This document shows, one piece after another, positions 1-37,974 of a stretch of 37,974 bases of DNA. Within the stretch, counting starts at the first letter, position 1. Every line of letters begins with the position of its first letter. The notes beneath the pieces were generated by a model. It was not told where the DNA came from, did no database searches, and saw only the letters and a program-made list of their open reading frames with translations. Where the stretch lies: IMG/VR virus record IMGVR_UViG_3300046492_000342, positions 1-37,974 of that record; one strand, given 5' to 3'. Made by a program: the position numbers and the translations under genes. This DNA is from a virus.

Positions 1-127
1 TCCACATTTCGTCAATGTTCTGGATAACCTCTTTCATGGGCAGCGAACCGGCGTTCATAATCATGGAAATGCCGGTCGCGGTCTTGTTGAGGTGGTCCGC
101 GTCGTTGCCTTGGGTGTACTTGGAAAT
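1..127. repeat. 127-bp terminal direct repeat, left copy
   Basis: Identical to 37848-37974. It lies inside the portal gene and its length of 127 equals a common assembly k-mer, so it is most simply the overlap of a circular contig rather than a packaged terminal repeat. Confidence 0.95.
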
Positions 128-1462
128 GCCCGTGTCGTCGTCGGAAAACCGCTCACTCATGGCGATGACGTTTTCCCACCCGGCCGTGACGTCCACGACG
201 TCGTGCCACAGGAGCGCGGTTTTGCGCTCGTCCGGGGTGAGGCCTTTTTTCATCTTGAACCGCTTGCCCGGGTAGAGCTTGAAGTCCTCGCCCGGCTCGA
301 ATGAACCGGCGTCCGCCGAGAAAGTCTTGAGCAGCGCAAACGCCTTGCCCTCGATATACAGGCGGAAAGCGGCATTTACCACGCGCTGGTGCGGGTCGTT
401 GTTCTCCGCGATGCCCACGCCCCAAAACTCGTGTTCCGCCTCCTCGTAGACGGCGCGCAGGGCCGGGCGGTGGCCGCACTTGTAGGGCGAGCGGTCAGCC
501 TTGACGACGACGCCCCCGGCCATGATGACGACGGCCTCCACGGTGTCGCCCTCGCGGTGGTCCTCCGGCAGCGGCTCGCGGGTCCAGGCGGCCAGGGCCT
601 CGGCGTCCACGCGTCCAAAGTAGCGCAGCACGCGGATACGGCCGTCCGCGCTGAATCGGTAGACGTTGGAGCGCAAATCCTTGGTGGCGTCCGAGCCCTG
701 CGAGCTGCTCGAGCGGGATTCTTGGGTCAGGGCGTAGTCGATCGCCTCCTCGTTGTAGCCGTCCAGGCCGCGCCAGCTCTTGACCTCGTGTTGCTGTTTC
801 CAGCTGCTCCAGAACACGCCCAGGCCGGATTGGGTATCCTCGGCCTCCGGGTCCGGGTAGACGTCCATGGTTGGGCCGTGCTCGTAGTAGGGCGCCCGAT
901 ACTCGAAACGGTTCTCGCCCAGCACCGGGACGCCGCTTTCCTTGTCCGGCACGAGGCCCACCGTTACGTGTTCCTTGGTGCGCTCGAACGGCCCGAACAC
1001 CACGCCCGTGCCATAGGTGCACAGGGAATTGACGGCGCCGCCCATCATGCCCCGGAAATTCATGTCCTTGAGCTGGAATTCGAGCACGGCCTCCATGGTG
1101 TCCGAGTAGCCCTTGAGCTGCTCGTTTGTCGGGGAGGTGTCGAACGGCATACGGCCGGCGCCGAACAATGAGTCCTTGATCTTGGCCCGCGCGCTCCGGA
1201 TCTTGCCCCGGGTCGAGCCCACAAACAGCTTGGATTTCTGCGCCTTGGCCGCCCCGGTGCCGTTGGTGTCGTCCGCGCGCGGGATCCGCATTGCGTCGGC
1301 GTAGGCGTCTTTGAACACGAGCTCTTGCGGCTCGCGCGCCTGGAGCCAGCTTTCAAACCGGCTTTGCAGCGTCAGGGAAAGGTGGTCTTGGCCCACGACG
1401 GGGCGCTCGAGGCCCTGCTCGGTGGCGGCCTCCGCTTGCGTGTTGTGTTCGGTTTGGCTCAT
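1..1462 (-). CDS. Portal protein, N-terminal two thirds (gene crosses the assembly junction)
   Basis: The portal is the dodecameric ring at the capsid vertex through which DNA is packaged and ejected. Read on the minus strand, an ATG at 1462 opens a frame (MSQTEHNTQAEAA...) that stays open to base 1 and continues in frame at 37847, ending at 37096. The full protein is 737 residues, a normal size for P22-like podovirus portals. Recognisable family segments are an N-terminal SRFESWLQAREP stretch, a GVGIAENNDPHQRVVNAAFR segment, and near the junction a GNDADHLNKTATGISMIMN segment, which resembles the portal core. Downstream of terminase and upstream of scaffold and capsid is the expected place. 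No convincing Shine-Dalgarno precedes 1462, and a TTG eight codons upstream is an alternative start. The identity is by recall of family sequence features, not by a search. Confidence 0.85.
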   Translation of the reverse strand, partial: MSQTEHNTQAEAATEQGLERPVVGQDHLSLTLQSRFESWLQAREPQELVFKDAYADAMRIPRADDTNGTGAAKAQKSKLFVGSTRGKIRSARAKIKDSLFGAGRMPFDTSPTNEQLKGYSDTMEAVLEFQLKDMNFRGMMGGAVNSLCTYGTGVVFGPFERTKEHVTVGLVPDKESGVPVLGENRFEYRAPYYEHGPTMDVYPDPEAEDTQSGLGVFWSSWKQQHEVKSWRGLDGYNEEAIDYALTQESRSSSSQGSDATKDLRSNVYRFSADGRIRVLRYFGRVDAEALAAWTREPLPEDHREGDTVEAVVIMAGGVVVKADRSPYKCGHRPALRAVYEEAEHEFWGVGIAENNDPHQRVVNAAFRLYIEGKAFALLKTFSADAGSFEPGEDFKLYPGKRFKMKKGLTPDERKTALLWHDVVDVTAGWENVIAMSERFSDDDTGISKYTQGNDADHLNKTATGISMIMNAGSLPMKEVIQNIDEMW

Positions 1463-1517
1463 GGCTTGGGGTCGGAAAAGATGCAATGCGGAAAATTCTA
1501 CACGGGATTGCCGCGTG

Positions 1518-1706
1518 TCAATGAATTTGTTGCGGTTCGGCCAGGCTGTTGTGGACGTAGGCGTCGCCATAGGCCCGCTGGCGCGTCGGGTTGCACGAGC
1601 ACCGCACCGTGGCCACGTGGGCGCGTGCGTCGGTCAGCGGGACGACGTGGAGCACCTCGTCCTGGTCGTCGTCCTCGAGGACGTTCCACAGCTGCAGCGT
1701 GCTCAT
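1518..1706 (-). CDS. Small Cys/His-motif phage protein (62 aa)
   Basis: A 62-residue protein whose ATG overlaps the terminase stop as ATGA, so translation is probably coupled to terminase. It contains VVPLTDARAHVATVRCSCNP followed by a conserved-looking H near the end (YVHNSLAE). The layout of an N/D-x-R-x-H segment, a CxC(N/H)P motif and a later H matches a small phage protein family that is widespread next to structural genes. The Cys and His residues suggest metal binding. I know of no assigned function. It lies between large terminase and portal, so it is expressed late and may act in packaging or head assembly. That role is inferred from position only. Confidence 0.75.
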   Translation of the reverse strand: MSTLQLWNVLEDDDQDEVLHVVPLTDARAHVATVRCSCNPTRQRAYGDAYVHNSLAEPQQIH

Positions 1707-3157
1707 AGGCCGATTCCAAAAAATGAAGTTGGCGCGACGTCCCCGCCGAGCGGGGCCGCCACGGGTTTGACGGTCGCGCGGTCCAGGCCCGAGGCCACCA
1801 GGTAGCGCGTGGCGTCCATGAGGTGATCGTTTGCCTTGACCACGTGGCCCTTGTCGTCGCGCCGATACATGCGGTACTCGGCCAGCCAGTTTTGGCAGGA
1901 CTTGAACACGCGCAGGCGCCCGCCGCTCATGCGCTCCCACGTGCGATGAATGCCGGTTTCGACGCCGTTGTCCGCGAGGCCCAGGTCGAGGCCCAGGTCC
2001 TTGTAGGCCTGGAGCAGCTGCGCGCCGTCCGTTTGCGTGCGCCCGCGGCTGGCCGGGTCGATAACGCCCGGGATCCACGGGCCGCGTGCGTTGATGCTCG
2101 TCACATGGACGGCCGGCTCGGCGTGGCCCTTGTAGTGCTCGGAATAGAGGTAGAGCGTTTGGTCCTCGCGGTCCAGCGCGCCCCAAATGCCGGCCGTGCG
2201 ATTCCATCCGACGTCCAGGCCGTAGGCGCGCGGCCAGTGGGCCGGGATCGTGAAATCCGGGACGACGATATCCGACTCGGGCACCGGGTAGATGGCGCCG
2301 GCGCCGAGCTGGGGCACGCCCTTGGAGCGCGCGTCCCGCTGGAATGGCGGAATGGCGGCGTACAGCTCCGCCTTGACCTTTTCGGACAGGTGGGGCACGT
2401 CGTCCCACGTGGCCATGACAACGAATTTCCCGGCCGCGGCGCCCTGCTCGAGCGAGCCCGAGGGCAGGAACGCCAGCACCACGGAGGACATGCCCATCAA
2501 CGGGGTGAACGTCAGCATCAACATGCCGTTGTTGGTCATGGTCCGGAGCAGGCACTCGGTGTAAATGTCGAGCGGGGGCTCCTCGTCCAGGAGGATGACG
2601 TCCACCTCCGTGCCCTGGAACGCCTCGCGGCGCTGGTCGTAGGACTTGAGCACCACCGTGGACGTGCCGCCGCTCACGTGGCGCACCGTGACGGTTTCCA
2701 CCGCATTGCCCACGCCTTGCTTGCTCGTGTAGCCGATGAGCGAGTCCCCCGGCAGCACGCCCGTGCCGAACGAGCCCCACATGCCCAGGAGCTTGGTTTG
2801 CAGAATGTCGCGCACGGTCTTGCCGGTGTCGCCGGCGGCCCACGCCATGATTGGCCGATTGAACCGGCGCCCGCCGATCGCGTCCCACCACTCCGGATAG
2901 AAGCCGGTCAGGTGGAGCACCAGCTCATAGACGCCCACGCCCTCCGTTTTGCCCACGCGGTTGGCGGCCAACATGAGGCGCTCGCGGTGGTCCTTGCCGG
3001 CGGCGAAAAACGCCATGTGCTTGGGGTACAGCTCGCGGCGCAGCGGGCCGGCGGGCGGGTAGTAGGTCCACAGCTTGCGGCGCTCGACGCGGCGGACTTG
3101 CTCCTCGAGGAGGGCCAGATAGGCCAATTTCTCCTGGTAGGTGTCCGGCGCGCTCAT
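1703..3157 (-). CDS. terL: Terminase large subunit (packaging ATPase/nuclease)
   Basis: This 484-residue protein is the motor that pumps DNA into the prohead and cuts the concatemer. The N-terminal ATPase shows a Walker A-like ANRVGKT at residues 65-71 and a Walker B ILLDEE at about 188-193. The C-terminal RNase H-like nuclease shows the expected acidic residues: D315 in YGLDVGW, D367 in VIDP, and D448 in HLMDATRY. The ATG at 3157 overlaps the stop of a 37-codon ORF, and the stop overlaps the next ATG, so the genes are tightly coupled. A frame extends further upstream (to 3367), but it runs through the end of the small-terminase gene and is rejected. The packaging type, headful or site-specific, cannot be told from sequence alone. 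Confidence 0.93.
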   Translation of the reverse strand: MSAPDTYQEKLAYLALLEEQVRRVERRKLWTYYPPAGPLRRELYPKHMAFFAAGKDHRERLMLAANRVGKTEGVGVYELVLHLTGFYPEWWDAIGGRRFNRPIMAWAAGDTGKTVRDILQTKLLGMWGSFGTGVLPGDSLIGYTSKQGVGNAVETVTVRHVSGGTSTVVLKSYDQRREAFQGTEVDVILLDEEPPLDIYTECLLRTMTNNGMLMLTFTPLMGMSSVVLAFLPSGSLEQGAAAGKFVVMATWDDVPHLSEKVKAELYAAIPPFQRDARSKGVPQLGAGAIYPVPESDIVVPDFTIPAHWPRAYGLDVGWNRTAGIWGALDREDQTLYLYSEHYKGHAEPAVHVTSINARGPWIPGVIDPASRGRTQTDGAQLLQAYKDLGLDLGLADNGVETGIHRTWERMSGGRLRVFKSCQNWLAEYRMYRRDDKGHVVKANDHLMDATRYLVASGLDRATVKPVAAPLGGDVAPTSFFGIGL

Positions 3158-3267
3158 GGACGCCACCAGCACACGGCCAGGACGCCCACGAGCAGCAGCG
3201 CGGCGGGGATGGCCACGCACTCGGCAACGAGGCGGCCCGTGCGCCAGGTGCGGCGCGGCGGGGTCAC
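3154..3267 (-). CDS. Single-span membrane micro-protein between the terminase genes (37 aa)
   Basis: A 37-codon frame starting with GTG at 3267 has a basic N-terminus (VTPPRRTWRTGR), then a hydrophobic stretch of about 18 residues (VAIPAALLLVGVLAVCWW), and ends RP. It would be an N-in, single-span inner-membrane peptide. Its GTG overlaps the small-terminase stop as GTGA, and its stop overlaps the large-terminase ATG as ATGA. It fills the space between the two terminase genes exactly, which argues that it is real rather than chance. It has no recognisable homology. Lysis-related or membrane-perturbing roles are possible but unsupported. No independent Shine-Dalgarno is needed if it is translated by coupling. 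Confidence 0.6.
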   Translation of the reverse strand: MTPPRRTWRTGRLVAECVAIPAALLLVGVLAVCWWRP

Positions 3268-4034
3268 TTGTCGCCCCCCGGCAGCACGCCGGCGGAGCGG
3301 AGCCGGTGCTCGGCCTGCGCGGTGCGGCGCGCGAGCTCGTCGTCGGGCAGCTGGCGCACGTCGTCAATGTGGAGTGTCTCTTTCGACACGCCCGTGTGCT
3401 TGGCGGCCAGGTCGAGCGCCTTGTCGCGGTCGCGCGCCTGAATCTCGATCCCGTTTTTCGTCACCTTGGCGCCGGCGTACTGGCGGCGGCCCGCGTCGGA
3501 CAGGAACCGGGTGTCCTTGGCCAGCACGACGGGGACGCCGCGGCCGAAACACTCCGGGCAATCCTCGTGCGGCGGCCGGCGCGGGTCGTAGCCGACATTG
3601 GCGCCGTGCTTTTCCAGGAACTTGAGGCCGAGCGGATCTTGCGCGCCGCCCTTGCGGGCCCGGTCGGCCTGGAGATACGCCTCGAGGGCGCGCTCGAACT
3701 CCGCCGGCGTGAACTGGTATTTGTGCCCGTCGCCATGGCAATGCCTGCACGAGTCGAGCACGTGCTCCACCAGCTCGTTGGCGTCGGCGCGCAGGCCGAG
3801 CACCACGTCCCGGAGCACGTCGTCGGCCGTGACGGTCAGGCGCTCCAAGCGGGCCGCCTTGCCCTTGTCGACGGCCTCGCGCACCTCGGGCACCTTCATG
3901 AGGTCGGACGCCCTGGACGCGGCCTGTTGTCGGTCCATGACGCCATAGGCGAGCATGTACGCCTCGGCCTGGTTGTAGGTCGGCATGGCCAGGAGGGCGG
4001 CCACGAATCGCTGGCGGTTGGAGTTGAGCGTCAT
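3264..4034 (-). CDS. terS: Terminase small subunit (DNA recognition)
   Basis: This 256-residue protein is the first gene of the late operon, directly upstream of large terminase. Small terminases bind the packaging site and hand DNA to the large subunit. The N-terminus (residues 5-50: NRQRFVAALLAMPTYNQAEA, then a second helix with RASDLMKVPEV) is the helix-turn-helix typical of the Terminase_2 type. A CRHCHGDGHKY motif (C96, C99) pairs with a later CPEC (C159, C162) to form a probable zinc site, a pattern known from phage small terminases of this class. The ATG at 4034 is chosen because the family motif starts a few residues later. The frame is open to 4187, but that extension lacks similarity. 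Confidence 0.85.
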   Translation of the reverse strand: MTLNSNRQRFVAALLAMPTYNQAEAYMLAYGVMDRQQAASRASDLMKVPEVREAVDKGKAARLERLTVTADDVLRDVVLGLRADANELVEHVLDSCRHCHGDGHKYQFTPAEFERALEAYLQADRARKGGAQDPLGLKFLEKHGANVGYDPRRPPHEDCPECFGRGVPVVLAKDTRFLSDAGRRQYAGAKVTKNGIEIQARDRDKALDLAAKHTGVSKETLHIDDVRQLPDDELARRTAQAEHRLRSAGVLPGGDK

Positions 4035-4487
4035 AATGCGCCCGAGGATACATGCACTTGGGAAAATATTCCAGTTCGGAAAAACTCCCTCACACGCTGG
4101 CCGGCGGCACGTTTCGGCCCGATCCACTCCGGAGCGATTCGGAGCGCCTGGATAACCACGCCCCGCGGTTGCCCGCAATGCCCGCAATCTACCCGCTAAC
4201 GTTCCGGGTGCGCTAAGTGCTTGATTGTTTAATCCTTTTCACCCTTTTACCCTTAATACCCTTTACTAATATATTGTAAGGTAGGGATATAAGAGGAAAG
4301 ATAAGGTAAATAATAGTATTAAACATAATCATATAGAAAGGTAAGAGAGGATATGAAACGGGGCTTGCGGGTGGGGTTTTTGGGTACGAATCGCCGTTTT
4401 ATAAGGCGTTTATATGATAGTATCTGCGCGTTCCCGCTCAAGCGGGAATCAAACGCCCCAACTTGCCCGCCCGAGGAGAAATCATAA
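4035..4487. promoter_or_regulatory. AT-rich divergent control region (late promoter and possible origin)
   Basis: This is the longest non-coding stretch of the genome, between the divergent small-terminase gene and the plus-strand gene at 4488. Bases 4225-4425 are strikingly AT-rich against GC-rich surroundings. Seen directly: ACCCTT repeated at 4241, 4249 and 4258, with a degenerate fourth copy at about 4232, and AAGGTA at 4278, 4303 and 4338 in the other orientation. At 4431-4448 there is an inverted repeat, TTCCCGCT-CA-AGCGGGAA. AGGAGA, about 10 bases before the ATG at 4488, is the ribosome site of that gene. The late promoter must lie here because the operon runs leftward from 4034, but no convincing -35/-10 pair could be fixed. 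An origin of replication is possible and unproven. Confidence 0.6.
4431..4448. repeat. 18-bp inverted repeat upstream of the 4488 gene
   Basis: TTCCCGCT and AGCGGGAA flank a CA centre, giving two 8-base arms. It lies about 40 bases before the start codon at 4488, so it could be an operator or a leader hairpin. There is no U-tract, so it is not an intrinsic terminator. Confidence 0.6.
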
Positions 4488-5021
4488 ATGGAAATCATCA
4501 CACGAAAACAGGCCACCGACGCCAAGCTCAATATCTATTACACGGGCAAACCGTGCCGGAATGGGCACGTGGCGGAGCGGTACACGACAAGCGGCGCGTG
4601 CAAGGGCTGTATTTCTGAGGCCGTGGCCGGGGTCCGCCGAGCGGTCGGCGGTAGCGCACGGAACACGCCGGAGCGCCAGGCGCAATTGGACGGGCTTGTT
4701 TCGGTGCGGCTCCGCGCCCACCCGGCGGACGAGGCCACGCTCCTGGACACGGCGGCGGCGGTCACGGTATCGCGGCGCCCGCTCCTCGTGGCCATGGACG
4801 TGGTGGGCACGCGCAAGGGCACCAAGCCGGAGGGCGGAACACTGTTGTATGTTGTCAACGTGGACCCGGCCGACGTCCAGGTCCTCCGGGATATGCAAAA
4901 CGCTATGCTCAAGGCCCGAGGGCCGGACATTCAAGCGGTGCGGGTGGCGGCGTTCGGGGGGAACATGGCCCAGGCCGAGGCGGCCCGGGACAATGGGGAG
5001 GGGGAGTGGCGCTTTACTTGA
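4488..5021 (+). CDS. Zinc-module protein resembling the N-terminus of phage HNH-associated proteins (177 aa)
   Basis: A 177-residue protein with a good Shine-Dalgarno (AGGAGA) and an isolated plus-strand position. Residues 17-41 carry YYTGKPCRNGHVAERY followed by GACKGC. This Cys-x2-GH...Cys-x2-Cys zinc module is common at the N-terminus of phage proteins annotated as HNH or restriction-type endonucleases. The rest (residues 60-177) has no HNH catalytic motif that I can see and is not recognised. It may bind DNA through the zinc module and act early or as a regulator. Its last 8 bases overlap the stop end of the convergent gene at 5014. A nuclease function should not be assumed. Confidence 0.7.
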   Translation: MEIITRKQATDAKLNIYYTGKPCRNGHVAERYTTSGACKGCISEAVAGVRRAVGGSARNTPERQAQLDGLVSVRLRAHPADEATLLDTAAAVTVSRRPLLVAMDVVGTRKGTKPEGGTLLYVVNVDPADVQVLRDMQNAMLKARGPDIQAVRVAAFGGNMAQAEAARDNGEGEWRFT

Positions 5022-5451
5022 GCCGGTAGACGGGCTCCAGGTGGTTGGGGAGGAAGTGCTCCCGATGGAACCCGGCGGCGCGCTCGTCGTCAATAACGAA
5101 GGGCCGCGGCGGGTGGTCCGGATCCTCCCCGGGCACGTCGAACACGACGAGGTGCAGGCCCGGCACCTGCTCCAGCGATAGGCCAGCGGCGGCCCGGCGG
5201 AGCGCCTCCTCGAGCTCCGTTGTTTCGATCGTCAGGCGCCCCCACATATCCCGGAGGTCACGCTCGAACACCTGGCGCAGCGCCAGCGCCGGGCCACGCT
5301 CCTCGCGGGGCGTCACCTCCTGGAGTTGGGCCGGGGTGCCCACGCGCACGAACACGGCACCGTCCACGTGGAGTGATGCGCCAGCGGCCGGGCTCGCCTT
5401 GAGCCATTCCCGGACGGCCTGGCGGAGCTTTTCGTCGGCGGCGCGGTTCAT
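5014..5451 (-). CDS. Hypothetical phage protein (145 aa)
   Basis: This 145-residue acidic protein is the last gene of the minus-strand unit that starts at 8746. It starts with MNRAADEKLRQAVREWLKAS, a helical segment, followed by a segment with alternating hydrophobic residues (LHVDGAVFVRVG) and a second half rich in acidic residues, ending HLEPVYRLK. Its ATG overlaps the upstream stop as ATGA, which supports both the start and co-translation. I do not recognise the family. It meets the plus-strand gene tail to tail with an 8-base overlap, so a transcription boundary must lie nearby, but no terminator hairpin is evident. Confidence 0.65.
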   Translation of the reverse strand: MNRAADEKLRQAVREWLKASPAAGASLHVDGAVFVRVGTPAQLQEVTPREERGPALALRQVFERDLRDMWGRLTIETTELEEALRRAAAGLSLEQVPGLHLVVFDVPGEDPDHPPRPFVIDDERAAGFHREHFLPNHLEPVYRLK

Positions 5452-5747
5452 TGCGGCCTCACGAGGGCCAGCACCGCGGGCGGCAGGCCGTCGATAGTGC
5501 GTTTCATGGCCGCGATGGAATCGGCCTTGCTCGGGCCGAACGGCAGATCCGCCCCGGCCACGAGGGCGTGGAGCTGGCGGAGCGCGTCGACCAATTGCGG
5601 CTGGAGGTCCGGCTCCAGGTTGGTGCCCCGGTGCGATACGACGACACGGGCGGCGCCTTGCTGGCGCACCAGCTGCAGGATGGCCACGCCGGCGGCGGGC
5701 TCCATGCGGCGCTCGGGGCCGCGGCGTTCTCGGTTCAATGCTTGCAC
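5448..5747 (-). CDS. Hypothetical phage protein (99 aa, GTG start)
   Basis: A 99-residue protein starting at a GTG (5747) with a clear Shine-Dalgarno, AGGAGA, about 8 bases upstream. There is no in-frame ATG near the start. The N-terminus is basic (VQALNRERRGPERR), the middle has an ILQLVRQQGAARVVVSH strand-like segment, and the C-terminus is hydrophobic with a KRTIDGLPPAVLALV segment. No known motif was found. The stop overlaps the next ATG by four bases, which places the gene in the same operon as its neighbours of unknown function. Confidence 0.6.
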   Translation of the reverse strand: MQALNRERRGPERRMEPAAGVAILQLVRQQGAARVVVSHRGTNLEPDLQPQLVDALRQLHALVAGADLPFGPSKADSIAAMKRTIDGLPPAVLALVRPQ

Positions 5748-5758
5748 GGCCGATTCTC

Positions 5759-6046
5759 CTATCGTTGATTGATGTACGCCACGAGCTCGGCCACCGGGCC
5801 CGGGGCCACGTCACTGGCGGCCACTCGGCGCAACAGGCGCGCGAACTCTCGGTCCCGCTCGAGCGGCTGGACAAGCGCGCGCCAGGCTCCGGGCGTATCG
5901 TCGAGGCGACGCAGGACGGCCAGCTCCTCCGTGGAAAATGGGATATCGGTTTCCCCGAGGCGGCCGATAAAGGTCGAGCCCTCGGCCTGGCCCACGTGCT
6001 CCACGTATTTGGCTAAGAGGAGGGCGCTATCTACAGGTGCGGTCAT
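5759..6046 (-). CDS. Small phage protein with an LLxKYxxHVG motif (95 aa)
   Basis: A 95-residue protein with LLLAKYVEHVGQAEGSTFIG near the N-terminus, then an FSTEELAVLRRL segment. This LLxKYxxHVGxxEGxxFI...F(S/T)xxELAxL pattern recurs in small proteins of many tailed phages, usually in early clusters, and has no assigned function that I know of. The same pattern occurs in the C-terminal half of the protein encoded at 22956-23342, so this genome holds two partial paralogues. The start at 6046 has AAGGAA six to seven bases upstream. A CTTAAGT half-site lies just before it (6058-6064). Confidence 0.75.
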   Translation of the reverse strand: MTAPVDSALLLAKYVEHVGQAEGSTFIGRLGETDIPFSTEELAVLRRLDDTPGAWRALVQPLERDREFARLLRRVAASDVAPGPVAELVAYINQR

Positions 6047-6057
6047 TGGTTCATTTC

Positions 6058-6064
6058 CTTAAGT
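6058..6064. promoter_or_regulatory. AT-rich operator half-site (tentative)
   Basis: CTTAAGT, one arm of the 15-bp operator, overlaps the ribosome site of the gene that starts at 6046. A second arm is not evident, and the flank AGTTTC resembles that of the half-site at 12608. It may be chance. Confidence 0.3.
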
Positions 6065-6083
6065 AGTTTCATTCTGTCACAGG

Positions 6084-6467
6084 TTAGGGGAAAAGGGCCG
6101 CGAGTAGCGGATCCGTGCGGCCGGCGCGGCGCTGGCGCGCGTGGTACTGGTTGGCCGCCTTGGCAGCGAGGAGCGGGCGTCCGTGCTTGGCCACGGCCTT
6201 GGCGTATTTGTCCGGCTTGCGGGTGGGGCGGCGTGCGTCCCGGCCTGGTCCAGCGTGCCAAATGGCCACGTAGGCGGCGCCGCGGCCCTCGGGCACCTCC
6301 CACCCGCCAATGTGCGCCCCGCGCTCGGCCGCCTTGCCCGCGTGGAGCTTGGCCAGCCAACGATTTACCGTGTGCCGCTCGTAGCCGGAGCGCCGGACCA
6401 GGTGCGGCGCGGTGCCCGGCATGGCCTCGAGGATATGGCCCCGGGCTAGATGGTAGTCACGAGGCAT
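6084..6467 (-). CDS. Winged-helix-like DNA-binding protein (127 aa)
   Basis: A 127-residue basic protein. The N-terminal 50 residues (GHILEAMPGTAPHLVRRSGY, then a recognition-helix-like RHTVNRWLAKLH) have the pattern of a winged helix-turn-helix, followed by a wing with AHIGGWEV. Residues 80-127 are strongly basic (RRPTRKPDKYAKAVAKHGR). Proteins of this layout are common in phages and are taken as DNA-binding. Target and role are unknown. The gene overlaps the end of its upstream neighbour by 11 bases, in the same operon. It could be a regulator or an accessory replication factor. Confidence 0.65.
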   Translation of the reverse strand: MPRDYHLARGHILEAMPGTAPHLVRRSGYERHTVNRWLAKLHAGKAAERGAHIGGWEVPEGRGAAYVAIWHAGPGRDARRPTRKPDKYAKAVAKHGRPLLAAKAANQYHARQRRAGRTDPLLAALFP

Positions 6468-7401
6468 TGAGCCTGCGCGCGGTTTCGACGGCCGCGTCCC
6501 GGTCTTGAAAGCCCGTCACAGTCGCGGCGCCCTGTTTCAGGGTCCACGGCTTACACGCGCACGTTTCGGGGTGGCAGCTGCAGCGGTTCGGCTGGACGGA
6601 ATACGGCTCCCGGGGCGTGGCGCCCTGCAGCTGGCGGGCCAGGTTGTCCCGCTCCGCCACCATTGCGTGCCAGGCCTTGACGCGCGCCTCCTCGACGGCC
6701 TGCGCCACGCTGGCGTGCACGGTAGCGGAGGAAACGGTCGGCTCCCCGTCGACCAGCTGGACGCGCGCGACGTGGCCGCCGGCCGCCAGGCGTTCGACGT
6801 CCTCGAGCAGGGCCAGGGCGCGCGTGCGGCGCTGTTCCAGCTGCGCGGAGCGTTCCGAGGTGGCGCCGTCGTGCATCGGCGGGACGCCTGCAGCTACGCG
6901 CAACGAGTCGGCCACGTAGGCCACGTCCAGGACGTCGTGGAGGCCGAACAGCTGCTCGAATAGCTCCGCCTGGCGCAGCAGGGTACGGGCCACCGCTACG
7001 GGCACGCCGGTGGTTTCCGGTTCGCCGTTGGACAGCAGCGCGGCGCGGATCTTGGTGGCCCGCTCCGTGACGCCGGCGGCGTGCGCCGGCCCGGCTTTGG
7101 CGGCCTTTTCCAGATCCGCGAGCGCCACCAGGGCGGCGGAGGCCGCCACGGCCGCTCCAGTCCCGGGGGCACGCCGGCGCACCTCGAGCACGATATCGGC
7201 GGGCCAGCTCACGGTGGCCACGCGGTCCAGGTGCGCAGGGATCGGCCCGAGGCGCGCGAGCTGGACGCCCACGGGGCCAGGATCCGCGATGGCCAGGTCC
7301 AGCACCACGTAAGAGGACGCGCCGCCCACGGGGGTGGGGAGCGGATCGACCAGGACGTCGCCCAGCTGCAGGGCGCGGACAGCGGTTGTAAGCGTTGGCA
7401 T
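6457..7401 (-). CDS. Hypothetical protein with N-terminal VRALQ domain and C-terminal CxCHPE motif (314 aa)
   Basis: Three parts can be seen in this 314-residue protein. Residues 1-80 (AVRALQLGDVLV..., then VATVSWPADIVLEV) resemble the adjacent gene product at 7405-7740. The middle is Ala-rich and helical (residues 90-265). The C-terminus carries NRCSCHPETCACKPWTLK and then a short QDRDAAVETARRLN helix. CxCxPETCxCxxW is a recurrent Cys-rich phage tail motif, probably metal-binding. AGGA precedes the ATG by 9 bases. I know no function. The arrangement suggests that a shared N-terminal domain was joined to a coiled or helical region and a Cys cluster. Confidence 0.65.
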   Translation of the reverse strand: MPTLTTAVRALQLGDVLVDPLPTPVGGASSYVVLDLAIADPGPVGVQLARLGPIPAHLDRVATVSWPADIVLEVRRRAPGTGAAVAASAALVALADLEKAAKAGPAHAAGVTERATKIRAALLSNGEPETTGVPVAVARTLLRQAELFEQLFGLHDVLDVAYVADSLRVAAGVPPMHDGATSERSAQLEQRRTRALALLEDVERLAAGGHVARVQLVDGEPTVSSATVHASVAQAVEEARVKAWHAMVAERDNLARQLQGATPREPYSVQPNRCSCHPETCACKPWTLKQGAATVTGFQDRDAAVETARRLNAS

Positions 7402-7404
7402 TTT

Positions 7405-7740
7405 TCAGGTTCCTAGCGTTGGTGGGTTGTTTATCAGGGTGCACGTGGCGCGGACGTCGCCCACGGGGGCAGGCGGCGCGGTCAGCGCGCCCACCAGGTC
7501 GGACAGCTGGCCGAGGAGCCAGTCGACGGCGGGGTCGCGCTCCACCTCGACGCGGGCGTCCGCGGGCCAGTGCGCCACGTGAATCCGATCGGCCGGCGCG
7601 ACGTGGCCGTCGATGCGGCCCAGCACCAGGTGCGCGAGGCGGTGCTCCGGCGTGATGGGCGCCACGTGGAGGACGCACCAGCGGCCGGCACCCGTGTGGA
7701 GCACCTGGCCCGCCTGCAGCGCGCGGACGGGGGTTTTCAT
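7405..7740 (-). CDS. Hypothetical protein, paralogue of the neighbouring N-terminal domain (111 aa)
   Basis: This 111-residue protein starts MKTPVRALQAGQVLHTGAG and contains RIHVAHWPADARVEVE around residues 52-67. The same order of motifs, VRALQxGxVL and later DR(V/I)xxxxWPADxxxEV, is present in the first 80 residues of the downstream gene product. The two genes are separated by only three bases, so a tandem domain duplication is likely. The C-terminal 30 residues are Pro- and Ala-rich. Its ATG overlaps the upstream stop as ATGA. Family and function are not recognised. Confidence 0.65.
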   Translation of the reverse strand: MKTPVRALQAGQVLHTGAGRWCVLHVAPITPEHRLAHLVLGRIDGHVAPADRIHVAHWPADARVEVERDPAVDWLLGQLSDLVGALTAPPAPVGDVRATCTLINNPPTLGT

Positions 7741-7952
7741 GCGGTGGCGGGGACGAGGCGACGCATTGCCGCGAGGCGGTGTTCCAGGTAGGCGATGGCG
7801 GCGTCCCCGAGCGTGAACCCGCGAGGCAGGGCCGGCACCTCCCGGAGGTTGTTGCGCAGCGTCGCGCCTGCGAAGTCGGCGCCCACGAGTAGGGCCAGGG
7901 CGTCGAGTTGCGTTTTGCGCAGCTGGTCGAGCAGGGAAAGAGATTGGGCCAT
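7737..7952 (-). CDS. Small helical hypothetical protein (71 aa)
   Basis: This 71-residue protein starts MAQSLSLLDQLRKTQLDALA and looks all-helical, with a GFTLGDAAIAYLEHRL segment near the C-terminus. The ATG at 7952 has a strong GGAGG ribosome site 8 bases upstream, the best in this operon. Its stop overlaps the next start by four bases. No family was recognised. Confidence 0.6.
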   Translation of the reverse strand: MAQSLSLLDQLRKTQLDALALLVGADFAGATLRNNLREVPALPRGFTLGDAAIAYLEHRLAAMRRLVPATA

Positions 7953-7971
7953 GTTGCGTCCTCCAGGTGGA

Positions 7972-7987
7972 GCCCGCCGGAGCGGGC
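7972..7987 (-). other. Intergenic hairpin with UCCG loop
   Basis: Read on the minus strand, GCCCGC-TCCG-GCGGGC forms a six-pair stem with a UCCG tetraloop between the 7997 stop and the 7952 start. There is no U-tract after it, so it is not a standard terminator. It may protect or process the transcript between the PAPS-reductase-like gene and the small genes behind it. Confidence 0.5.
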
Positions 7988-7996
7988 GGGGTGAGA

Positions 7997-8746
7997 TTAG
8001 GCAGCGCGGGCCAGTACGCCCGTGATTTGCTCCAGGGTGCGGCGGCCGTGGGTTTTCGACGGCATCATCATTACTTGCCCGGTCGAGCGTTCCAGCTCCA
8101 CGTATTTGCGGTACAGGTCGGGATTGAGGCCGGCCGCGGTCGTAAGGTCGGCTTGGTTGCTCATGATGCAAAAACAGCAGCTAAAGCGCGACATGCCGGC
8201 GGCGTATACCCAATGCGGTTTTTGGCCAGCGGCCGCGATTTCCGCGAACACCTGGTCCACGGTCAGGGCGTGGATCGGGAGCCAGTCATACCACTCACGG
8301 CCGGCTTTGCTGTTGCGTTCGCTGAATTTGAACGGCGCCAGCTTGGAGCGGCCGGAGGATTCTTGCGCGCGCATTCCCATGCAATTGACGATCAACTTAA
8401 CGCCGAACTGGCGGATAGTGCGCTCAATCGGGCCGCGCTTGAGGTCGGACGTGCATTGCCGTTGGGACGGGCTGGGGAACATGCCGCGCTCATGGATCAT
8501 TTGCAGCAGGCCGCGACGCGACGCGCACACGTGCAACGGTTCGCCCGAAGTGGTCGCCTTGATGTGCTCGACAGCGCCGCCCCATTCAACTTCGCCAAGG
8601 TCGGCGTGCACCAACACGATTTGAGCCGGCGGCACGAATTTGCGCACGGTCAGATACATGGCTTGGGAGTCCTTCCCGCCGCTATGGTTGACCACGAACA
8701 GGGCCCCGCGGGCGATCAGGTCAAGAATTTCTTTCGGTGGCGTCAT
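7997..8746 (-). CDS. PAPS reductase / PP-loop ATP pyrophosphatase family protein (249 aa)
   Basis: A 249-residue protein with the PP-loop FVVNHSGGKDSQAM (SGGKDS at residues 22-27), which binds ATP pyrophosphate in PAPS reductases, DndC-type and tRNA-thiolation enzymes. A QRQCTSDLKRGPI segment follows the family's Cys-containing substrate region, and a later SRFSCCFCIMSN segment is a probable metal or Fe-S site. Phages often carry such proteins. A role in sulfur metabolism, nucleotide or DNA modification is possible but not shown. No Dnd partners are encoded in the window. The ATG at 8746 is chosen over a frame-open site at 8776 because AAGAGA lies 8-9 bases upstream. It is the first gene behind the promoter at 8795-8823. 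Confidence 0.82.
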   Translation of the reverse strand: MTPPKEILDLIARGALFVVNHSGGKDSQAMYLTVRKFVPPAQIVLVHADLGEVEWGGAVEHIKATTSGEPLHVCASRRGLLQMIHERGMFPSPSQRQCTSDLKRGPIERTIRQFGVKLIVNCMGMRAQESSGRSKLAPFKFSERNSKAGREWYDWLPIHALTVDQVFAEIAAAGQKPHWVYAAGMSRFSCCFCIMSNQADLTTAAGLNPDLYRKYVELERSTGQVMMMPSKTHGRRTLEQITGVLARAA

Positions 8747-8794
8747 GCTGTTTTCTCTTGTTACGCCGTGCAACATGCCCGGCTGTTGATATGA

Positions 8795-8823
8795 ATCATA
8801 CTTAAGTTACTTAAGCATTGCAA
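8795..8823 (-). promoter_or_regulatory. Sigma70-type promoter with operator in the spacer
   Basis: On the minus strand, TTGCAA (-35) and TATGAT (-10) are separated by exactly 17 bases. The spacer contains the AT-rich palindrome at 8801-8815. It would drive the 8746-5014 unit and lies just after the terminator of the preceding unit. Confidence 0.8.
8801..8815. promoter_or_regulatory. AT-rich operator, copy 1
   Basis: CTTAAGTTACTTAAG is a perfect palindrome with seven-base arms around one centre base. On the minus strand it reads CTTAAGTAACTTAAG. The copies at 18622-18636 and 22396-22410 match it at 13-14 of 15 positions. It occupies the -35/-10 spacer, so a bound protein should block RNA polymerase. 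Confidence 0.8.
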
Positions 8824-8824
8824 C

Positions 8825-8849
8825 AAGAAAATGGCCCCGGAGGGCCATA
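8825..8849 (-). terminator. Intrinsic terminator of the 12597-8870 unit
   Basis: On the minus strand, ATGGCCC-TCCG-GGGCCAT forms a seven-pair stem with a UCCG loop, followed by TTTCTT. It lies 20 bases after the stop of the Gp49/66-like gene and separates that unit from the promoter at 8795-8823. Confidence 0.85.
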
Positions 8850-8869
8850 GATCAAACAATCGGCAGGAA

Positions 8870-9649
8870 CTAGGCCGCGGGGAAAGCGGCAATGCGCGAG
8901 GCCAATACGTTGGAGTATTCCGTCATGGCCGCGTGCTGGTCGAGCAGGCGCAGGCGTTCGGCAGGGTCCAGGGTGGCGTAAATCTCGCCGTTGATGAATG
9001 CGCCCAGGCGCTCGGCCTTGGCGTCCAGCTCGGCGCGCTCGCGGACCACGCGCTCCTGGTGCGACAAGCTCGGCTCCGCCACGAGCGGCGGCTCCTGGCC
9101 GGTGAACACGGACAGGGCAACCAACAGGCCGTTGGCCATGCCGCGCATATATTCGCCGGCGTCGACGGTGCCCGGGGCGGTCTGAATGGCCACGAGGTCG
9201 CGCAGCTTCTCGACTTTCTCGAGGTAGACGTCGCCGGCGAACAGGCGCTCCGCCAGGAGATAGCCCTCCAGCGGCCAGATTTGATCCACGGCCGCCTTGT
9301 AGGCGTATTCGCACCCGATTTCCTGGCTAAAGTTGGCCGCGCTCACGGGGCCGTTATTCACGCCCACGACACAAAACCCGTTGGCCAGCTGCAGGCGGCA
9401 AACCGTCGTGCGGGTGCCCTCCAGGTTGGTGTAGGTTTCGTCCACGATGAGGGATTGAATGTGCTCTTTCGTGATCCGGGGGGCGGTCGGCTTGGCGGCC
9501 TCGATTTTCGCCTCGAGCTCGGCGTCGGACAGCGGCTCCGCTAGGTCGGCGCCCACGTAGGGCGTGGCCTGCTCGGCGGGGCGGGCAGCGGTGGCGGCGG
9601 TGGCCAGGGTCGAAGCGATGGCGGCGGCGAGGATACGATTTTTTTGCAT
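8870..9649 (-). CDS. N4 Gp49 / Sf6 Gp66 family protein with signal-like N-terminus (259 aa)
   Basis: Residues about 55-125 (RITKEHIQSLIVDETYTN..., then VCRLQLANGFCVVG and QIWPLEGYLLAERL) match the N4 Gp49 / Sf6 Gp66 family of small phage proteins of unknown function. Two additions stand out. The first 23 residues (MQKNRILAAAIASTLATAAT, then AARP) look like a Sec signal peptide with a basic start, hydrophobic core and Ala-x-Ala end. The C-terminal 65 residues (ERVVRERAELDAKAERLGAF..., then QHAAMTEYSNVLASRI) resemble a separate helical module seen in many phage proteins. The ATG at 9649 has GAGAA upstream. Upstream codons in the same frame lack a good start. Confidence 0.8.
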   Translation of the reverse strand: MQKNRILAAAIASTLATAATAARPAEQATPYVGADLAEPLSDAELEAKIEAAKPTAPRITKEHIQSLIVDETYTNLEGTRTTVCRLQLANGFCVVGVNNGPVSAANFSQEIGCEYAYKAAVDQIWPLEGYLLAERLFAGDVYLEKVEKLRDLVAIQTAPGTVDAGEYMRGMANGLLVALSVFTGQEPPLVAEPSLSHQERVVRERAELDAKAERLGAFINGEIYATLDPAERLRLLDQHAAMTEYSNVLASRIAAFPAA

Positions 9650-9666
9650 GGTGTTCTCGTGGGTAG

Positions 9667-9873
9667 TTAGGCGGCGGATTTCGGGGCGTCCAGGGCGGCG
9701 CGGACAAAGCAATCCTTGGCCTCGAGCAGCTTACGCATACCGGCCGATTTCTCCGGGCCGTCCGGGAGCTCCTGCTCGAGTTTTTCGGCCAGCTCGCCAA
9801 TGGGGCGGCTCACGGCTTGGAGGTGGGCCGGGAGGTGGGAATAGGCAAAATATTTAATCGTGGTGCTTGGCAT
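9667..9873 (-). CDS. Small conserved phage helical-hairpin protein (68 aa)
   Basis: A 68-residue protein, IKYFAYSHLPAHLQAVSRPI followed by a helix ending RKLLEAKDCFVRAALD. The order YFxYxHLPxxLQxVSxPxxxLA...LPxGPEKxxGxRKLLEAKDCxVRA recurs in many tailed phages, usually in early or replication clusters. It predicts two long helices. I know of no proven function for this exact family. Some small helical-hairpin phage proteins are anti-defence cyclic-nucleotide sponges, but I do not see their diagnostic motifs. AGAGGA lies 6-7 bases before the ATG, a strong ribosome site. It is in the same operon as the primase-helicase. Confidence 0.75.
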   Translation of the reverse strand: MPSTTIKYFAYSHLPAHLQAVSRPIGELAEKLEQELPDGPEKSAGMRKLLEAKDCFVRAALDAPKSAA

Positions 9874-9890
9874 GTTGTCCTCTTTTCAGG

Positions 9891-12293
9891 TTATGACACG
9901 GTATTCAGCAGCGGCGCCATTTGGGCCGCGCTGTAGGATTTGGCAATCTCGGCGGCGCCAGTGATGCGCGTCACCTCGTGGCCAATCTTGGCGAACAGCA
10001 CCGGCTTGCCGCCGTCCGGTGCCACAATGTTGTTGACGCGGCCCTTGTTGGCCAGTAAGCCCGGGTGCCAGTCGTAGCCCACGCGGACCAGCATGTCGCG
10101 GCGCGCATTGATCGGCACGCGGTTGGCTTTGCCCAGCTGCTCGAGCAGGCCATGCAAGGCCATGGACGAAATCCACCCGCCGGCAAAACCGGGTTTGCCC
10201 TGCTCGATCGCCTCGAGGATTTCTTGCTCGACGCCGCCCAGGCCCGCCGCGATCGCGTCCTCGGTGCTGGTGGTTTTCGGCGCAATGTGGCCGTGGGCCG
10301 GGTTGAACTCGTCCGGGATGGCGTAGGTTTGCAAGTACTCGTTGATGATGGCGAACCCGCCGCCACGGGCCCAGGCGTACAGGCGCGGGAAATATTCCCC
10401 GCTCATGCCCCATTCGACCAGATCCTCGGCGGTTTGCTGTGCGGTGAAAAATGGCGCGATTCGGCGGTCGTTCTTGCTCTTGCGGTAGCCGTCTTTATGA
10501 TTCGAGTTAATCATGAAATTGCAGCACACTTCGCGGGAGACTTTCTTTTCCCCCTTGCCCTGGATTTGCTGCTCCTCGCCGGTAATCATCGGCTTGAGCT
10601 CCTCCATTACCTCCTGGCGGCCGTCCGAGACATAAATATCCTCGACGCCGATAAACACGGTTCCATATTGCCAATCGTTGAAACGGTCGGCAATGTCGGA
10701 CGCCTTGGGGAAATAGGTGTAGCGGCGGCCGATCGCATAGGCCACGCACCGGGTGAGGAACGTTTTTCCGTTGCCCTCCACGCCCTGAATGAACGGCGCC
10801 CACTGGAATTTAATCCCCTTGTGCTGGACCACGGCCGCCATGTAGGACAGCAAAATCGTGCGGTCGCGCTCGTCCGGCAGCAGCGCGGCCAGGTGGCGGA
10901 GGAACGGCTCGGCGTCGCCGGTGGCGCGCGGCGTGTCGACTGGCCACCACAAATTGGCCTTGGCCTGGCCGTCATAGTCGAGCACGGCGCCGGCCGGGCG
11001 GTCGGGCCTGAAACACGACGAATCGGCGCGGGGCGCGCGCAGGGCCTGCGATTGGCTGAACGCCTCCCACGGGTCGCGGCTGGTGCGGTTGTTGTCCAGA
11101 TCCATCACGAAGGTATAGCCCCCGAACATCACGCGGAATTGGTCCGGGCGGAGCAGGTAGCCCCCCGGCACCAGGACGGCGTGGCGGTCGCACACGTAGG
11201 AGCACCCGCGGAACAGTTCGATTTGCTGCTCGGGGCCCAGGTACGTGGAGCCCGTCACCAGCGTGGCCGCGGGTGCGCCCTCCGGCCCGAGGGCCAGATT
11301 AAGCGCCACGTTTTGCGGCAGCGGTTCGGGGGCTTTGTCCTTTAAAACCTGGTCGTCCTGTTGCACGGCCACGGCGCCCAGGATGGTGGCGTATACATAG
11401 CTCTCGCGGTCCCACTTGCCCCGCACCAGGGCGGATTGGAACATCAAGCGGCGGATCCGCTCGCAATCCTTGCCGGTCCAGAACGCCAGGTGTTGGGCGA
11501 GCGCGCGATCGGCCCGGCTGGCGTCATAGGCCAGCGCGCCGTTACCGTCCGGCGGGTAGGCCGTGGCCAGCACGTCGACGTTGCACTCCCACAGATCGGC
11601 AAAGCTCGCGGCGGCGCCGAACGCTGCGCGCGCGCTGGTCGATTGCATGGCGCGGGCGAGGAGCTGCTCGTCGTCCACGGGGCCATTCCAGCCGGCCACG
11701 GGCTCGGTGGTCCACTCGGCGTCCTGGCCGGTGCTGGTCGTCACGCGTTTGAGCCATTTTTCCGTGAGGGCGTAGAGGCCCGCCGTGTGCTCGGTCGCAA
11801 TGTCGCCCGTAATGCCGGTCCCGGTCAGGGCCACGAAACGCTTTTCGGTGTAGAGGTCGAACAGCTTATTCGTGTAATCCTTTTTGCGCCGATCGGCTGG
11901 CGCGGTGCCGGTGCCGAAAAAGTGCAGGCCCCGGCCGGATTGGGAAATCTCGCACGCGGCGCCAGGCAGCGCGGCGGCCAGCTCGGCAACGATCGGCGTC
12001 CAGGTGTTCGTGGCCGGGTCGAGGCAGTTGTCCACGTCGACAAAATAGAACGGGTCTTGCTCGGTGAACGTGAATCCCACGCAGTAGCCGGCGCCCCACG
12101 CGGTCGCAATCTGGCAGGCCTGCGCGGCGTCCAACCAAATGCCCGGGTCGTGGGCGTCGTGGCGGGTGCCGCTCCATACGTTGAGCGGGTACTTGAACGT
12201 TTTGCCCGGGTGCTCCAGATCCGGGACGAGCTGGCACACGATGAATTGGCGATACGCCGCCATTGCGGCCAGGGCGGGGGGCAGCTGGTGCAT
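9891..12293 (-). CDS. Primase-helicase (AEP-like primase plus DUF5906/D5-type ATPase), 800 aa
   Basis: This 800-residue protein is the replisome primase and helicase of this phage. The N-terminal part shows the archaeo-eukaryotic primase signature: FVDVDN at residues 84-89 supplies the metal-binding acids, and SQSGRGLHFFG at about 117-127 is the SxxG(x)H nucleotide-binding segment. The C-terminal part is an SF3-like ATPase with Walker A GVEGNGKT at 504-511 and Walker B-like VFIGVEDIY about 40 residues later. A NFMINSNHKD segment supplies the usual sensor Asn. The ATG at 12293 follows the upstream stop by one base. The open frame continues further upstream, but there it shadows the regulator gene and is rejected. 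Confidence 0.9.
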   Translation of the reverse strand: MHQLPPALAAMAAYRQFIVCQLVPDLEHPGKTFKYPLNVWSGTRHDAHDPGIWLDAAQACQIATAWGAGYCVGFTFTEQDPFYFVDVDNCLDPATNTWTPIVAELAAALPGAACEISQSGRGLHFFGTGTAPADRRKKDYTNKLFDLYTEKRFVALTGTGITGDIATEHTAGLYALTEKWLKRVTTSTGQDAEWTTEPVAGWNGPVDDEQLLARAMQSTSARAAFGAAASFADLWECNVDVLATAYPPDGNGALAYDASRADRALAQHLAFWTGKDCERIRRLMFQSALVRGKWDRESYVYATILGAVAVQQDDQVLKDKAPEPLPQNVALNLALGPEGAPAATLVTGSTYLGPEQQIELFRGCSYVCDRHAVLVPGGYLLRPDQFRVMFGGYTFVMDLDNNRTSRDPWEAFSQSQALRAPRADSSCFRPDRPAGAVLDYDGQAKANLWWPVDTPRATGDAEPFLRHLAALLPDERDRTILLSYMAAVVQHKGIKFQWAPFIQGVEGNGKTFLTRCVAYAIGRRYTYFPKASDIADRFNDWQYGTVFIGVEDIYVSDGRQEVMEELKPMITGEEQQIQGKGEKKVSREVCCNFMINSNHKDGYRKSKNDRRIAPFFTAQQTAEDLVEWGMSGEYFPRLYAWARGGGFAIINEYLQTYAIPDEFNPAHGHIAPKTTSTEDAIAAGLGGVEQEILEAIEQGKPGFAGGWISSMALHGLLEQLGKANRVPINARRDMLVRVGYDWHPGLLANKGRVNNIVAPDGGKPVLFAKIGHEVTRITGAAEIAKSYSAAQMAPLLNTVS

Positions 12294-12294
12294 G

Positions 12295-12597
12295 TTACGC
12301 CTTGAGTGAGTTTGCGGCGGCGTCGCGGAGCGCCTCGGGGGCCTTGAGCGCCTCATGGTCACGCGTGGCCAGGCCTTGGGCCAGCACGGCCAGGTGGCGT
12401 TGGTGGACGGCGGCGCGCATGAGCGAGCGGCGGAATTGGGCCATGGTGCCGAAGTGCAGCGAAACGGTGCCCTCCGCCACGCCCACGGCCTGCGCCAGGT
12501 CGGCCCGGGATACCTGTTGATAGCCTTTCGACGCGGCCAGCACCAGGCCGGCGGCGATGATTTCCTCAATGCGGACGGCGGATTTTTTGTAAGTCAT
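12295..12597 (-). CDS. TetR-type DNA-binding domain regulator (100 aa)
   Basis: A 100-residue protein. Residues 8-60 (RIEEIIAAGLVLAASKGYQQ, then VSRADLAQAVGVAEGTVSLH and FGTMAQFRRSL) have the full TetR_N layout: helix 1, HTH at about 29-49, and the hydrophobic end of helix 3 to helix 4. The usual TetR ligand-binding domain of 120-150 residues is missing, so it is a stand-alone DNA-binding domain with a short tail. TetR proteins bind palindromes as dimers. A TGACG-N4-CGTCA palindrome overlaps the -35 box of its own promoter, so autoregulation is likely (inferred). No ribosome site is visible, and the leader from the predicted start site is about 20-25 bases. Confidence 0.8.
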   Translation of the reverse strand: MTYKKSAVRIEEIIAAGLVLAASKGYQQVSRADLAQAVGVAEGTVSLHFGTMAQFRRSLMRAAVHQRHLAVLAQGLATRDHEALKAPEALRDAAANSLKA

Positions 12598-12607
12598 TAG
12601 AAATTGG

Positions 12608-12614
12608 GTTAAGT
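12608..12614. promoter_or_regulatory. AT-rich operator half-site
   Basis: GTTAAGT, which reads ACTTAAC on the minus strand, equals one arm of the 15-bp AT-rich operator. The other arm is degenerate (AAACTTC). It lies in the leader of the TetR-type regulator. Confidence 0.45.
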
Positions 12615-12626
12615 GAAGTTTCGTTG

Positions 12627-12655
12627 ATCTTAGTCAATACTGACGAGGGCGTCAA
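12627..12655 (-). promoter_or_regulatory. Sigma70-type promoter of the regulator/primase unit
   Basis: On the minus strand, TTGACG and TAAGAT are 17 bases apart, and TAAGATCAAC matches the promoter at 18580-18608 base for base. The palindrome TGACG-AGGG-CGTCA (12641-12654) overlaps its -35 box. A half-site of the AT-rich operator, GTTAAGT (12608-12614), lies just downstream of the start site. Confidence 0.85.
12641..12654. promoter_or_regulatory. TGACG-N4-CGTCA operator, copy 1
   Basis: TGACGAGGGCGTCA has two perfect 5-base arms around a 4-base centre. Identical arms occur at 15497-15510 and 18581-18594, always overlapping a TTGACG -35 box. Confidence 0.85.
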
Positions 12656-12658
12656 CAT

Positions 12659-13135
12659 TTATAGCGTGCCCTCGCCGGAGCAGAACGAAGCGTCCCCGCC
12701 CACGGACAGAATGAGATTTGCCCACGCGAGCTGTGCCTCCTCGCGCGGCGTGGCGGAATAGGTCCAGCCCTTTTCCTTGATTTCCCGGCTCACGAATTGG
12801 CCGAGCGTGCGGCCGACGTGTTGCGGGCCGATGAGCACCGGCCGCACGCCCACCAGGTCGCCGGATTTCAGGATCTTGTTTTCGCCGGCGGAGGTGTTGG
12901 CCAGGCCGTAGCGCACCAGGGCGCCCCGCTCGTCCTTGAGCGCGCCCACGTTGTTACGCCACAGGAGCACGCCCTTGCGCGACGCCTCGAGGCGCACGCA
13001 CGCTTGGACGGCCGTCTCGGACGCCCCGGCCTTTTCCGGCATGTAGTCGCCACCGTTGAGGCGCATTTGCTCGCGCAGATCCGCCAGCGCCGCATAGGGC
13101 ACGCCCCACTTGACGCCCCACTCCTCGAGCCTCAT
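12659..13135 (-). CDS. VRR-NUC-type nuclease (158 aa)
   Basis: A 158-residue protein with the phage VRR-NUC pattern: AVQACVRLEASRKG (E50 in the first helix), LWRNNVGALKDERG, then a PD-(D/E)xK core with D93 (KSGDLVGV), E118-x-K120 (SREIK) and a helix with Q135 (TPREEAQLAW). It ends in GGDASFCSGEG. This size is typical of stand-alone phage VRR-NUC proteins, which cut or resolve branched DNA. The ATG overlaps the upstream stop as ATGA. The first 20 residues (MRLEEWGVKWGVPYAALADL) repeat a motif found at the C-terminus of the preceding gene product. It is the last gene of the helicase unit. Confidence 0.85.
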   Translation of the reverse strand: MRLEEWGVKWGVPYAALADLREQMRLNGGDYMPEKAGASETAVQACVRLEASRKGVLLWRNNVGALKDERGALVRYGLANTSAGENKILKSGDLVGVRPVLIGPQHVGRTLGQFVSREIKEKGWTYSATPREEAQLAWANLILSVGGDASFCSGEGTL

Positions 13136-13464
13136 GGGCGCCCCCGCTCGAGCAGGCGCCGCAAATCGGCTTGCGCGTCGATCGGTGCGCCCCACTTCGC
13201 CGCCCAGGCCTCGAGGTCGGACGGGAGCAGCGGCACGGAGCGCAGGGACACGCGGCCGGAGTCGGTCAGCGTGGCCGCCGTGCCCGGGGTCATGCCGGGC
13301 CAGGCGATGAGGCCCAGCCGGAGCGCGGCCTCCGCGTCCGCTTTCTGTGCCTTGGTTGCAGGCTGGCCGAGCCATTGCAGATAAACCCGGGCGTAGCCGG
13401 CCCGGGTCAGCGCGCCGCGCTGGACGTCGTGCAGAAACGCCCGGAGGCGGTCAGGGCTCATCAT
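13132..13464 (-). CDS. Hypothetical protein sharing a motif with the VRR-NUC N-terminus (110 aa)
   Basis: A 110-residue protein with a helical N-terminus (SPDRLRAFLHDVQRGALTRA) and a GLIAWPGMTPGTAATLTDSG segment. Near its C-terminus, LEAWAAKWGAPIDAQADLRR matches the start of the next gene product, LEEWGVKWGVPYAALADLRE: L-E-x-W-x2-K-W-G-x-P-x4-A-D-L-R. Both ends overlap neighbours by four bases (ATGA), so it is translated with the nuclease and may be its partner (inferred). No known family was recognised. Confidence 0.65.
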   Translation of the reverse strand: MMSPDRLRAFLHDVQRGALTRAGYARVYLQWLGQPATKAQKADAEAALRLGLIAWPGMTPGTAATLTDSGRVSLRSVPLLPSDLEAWAAKWGAPIDAQADLRRLLERGRP

Positions 13465-13697
13465 GCCGCTTGCTCCACCTGGTAGCCGCCGCGCTTGGCC
13501 GCCTCGGCGTTGTGGTCGATCGCACGGCGCACCGTCACGGTGGGGGAGTAGTGGCCCATGGCCGGCGGGTGGAGCGGGTCCAGCTCGACGGTGGCCACGA
13601 GGCCCCGTTTGCGCAGGTTGGCCACGGCCAGGGTGAGCGCGACGATATCGTCGGACTCGGCGGAGGTCAGGTTTTCAGCAATGGAAATCAGTTTCAT
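13461..13697 (-). CDS. Hypothetical protein (78 aa)
   Basis: A 78-residue protein starting MKLISIAENLTSAESDDIVA, with a helix of the type ALTLAVANLRKRG and a following strand-like VATVELDPL. It lies between the helicase (12-base gap) and the 110-residue protein (4-base overlap). AAGG precedes the ATG. Nothing identifies a function. It belongs to the replication unit by position. Confidence 0.6.
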   Translation of the reverse strand: MKLISIAENLTSAESDDIVALTLAVANLRKRGLVATVELDPLHPPAMGHYSPTVTVRRAIDHNAEAAKRGGYQVEQAA

Positions 13698-13709
13698 GGT
13701 GTTGCCTTT

Positions 13710-15473
13710 TCAGAGGGGGAGGGGTTGGGCGGTCGCGTCGATGCCGAGCGGCGCCAGGGTGTTGCAAATCTTGAACCACAAGTCCGTGGCCTCGCGGGCG
13801 CCGAGCGTTTGGGCCGTGGCCGCGTCGGTGCCGAAAGTGAAATAAAAGCGGCGGTACTGCTCGGACAGCTCGGCCCGGCCGCTGGCCACCTCGACGCCGG
13901 CCCACCATTCCATGGCGAGGCGGAGTTTTTCTTGTGCGTCCTGGCGGGCCTCGTGGCGCTTGCGGATCGACATGGCCACGACGTCGTGCCCGTGCGCCAC
14001 CTGGTCGACCGGCTTGTCGATTTCAGCGATGCGCGCGCGCCAGGCCTCCAGCGCGGCCGGCTCGAGCTCGAGGACGTCGCCGTCGACCATGGCGGGCGCC
14101 GTGCGCTCGGGCGGTTCCGGGTAGTGGCCGCAATACGGGCAGCAGCGGAACACCCGCTCGTAGACCTTGGCGCAGGCCACGCCGGTGCCGCGCACGTCCT
14201 TGTTGAGGCATACCCGCGTTGGGATGGCGTCCGAGGATCCGGAGCTCCTCGAGGAGCGGGCGTCCAGGCTCCAGGAGACACGGAAATCCGGCGGGCCGTT
14301 GTGCCGCTCGACGTTGCCCACCATGTCGATGAGCCACATATAGGGCTTGGCGGACAGGGAAATCATGTGGCGGCGCTGCTCGTCGGTGAACTCGTCCCAC
14401 CGCTCGGCCCACTCGGCCGGAATGTCCAGGCGGGCGCCGCGGCCCCATTGCTGCGCGTAGAGGGAAAAGGACTCCGTGTGGCGGGCCATGATTACGCCGT
14501 CGATGGTCGGGAGGTCGAATCCCTCCCCGAACAGGTCGACATTGACCAGGACGCGGATTTCCCCGGCCTCGAAGCGCGCGAGCACGTTGTCGCGGATCTC
14601 GTCCTCGGTTTCGCCGTTGACGGCCTCCGCCGCGATCCCGGCCTCCTTGAACGTGCGGGCGATGCGGGACGCCTCCTCCACGTCGACGGCGAACACCACG
14701 GCCCGCTTGCCGTCCAGATAGCGCCGGTACGCCTTGACGATATCCCCGCAAATCGTGGCGCTCTTGTGGAACGCGTCGGCCAATTCGCGCTGGTTAAATT
14801 CGCCGGTGGTGTCGGACACGCGCACCCGGGCGATATCAACGTCGGTTTCCGGCATGGCCACGCGGTAGCCGACGAGATAGCCCATGTTGATGGCCTCGCG
14901 CATGGTCGGGCCCAGGACCATGACGTCGGCAAACCCTTGCGCGTGGCGGCCCAGCCCCTTGCCGTCCGCCCGGATCGGCGTGGCGGTCACGAGCAGGCCC
15001 CGGGCGTTGGGGAATTTGGCCACGCCGCGGCCCCACTTGTTTTCCCTCAAAAAATGGTGGCCCTCGTCGCCTACCCACAGGCGCACCGTGGCCAGCCAGG
15101 CGTGTTCCGGATCCGTGGCCGAAATGTTGTTGAGCGTGTCGATACCGGCCACCGCACATTTGGCGTTGGGGTCGACAAAGTGCCGTTTCAGTTTCTTGAG
15201 CTGGATCCGCTGGCACGATTTCCGGGTTTTCGGCGGGCCAATGATCCGGTGGCGCACGCCGTTACGGGCCAGCGCCAGCGCGATTTGGGACACGATTTCC
15301 TTTCGGTGCGCGATCGCGCAGGACGCGCCCGGCTCGCGGCGGATTACCTCGGAAAACGTCACGGTTTTACCCGTTCCGGTTGGGCTCACGGCCAGCACCA
15401 CGCCGGCGCCCGCGGCCCATGCGGCATGAATTTCGGCGTCTAGTTTTGACTGATACGGACGGAGGCGGGGCAC
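13710..15473 (-). CDS. Superfamily II helicase with C-terminal zinc ribbon (587 aa)
   Basis: A 587-residue DEAD/DEAH-type helicase. Seen: LRPYQ (Q motif-like, residues 4-8), motif I PTGTGKT (31-37), motif II DEGHH (136-140), motif III TATP (163-166), motif V around NVDLFGEGFDLP (311-322) and motif VI QQWGRGAR (341-348). A zinc ribbon follows (C422, C434, C445, C448). The layout is the ResIII/RecQ-like SF2 type used in phage replication or recombination. I start at GTG 15473 because GAGAA lies 8 bases upstream and LRPYQ follows at once. A TTG five codons earlier (15488) is the alternative. It is the first gene of its unit and shares the divergent promoter region with 15557. Confidence 0.88.
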   Translation of the reverse strand: MPRLRPYQSKLDAEIHAAWAAGAGVVLAVSPTGTGKTVTFSEVIRREPGASCAIAHRKEIVSQIALALARNGVRHRIIGPPKTRKSCQRIQLKKLKRHFVDPNAKCAVAGIDTLNNISATDPEHAWLATVRLWVGDEGHHFLRENKWGRGVAKFPNARGLLVTATPIRADGKGLGRHAQGFADVMVLGPTMREAINMGYLVGYRVAMPETDVDIARVRVSDTTGEFNQRELADAFHKSATICGDIVKAYRRYLDGKRAVVFAVDVEEASRIARTFKEAGIAAEAVNGETEDEIRDNVLARFEAGEIRVLVNVDLFGEGFDLPTIDGVIMARHTESFSLYAQQWGRGARLDIPAEWAERWDEFTDEQRRHMISLSAKPYMWLIDMVGNVERHNGPPDFRVSWSLDARSSRSSGSSDAIPTRVCLNKDVRGTGVACAKVYERVFRCCPYCGHYPEPPERTAPAMVDGDVLELEPAALEAWRARIAEIDKPVDQVAHGHDVVAMSIRKRHEARQDAQEKLRLAMEWWAGVEVASGRAELSEQYRRFYFTFGTDAATAQTLGAREATDLWFKICNTLAPLGIDATAQPLPL

Positions 15474-15556
15474 GTTGATATTTCTCAATAATTTGTTGAC
15501 GAGGCCGTCAGATTATCATTACTATTGCGGCTCATCAATCTTTTTTGGAATAAAAC
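15474..15556. promoter_or_regulatory. Divergent promoter region, helicase (-) and Pro/Ala-rich protein (+)
   Basis: Plus strand: TTGACG at 15496-15501 and TACTAT at 15520-15525 (18-base spacer) point to the gene at 15557. Minus strand, weaker: TTGATG (15538-15533) and GATAAT (15517-15512) with a 15-base spacer point to the helicase. The TGACG palindrome at 15497-15510 overlaps the plus -35 box and would sit near the minus start site. Confidence 0.65.
15497..15510. promoter_or_regulatory. TGACG-N4-CGTCA operator, copy 2
   Basis: TGACGAGGCCGTCA has the same 5-base arms and spacing as the copies at 12641 and 18581. Its place between two divergent genes would let one protein control both. Confidence 0.85.
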
Positions 15557-16618
15557 ATGATTCGTTTGAACCTTGAAATTGCAGATACCGGCCGACACGA
15601 TGCCGTGCAATTGCGCGCTTTGTCCGCCATGTTCCTGGTGCTGGCCGATGGCGGAAAAGCGGACCAGGTACGCGCGGCGCTGGAGGAAAAAACCACCGCG
15701 GCACGCTCGGAGCGTACCGTCGGCGCATCGCCGGCGCTGGCCGCCCCCTACGGTGCCCAGGTGGTCGGCACCGGTGCGGTGCTGGATCCGGCGGACAATC
15801 CCGCCACGGGTATGCCCACGCCAGCCGAGGCGTTCGGCGGCCACGGTTCGCCGGAGCTGGACGCGGACGCCGCAAAGCTCGAGGCGCTGGCCGGTGCTGG
15901 CGCAGCAGGCCCCACGGGCGCGGACCTCGACCTCCCGCCGCCGGCCGCCGCGTTCGGTGGCGCGGGAAACGTCCCGGCCCCGGGTGCTGGCAACCAGGCT
16001 ATTTCAAGCCAACAAACCGGGTCTTTGCCCCCTGTTCCGTCGAGCGTGCCGAGCGCGGCGGGTGCTCCTGCAGCTGCGCCGGCCGGGGTTGAGCTGGACG
16101 TCGAGGGGATCCCGTGGGACGCCAGCATCCACGCCAGCACCAAGGCGAAATTGGCCAGCGGCGCGTGGAAAGTGAAGCGCGGCACGCCGGAGCTCTACCT
16201 CAAGGAACGTAAAGAGCTGCTCCGCCAGGCCGTGGCCGCGGGGGGAAACGCCGCCCCGGCTGGCGTGCCTGCTACTCCGCCGGCCAGTGCCGCGGTGCCG
16301 CCGCCGGCTGGTGCTGGTGCGCCCGTGCCGCCTCCGCCGAGTAATTCGGGAAACGCCCCCGCCCCGATCCCTACGCCGCAAGCATCGGGGCAGACTACGC
16401 CCGCCGCGGCCGGCTCTAACGGCGCCGTAACCATGGCCCAGGTGCTCCCGCGCGTGACGGCCGCCATTTCCGCCGGCCTGCTCACGCCGGACAGCGCCGC
16501 CGCGATCGTGCGCGAACTCTCGGACGGGAAAATCGACAACGTGGCCATGCTGGCCGTAGCGCCGCAGCTGCTCGCCCCGTTCGCTGCGCGCCTCGACGTC
16601 CTCGGGATTCCGGCCTGA
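15557..16618 (+). CDS. Pro/Ala-rich phage protein with a GIPWDxxIH motif (353 aa)
   Basis: A 353-residue protein with an ordered N-terminus (MIRLNLEIADTGRHDAVQLR), a Pro/Ala-rich low-complexity middle, and a conserved-looking island LDVEGIPWDASIHASTKAKL at about 173-193 followed by GAWKVKRG. That island recurs in phage proteins encoded beside ssDNA-binding proteins and nucleases; the family has no firm function that I know of. The C-terminal 60 residues are helical (AAISAGLLTPDSAAAIVREL). It is the first gene of the plus-strand replication unit, which suggests a DNA-metabolism accessory. GGAA is the only ribosome-site candidate. Confidence 0.7.
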   Translation: MIRLNLEIADTGRHDAVQLRALSAMFLVLADGGKADQVRAALEEKTTAARSERTVGASPALAAPYGAQVVGTGAVLDPADNPATGMPTPAEAFGGHGSPELDADAAKLEALAGAGAAGPTGADLDLPPPAAAFGGAGNVPAPGAGNQAISSQQTGSLPPVPSSVPSAAGAPAAAPAGVELDVEGIPWDASIHASTKAKLASGAWKVKRGTPELYLKERKELLRQAVAAGGNAAPAGVPATPPASAAVPPPAGAGAPVPPPPSNSGNAPAPIPTPQASGQTTPAAAGSNGAVTMAQVLPRVTAAISAGLLTPDSAAAIVRELSDGKIDNVAMLAVAPQLLAPFAARLDVLGIPA

Positions 16619-17019
16619 TGCGCTCCGCCCCTGAAATGGTCCCGAGCCTGGACGACGCGCTCCTCGCGCTGGACGGGTTCCCGGGGCGGGTGCCGGATAT
16701 CGGCCTCGCCGTGCGATTCCTCGAGCAGCTCAACGGCGTGCGCGACGTGCCGGCCGTGATCCCGGACCAGATGCAGGCGGCGGCGCTCGAGGGCGCCTAT
16801 CAAGCCGGGTTCCGGTGCGCCGACGAGTCGGGCCACGTGCTCGTGGTGAGCTTGCCGGATTTGCTCGCCTACGTGGCGGGGTTCGCGCCGCGTGTGTCGC
16901 GGTGGGCCCGCCTCCGGGCGTGGTTTGCCGGCCTGGTCCCGCCGACGTCGTGCACTTTTGATTGCAACTCCGGCCGCGCGTGCGCGTGCGTTCCTCAACC
17001 CGTGAAGGAAACAAAGTAA
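16618..17019 (+). CDS. Hypothetical protein (133 aa)
   Basis: A 133-residue protein whose ATG shares one base with the upstream stop (TGATG). It contains SLDDALLALDGFPGRVPDIG and a hydrophobic segment around LPDLLAYVAGFAP, then a Trp/Arg-rich part (RWARLRAWFAGL). The tail is Cys-rich (SCTFDCNSGRACAC), which could bind metal or be oxidised. No family was recognised. It is coupled to its neighbours on both sides. Confidence 0.6.
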   Translation: MRSAPEMVPSLDDALLALDGFPGRVPDIGLAVRFLEQLNGVRDVPAVIPDQMQAAALEGAYQAGFRCADESGHVLVVSLPDLLAYVAGFAPRVSRWARLRAWFAGLVPPTSCTFDCNSGRACACVPQPVKETK

Positions 17020-17408
17020 TGCCCCCGAAAAATCCCGTGTTGTCGTTCCGGTTGAAAGACCCGGGCGGCGTTCTCAATTACGACGGCGCGCTCGCCAAGG
17101 GCCTGGAGTTGCTGTTCGGGCGTTTGCCGGACGCGCTGGCCCGCCGCAAAATGATTGACGCGCTCGAGAAAGTGCACGGCCAATTGCTGGCGCGCGACGA
17201 TCTGGACGGGGACCAACAAACGGCCGCGCAGGTTGCCGCGCTCGGCCACCAGGTGCACCCGGACAGCGCCTTGCCGTCCCTCACGCCCGAGGGCCACGCC
17301 GCGCGCCTGGCCACGGGGGCGCCCCGCAAGGATGGGGAATGCGAGTGCGACGTCGGCACGCCGGTGAGCGACATTGGCCGGTGCACGGCGTGCGGGGGTT
17401 GGGTATGA
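17019..17408 (+). CDS. Hypothetical protein with C-terminal Cys cluster (129 aa)
   Basis: A 129-residue protein starting at the TAATG overlap with the upstream stop, with GAAGGAA about 9 bases before the ATG. The N-terminus (SFRLKDPGGVLNYDGALAKG) and a helix AALEKVHGQLL-like region precede a C-terminal ECECDVGTPVSDIGRCTACG segment. The spaced Cys residues (CxC...CxxC) suggest a small zinc site. No function was recognised. Its stop overlaps the start of the nuclease gene as ATGA. Confidence 0.6.
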   Translation: MPPKNPVLSFRLKDPGGVLNYDGALAKGLELLFGRLPDALARRKMIDALEKVHGQLLARDDLDGDQQTAAQVAALGHQVHPDSALPSLTPEGHAARLATGAPRKDGECECDVGTPVSDIGRCTACGGWV

Positions 17409-18583
17409 GCGCGCCCGAACTCAACGGCGTGGCCTCGGCCGTCGCGCACGCGTTCTTGCCCCCGTCCGGCGCCGCGGCGTGGGTCGTGTGCGCCTTGTGG
17501 CCCACCATGAACCAACGTTATCCGGAGCTCGAGGAGGGCGTCGAGGCGGCCGAGGGCACCGCGGCCCACTTCGTGTTTGAGGAGCTGCTCTACCAGCGCC
17601 CGGTGGCGGTCGGCAACGTGGCCCCCAACGGCGTGCCCGTGACGCTCGAAATGCTCGAGGGCGCGGATATCTACGTCGAGGAGGTGGGCCGCGCCTACGC
17701 CAGCCTGGCCAGCGTGTCGCACTACCAGGTGGAGCAGCGCGTCGCCATTCCGGCCGTGCACCCGAACAATTGGGGCACGCCGGACACATGGATTTTCGGC
17801 CCTAACCCGACGACGGGCCGCGCGCGGCTGGTCGTGATCGACTACAAATTCGGCCACGGTTTCGTGGAGGTGTTCGAGAATTGGCAGCTGGTGGACTACG
17901 CCTCCGGGATCCTGGACCACCTCGGCATTGACGGCGGCGCCGACGATTTGGTCGACGTTGAATTCGTGGTCGTCCAGCCGCGCAGCTACCACCGGGACGG
18001 CCCCGTCCGCCGCTGGACGACGCGCGCGTCCGGCCTGCGCCCGCTGGTCAACAAACTGGCCGGCGCCGCCGAGGCCGCGCACATGCCGAACCCGAAAGCG
18101 CGCCCGGATCCGGAGGCGTGCAAGCATTGCCCCGGCCGGCACGCGTGCGAGGCGCTGCAGCGGACCACCTTTTACGCCATGGACGTGGCCGGAATGTCCA
18201 CGCCGGTGGAAATGTCCGTCGACGCCATGGGCCTGGAGCTGCGCATGTTGGAGCGGTCGCTCAAGCTCATGCAGGCGCGCGCGTCCGGCCTGGCCGAGCA
18301 GCTCGAGCACGCCATCGTGGGCGGCGCCAGCTCGCCCCACTACGCCATGACGCCCGGCGAGTCCAAACTCGTGTGGATCAAACCGGCCGGCGAGGTGCTG
18401 GCGCTCGGGCAAATGTGCGGGGTCGACCTGGCCAAACCACGCGAGCCCGTCACGCCCACGCAGGCCAAAAAGCTGGTGGATCCGGCCCTCGTGGCGCTGT
18501 ATTCGGATCGGACGCGCGCGGCGCTCAAGCTCGCCCCGGTCGACACGGTGGGCGCCCGGAAAGTATTTTCAACTAGCAATTGA
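17405..18583 (+). CDS. Cas4/RecB-like exonuclease, DUF2800 type (392 aa)
   Basis: A 392-residue PD-(D/E)xK nuclease. Seen: H55 (EGTAAH), D127 (GTPDTW), D146-x-K148 (VIDYKFG) and a QLVDYASG helix, the RecB-type motifs in order. C29 together with C239, C242 and C248 (EACKHCPGRHAC) matches the four Cys of the Cas4/AddB iron-sulfur cluster. DUF2800 proteins of this kind lie beside phage ssDNA-binding proteins and polymerases, as here, and probably process DNA ends for recombination or replication. The ATG (17405) overlaps the upstream stop. Its last codons overlap the promoter and operator at 18580. Confidence 0.88.
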   Translation: MSAPELNGVASAVAHAFLPPSGAAAWVVCALWPTMNQRYPELEEGVEAAEGTAAHFVFEELLYQRPVAVGNVAPNGVPVTLEMLEGADIYVEEVGRAYASLASVSHYQVEQRVAIPAVHPNNWGTPDTWIFGPNPTTGRARLVVIDYKFGHGFVEVFENWQLVDYASGILDHLGIDGGADDLVDVEFVVVQPRSYHRDGPVRRWTTRASGLRPLVNKLAGAAEAAHMPNPKARPDPEACKHCPGRHACEALQRTTFYAMDVAGMSTPVEMSVDAMGLELRMLERSLKLMQARASGLAEQLEHAIVGGASSPHYAMTPGESKLVWIKPAGEVLALGQMCGVDLAKPREPVTPTQAKKLVDPALVALYSDRTRAALKLAPVDTVGARKVFSTSN

Positions 18584-18608
18584 CGGTGCCGTCAGGATTG
18601 ATTAAGAT
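18580..18608 (+). promoter_or_regulatory. Sigma70-type promoter of the ssDNA-binding protein gene
   Basis: TTGACG (18580-18585) and TAAGAT (18603-18608) have a 17-base spacer. From -35 to +1 it closely resembles the promoter at 12627-12655. Two operators flank it: TGACG-N4-CGTCA at the -35 box and the AT-rich palindrome downstream of -10. Confidence 0.85.
18581..18594. promoter_or_regulatory. TGACG-N4-CGTCA operator, copy 3
   Basis: TGACGGTGCCGTCA has perfect arms. It starts at the stop codon of the nuclease gene and covers the -35 box. Confidence 0.85.
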
Positions 18609-18621
18609 CAACACGGCATTA

Positions 18622-18636
18622 ATTAAGTAACTTAAC
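18622..18636. promoter_or_regulatory. AT-rich operator, copy 2
   Basis: ATTAAGTAACTTAAC lies just after the predicted transcription start and before the AAGAGGAAA ribosome site. It is here a downstream operator rather than a spacer operator. Confidence 0.75.
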
Positions 18637-18653
18637 TCCCAAGAGGAAATAGC

Positions 18654-19826
18654 ATGGCAGATCAAGAGTATCGTTTCACCACTCCCGTGGGCCGCATGAT
18701 CGGCGGGAACCTGTACGAGGGCAAAACCACGGACAATAAAGGCCAGCCGCTCGTTTTCAAGAACGGCAAAAACAAGGGCCAGCCGCGCACCGATTACAAT
18801 TTCGGCGTTGCATTCCCGAAAACTCCGGGCGTGACGCATTGGGCCAATGAGCCCTGGCTCCAGGCCGTGTGGAACCTCGGACACGCCGCATTCCCGCAAG
18901 GCCACGCCCAGCGCCGTGACTTCTCGTGGAAAATCATCGACGGCGACAGCACGGAGCAAAACACGGCCCTCAAGCGTCCGTGCGATCAGGAGGGCTACCC
19001 GGGCCATTGGGTTATCTGGTTCTCGAGCACGCAGGCGCCGAAAGTGACGAATGCCACCGGCTCGGAATACCTGCGCGAGCCTGGCGCCGTCCGCCCCGGC
19101 TACTACGTCCAGGTGTTCTGTGACGTCACGGACAACAAGCCGAGCGAAACGCCGGGCTTGTACTGGAACCCGCACTATGTCGCCCTGGCCGGCTATGGCC
19201 CGGAAATCTCGTTCGGCCCGGCGCTGGCCGCCGCTGGTTTCGGCCAAGGTGTCCAGCTCCCGGCGGGTGCCTCCATCACGCCACCGGCCGGCATGGCGCC
19301 GCCGCCTGCTCCTGGCGCTCCGCCGGTCCCTGGTGCTGCTCCGGCCCCCGTGGCCACGCCTCCGGCTCCCCCGGCACCGCCTGCGCCTCCTGCAGCTGCT
19401 CCGGCCGCGCGCGTGCTGGTCCAGGTGCCCGGCGCACAATACACGATCGAGGGTTGCCGCTCGGTGAACTGGACGGACCAGCAAATCGTGGACGCCGGCG
19501 TCGCCACCTGGTCAGTGCCCGCCGCCCCGGCGCCTGCAGCTCCTCCGGCGGGTGTGCCGGTCCCTTTGGCTGGTTCTGTGCCGGTGCCTCCCGGCGCTGC
19601 GCAGACTGCGCCTGTTCCCGTGACGCCTAACCCGGCATTCACGCAGATGGCCGCCCCGGCCGGCACGCCTCCGGCTCCCCCGGCACCGCCTGCGCCTCCT
19701 GCAGCTGCTCCGGCGCCCGCCGGCCGCACGCCTACGGCCAAGGCGGAGGGCCGCACCGTCGACCAGCTGCTCGCCATGCCTGGCTGGACGGAGGCCTTGC
19801 TCGTGCAAAACGGCTACCTGGTTTAA
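18654..19826 (+). CDS. Putative ssDNA-binding protein with long Pro/Ala linker (390 aa)
   Basis: A 390-residue protein. Residues 1-190 (YRFTTPVGRMIGGNLYEG..., PRTDYNFGVAFPKTPG, RPGYYVQVFCDVTDN, ETPGLYWNPHYVALAGYGPE) form an ordered domain that resembles the DUF2815-like ssDNA-binding proteins of phages. Then come Pro/Ala-rich linkers split by a short ordered module (YTIEGCRSVNWTDQQIVDAG). A similar module forms the end (LLAMPGWTEALLVQNGYLV). AAGAGGAAA gives a good ribosome site, and the double operator at its promoter suggests tight control of a highly expressed protein. Assignment to ssDNA binding is from sequence pattern plus position between nuclease and polymerase. Confidence 0.7.
   Translation: MADQEYRFTTPVGRMIGGNLYEGKTTDNKGQPLVFKNGKNKGQPRTDYNFGVAFPKTPGVTHWANEPWLQAVWNLGHAAFPQGHAQRRDFSWKIIDGDSTEQNTALKRPCDQEGYPGHWVIWFSSTQAPKVTNATGSEYLREPGAVRPGYYVQVFCDVTDNKPSETPGLYWNPHYVALAGYGPEISFGPALAAAGFGQGVQLPAGASITPPAGMAPPPAPGAPPVPGAAPAPVATPPAPPAPPAPPAAAPAARVLVQVPGAQYTIEGCRSVNWTDQQIVDAGVATWSVPAAPAPAAPPAGVPVPLAGSVPVPPGAAQTAPVPVTPNPAFTQMAAPAGTPPAPPAPPAPPAAAPAPAGRTPTAKAEGRTVDQLLAMPGWTEALLVQNGYLV
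19355..19405 (+). repeat. 51-bp direct repeat, first copy
   Basis: Bases 19355-19405 are identical to 19664-19714. The offset of 309 bases is a multiple of three, so both copies encode the same TPPAPPAPPAPPAAAPA linker. Perfect identity, synonymous sites included, points to a recent duplication or to gene conversion. Confidence 0.85.
19664..19714 (+). repeat. 51-bp direct repeat, second copy
   Basis: Second copy of the in-frame repeat at 19355-19405. Recombination between the copies would remove 309 bases and keep the reading frame. Confidence 0.85.
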
Positions 19827-19860
19827 CCGTGTCTCCCGCCGCGCCCCCGCGCGGTGTTTC

Positions 19861-19886
19861 GCTCGCCCTCCGGGGCGGGCTTTTTT
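19861..19886 (+). terminator. Intrinsic terminator after the ssDNA-binding protein gene
   Basis: GCTCGCCC-TCCG-GGGCGGGC (one G-T pair) followed by six T. It lies 35 bases after the stop and directly before the polymerase start, so polymerase expression must come from read-through or an unseen promoter. Confidence 0.88.
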
Positions 19887-22391
19887 ATGCCCGAGTCTAT
19901 GAACCCGATTCCCCCGCCTCGCCCACCTGGTCCGGATCTGGCCGCCGACGTCGCCGCGCTGTTCTGGCCGCGTGAACCCGCGCCGATCCCGCCGCCCCTG
20001 TTCCCACCCGAGGCGCTCCCACGCGCGGACTACCTGGCCACGCTGCGCGCGCAGGCCGCCCCGCCGAACCTCCCCCCGCCCATTCCGCCGCCGGTGCCCG
20101 TGTGGGAGCTCCCGGCCGGCACGACGATGCGCGCGGCGCTCCACTATTCCACGGTGTTGCCGGACCTCGATTTCGAGACATACAGCGAGGCCGGCTACAT
20201 ATGGGACGCGGCCCGCATGAAATGGGGATGCCTGCGCGGCACCGATAAAAAGGGCCTCGGCGTGGTCGGCGCCCAGGTGTACGCGGAGCACCCGTCCACG
20301 GAGGTGCTTTCCCTCTACTACGATTTGAAGGACGGGCGCGGCCGGCGCCGCTGGTTGCCCTCGGACCCGTTGCCGCCGGTGGATCTGCTCGAGCACGTGG
20401 CGCGCGGCGGGCTCCTCGAGGCGTGGAACTCCGGCTTTGAATACCGCATTTGGAACCTCGTTTGCCGGCGCCGCTACGGCTGGCCCGCGCTCCCGCTCGA
20501 GCAGCTCCGGTGCGCGATGGCCAAGTCCCGCGCGTGGTCGTTGCCCGGTGCGCTCGGCAAAGCCGGCCAGGTGCTCGCGCTCGAGCTCCAGAAAGACAAG
20601 GACGGCGACAGGCTCCTCAAGAAATTCAGTATGCCGCGCGATCCCACGGCCAAGGATGCCCGCCGCCGGATCCACCCGGCCGAGGATCCCGTCGACGGCC
20701 CCAAGCTCTACGCTTACAACGAGCGCGACATTATGGCGGAGGCGGAGGCCTCGGCACGCACGCCGGACCTGAATTCCGACGAGCTGGCGTATTGGCTCCT
20801 GGACCAGGCAATCAACCTGCGCGGCGTCCAGATGGACGTGGCCAGCATCGACAATTGCCTCGCCGTGGTCGACCAGGCATTCGAGAAATACGACGGCCAG
20901 CTCGCGGTGGTGACGGGCGGCGCGGTGCTGGCGGCCAGCCAAATGCCCAAGCTAAAAGCCTGGCTCGAGGAGCAGGGCGTCGCGCTCCCGCGCACGGCCA
21001 GCGGTGGCGCGTCGCTCACGGACGAGGTAATCGACCAGCTGCTCGAGGCGTCCACGCCGCTGGCGCCAGCCGCGCGCCAGGCGCTCGAGCTCCGGCAAAA
21101 GGTCGGCTCGGCCAGCATCAAGAAATTATTCAGCATGGCGCGCATGGTGTCGGCCGCCGGCCGGCTCCACGATCTTTACAACTACTACGGCGCGCGCACC
21201 GGCCGCACCACCGGCCAGGATGCCCAGCCCACCAATTTGCCCAAGGCGGGCCCGGCCGTGTTCTGTTGCGCCGGTTGTGGCAAGCATTACGGCGCCCACC
21301 TTGAGGCCTGCGCCTGGTGCCGCACGATCCGCGCGCCAGGCCTCAAGCCGGAGGAGTGGTCCTGGCGCGCGGCGGTCGACGCGCTGGCCGTGATTGCCAC
21401 GCGCCGCCTGGATTACGTCGAATACTATTTCGGGGATGCGGTGTTCACGGTGTCCGGGTGCCTGCGCGCGCTGTTCATTGCCGCCCCGGGCAAGGATTTC
21501 ATTTGCTCGGACTACTCGGCCATTGAGGCGGTGGTCTTGGCCATGCTGGCCGGCGTGCAATGGCGAATCGACGTGTTCCGGACGCACGGCAAGATTTACG
21601 AGGCCTCGGCCGCGATGATGGCCAAGCTACCCGTGGAGGAGATTCTCGCGCATAAAAAGCTCACGGGATCCCACCACCCGTTGAGGGACAAGGGCAAGCG
21701 CGCCGAGCTGGCATGTGGATACGGTGGATGGGTCGGCGCCTGGATTGCGTTTGGCGCGGACAAGTACATGACAGAGGACGAAATGAAAACGGCCACGCTG
21801 GAGTGGCGCGCGGCCTCGCCGGAGATCCCGGAATTTTGGGGCGGCCAGTGGCGCCGGCTCGAGGGCGGCGGGTGGAAAAAAGAGCTGTTCGGCATTGAGG
21901 GCGCTTTCCTCGGTGCGATCCTCTCGCCCGGCACCGAAACGGAATACCGGGGCTTCACGTGCCGCATGGAGGGCGACGCGCTTTATTTGCGCCTGCTATC
22001 CGGCCGTTACCTCACGTACCACCGGCCACGCCTGCAGCTGGAAACAAAATACGGCCGCGAGCAATTCCGCATTTCCTATGAGGGGTGGAACACGAACCCG
22101 AAAAACGGCCCGATCGGCTGGATTCGGATTGATACCTACGGCGGGCGCCTCACGGAGAACCTGGTCCAGGCGACGGCCCGGGACATTCAGTGGTATGGAA
22201 TGCGCAACTTGGCCGCGGCCGGCTATCCGATCGTGCTCCACGTCTATGATGAGGACATTGCAGAGGTGCCGGAGGGCTTCGGCAGCGTGGAGGAATTCGA
22301 GCGGATTATGTCGACCATGCCGCCGTGGGCCGCCGACTGGCCAATCCGCGCCAATGGCGGGTGGCGGGGCAAACGGTACAGAAAAGATTGA
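19887..22391 (+). CDS. Family A DNA polymerase with 3'-5' exonuclease (834 aa)
   Basis: The replicative polymerase. A Pro-rich N-terminus (about 75 residues) precedes a DnaQ-like exonuclease: ExoI D95-x-E97 (LDFET), ExoII EAWNSGFEYRIW, and ExoIII YNERDI. The polymerase part has motif A SDYSAIEA (D542), motif B K604...Y612 (GKRAELACGYG) and motif C YDEDIAE (D788, E789). Motif C usually reads HDE, but here Tyr replaces His. A zinc-ribbon-like insertion (C461, C464, C475, C478) lies before motif A. I take ATG 19887, right after the terminator T-tract. ATG 19899 is an alternative, and an upstream GTG at 19854 lies in the terminator and is unlikely. No good ribosome site is visible. Confidence 0.92.
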   Translation: MPESMNPIPPPRPPGPDLAADVAALFWPREPAPIPPPLFPPEALPRADYLATLRAQAAPPNLPPPIPPPVPVWELPAGTTMRAALHYSTVLPDLDFETYSEAGYIWDAARMKWGCLRGTDKKGLGVVGAQVYAEHPSTEVLSLYYDLKDGRGRRRWLPSDPLPPVDLLEHVARGGLLEAWNSGFEYRIWNLVCRRRYGWPALPLEQLRCAMAKSRAWSLPGALGKAGQVLALELQKDKDGDRLLKKFSMPRDPTAKDARRRIHPAEDPVDGPKLYAYNERDIMAEAEASARTPDLNSDELAYWLLDQAINLRGVQMDVASIDNCLAVVDQAFEKYDGQLAVVTGGAVLAASQMPKLKAWLEEQGVALPRTASGGASLTDEVIDQLLEASTPLAPAARQALELRQKVGSASIKKLFSMARMVSAAGRLHDLYNYYGARTGRTTGQDAQPTNLPKAGPAVFCCAGCGKHYGAHLEACAWCRTIRAPGLKPEEWSWRAAVDALAVIATRRLDYVEYYFGDAVFTVSGCLRALFIAAPGKDFICSDYSAIEAVVLAMLAGVQWRIDVFRTHGKIYEASAAMMAKLPVEEILAHKKLTGSHHPLRDKGKRAELACGYGGWVGAWIAFGADKYMTEDEMKTATLEWRAASPEIPEFWGGQWRRLEGGGWKKELFGIEGAFLGAILSPGTETEYRGFTCRMEGDALYLRLLSGRYLTYHRPRLQLETKYGREQFRISYEGWNTNPKNGPIGWIRIDTYGGRLTENLVQATARDIQWYGMRNLAAAGYPIVLHVYDEDIAEVPEGFGSVEEFERIMSTMPPWAADWPIRANGGWRGKRYRKD

Positions 22392-22416
22392 TATACTTAA
22401 GAAACTTAACTATAAT
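22388..22416 (+). promoter_or_regulatory. Near-consensus sigma70 promoter with operator in the spacer
   Basis: TTGATA (22388-22393) and a perfect TATAAT (22411-22416) are 17 bases apart. It overlaps the polymerase stop codon and drives the HTH gene at 22442. It is the strongest promoter seen in the window. Confidence 0.9.
22396..22410. promoter_or_regulatory. AT-rich operator, copy 3
   Basis: CTTAAGAAACTTAAC fills the -35/-10 spacer, the same geometry as copy 1 at 8801-8815. A protein bound here would exclude RNA polymerase. Confidence 0.8.
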
Positions 22417-22441
22417 TGATTTGCATCAAGAGAAAGGCAAA

Positions 22442-22663
22442 ATGATGAGCAACACACTTTCGGCCTCGGATCGTTTCGAGCGGGCCCAGCGAATGGAACA
22501 AGCCGTCCGCCTGGCCACGCACCAGGACCCGGCCCAGCGCCGGAGCGCCTACGAGGCGGCCCGCCAATTCCGCGTTTCGCAATCGGCAATTAGCCAAAAC
22601 CGGGCCTATCGGGCCTGGAAAGATAGCCAAAATAAAGGAGATTCCCGCAATGCCAAAAATTAA
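22442..22663 (+). CDS. Small helix-turn-helix protein (73 aa)
   Basis: A 73-residue protein with an HTH at about residues 36-58 (YEAARQFRVSQSAISQNRAY), similar in pattern to homeodomain-like or transposase-type HTHs (AARxFxVSxSAIS). The N-terminus has ERAQRMEQAVRLATHQDPAQ. The remainder is short and basic. It is placed directly behind the strongest promoter, which contains an AT-rich palindrome, as expected of an autoregulated repressor (inferred). AGAAAGG provides the ribosome site. The second ATG (22445) is equally possible and fits the spacing slightly better. Confidence 0.75.
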   Translation: MMSNTLSASDRFERAQRMEQAVRLATHQDPAQRRSAYEAARQFRVSQSAISQNRAYRAWKDSQNKGDSRNAKN

Positions 22664-22805
22664 CCGCCTGGCCCACGTCCCCGTGCGCTCGCCATATCAG
22701 GATTGGGTGGCCACGCAGCGCCGCATGGTGGTGCTCGAGCGCGTCGGGAAATTCGCCGTGGCCCTGGTCGTCGTGCTGGCCGCCGTGGGGTACTTCGGAA
22801 AATGA
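22650..22805 (+). CDS. Single-span membrane micro-protein (51 aa)
   Basis: A 51-codon frame with GGAG 11-14 bases before the ATG. It starts MPKINRLAHVPVRSPYQDWV, has a basic middle (TQRRMVVLERVGK), and ends with a hydrophobic span FAVALVVVLAAVGYFGK. This predicts one transmembrane helix at the C-terminus. It overlaps the end of the HTH gene by 14 bases, and its stop overlaps the next ATG (ATGA). Overlaps on both sides support it as real. No homology was recognised. A membrane-associated early role is conceivable. Confidence 0.65.
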   Translation: MPKINRLAHVPVRSPYQDWVATQRRMVVLERVGKFAVALVVVLAAVGYFGK

Positions 22806-22987
22806 GCCGTAATCCGACGCCGGCGCAGCTGGCCGCCGCCCTCCACGCTCACGACGAGGTGCTCGGCCTGAATCGTGAGCCGAACTACAAACAGAAAGCG
22901 CGGGCCATGCTGGCGGCCCTGCGCGCCGCGGCGGACCTACCGAACGGAGGCGCCCATGACGTGCAGCGCGACGCAGCAAGGGGATGA
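22802..22987 (+). CDS. Small helical hypothetical protein (61 aa)
   Basis: A 61-residue protein, MSRNPTPAQLAAALHAHDEV then KARAMLAALRAAADL, all-helical in prediction. Its ATG overlaps the upstream stop by four bases. The C-terminus (HDVQRDAARG) overlaps the start of the next gene in another frame. No function was recognised. Confidence 0.6.
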   Translation: MSRNPTPAQLAAALHAHDEVLGLNREPNYKQKARAMLAALRAAADLPNGGAHDVQRDAARG

Positions 22988-23342
22988 GATGGCGTGCGGC
23001 CGGTGCGCGCTCCGGTGGGACGTGAACGACGCGAACCCGCCCGCGTGCCTGCAGCACGAGCGCCGAACCCGCCCGCGTGGGCAAGGCCTCCCGCCGGTGC
23101 CGGTCCAGCCGTTGGCCGGGCCCGAGCCGCGGCCCGAGCACGTAACCCGCCGCCAGGTGGCGGAGGGCGTCGATTACCGGGCCTTGCTGGTCAAGTACAT
23201 GCGCCACGTGGGCGAGGAGGAGGGCACCACTTACGTGGCGCGGATCGGCACCGGCGGGCGCGGCTATTTCTCGGGCGTGACGTTTTCGGCGCCGGAGCTG
23301 GCGGCGTTGCTGGTGTGTGACGGGGAATCCGCCGCCGGTTGA
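22956..23342 (+). CDS. Zinc-ribbon protein with an LLxKYxxHVG motif (128 aa)
   Basis: A 128-residue protein. The N-terminus has C14-x2-C17 (MACGRCALRWDV) and a further Cys (PPACLQH), a probable zinc site. The C-terminal part (ALLVKYMRHVGEEEGTTYVA, then FSAPELAALLVC) is the same motif as in the 5759-6046 product. GGAGG lies five bases before the ATG at 22956. A second start at 22989, one base after the upstream stop, has a weaker AAGGGG and would give 117 residues. It is the last gene of the plus-strand unit and overlaps the end of the convergent Rz gene by 79 bases. Confidence 0.7.
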   Translation: MTCSATQQGDEMACGRCALRWDVNDANPPACLQHERRTRPRGQGLPPVPVQPLAGPEPRPEHVTRRQVAEGVDYRALLVKYMRHVGEEEGTTYVARIGTGGRGYFSGVTFSAPELAALLVCDGESAAG

Positions 23343-23830
23343 GGGGGCGCCATGCCGTTGGCCACGGCCCAGGCCTGGCACGCTCGGCCAGCGCCGAACG
23401 CCTCCTCGACGGCCAGTTTTAACGCTCTAATATCTCGGTCAACGTCCGATCGAACCACCCGGCCGGGGGGATCGGCGCCATTGCCGCCTTGGGCGCTTGG
23501 GGCTTCGGGGGCGGGGGCAGATCCACCACAGAGGGCGGGGCCGACGCGCACGCCTGGAGCAGCAGCAATGCGAGCACGGACAGGGGCCAATTCTTCATTT
23601 TTTGCCTCGGTAATCGTCAGGTTGATGGATTGCTGTTTCGTGGCCTCGACGGCGTTCTCCCGGATCCGGCCCACCGTGGCCACGAGGTCCCGGCCGCGCT
23701 GCTCCGCCTCCGCCGCGGCGTGGCCGGCGTCGAATTGGTGGGCGCCGTACCACCGCACGCCGAGCGTGCCGGCGACGGCCAGCACCACCAGCGCCAGCAC
23801 CGCGACGAGGAACCGCTCGAGCGAGCTCAT
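23264..23830 (-). CDS. Rz-type i-spanin (188 aa)
   Basis: Spanins disrupt the outer membrane in the last step of lysis. This 188-residue protein has an N-terminal inner-membrane anchor (ERFLVAVLALVVLAVAGTLG, about residues 4-23) followed by a charged, helical periplasmic region (AAAEAEQRGRDLVATVGRIR...) and a Pro/Gly-rich part. Its start overlaps the endolysin stop (ATGA). An Rz1-type lipoprotein is embedded in another frame, the classical arrangement. The last third, after about residue 140, is unusually long and overlaps the convergent plus-strand gene. Confidence 0.85.
   Translation of the reverse strand: MSSLERFLVAVLALVVLAVAGTLGVRWYGAHQFDAGHAAAEAEQRGRDLVATVGRIRENAVEATKQQSINLTITEAKNEELAPVRARIAAAPGVRVGPALCGGSAPAPEAPSAQGGNGADPPGRVVRSDVDRDIRALKLAVEEAFGAGRACQAWAVANGMAPPQPAADSPSHTSNAASSGAENVTPEK
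23419..23598 (-). CDS. Rz1-type outer-membrane lipoprotein, embedded in Rz (59 aa)
   Basis: A 59-residue frame inside the Rz gene. It starts MKNWPLSVLALLLLQACASA: a basic start, hydrophobic signal and lipobox LLQAC with Cys16 or Cys17 as the lipid-bearing residue. The mature part is Pro-rich (VVDLPPPPKPQAPKA, APIPPAGWFD), as in Rz1 o-spanins. Nested genes of this kind are a hallmark of Rz/Rz1 pairs. The two proteins would meet across the periplasm. It is too short for ordinary gene calling but well supported by composition and context. Confidence 0.88.
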   Translation of the reverse strand: MKNWPLSVLALLLLQACASAPPSVVDLPPPPKPQAPKAAMAPIPPAGWFDRTLTEILER

Positions 23831-24300
23831 GCGGCCACCTTGGGGGCCGGGTCGAACCGCTGGAGGTTCCGCCCCTTCATGACGGCCACCAGCTTGACGG
23901 CGTAGTCCGGGTCCGTCGCATAGCCCGCCTTGGCCACGGCGCACGCCCAGCCGGCGCCCGTCGTTTCGTGAAAACAGGCCGCATAGCGCGGGTTATCGTG
24001 GAAAAAGTCCGCGTGATCCGCCATGCACTCGGCCCAGCTCGCGTATTTGCGCCAGGTCGCCGGCACCACCACTTTTTTGCCGTTGAACACCTCGCCGGTA
24101 CGCATGGCCAGGGTGGGCCCGTGCCAGGACTTGTCCGCCTTGACGCCGAACAGATTACATGCCCGGCTCACGAGGTCCGAGTCGCCCCACCGGGATTCGA
24201 GCGCCGCTTGTGCCAGCGTGAACGAGGCCGGGATCCCGTGGACGCGTTGGCATTCCAGCGCGGCCGGGAGGAGCATGTCAAGGAATGCGGAGGGCGGCAT
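23827..24300 (-). CDS. Endolysin, glucosaminidase family (157 aa)
   Basis: A 157-residue single-domain muralytic enzyme of the mannosyl-glycoprotein endo-beta-N-acetylglucosaminidase / FlgJ type. Seen: FTLAQAALESRWG with the catalytic E35, ACNLFGVKAD (the NLFGIK motif) and a conserved-looking WRKYASWAECMADHADFF. It would cut the peptidoglycan glycan strand. No signal peptide was seen, so it depends on the holin encoded directly upstream (no gap). Its stop overlaps the Rz start. Confidence 0.9.
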   Translation of the reverse strand: MPPSAFLDMLLPAALECQRVHGIPASFTLAQAALESRWGDSDLVSRACNLFGVKADKSWHGPTLAMRTGEVFNGKKVVVPATWRKYASWAECMADHADFFHDNPRYAACFHETTGAGWACAVAKAGYATDPDYAVKLVAVMKGRNLQRFDPAPKVAA

Positions 24301-24681
24301 TTAGAGCACCTTTTTGGCGTCTTGGGCGAGCTCGAGGAGGTCGTCGTCCTTGTGCTTGTCCAGGTACTTGAAAAGGGCGCGCACGATTGCCCACGCCGGG
24401 AGGCCGCACGAAAAGCACAGCGCGAGCATGGCGATAATCCCGAACACGTCGTCCGCCCAATGCTGGAGGCCGAGATAGCGCACCAGGCAGGCGCCGCCGC
24501 CGATGGAGCCCACCAGCGTGGAAATGAGCGCGACGCGCCATTCCTGGTCCGTTTTAGGCTTGGTCATGCTCATGACGACAAACGCCGCCAGGCCTGCGCC
24601 GATGCCGCCCATTCCAGCCAGGCCGCCCAAGGCTTTCCAGCCGAGGACGCCGGCCGCCGTGCCGGAAATTGGTTCGCTCAT
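24301..24681 (-). CDS. Putative holin (126 aa, about three membrane spans)
   Basis: A 126-residue protein with hydrophobic segments at about residues 22-38 (GGIGAGLAAFVVMSM), 50-70 (VALISTLVGSIGGGACLV) and 78-102 (DDVFGIIAMLALCFSCGLPA), and a charged C-terminus (FKYLDKHKDDDLLELAQDAK). This is the layout of class I-like holins. It lies directly before the endolysin. The start at 24681 is chosen because a GAGAG sequence lies upstream and the longer frame to 24699 lacks a ribosome site. Confidence 0.8.
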   Translation of the reverse strand: MSEPISGTAAGVLGWKALGGLAGMGGIGAGLAAFVVMSMTKPKTDQEWRVALISTLVGSIGGGACLVRYLGLQHWADDVFGIIAMLALCFSCGLPAWAIVRALFKYLDKHKDDDLLELAQDAKKVL

Positions 24682-24717
24682 TTCTTGGACTCTCATCATT
24701 TTTAAAGTGCTAGTTAG

Positions 24718-24750
24718 GGAAAAAGTGCGGCGCCCTTCAAGGGGCGCTCT
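24718..24750 (-). terminator. Probable terminator between tailspike and holin
   Basis: On the minus strand, GCGCCC-CTTGAA-GGGCGC, then CGCAC and TTTTT. The T-tract is offset by about five bases, so termination may be partial, which would lower lysis-gene expression relative to structural genes. Confidence 0.6.
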
Positions 24751-24756
24751 CTCGGG

Positions 24757-26658
24757 TCATACGCCTACGATTGCGACGCTCGAAGCGTTGCCGCCGCTAT
24801 TGGTCATGTACTCGACAAACACGGCCACGATGGTGGAGCCCACCACTTGCGGCGCGTTCACCACGTTGAGCTGGAAATCGACCGTGTTGTCGCCGTTGCG
24901 CAGCAGCGCGCCCGTTACGCCCCCGAATGCGGCGGCGCCGGTGTTGGATACCGTGAACGAGCCGCCGATCTGGACGAGGTTTTGCGCGGTGGTGGTTTCC
25001 TTAAAGCCGGTAATGTGGAATTCCATGATCCCGGCGAAACCCATGTCCCCCACGTAGGTGTTAATCAGGTGCACGCGTACTTTGGCGCTAAAACTGTCTC
25101 CGTAGGCGCTCGCCGGAATGCGGAAAATGGATTGCGCCGAGCCGGCCGGAATCGTTTTGCTGTATTCAAACGATTTGAGGTTGCTTACCGCGTCGTATCG
25201 GCTCGGGCCGCGCGCGGTGAAATAGCGCGAGCCGTTTTTATCGTTGAGCACCAGCGTGGCGGTATCCGCGACATACCACCAGGACGTGGCCGTTTTGCCG
25301 CCAATCTCGAGCGGATAGCGCGCATTGTTGAGCACCACCTCCGCCCCGGTAATGATGGTGAAGCCCGCCAGCGTGGCGCCCGGGAGCGAATCGTCAAACA
25401 CGCCCAGGTGCGTGCCGGTCATGGTGATACTTGCGCCGGTGTCGGCCTGATACGGGTAATACGTGGAACCCGCCGTGTTGGCGACTTTGAACAGCATCAG
25501 CGCGCCGCCGTCGATGTTCACTTTTGCACCGTTGGAGGCCTGGAGGATGCGGGAGAAACTTTCCGAACCGCACCCGGACATTTCCACCCGGCAGGACGCG
25601 CCGGTAAAGTAATAGCAGCGGTCCAGGCTATCCGCCGCGCAACCAATCATTACGGTGTAATTCAGGTTGGTAAATGAAAAGCCATTGCCGCCGGTGTTGA
25701 ATTTCGTATTGCAATAAACCCGCGAAAAAACGTTGCTCGTTCCGGTGTCAATCTCGAAATGGCTTTTGCTGAATTGGGAGCGGATATTCGCCCATTCCAC
25801 TTGCCAAATATCGTATCCCTTGACGACGAAAGCCGAGGTGTTCACGTACAGATTGCGGAATGAGGAAATGGCCACGCGCTGCGCGTTGAACACGCCGACT
25901 GAGCCGTCCGCCGGCAAGTCAAACGCCAGGCTGTCGATGATGACGTCCACGAGGTAGGACTCGTTAGGGAACAGCAGGTTAAACACCGTGGCCAGGTTGT
26001 ATGTGCGGGTTTGCACCACGCTGGCGGAGTCGGTGTAAGTGCGGGTGATGGGCGTAACCACGCCGGCCGCGGTGCGCTTGATGATGGATTTTCGATACTC
26101 GCCCCGGATAATGATCCCGTTCGAGATATTCAGGTTGGCGCTTACCAGGTAGGTGCCGGCCGGGAATCGCAAGTTGTAGCCGGAGTCCAGGGCCTTTTGG
26201 ATTGCGACCGTATCGTCCGTGATGCCGTCGCCCTTGGCCCCGAAGTCCTTGACGCTTACCACCTCGAGCAGCTTGTCCAGGATCGTGCGTTTGACGGCGC
26301 CGGCGGCGTTGATGATGAACCCGAGCAGGCCCGCGCCAGTGGCGGCGGCCAGCGTGGCCAGGATGCCCCACAGCCCGGCCGGATCCGTTTTCAGGTTGTC
26401 GACGGGGTAGCCGGTAACTTGCTGGCCGTCCGCTTGCTTGAGGTCGACTTTATAGGCGCCATTCCAGAAAATGACGGCCTCGCCCTTGGCGTCGAGCGGC
26501 ACCGGGTTGGGGTTGGGCGTCGTGCCGGCCTCGTCGGCGTAGGTGGTTTTCGGGTTGGTCGTGCCCGCGGCGTAGGTCCACAGCTTGCCGCCGGCGGCGG
26601 GCGTGCCGTCGTTGTTGAAATAACGTTGCCGGCCTTCCGGCATGAGTGCGGTTGGCAT
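24757..26658 (-). CDS. Tailspike with pectate-lyase-type beta-helix (633 aa)
   Basis: A 633-residue receptor-binding protein. Residues 1-95 (RQRYFNNDGTPAAGGKLWTY..., FWNGAYKVDLKQADGQQV) are a phage tailspike N-terminal particle-binding-like domain. Residues 135-160 (VSVKDFGAKGDGITDDTVAI) are the start motif of Pectate_lyase_3-type right-handed beta-helices. The following 400 residues show the short-strand repeats expected of the helix. The C-terminal part (from about 520) would be the trimerisation or carbohydrate-binding end. Such spikes bind and often degrade host surface polysaccharide. The substrate cannot be inferred. Confidence 0.88.
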   Translation of the reverse strand: MPTALMPEGRQRYFNNDGTPAAGGKLWTYAAGTTNPKTTYADEAGTTPNPNPVPLDAKGEAVIFWNGAYKVDLKQADGQQVTGYPVDNLKTDPAGLWGILATLAAATGAGLLGFIINAAGAVKRTILDKLLEVVSVKDFGAKGDGITDDTVAIQKALDSGYNLRFPAGTYLVSANLNISNGIIIRGEYRKSIIKRTAAGVVTPITRTYTDSASVVQTRTYNLATVFNLLFPNESYLVDVIIDSLAFDLPADGSVGVFNAQRVAISSFRNLYVNTSAFVVKGYDIWQVEWANIRSQFSKSHFEIDTGTSNVFSRVYCNTKFNTGGNGFSFTNLNYTVMIGCAADSLDRCYYFTGASCRVEMSGCGSESFSRILQASNGAKVNIDGGALMLFKVANTAGSTYYPYQADTGASITMTGTHLGVFDDSLPGATLAGFTIITGAEVVLNNARYPLEIGGKTATSWWYVADTATLVLNDKNGSRYFTARGPSRYDAVSNLKSFEYSKTIPAGSAQSIFRIPASAYGDSFSAKVRVHLINTYVGDMGFAGIMEFHITGFKETTTAQNLVQIGGSFTVSNTGAAAFGGVTGALLRNGDNTVDFQLNVVNAPQVVGSTIVAVFVEYMTNSGGNASSVAIVGV

Positions 26659-26664
26659 GGTCGC

Positions 26665-26997
26665 TTATCCGATGATGTCTTTTGCGGAATACTTGAACGT
26701 CAGGCCAGCGCCGAGCGCCTGGACTGTGCCGCCCTCGGAAATGCCCTGGTTGATGAGCTCCGGGCAAAAATAGGTTTCGTTGGGAGCGATAACGCGCGCA
26801 TTGATGAGCGCGGTAGCCGCGCCCGGGGCGCCGCCGGCCGGGACCACGTAGACGGAGGCAGAAACGGCCGCCGCGGTGGTGTTGACCAGGGCCGCGGCGG
26901 TAACTACGCGCTTGGTGGAGGCCCCGACAGCTGCGCCCACGGGGGCCGCGATGGCCGCGAGGACCACGCCGTCCGGAGTGTAATTTGAAATGGCCAT
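26665..26997 (-). CDS. Small structural-type protein (110 aa)
   Basis: A 110-residue protein, MAISNYTPDGVVLAAIAAPV then repeated short strands with Ala/Val/Thr (TKRVVTAAALVNTTAAAVSA, VYVVPAGGAPGAATALI) and a NETYFCPELINQGI segment. This beta-rich composition resembles small phage surface proteins encoded near tail fibres. The ATG at 26997 has GGAAT about 8 bases upstream. It probably belongs to the tail or capsid surface. No specific family was recognised. Confidence 0.6.
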   Translation of the reverse strand: MAISNYTPDGVVLAAIAAPVGAAVGASTKRVVTAAALVNTTAAAVSASVYVVPAGGAPGAATALINARVIAPNETYFCPELINQGISEGGTVQALGAGLTFKYSAKDIIG

Positions 26998-27066
26998 AGT
27001 GTGATTCCGCAAGGAATTAATTGATTTGCGGACATTTTGGGCCCTTCCGTTCCGATAGGCAAGAAA

Positions 27067-27783
27067 TTACGAGCCGATGCCCACGGACAGCAGCGCGGAG
27101 CGTAGGGAATTGGCCAATGCTTGCGTGCTGGCGGGGTCGGTGGCCGCACCGGCCAGGGCGGTGCTCGAGCGCGCGGCAAAAGCGGACGTGTCGGCGTAGG
27201 CGGCCGAGCCGAGCGCGCCGCCGTTGCCGATATTGAGAAACGCGCCCTCCGTCCCGGAAAAACCCAATGTGTTGGACACGGTGAGCGTTTTTCCGTCCGC
27301 ACCGGCGAGGGCCACGGAGCTGGCCACCGTGAACGTTTTCCCGTCGCCCAGCGTGAGCGTGGCCGAGCCCGCCGGCGCCGTAATGGTCACGCGGTTGACG
27401 GTTGAAAAGCGGGCCGTGTTGGGGGTGCCCGCGCCGATTTTGCCCGGGTGCTCCCAATCGGTTGGCGGCGCCACCTGGACGACGGCCACCTCGAGCGCCG
27501 CCACTTGCTTGCGTAGCTCGGCCAGGCGCGCGGACAGGTGGAGGGCCTGCGCGAGCTCGCGCTCGAGCTCCTGGACGCCTCGGGCCATGGCCAGCGCCGC
27601 GGCACTGGATCCGCTCGCCAGCTCGACAGCCAGCTCGCCCAGGTCGTTGGCGTTGGCGCCCCCCACGCGCACCATGAGGGCGGCCAGCGCGCGGGAAAAC
27701 TCCAGGCTCATGTATACATTGCCGGCGGCGTCCACGCGGCCAATGGCGGCGCGCTGGGGGAATAGGGTTAGCGGCTCGCCCAT
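27067..27783 (-). CDS. Tail fibre/needle-like protein with coiled coil (238 aa)
   Basis: A 238-residue protein. Residues about 55-105 form a heptad-like coiled coil (VQELERELAQALHLSARLAE, ALEVAVVQVA). The second half is beta-rich (RVTITAPAGSATLTLGDGKT, VALAGADGKTLTVSNTLGFS) and repeats a GKT(F/L)TV unit, as in fibre shafts. It is encoded between the gp10-like stabiliser and the tailspike, where P22-like phages have the tail needle. The role is inferred from that place and composition. Its stop is followed at 27013-27066 by a short non-coding gap with no clear signal. Confidence 0.6.
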   Translation of the reverse strand: MGEPLTLFPQRAAIGRVDAAGNVYMSLEFSRALAALMVRVGGANANDLGELAVELASGSSAAALAMARGVQELERELAQALHLSARLAELRKQVAALEVAVVQVAPPTDWEHPGKIGAGTPNTARFSTVNRVTITAPAGSATLTLGDGKTFTVASSVALAGADGKTLTVSNTLGFSGTEGAFLNIGNGGALGSAAYADTSAFAARSSTALAGAATDPASTQALANSLRSALLSVGIGS

Positions 27784-29225
27784 TATCGCCCCGTGTCCAC
27801 GGCGTCGACGGTGGCGGCCATGATGGCGCGCTTTACCGGATCCGAAATGGAAACCTCGAACACGCGGTCCCGGGCCATGCCCAGCCGGTCGACGGTGACG
27901 CGCCGGCCGTACTCGCCCATGCGGCCCATGGGCACCTGGAGCCGGCCGGGCCAGGTGCGCCCGCCGTTATTGGACCACCGGAGCATGAGCGCCGGGTCCG
28001 CGCCCTGGCCGCTCTCGAGGCCGACGCCGGTTTCCATGTCCAGCTGCAGGCGGTTATACCGCACCTCGTTGCCGCCCAGGCCCGAAAGGTGGGGGCTCGA
28101 GCGGAGCGCCACCAGCGGGGCGCCGTCGTCGTCGTAACAGTCGAGGTCCAGCTCGTAGAGGCGGCCGTCCGCGCAATCGCCCACCACGTGGAGGCCGTTA
28201 TAGATCATGTGGCACGCGGCCCGGTGCCGGCCGAAATTGCCGGTGTTCGGGTCCAGATACGCGCGCTCGTGCCACAGTTGCGTGGCCACGTCATAGCACC
28301 AGGTCGCGCCGGCAGTCGGGAACGACAGCATGTAAAACGTGTGGCCCTCCTGTTGATAGGCCCAGGCCTGCGCGTCCGCAATGGTGGCGTAATTCTGGAT
28401 TGCGTACTCAATGCCCCCGTGGGACACGCGCTCCGGGGTGTAGCCGTTGAGGCGCCACACGATGCCCCGGCCGTCCTTGTCTCCGCCCAGCCAATAGATG
28501 GTGTTGTCCAGATCCACGACGGAGTGGGGCGCGTCGCACCCTTTCTCAATGGCGGCGTTGGTGTCCCGCATGAACAGAAAGTCCCCGCCGGCCACCGCGC
28601 GCCAGATTTCGGCCGTGGTGCGTTTGAAAATGAGCAGCTCCTCATGGTTGAGGATATGGCGGACGATCGGTTCGGCGTTGCTGTTGGCCGTGGCAAAGTC
28701 CAGCGCGTCGAAAGTCACGCCGTCGCCGGTCGTGATGTAGAAAACGGCGGTGCCCGGCTTGTTGAAAATGAAAACGGTTTTGCCGTATTCGACGTTGCCG
28801 GAGCCATAAAACGCCTCGTCCGTGATTCGCGCCAGCGCGTCCGTTTGCAGGCCCAGCGTGTAGCCGTCCGTCCCCGAAATCAGCACGGCGGTGGTGCCGT
28901 CGTCCTTGATCCGCACCGGGTCGGTGCCCGGCGTGATGGTGCCCACTAGGCGCGCGGACCAGTCGGCGGCCACGCGGTAGACGGCCCCGCCTTGCACGGC
29001 GATGGCGTCGCCCACCGTGGGCGTGTATATCGCGCGGATCCCGCCCTCCCCGGGCAGCGTGGCCAGCCGGCGCAAACCGGGCGTGCCGAACAGCGCGCGC
29101 ACCGTTTTGGCGGTGCCCGACTCGCCCAGCACCGGGTAAAGATTCACGCACCGTTGCGCGTCCAGTTTGAGCGAGCGCGACAAATACGCCCCGCCCACGA
29201 AGGGGAATTCCATTCCTTTTGCCAT
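27783..29225 (-). CDS. Packaged-DNA stabilisation protein, P22 gp10-like (480 aa)
   Basis: A 480-residue neck protein, close to the P22 gp10 length of about 470. Family features that I recognise: FPFVGGAYLSRSLKLDAQRC near the N-terminus, with CVNLYPV, then repeated blades with DGYTLG, FDALDFATANSNAEPI, AYQQEGHTFYML and DVATQLWHERAY. It plugs the portal and gp4 ring after packaging. It starts at the TAATG overlap with the upstream ejection-protein gene. Confidence 0.9.
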   Translation of the reverse strand: MAKGMEFPFVGGAYLSRSLKLDAQRCVNLYPVLGESGTAKTVRALFGTPGLRRLATLPGEGGIRAIYTPTVGDAIAVQGGAVYRVAADWSARLVGTITPGTDPVRIKDDGTTAVLISGTDGYTLGLQTDALARITDEAFYGSGNVEYGKTVFIFNKPGTAVFYITTGDGVTFDALDFATANSNAEPIVRHILNHEELLIFKRTTAEIWRAVAGGDFLFMRDTNAAIEKGCDAPHSVVDLDNTIYWLGGDKDGRGIVWRLNGYTPERVSHGGIEYAIQNYATIADAQAWAYQQEGHTFYMLSFPTAGATWCYDVATQLWHERAYLDPNTGNFGRHRAACHMIYNGLHVVGDCADGRLYELDLDCYDDDGAPLVALRSSPHLSGLGGNEVRYNRLQLDMETGVGLESGQGADPALMLRWSNNGGRTWPGRLQVPMGRMGEYGRRVTVDRLGMARDRVFEVSISDPVKRAIMAATVDAVDTGR

Positions 29226-31078
29226 TATTTCGCCTTGTCCGGGTTGACGGCCGCATCCACGCGGCGCTTGAGCACGGCGGACTGGACTTTCCCATCAATG
29301 AATTTGGTTGCGGTCGACAGGCCGGGCGTGCCTTGCCCCACGGCGGCCGTTTTGTTCCAGGCGCGCAGCAGCGCGGACGCGGTGTTCGAGGTGTTGCGGG
29401 TGCCCTCCGGCGAGGTGAGCACGTCGCGCGCCGTTTCGGCAAAATCGCGCAGCTGGGAGGCGCCTTGCTTGCCGAACACCACCTCGAGTTTGCCCTCGGC
29501 GTCCATGCCCTGGACCAGCTTGTCGAAACGGTTAAACCGGGCCACGGTGTCGCCGGCCGTGTTGGCCGGTACGCCCGCCGGGAACATGGTGTCCTTGAGC
29601 TTGTCGAGCGTCGCGCCCTGGAGCTCTTTCCAGGCCTGGAGGCCGTCGTCGCCGGCGCCAGCGGTCAACACGCGGCGCACGTGGCGCACGTCGTCCGTGC
29701 TCCCGCTGAAAATAGCATGGTCGGCCACGTCCTCGAGCGCGACGGCGCGGTCGGAGGTGCCGCGCTTGGTGCGGAGCATCTTGTCGACCACGCCGACGTT
29801 TTCAAACTGGCGGGCCATGTTCGTGTTGAGGCGCCGGGCCTCGCGGTACAGATCCCCGCCGGTCGCGTCGGTGGCGCCGTCGATAAGGCGTTTCACGTCC
29901 CCGATATGCGCCTCGTTGGGGGTGCCGGGCGTGGTGAGGCGGCCCGCCATTTTGCGCAGCTCCTCCATGTCGTTGAGCGGGATCGTGCCCGCGCCCTCCG
30001 GGTCCAGCTTGGCCAGCTTGGCGCGCACCGCAGCCAGCATGGGCACGTTGTTGGTGTCGATTTCGGCGGAGTGCTTTTCCAGATAGTCGGCCAGGGTCTT
30101 GTAGGGCACCGGCTCGGCCATTTCGCCCGCCTCGCGTGCGGCGGTGTAGGCCTGGTTCACCTCGGCTTTGGCGGCCTCGTATTTCTTGACGAGCGCGGCG
30201 TCGACCACGCGGCCGGTGGCGCGGAGCCCGTAAGCCTGCGCGCCGGTTTGGTCCCGGAAAGCGTCGAAATTCTGCAGGAGCTGTTGATTCTGTTCCACGG
30301 CGCGATTGCGCAGCGGGGCGCCCTCGGGTTGCTTGGCGACTTCCTGCTCGAATGCCACCTGGTCAAAATCGCTCGTGCGCTGGCCCTTGGTCAGTTTCAC
30401 GGGCACCGGCAGGGCCTGCGCGCGCGCCACCCGCTGCGCCTCCTCGGTGGCCTTGGCCGCTCCCACGCCGGATAGGGTGGGCTTTGCCGGGGTCACGAGC
30501 TCGCGCAGGGTGCCGCGCGTGCCGTTGGCCAGCGTGGCCGCGTCGGTTGCTTCCATGGCCGCGGCGGACGGTGCCGCCAGGCCGCGGAGGGCGGTTCCGG
30601 TGCTCGAAACGGCACGGCCCACGTTGGCGATTTCCGCCGAGGGCAGCGCCGCCAGCGGAGCGGTGACGGTGGCCAGGCCCTCCAGGATCTTGCGGCCGGT
30701 GTTGGTGGCGGGCGGGCGGGCGATTTTCTCGGCCACGCGGGAGCCGAATTCCTCGCCCTCCTGCGCGCCTTGGGGCGTGCCGAAATGCCCGCCCACCAGC
30801 GATTTGCCCATGCCGGCCAGCGAGCCGATGACGCCGCCCGCCATTGCGGATCCGGCGGACAATGCGGCATCGACCGGGCCGACAAGTACGCCGAGCAGAT
30901 TGTCGCGGGGCTCGTCAGACGGCTTGCCCACGTTGCGATTGCCGGCCACGCCGCCGCCCGGCACTTGGGCGCCCGGGTCGACGGGGCGCGCGCTGGCCAG
31001 GTCGAACCCGCCGCGCGCTGCAGGTGCCGCCGGGGCGGTTGGGGCCACCGGCTTGGCGGTGTTGAGGTCAAATCCCAT
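29225..31078 (-). CDS. Large internal/ejection-type virion protein (617 aa)
   Basis: A 617-residue protein with a Pro/Ala-rich N-terminus, a Gly-rich hydrophobic segment (AMAGGVIGSLAGMGKSLVGG, about 75-95) and long helical regions (EQEVAKQ..., KKYEAAKAEVNQAYTAAREA). These traits fit the proteins that P22-like phages inject with their DNA (gp16-like place in the gene order). Exact family was not recognised. I start at ATG 31078; a TTG one codon earlier also exists. Its ATG overlaps the upstream stop by one base. Confidence 0.7.
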   Translation of the reverse strand: MGFDLNTAKPVAPTAPAAPAARGGFDLASARPVDPGAQVPGGGVAGNRNVGKPSDEPRDNLLGVLVGPVDAALSAGSAMAGGVIGSLAGMGKSLVGGHFGTPQGAQEGEEFGSRVAEKIARPPATNTGRKILEGLATVTAPLAALPSAEIANVGRAVSSTGTALRGLAAPSAAAMEATDAATLANGTRGTLRELVTPAKPTLSGVGAAKATEEAQRVARAQALPVPVKLTKGQRTSDFDQVAFEQEVAKQPEGAPLRNRAVEQNQQLLQNFDAFRDQTGAQAYGLRATGRVVDAALVKKYEAAKAEVNQAYTAAREAGEMAEPVPYKTLADYLEKHSAEIDTNNVPMLAAVRAKLAKLDPEGAGTIPLNDMEELRKMAGRLTTPGTPNEAHIGDVKRLIDGATDATGGDLYREARRLNTNMARQFENVGVVDKMLRTKRGTSDRAVALEDVADHAIFSGSTDDVRHVRRVLTAGAGDDGLQAWKELQGATLDKLKDTMFPAGVPANTAGDTVARFNRFDKLVQGMDAEGKLEVVFGKQGASQLRDFAETARDVLTSPEGTRNTSNTASALLRAWNKTAAVGQGTPGLSTATKFIDGKVQSAVLKRRVDAAVNPDKAK

Positions 31079-32598
31079 CAATGCACCTCCTCGTATTGCG
31101 TGCCGTCCGGGCTCACATAGGCTTTGTTACCCTTGGCGTCCTGGTGGAGCGTCCAGCCCTTGGCGTTGGTTGGCGCCGGGGCCGCTCCGGCCTCGCCTGG
31201 CGTGCCGCCGTGGCGTTTCGCGGCAAAGGTCTGCGCGCCGTCCTTGCGGCCCGTGGTGCGCTCGTACTGGTCCAGCAGGCCCGCGCGCTGCGCGTCCATG
31301 AGGTCCAGATAGTGGCCGATAACGCCTTTCAGCTGGTCGCCGGTCTTGGCGTTGTCCAGGAGGTGGGCCAGCTCCTCGCGTTCGCCCACGCCGCCGCCGC
31401 CCGCCACGATCGCCTTTACCACCTCTTTGGCCACAATGCCCTTTACGGCGTCGAAATTGGTTGGGGCGGTGCTCCCGGTTTGCTGCGCCACGAAATTGGC
31501 CAGCTTGTTGTAGGCCGGGGAGCTCGTATTGTTGAGGTTGTCGGCCAGCTCGCCCAGCGTGTTGAGGTGGTCCACCGCGACGTTAAACGAGCGCAGGGAC
31601 GCGCCCTCTTTGCCGGTCGAAAAGGCCTTGAGCGCCTGATTTTTGGCCAGGTAGTCGCCCGCGTCGTAGGTCGGGTTGAGCTCCATGACGCGCGACATAA
31701 CCGCTTGGCCGCGGGGGCGGGCCAGCGCGAATCCGGACAGGCCGGGGAGCTTGCCGTCCGCGATCGCCTGCGCCAGGCCCTCGACGTCGCCACGTGGCGA
31801 GCCGTCCGGGTTCATGCCGGCCACGAGGAGCTGGGTTTTGTTCGATTCGCCCGCGCGCTTGTCCTGGAGGTCTTGGCCGCGGCGCGTGGTCGAATTGGTG
31901 GCGGCGTTGTCCGGCGTTTGGCCCTTTTTCGCCTGGCCGGTAACAACGAGCTTGCCCGTGGTCGGGTCGGTGAGCGTGGTTTCCACGTGGTCGCCCAGGT
32001 CGCGCGAGCCCACTACCGGCTTGGTGATTTCGACCAGCTTTTCGGCGCCCAGCTGCGAACCGCGTTTCCATGCTGCGAATCCGGCCGGATCCTTGGCCGG
32101 GTCCGGGATCCGCGCGACGGCCTGCTCCACCGAGCCCAGCTCTTTGGCGATGACGGGGCCGAGGTGCGGGTCGGAATACATGCCCTGCACCCATGCCGCG
32201 GCGCCGGCCTGGTCGCCTACATTGCCCAGCGCGTCGCGGTAACGTTGCGTGCGCAGGTTGATGGCCTCGAGCTCCGTTTTGCCCGCGGTGGCCGAGTCCT
32301 TGGCCGTTTCAGCCTTGGTTTTGGCCGCGTCGGCGGTCGCCTTGAGGCCCGAGAAATAGCCCTTCACGTTGCCCGCGGTGGCCAGGCCCTTGAGATAGCC
32401 CTCCCCGCCCGAGGGGTCCGCCTGCAGCGCGGCCCGTGCGCTTTGATTGTCGGCCAGGTCTTGGCGCGCGGCGTCGAGTTTGAGCCCGCCCTCGGCGTTT
32501 TGGAGCGCCAATTGCTTGAGGTTGGCTTGTTTGGTCGGCACCTCGAGCGGGTCGATTTCCGGCGGTCGCGCCAGTAGTGCAATGGTATTCGTTGCCAT
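31078..32598 (-). CDS. Internal/ejection-type virion protein (506 aa)
   Basis: A 506-residue helical protein. The N-terminus (AARQDLADNQSARAALQA...) and the C-terminal half (LNPTYDAGDYLAKNQALKAF, TGKEGASLRSFNVAVDHLNT, EELAHLLDNAKTG) match a protein pattern common in podovirus structural clusters, often annotated as internal virion protein. It occupies the gp20-like slot between two other injection-type proteins. The C-terminus (KGWTLHQDAKGNKAYVSPDG) is a short beta module of the kind found at virion protein ends. Function in DNA ejection is inferred. Confidence 0.72.
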   Translation of the reverse strand: MATNTIALLARPPEIDPLEVPTKQANLKQLALQNAEGGLKLDAARQDLADNQSARAALQADPSGGEGYLKGLATAGNVKGYFSGLKATADAAKTKAETAKDSATAGKTELEAINLRTQRYRDALGNVGDQAGAAAWVQGMYSDPHLGPVIAKELGSVEQAVARIPDPAKDPAGFAAWKRGSQLGAEKLVEITKPVVGSRDLGDHVETTLTDPTTGKLVVTGQAKKGQTPDNAATNSTTRRGQDLQDKRAGESNKTQLLVAGMNPDGSPRGDVEGLAQAIADGKLPGLSGFALARPRGQAVMSRVMELNPTYDAGDYLAKNQALKAFSTGKEGASLRSFNVAVDHLNTLGELADNLNNTSSPAYNKLANFVAQQTGSTAPTNFDAVKGIVAKEVVKAIVAGGGGVGEREELAHLLDNAKTGDQLKGVIGHYLDLMDAQRAGLLDQYERTTGRKDGAQTFAAKRHGGTPGEAGAAPAPTNAKGWTLHQDAKGNKAYVSPDGTQYEEVH

Positions 32599-32607
32599 GT
32601 TTCGCCC

Positions 32608-33357
32608 TTAGATGAGTACGTTTTCCACGGAACCGGAGCCGCCGCCGGTGGTCCAGGGGCCCGCCTGGTAGGCGTTGTAAAGGTTCTTGATACCTGAGCC
32701 CAGCGCGTTGGAGGTGGCCACGTAGCCGGACGCGCGCGCCTCGCCCATGGCGCCCAGGTTGTTGATGGTGTTGCCGGTGTAATTCGTGCCCAGCGTGTTG
32801 AGCTGGCCATTGGCGGCCGTGCCGGCGGTTTGCGTGGCGTTGGTCGCGGTTTGGCCGATGCCGGCCAGGCTGGCCAGGCGGTTAAACGTGGTGCTGTTGC
32901 GATCGAATGCCGCGCCGTACTCTTGGGACGCCTGGCCGCTGTTGAAACGGGCCAGGGCCTTGAGGACGGCGCCAGAACCACTCATTCCGGAGGCGGCGGC
33001 GCCACGGTTGATCCCGGCCTCCCCCTCCTGCAGGCGGAAAGCGTAGCCGGGATCCTTGGCCAGGCTATTGGCGTCGAACGTTCCGGAGAACTGGCCCCCG
33101 GTGCCCACGCCCGCCATGATCTGCGCCAGCGCGGATTTTCCCGCCTCGCGGTAGGGCGCCTGATCCTCGCGCGTTTGGGCCAGCTGCGCCAGCGTGTCCG
33201 AGCGGGAAATGTCGAACTGGCGGTCGCTCGTGGCCTGCGCGCCCTGCGCGGCCTGCTCCTGCGCGTTGGCCGCCTTGTTCGAGCCGTAAATGCTTGCGCC
33301 CGTCACGCCTACGGCGCCGATTGCGGCCCAGCCGGCCGCGGTAATTCCTAGAGACAT
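32608..33357 (-). CDS. DNA-transfer/injection protein, P22 gp7-like slot (249 aa)
   Basis: A 249-residue protein. The N-terminal hydrophobic segment (AAGWAAIGAVGVTGASIYGS) is followed by a Gln/Ala-rich helix (NKAANAQEQAAQGAQATSDR) and a FRLQEGEAGINRGAAASGMS motif. This order is typical of podovirus DNA-transfer proteins, sometimes called p32-like. Such proteins are carried in the head and enter the envelope with the DNA. It overlaps the upstream cupin-like gene by ten bases. Confidence 0.75.
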   Translation of the reverse strand: MSLGITAAGWAAIGAVGVTGASIYGSNKAANAQEQAAQGAQATSDRQFDISRSDTLAQLAQTREDQAPYREAGKSALAQIMAGVGTGGQFSGTFDANSLAKDPGYAFRLQEGEAGINRGAAASGMSGSGAVLKALARFNSGQASQEYGAAFDRNSTTFNRLASLAGIGQTATNATQTAGTAANGQLNTLGTNYTGNTINNLGAMGEARASGYVATSNALGSGIKNLYNAYQAGPWTTGGGSGSVENVLI

Positions 33358-33830
33358 AAGGGCACCTCGTTGGTGTTGGTCAGGGCGGCCACGCGGTTGC
33401 CGAGTAGCTCACTGTTTGGGGTGGTGCACAGGCGTTCGACAATGACGTCCATGTCCCGGCAGTCGTCCGGGTTTGCGTGGACGGTCGACCACGTGGCGCC
33501 CTCCTCGAAAGTGCGGCCCACGCGCTTGATGCCGGGGCGGGATAGGATCGTGCACGGTGCCTCGAGCACCTGGAGCCCGTCCTCGGTGAGCACCTCAATG
33601 CGGCCTTGGATGAGCATGGCCAGGTGCTCGGTTTTGTGGATGGCGCCCGTCAGCACCGTCCAGGGCGGGACACGCATTTCGCGCACGTAGACGCCCGGGG
33701 CGTAGTGGTGCACGACGGGGCAATCCCGTTGCTCTTTCTCGAGGATGGCCGCCTCGAGGGCAAAAATCTGGCGGCGCAGGGTGGAGCGCGCGTCCAGCTC
33801 GCCCGAGTAGGAAACGGACGTCAGGTTCAT
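33348..33830 (-). CDS. Cupin-like virion-cluster protein (160 aa)
   Basis: A 160-residue protein with a jelly-roll pattern: VHHYAPGVYVREMRVPPWTV, then HKTEHLAMLIQGRIEVLTED and GRTFEEGATWSTVHANPDDC. The His residues and the spacing resemble a cupin metal site, and phages often have such a protein between adaptor and ejection genes. Its function is unknown. I take ATG 33830, which overlaps the upstream stop as ATGA. ATG 33836, two codons earlier, is possible. Confidence 0.75.
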   Translation of the reverse strand: MNLTSVSYSGELDARSTLRRQIFALEAAILEKEQRDCPVVHHYAPGVYVREMRVPPWTVLTGAIHKTEHLAMLIQGRIEVLTEDGLQVLEAPCTILSRPGIKRVGRTFEEGATWSTVHANPDDCRDMDVIVERLCTTPNSELLGNRVAALTNTNEVPLCL

Positions 33831-34219
33831 ACCCATGCCGGCGCGAGGCCGTGGGGCGTTTCGTCCACGGAGATACAGTCCGGCAGGTCGGGGGCGTCGT
33901 AGCTGATGAGCTGTTTGCGCAGGCCCGCCCATTGCTGCAGGCGCATTCCCGTGGTGGTCAGGTCGGCGCCGAACTCGTCGCCAATCTCGGCCGTCACGCC
34001 CAAAATGAGCGCCTCGTCCCAATGCTCCCCGAGCTGGGTGTCCGTAGCGGGTAGCGGATCCGGCCAGGTGTAGCCGTGCACCGGCAGCGCCGAAATGAGG
34101 CGGCCCAGCGCGTCCAGGGCGATTTGGAGGTCGTCCGGGTTGGCCGTTTCCCCGCGCGCCAGGTTGCCAACTTTCTGGAGCGCCTTCTCGGCAATTTTCG
34201 CGCGGGTCAATGCGGCCAT
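33827..34219 (-). CDS. Head-to-tail adaptor, P22 gp4-like (130 aa)
   Basis: A 130-residue protein, close to the length of P22 gp4 (166) and relatives. ALTRAKIAEKALQKVGNLAR followed by ALDALGRLISALPVHG is the helical signature of tail accessory factor gp4. A further ALILGVTAEIGDEFG segment fits the family. It binds under the portal and receives the gp10-like protein. It is followed by the cupin-like gene with a four-base overlap. Confidence 0.85.
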   Translation of the reverse strand: MAALTRAKIAEKALQKVGNLARGETANPDDLQIALDALGRLISALPVHGYTWPDPLPATDTQLGEHWDEALILGVTAEIGDEFGADLTTTGMRLQQWAGLRKQLISYDAPDLPDCISVDETPHGLAPAWV

Positions 34220-34225
34220 GGTTGC

Positions 34226-34861
34226 TTAGGCCGGCTCGGCGGTGAATGGGTAACGCTGCATTTGCACTTGCGAGCGTTTGCCGTTTTCGTCCTCGACAAT
34301 GGTGTCGATGGTCGAATTGCGCAGCACCTCGACGTAGGCCGCGTCCACGATGACGGGCACGCCGCGCTTGATCTGGACCAGGTGGCCATTCACGCCGACT
34401 TTCACGTCCTCTTTCTCGGACTCGGTGGCCATGACGGTGACGCGCATTTTGCGCGAACCGGCGAGCGAGCCGTCCAGGGCACGGAGCGCGCCCTCTTTCG
34501 GCAGGCCCTCGCCATTGTCCGGGACCAGCGCCTCCGGCACGATCGCCGCGGCGGTAGCGGCGCGCGCCTGCGCCAGGTCGGCCGCTTGCGAGGCGTTCAA
34601 AGCCAGCAATTGGGCCATTTGGGCCTGCATGGCGGCCATTTGGGTGGCCAGGTCGTCGGCAGCGGCAGGCGCCGGGGCAGGGGTTTCGGTGGCCGCGGGG
34701 GCCGGGATCGGTGCCGGGGTGGCGGCGGACAGCTGCGCATTGGCGAGCAGCAGCTCCACCAGGTCGTTTTTCGTCATTGCCGGAGTGGCCGGCAGGCTGG
34801 CGCCGGTGGCCAGTGCCAGGAGGTCGGCTTTGTTCTTGGCGTTCAATTCGTCGCGGGTCAT
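34226..34861 (-). CDS. Virion-cluster protein with HeH/LEM-like N-terminus (211 aa)
   Basis: A 211-residue protein. The N-terminus (MTRDELNAKNKADLLALATG, MTKNDLVELLLA) is similar to HeH/LEM-type short DNA- or protein-binding helices. An Ala/Pro linker follows, then a coiled coil (AAMQAQMAQLLALNASQAAD). The C-terminal domain (KVGVNGHLVQIKRGVPVIVD, AAYVEVLRNSTID) is shared by many phage proteins coded just after the capsid gene. Role is unknown. It may decorate or complete the head. Confidence 0.7.
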   Translation of the reverse strand: MTRDELNAKNKADLLALATGASLPATPAMTKNDLVELLLANAQLSAATPAPIPAPAATETPAPAPAAADDLATQMAAMQAQMAQLLALNASQAADLAQARAATAAAIVPEALVPDNGEGLPKEGALRALDGSLAGSRKMRVTVMATESEKEDVKVGVNGHLVQIKRGVPVIVDAAYVEVLRNSTIDTIVEDENGKRSQVQMQRYPFTAEPA

Positions 34862-34891
34862 GGTGTTGGGTTCCGTAGGTTAGAGGGCAGG

Positions 34892-34920
34892 AAAAAAGCG
34901 GGCGCCGTACTGGCCGCCCA
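34892..34920 (-). terminator. Intrinsic terminator behind the major capsid gene
   Basis: On the minus strand, GGGCG...CGCCC with an inner CC/GG pairing, then G-C and TTTTTT. It lies 20 bases after the capsid stop. A leaky terminator here would give the capsid gene higher expression than the genes behind it. Confidence 0.75.
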
Positions 34921-34938
34921 CAAACATGCCGCGCTCGA

Positions 34939-35940
34939 TTAGGTCAGGGTGTTGGGGTTGGTGTGCTCGATGCGAATCATCCACGCGTCATTGAGGATTT
35001 TCGTGGTCGTGATCGTTTTCCAGCCGGACGTGGCGCGCTGGTTCAGCGGATCCGCGGCGCCGGCCGAGCCCAGCGGCTTGATGATGTTTTGCATTGCATT
35101 GCCGGCCAGCGGGCACACGCCGTAAGCGTTGGCGCCAATGATGAGCGTTGCATAAACGTCGTTGTTCACGCCGCCGGTGCTGATCTGGCCCGCTGCGCCG
35201 ATCGCTGCGCCGGTGTTCGGGAACACTTTGCAGTTGGTCGAGCGGAAGAAACGCACGTTGCGGAATGCGCCCACTTCGTCGTCCTCGGCCTTCATGGCGG
35301 ACGAGTAGTTCGACACGGGGATATAGCCGGTGATCTGCTCGAGCACGGCCTCGGTGTCCGGGTGCACCAGGCCGATATAGGCCGCGCGGATTGGCTGGGT
35401 GCCGATGCCGTTGGTAGCCGATACCATGTCGCGCACGAATTTGGCGTTCTGGCGGTTCAGGGCCCGGATGGCGGTGCGCAGGGCGATACTGTCAATCGGG
35501 TTGGTCAGGCCGCCGCGGGTGGTGCCGTTCGAGTAAATCACATTGGTGCCGGCGACGAGCACGTCGCGGCGCACGATATCGACGGTAACGCCGCCCTGCT
35601 CGCCCAGCACAGTGCCGGCTTCGGTCAGCACCGGGTCCTGGTTGGTCAGGTCGACCATATCGGAAACGGTCAGGAAATCGCCGTACTGCGCCAGGTTGGC
35701 GGTGACGTCGGTAACGGTCAGCGAATTGCCGGCCGGGGTAACGCCCTCGGTCAGGGCCGTGGTGGCCGGCGCCAGGGACTCGTAGCGGCGGAACTTGATT
35801 TGATTGCCGGAGCGGGTCTTGATCGGTCGCACCTGGCCAAAACGGCCGTGCACGTCCGCCGGGATGGCGCGGTCCAGGAGGTTGCGATCGTAAAACGCTT
35901 GAATTGCTGGGGGGATATTCCCCGTGGTCATGGTAGGCAT
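34939..35940 (-). CDS. Major capsid protein, N4-gp56 family (333 aa)
   Basis: A 333-residue capsid protein, within the N4-gp56 range. Family features: IPPAIQAFYDRNLLDRAIPA near the N-terminus, KTRSGNQIKFRRYESLAPAT then ALTEGVTPAG, and a C-terminal GANAYGVCPLAG...IKPLGSAGAADPLNQRAT segment typical of this family. It forms the HK97-fold shell. Scaffold lies directly before it. GGGA is the ribosome site. It is followed by a terminator-like hairpin. Confidence 0.92.
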   Translation of the reverse strand: MPTMTTGNIPPAIQAFYDRNLLDRAIPADVHGRFGQVRPIKTRSGNQIKFRRYESLAPATTALTEGVTPAGNSLTVTDVTANLAQYGDFLTVSDMVDLTNQDPVLTEAGTVLGEQGGVTVDIVRRDVLVAGTNVIYSNGTTRGGLTNPIDSIALRTAIRALNRQNAKFVRDMVSATNGIGTQPIRAAYIGLVHPDTEAVLEQITGYIPVSNYSSAMKAEDDEVGAFRNVRFFRSTNCKVFPNTGAAIGAAGQISTGGVNNDVYATLIIGANAYGVCPLAGNAMQNIIKPLGSAGAADPLNQRATSGWKTITTTKILNDAWMIRIEHTNPNTLT

Positions 35941-35962
35941 GATTTATTTCCCAATGAAGAAA

Positions 35963-36784
35963 TTAAGAGAACCCGAGCACGCGGGCGCGTTCTTTTGCGA
36001 AATCCTCGCGGCTCATGGTTGCGTAACGTTGTGCCTGGTCGACGGGCGGGGCTTGGCGGGACGCTCCGCCCCCCGGCACCGTCATGGCGGTTTGTTTCTG
36101 TTTGCGTTGCGCGTGGTCGCGCGCGGCAGCTTCACGGGCAGCGATGGCCACGCGGGCCCGCTCGTGCTCGATCTGCAGCGCGCTCAACTCGCGGATTGCG
36201 ACAAGCGGGTCGTTCCACGCCGCGCCCAGCTCCTTGGCCTTGGCGGTTGCCTTGGCGGTCAGGTCCGGGTTTTGCTCGAGCAGGGCGTCCAGGCCCGGCA
36301 GCGCGGTTCCCACGGCCTCGGCCCAGGCGTCCGGGTCGTGTGCGGGCTTTCCAGCGGCCGGAGCACCCGTCACGTAGCGGACAGCCTCCTCGAGGCCCGG
36401 ATTGTCGTCCAGGACTTGGGGGCGGTTCGCTGCGCGGTCGCGTGCCTCCTGCTCTTGCTTGAGGCGTTTCACCTCGGCGGCGCTACGGCTGGCCCATCCC
36501 TTGGTGTCGTTGAGCGCCTTTTTCGTGCTTTCGAGCTCGCGCTCCAGCGTGGCGAGGCGTTCATCGGCGGTCGGGGTCTTGGCGGCGGGTGCCGGGTCGC
36601 CGTTGGCGTCCGGGTTTGCCGCTGGGGCCGGTTCGGCGTGGACGGCCGGCTCGTCGGTCGAGGTAGTCGTCGCGGCGCCTTGTGCGGTTGCACCCGATGC
36701 GGCGGCGGCCTCGGCGTCGAGGCGGGCCATTTCGGCCTGGTAAATCTCGTCGTAGCTTTGTGCGCCTTGGTTTTCGGTCGACAT
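35963..36784 (-). CDS. Scaffolding protein (273 aa)
   Basis: A 273-residue, highly charged helical protein: acidic and Ala-rich N-terminus, a coiled-coil stretch (ERLATLERELESTKKALNDT), and a basic C-terminal part (RDHAQRKQKQ, then DFAKERARVLGFS). This composition and its place directly before the capsid gene identify the scaffold, which guides prohead assembly and then leaves. GGAGA gives the ribosome site. Confidence 0.82.
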   Translation of the reverse strand: MSTENQGAQSYDEIYQAEMARLDAEAAAASGATAQGAATTTSTDEPAVHAEPAPAANPDANGDPAPAAKTPTADERLATLERELESTKKALNDTKGWASRSAAEVKRLKQEQEARDRAANRPQVLDDNPGLEEAVRYVTGAPAAGKPAHDPDAWAEAVGTALPGLDALLEQNPDLTAKATAKAKELGAAWNDPLVAIRELSALQIEHERARVAIAAREAAARDHAQRKQKQTAMTVPGGGASRQAPPVDQAQRYATMSREDFAKERARVLGFS

Positions 36785-36826
36785 ACTTTCACTTCTCCAT
36801 TGGGCCGGGTTGCCCCGGTAATCCGG

Positions 36827-37099
36827 TTAATGTCCGGTCGATTCGCCGTTATCCGGTAATGAATTGACCAAACTCAATAATTCCTCGCGTAAATTATTGG
36901 GCAATTGCAACACCTCGTCAATCTGTTTCACGGCGCCGCGGGTTTGCTCGTTGTTCCGCGTGACGAGCGCGGCCACCTTTTCGGCCCGGATCCGCTCGAA
37001 TTCACGGGCCAGCGGTGCCCACGCGCCCGGCAAGGCGTTGAGCGCGCTTTGCACCTGGTCGATGCGGGCCCGGAGCTCCGCTTGCTGGTCGTCCGTCAT
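36827..37099 (-). CDS. Small coiled-coil protein between portal and scaffold (90 aa)
   Basis: A 90-residue helical protein (RARIDQVQSALNALPGAWAP, REFERIRAEKVAALVTRNNE, VKQIDEVLQLPNNLREELLS). Its ATG overlaps the portal stop as ATGA. The 42 bases between it and the scaffold gene hold only the scaffold ribosome site. No family was recognised. An assembly cofactor of portal or scaffold is possible. Confidence 0.65.
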   Translation of the reverse strand: MTDDQQAELRARIDQVQSALNALPGAWAPLAREFERIRAEKVAALVTRNNEQTRGAVKQIDEVLQLPNNLREELLSLVNSLPDNGESTGH

Positions 37100-37974
37100 G
37101 CCGGCACCTGGTCGGCGGGTGCGGCGGCCGGGTCAGGCGCAGCAGGCGAGGCCACGGGGGCCGGTTGCGGGATCTGGACAGGCGGGACGGCCGGCGGCGT
37201 GTCGGTGCCGGGATCCTCGAGCGTTTGGGCCGCCTGGATGAGCTGGGGCGCGGCCTGGCCGAGCGCGGCTTGCACCAGCGTGAGAATTTGCGCCTGGATC
37301 TGGTCGCGCTGCGCCTCGGTGAGCTCCACGCCGGCGAGCTTGGCCTCGGCGTTGACGCGGGAGTCCCGGTCCTGAATCTGCAGGCGGGCCGCCTCGATCG
37401 CCTCTTTGCTGGTGCGGTCCTGGAGCTTGGCCTCCAGCGATTGGATGAGCGCCTCTTGCTTGGTCAATGCGTCCTGAATTTGCGGCGGGATCTGGCCGCC
37501 GGCCTGCGCCTGGCGCTGCTTAATCGTTTCGTCGTCCAGGACGGGCGATTCCTTGCCCACCTCGCCGGCTTCCCACACTTGTTCGAGCAGCTCGCGCACG
37601 TCCACCTTGTCGGCGGTGAGCGGGGAGGCCAGGCACAATTGGAGGAACCCTTGCAATTTCTGCATGAGGATTTCTTTCGTCATGAACGTGGCCGAGCCGG
37701 TCGCTTTCCACGCCATGAACGAGGTTTTGCCGAATTGCTGGATCTCGGCCCAGCGTTGGGCGTGCTGGTCGCCCAGCAGGACGGCGACGGTTTGCGGCTC
37801 GAGGTGCTGCATGTTCCAGTCGATGAGGCCGTCGATAATCCGCTCGATCCACATTTCGTCAATGTTCTGGATAACCTCTTTCATGGGCAGCGAACCGGCG
37901 TTCATAATCATGGAAATGCCGGTCGCGGTCTTGTTGAGGTGGTCCGCGTCGTTGCCTTGGGTGTACTTGGAAAT
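37096..37974 (-). CDS. Portal protein, C-terminal part (continuation of 1462-1)
   Basis: The last 250 codons of the portal gene run from 37847 to the stop at 37096, continuing the frame that leaves base 1. Bases 37848-37974 repeat bases 1-127, so they belong to the earlier part of the same gene. Seen: WIERIIDGLIDWNMQHLEPQ and FGKTSFMAWKATGSATFMTK, then a Gln/Ala-rich coiled coil (KQEALIQSLEAKLQDRTSKE, ARLQIQDRDSRVNAEAKLAG) and a Pro/Ala-rich tail. The helical tail fits the barrel region of P22-like portals. Confidence 0.85.
   Translation of the reverse strand: MSKYTQGNDADHLNKTATGISMIMNAGSLPMKEVIQNIDEMWIERIIDGLIDWNMQHLEPQTVAVLLGDQHAQRWAEIQQFGKTSFMAWKATGSATFMTKEILMQKLQGFLQLCLASPLTADKVDVRELLEQVWEAGEVGKESPVLDDETIKQRQAQAGGQIPPQIQDALTKQEALIQSLEAKLQDRTSKEAIEAARLQIQDRDSRVNAEAKLAGVELTEAQRDQIQAQILTLVQAALGQAAPQLIQAAQTLEDPGTDTPPAVPPVQIPQPAPVASPAAPDPAAAPADQVPA
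37848..37974. repeat. 127-bp terminal direct repeat, right copy
   Basis: Identical to bases 1-127. One copy should be dropped to obtain the 37,847-bp circular unit. Confidence 0.95.

Follow-up and report, generated by a model that had tools for sequence, protein, structure and literature searches.

A very short gene between the terminase genes of a phage probably encodes an accessory membrane peptide

In the 37,974-base virus record analysed here (the window), the genes for the small and large terminase subunits, terS and terL, are separated by a gap that is filled by an open reading frame of 37 codons. Is this frame a real gene, and what would the membrane peptide it appears to encode do in a packaging operon? 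The preliminary description, made from the DNA letters, held that the frame is a real gene and that a membrane peptide has no obvious reason to be there. We find this interpretation partly supported. The features concerned are the following:

3154..3267, minus strand: 37-codon gap gene between terS and terL, predicted to encode a single-span, tail-anchored membrane peptide
3163..3225, minus strand: hydrophobic helix region of the gap peptide, AECVAIPAALLLVGVLAVCWW, whose character is shared by four phages
3264..4034, minus strand: terS, terminase small subunit (Pfam Terminase_2, 2e-14; phrog_51, 1e-20)
1703..3157, minus strand: terL, terminase large subunit (Pfam Terminase_6N, 1e-19; phrog_2, 3e-27)

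The frame and its overlaps with both neighbours were confirmed as described. The GTG start codon (3267-3265) overlaps the terS stop codon TGA (3266-3264) in the junction GTGA, and the stop codon TGA (3156-3154) overlaps the terL ATG (3157-3155) in the junction ATGA. A G-rich stretch, GGGGGGCGACAA, lies immediately 5' of the GTG, and TGGTGGCGTCC immediately 5' of the terL ATG; both are candidate ribosome-binding sites. No minus-strand terminator-like site was found in 1500-4600, which is consistent with a single operon, and folding of the gap revealed no unusual RNA structure (z-score -0.6). A TerL start further upstream, inside the gap, was considered but is not favoured: a comparison of two relatives, L001 and L002, reveals no coding signal in the frame concerned. 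The region 4200-4450, between terS and a divergent gene at 4488, is an AT-rich stretch amid GC-rich DNA; across its two strands it contains 3 promoter-like matches, against 0.6 expected.

The translation of the gap gene, MTPPRRTWRTGRLVAECVAIPAALLLVGVLAVCWWRP, has a basic N-terminus followed by a single hydrophobic helix, as judged by hydropathy. The Kyte-Doolittle peak is 2.46 over a 19-residue span; at least 2.45 over 19 residues is reached by 5 of the 9,189 stop-free 37-residue stretches in the six frames of the whole window. GC content at the three codon positions is 0.74/0.66/0.89, with a high third position that is likewise seen in TerS and TerL. The basic N-terminus, together with the fact that almost nothing follows the helix, makes an N-in topology with a C-terminal anchor likely.

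Searching IMG/VR with TerL yielded 80 loci, 5 of which carry the same kind of TerS. Each of the three closest relatives found in IMG/VR (L001, L002 and L003; TerL 88-89% identical) has a homologue of the gap gene at the corresponding place, which is more than would be expected by chance. In L003 it again comprises 37 codons, MSRAPIRRGTSRLIAECVAIPAVALVLAVSAVCWWCP. The version in L001 and L002 is 77 codons long, with ∼40 additional residues between the start and a TWSTGR stretch, so that size differences among the versions are multiples of three. All homologues start by overlapping the terS stop codon in GTGA or ATGA and end by overlapping the terL ATG, the L003 junction being TAATG. The basic N-terminus and the C-terminal hydrophobic helix, a pattern already pointed out from the window, are kept in all four phages, and third-position GC of the gene is 0.88-0.95 throughout. 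AlphaFold2 models the 77-residue version, based on the four sequences, with a mean pLDDT of 77 and a pTM of 0.49. The predicted helices span residues 7-25, 29-45 and 48-75, where the extra N-terminal part forms a helical hairpin and the membrane segment falls within 48-75.

Beyond these relatives the gene is lost from view. In L004 (TerL 82% identical) it is absent, and terS and terL overlap directly via ATGA. In L005 (TerL 76%) the gap holds a 34-codon hydrophobic frame, MTAGARLLAVVGICCALTPAWPLALVCAALAFGR (2897-3001, plus strand), with ATGA at both ends and no detectable similarity to the window's peptide. Thus, when losing the frame or its hydrophobic segment in close relatives was taken as grounds for rejecting the gene, the three closest relatives upheld it, whereas of the next two, L004 has no such gene and L005 a different hydrophobic frame. 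Since the gene is missing from L004 and the frame in the gap of L005 looks unrelated, we regard it as dispensable and most likely accessory. Among the matches listed for more distant relatives, the frame preceding terL frequently extends into terL and leaves no comparable gap, and TerS relatives at ∼40% identity have no hydrophobic frame there. An alignment-based scan of IMG/VR recovered no homologue past the three known contigs; a DNA-pattern scan added loci, in which tblastn found no convincing match. Likewise, the 77-residue version had no tblastn match in 50,697 phage records, and neither the gap peptide nor its homologues had a credible match in PHROGs, Pfam or NCBIfam. The gap gene is a new small orphan gene.

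Whether it is under selection as a protein was addressed with pairwise comparisons, which draw on the four known sequences and give individually modest P values. Between L001 and L002, the full 77 codons have a pN/pS of 0.49 in frame (Fisher p=0.013), whereas the two alternative frames give 1.28 and 1.41 (p=0.81 and 0.88), which shows frame-specific purifying selection on the long version. The N-terminal part yields 0.27 (p=0.009). For the hydrophobic part alone, the ratio is 0.74 and not significantly different from 1 (p=0.27), so hydropathy is the sole indication of peptide-level selection there. Its pairwise dN/dS ranges from 0.53 to 1.34, compared with 0.13-0.27 for TerL and 0.19-0.32 for TerS in the same four phages; the gap gene is evolving much faster than its neighbours. 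Most changes in the peptide exchange one hydrophobic residue for another. When neutral drift was simulated with about as many substitutions, 0.4-5% of the stop-free outcomes retained a hydropathy as high as observed, and the helix thus seems to be constrained in character, not in residue sequence. For the checks proposed earlier, a conserved frame at the same place and a comparison of synonymous and non-synonymous change, the outcome is as follows: the frame is conserved at the same place in three relatives and its substitution pattern is of the coding type, significantly so for the 77-codon version overall but not for the helix alone. With frame and helix intact in three relatives and purifying selection on the longer version, the claim of a real gene stands as probably correct.

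Two readings would deprive the peptide of a role. The frame could be a chance product of GC-rich DNA, in which many frames are open and ∼62-66% of such frames stay stop-free under simulated drift. Given that both place and character are conserved in four phages and that the long version has frame-specific codon statistics, we consider this very improbable. The more serious proposal is that the frame mainly bridges translation from terS to terL, while the peptide itself does little. The start and stop overlaps at both ends would fit such a bridge, as would the fast residue change (dN/dS up to 1.3). In addition, the terminal Trp-Trp codons (TGGTGG) in the window and in L003 provide GGTGG, a possible ribosome-binding site for terL. 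However, L004 couples terS and terL directly without any gap gene, and a bridge predicts neither the retained hydrophobicity of the helix (P 0.004-0.05 under drift) nor the purifying selection on the N-terminal domain of the longer version. A pure bridge is therefore unlikely.

We favour the reading that the frame is a genuine gene with an accessory role in the late packaging operon, encoding a re-initiation-coupled, dispensable inner-membrane peptide, and assign this a probability of roughly 0.65. Ribosomes finishing terS would re-start at the overlapping GTG, make the peptide, and re-start again at the terL ATG; judging from the overlaps, the peptide would be produced together with the terminase. 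Its basic N-terminus would stay in the cytoplasm and the C-terminal helix would anchor it in the inner membrane, leaving a few residues outside. As hydrophobicity is retained while residues are not, and the gene can be absent, the peptide probably acts by membrane insertion or by loose helix-helix contact. The gap gene adds an evolutionarily supported case of a very short membrane gene inside an operon that ranks among the most conserved in tailed phages, and the GenBank phages searched contain no more than distant relatives of this phage group. By itself, a dispensable single-helix peptide would be a modest finding.

The product of T7 gene 19.5 is a membrane protein. This short gene, annotated as a hypothetical protein, adjoins terL as the gap gene does, a likeness by annotation only; it follows terL and does not lie between the terminase genes. 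A closer parallel in position is provided by the Rz-like spanin genes 18.5/18.7 of T7, which are situated between gene 18 (terS) and gene 19 (terL) (PMC4283147, PMC3276506). In the T7 annotation, the small terminase gene occupies 36553-36822 and the large one 37370-39130, with the spanin genes in between, and gene 18.5 of Yersinia phage AP5 is likewise placed between the terminase genes (PMC4283147). Small late membrane genes are therefore known to occur between terS and terL, and the statement that a membrane peptide has no obvious reason to be there was too strong, although the phage studied here has separate lysis genes:

24301..24699, minus strand: probable holin (phrog_198 holin, 0.003, weak; phrog_1024, 9e-41)
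23827..24300, minus strand: endolysin, a glucosaminidase (glucosaminidase, 2.9e-33; phrog_3513, 1.7e-49)
23264..23944, minus strand: probable i-spanin frame with a nested o-spanin candidate at 23419-23598 (weak Rz-like matches)

Given its T7-like position, could the gap peptide itself be a spanin, or serve as the main holin? The place is exactly that of the T7 spanin genes, but those encode proteins of 83-143 residues, whereas the gap peptide is a 37-residue single helix and spanin candidates lie elsewhere in the window. An o-spanin would carry a lipobox cysteine ([GAS]C); in the gap peptide the sequence reads LAVC, lacking G, A or S before the cysteine, and four residues follow it. An i-spanin would have an N-terminal anchor and a long periplasmic domain, whereas here the anchor is C-terminal and no periplasmic domain is present. 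Holins are classified by their number of membrane helices (two in class II, one in class III); the gap peptide has a single helix and no match to a holin family. Separate lysis genes are also found outside the window. L003's genome, in which the gap gene is present, contains a holin (Phage_holin_3_3, 7.8e-17), an endolysin 92% identical to that of the window and a spanin match, and L004's genome, without the gap gene, encodes an endolysin 63% identical, adjoined by holin-like and lipoprotein frames. In the window's nested spanin pair, the Rz-like matches are weak for the small frame and weaker still for the large one. Taken together, a spanin or main holin is very unlikely. The probable holin of the window (24301-24699, minus strand) and its counterpart in L003's genome (L161, 910-1272, minus strand) belong to different families although the endolysins beside them are 92% identical, which points to a swapped holin.

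The lysis protein L of phage MS2 is a single-span, tail-anchored protein with a basic, dispensable N-terminal part, a C-terminal membrane helix and a Leu-Ser motif. The gap peptide shares the basic N-terminal part and the C-terminal membrane helix, but the Leu-Ser dipeptide is absent from all four homologues and this phage already has an endolysin. For the favoured accessory peptide, late position and topology would allow an auxiliary role in which it tunes the timing of lysis alongside the separate holin, a tentative proposal but the likeliest of the functions considered. Alternatively, it may exclude other phages or act as the partner of a helical-hairpin protein. As a short frame for a predicted transmembrane small protein, it resembles, in kind only, the entries of GMSC-type small-ORF catalogues (PMC11364881).

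The idea of a hairpin partner stems from the extra N-terminal domain of the 77-codon version and from a second pair of tiny genes in the window:

22650..22805, plus strand: 51-codon gene for a second tiny, tail-anchored membrane peptide (predicted), conserved in two relatives and possibly linked to the gap gene
22802..22987, plus strand: 61-codon gene for a predicted helical-hairpin protein, overlapping the 51-codon gene in ATGA and resembling the N-terminal domain that the gap peptide carries as a fusion in L001 and L002

The pair follows the DNA polymerase gene and is present in the L003 and L004 records as well as in the window; it has no match in PHROGs. Searched against L003's genome, the N-terminal domain gives a weak match (E 0.003 with the gap family, 0.002 for the domain by itself) to a 63-residue protein, whose gene directly follows that of a further tiny, tail-anchored membrane peptide. 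The similarity runs from start to start, ungapped over ∼43 residues, with an hhalign probability of 71% and an E of 3.8e-5 for this single comparison. None of 5,000 shuffles scored as well as the best pair, the N-terminal domain and the L003 hairpin; for the 61-residue copy of the window, P was 0.006-0.02. In 50,697 phage records, tblastn gave no match to the hairpin protein.

This resemblance is suggestive, though no proof, of a joint function of membrane peptide and hairpin, which would have become fused between terS and terL in L001 and L002. The phage group would then carry a new two-part accessory module twice: one copy would be the two overlapping genes that follow the DNA polymerase gene (22650-22987 in the window), and the other would lie between terS and terL, fused in L001 and L002 and present as just its membrane half in the window and L003. 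It would constitute an undescribed membrane module. The preservation of the pair in three records and its order, with the hairpin of 61-63 residues right after a tail-anchored peptide, are in line with this idea. Against it, the similarity is weak and covers a helical stretch of ∼45 residues rich in Ala, the shuffle test gave no significance for the L004 copy, the membrane helices of the gap peptide and the 51-codon peptide have no detectable relationship, and the L001 and L002 records are incomplete. We thus regard the module as doubtful, in its functional as in its evolutionary part.

The first helix of the N-terminal domain (L001, 849-935; L002, 2768-2854) also weakly resembled the first helix of 2-hydroxymuconate tautomerase (NF002571; E 1e-4; 22 bits, where the cut-off is 55), which is probably a mere likeness between helices. 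The 51-/61-codon pair is followed and overlapped by a gene for a conserved small protein (22875-23342, plus strand) with the cysteine-containing motif QQGDEMACGRCxLRWxVxDxNPPxCLQHERR, counterparts of which are found at L168 1589-2062 and L164 982-1341 (minus strand).
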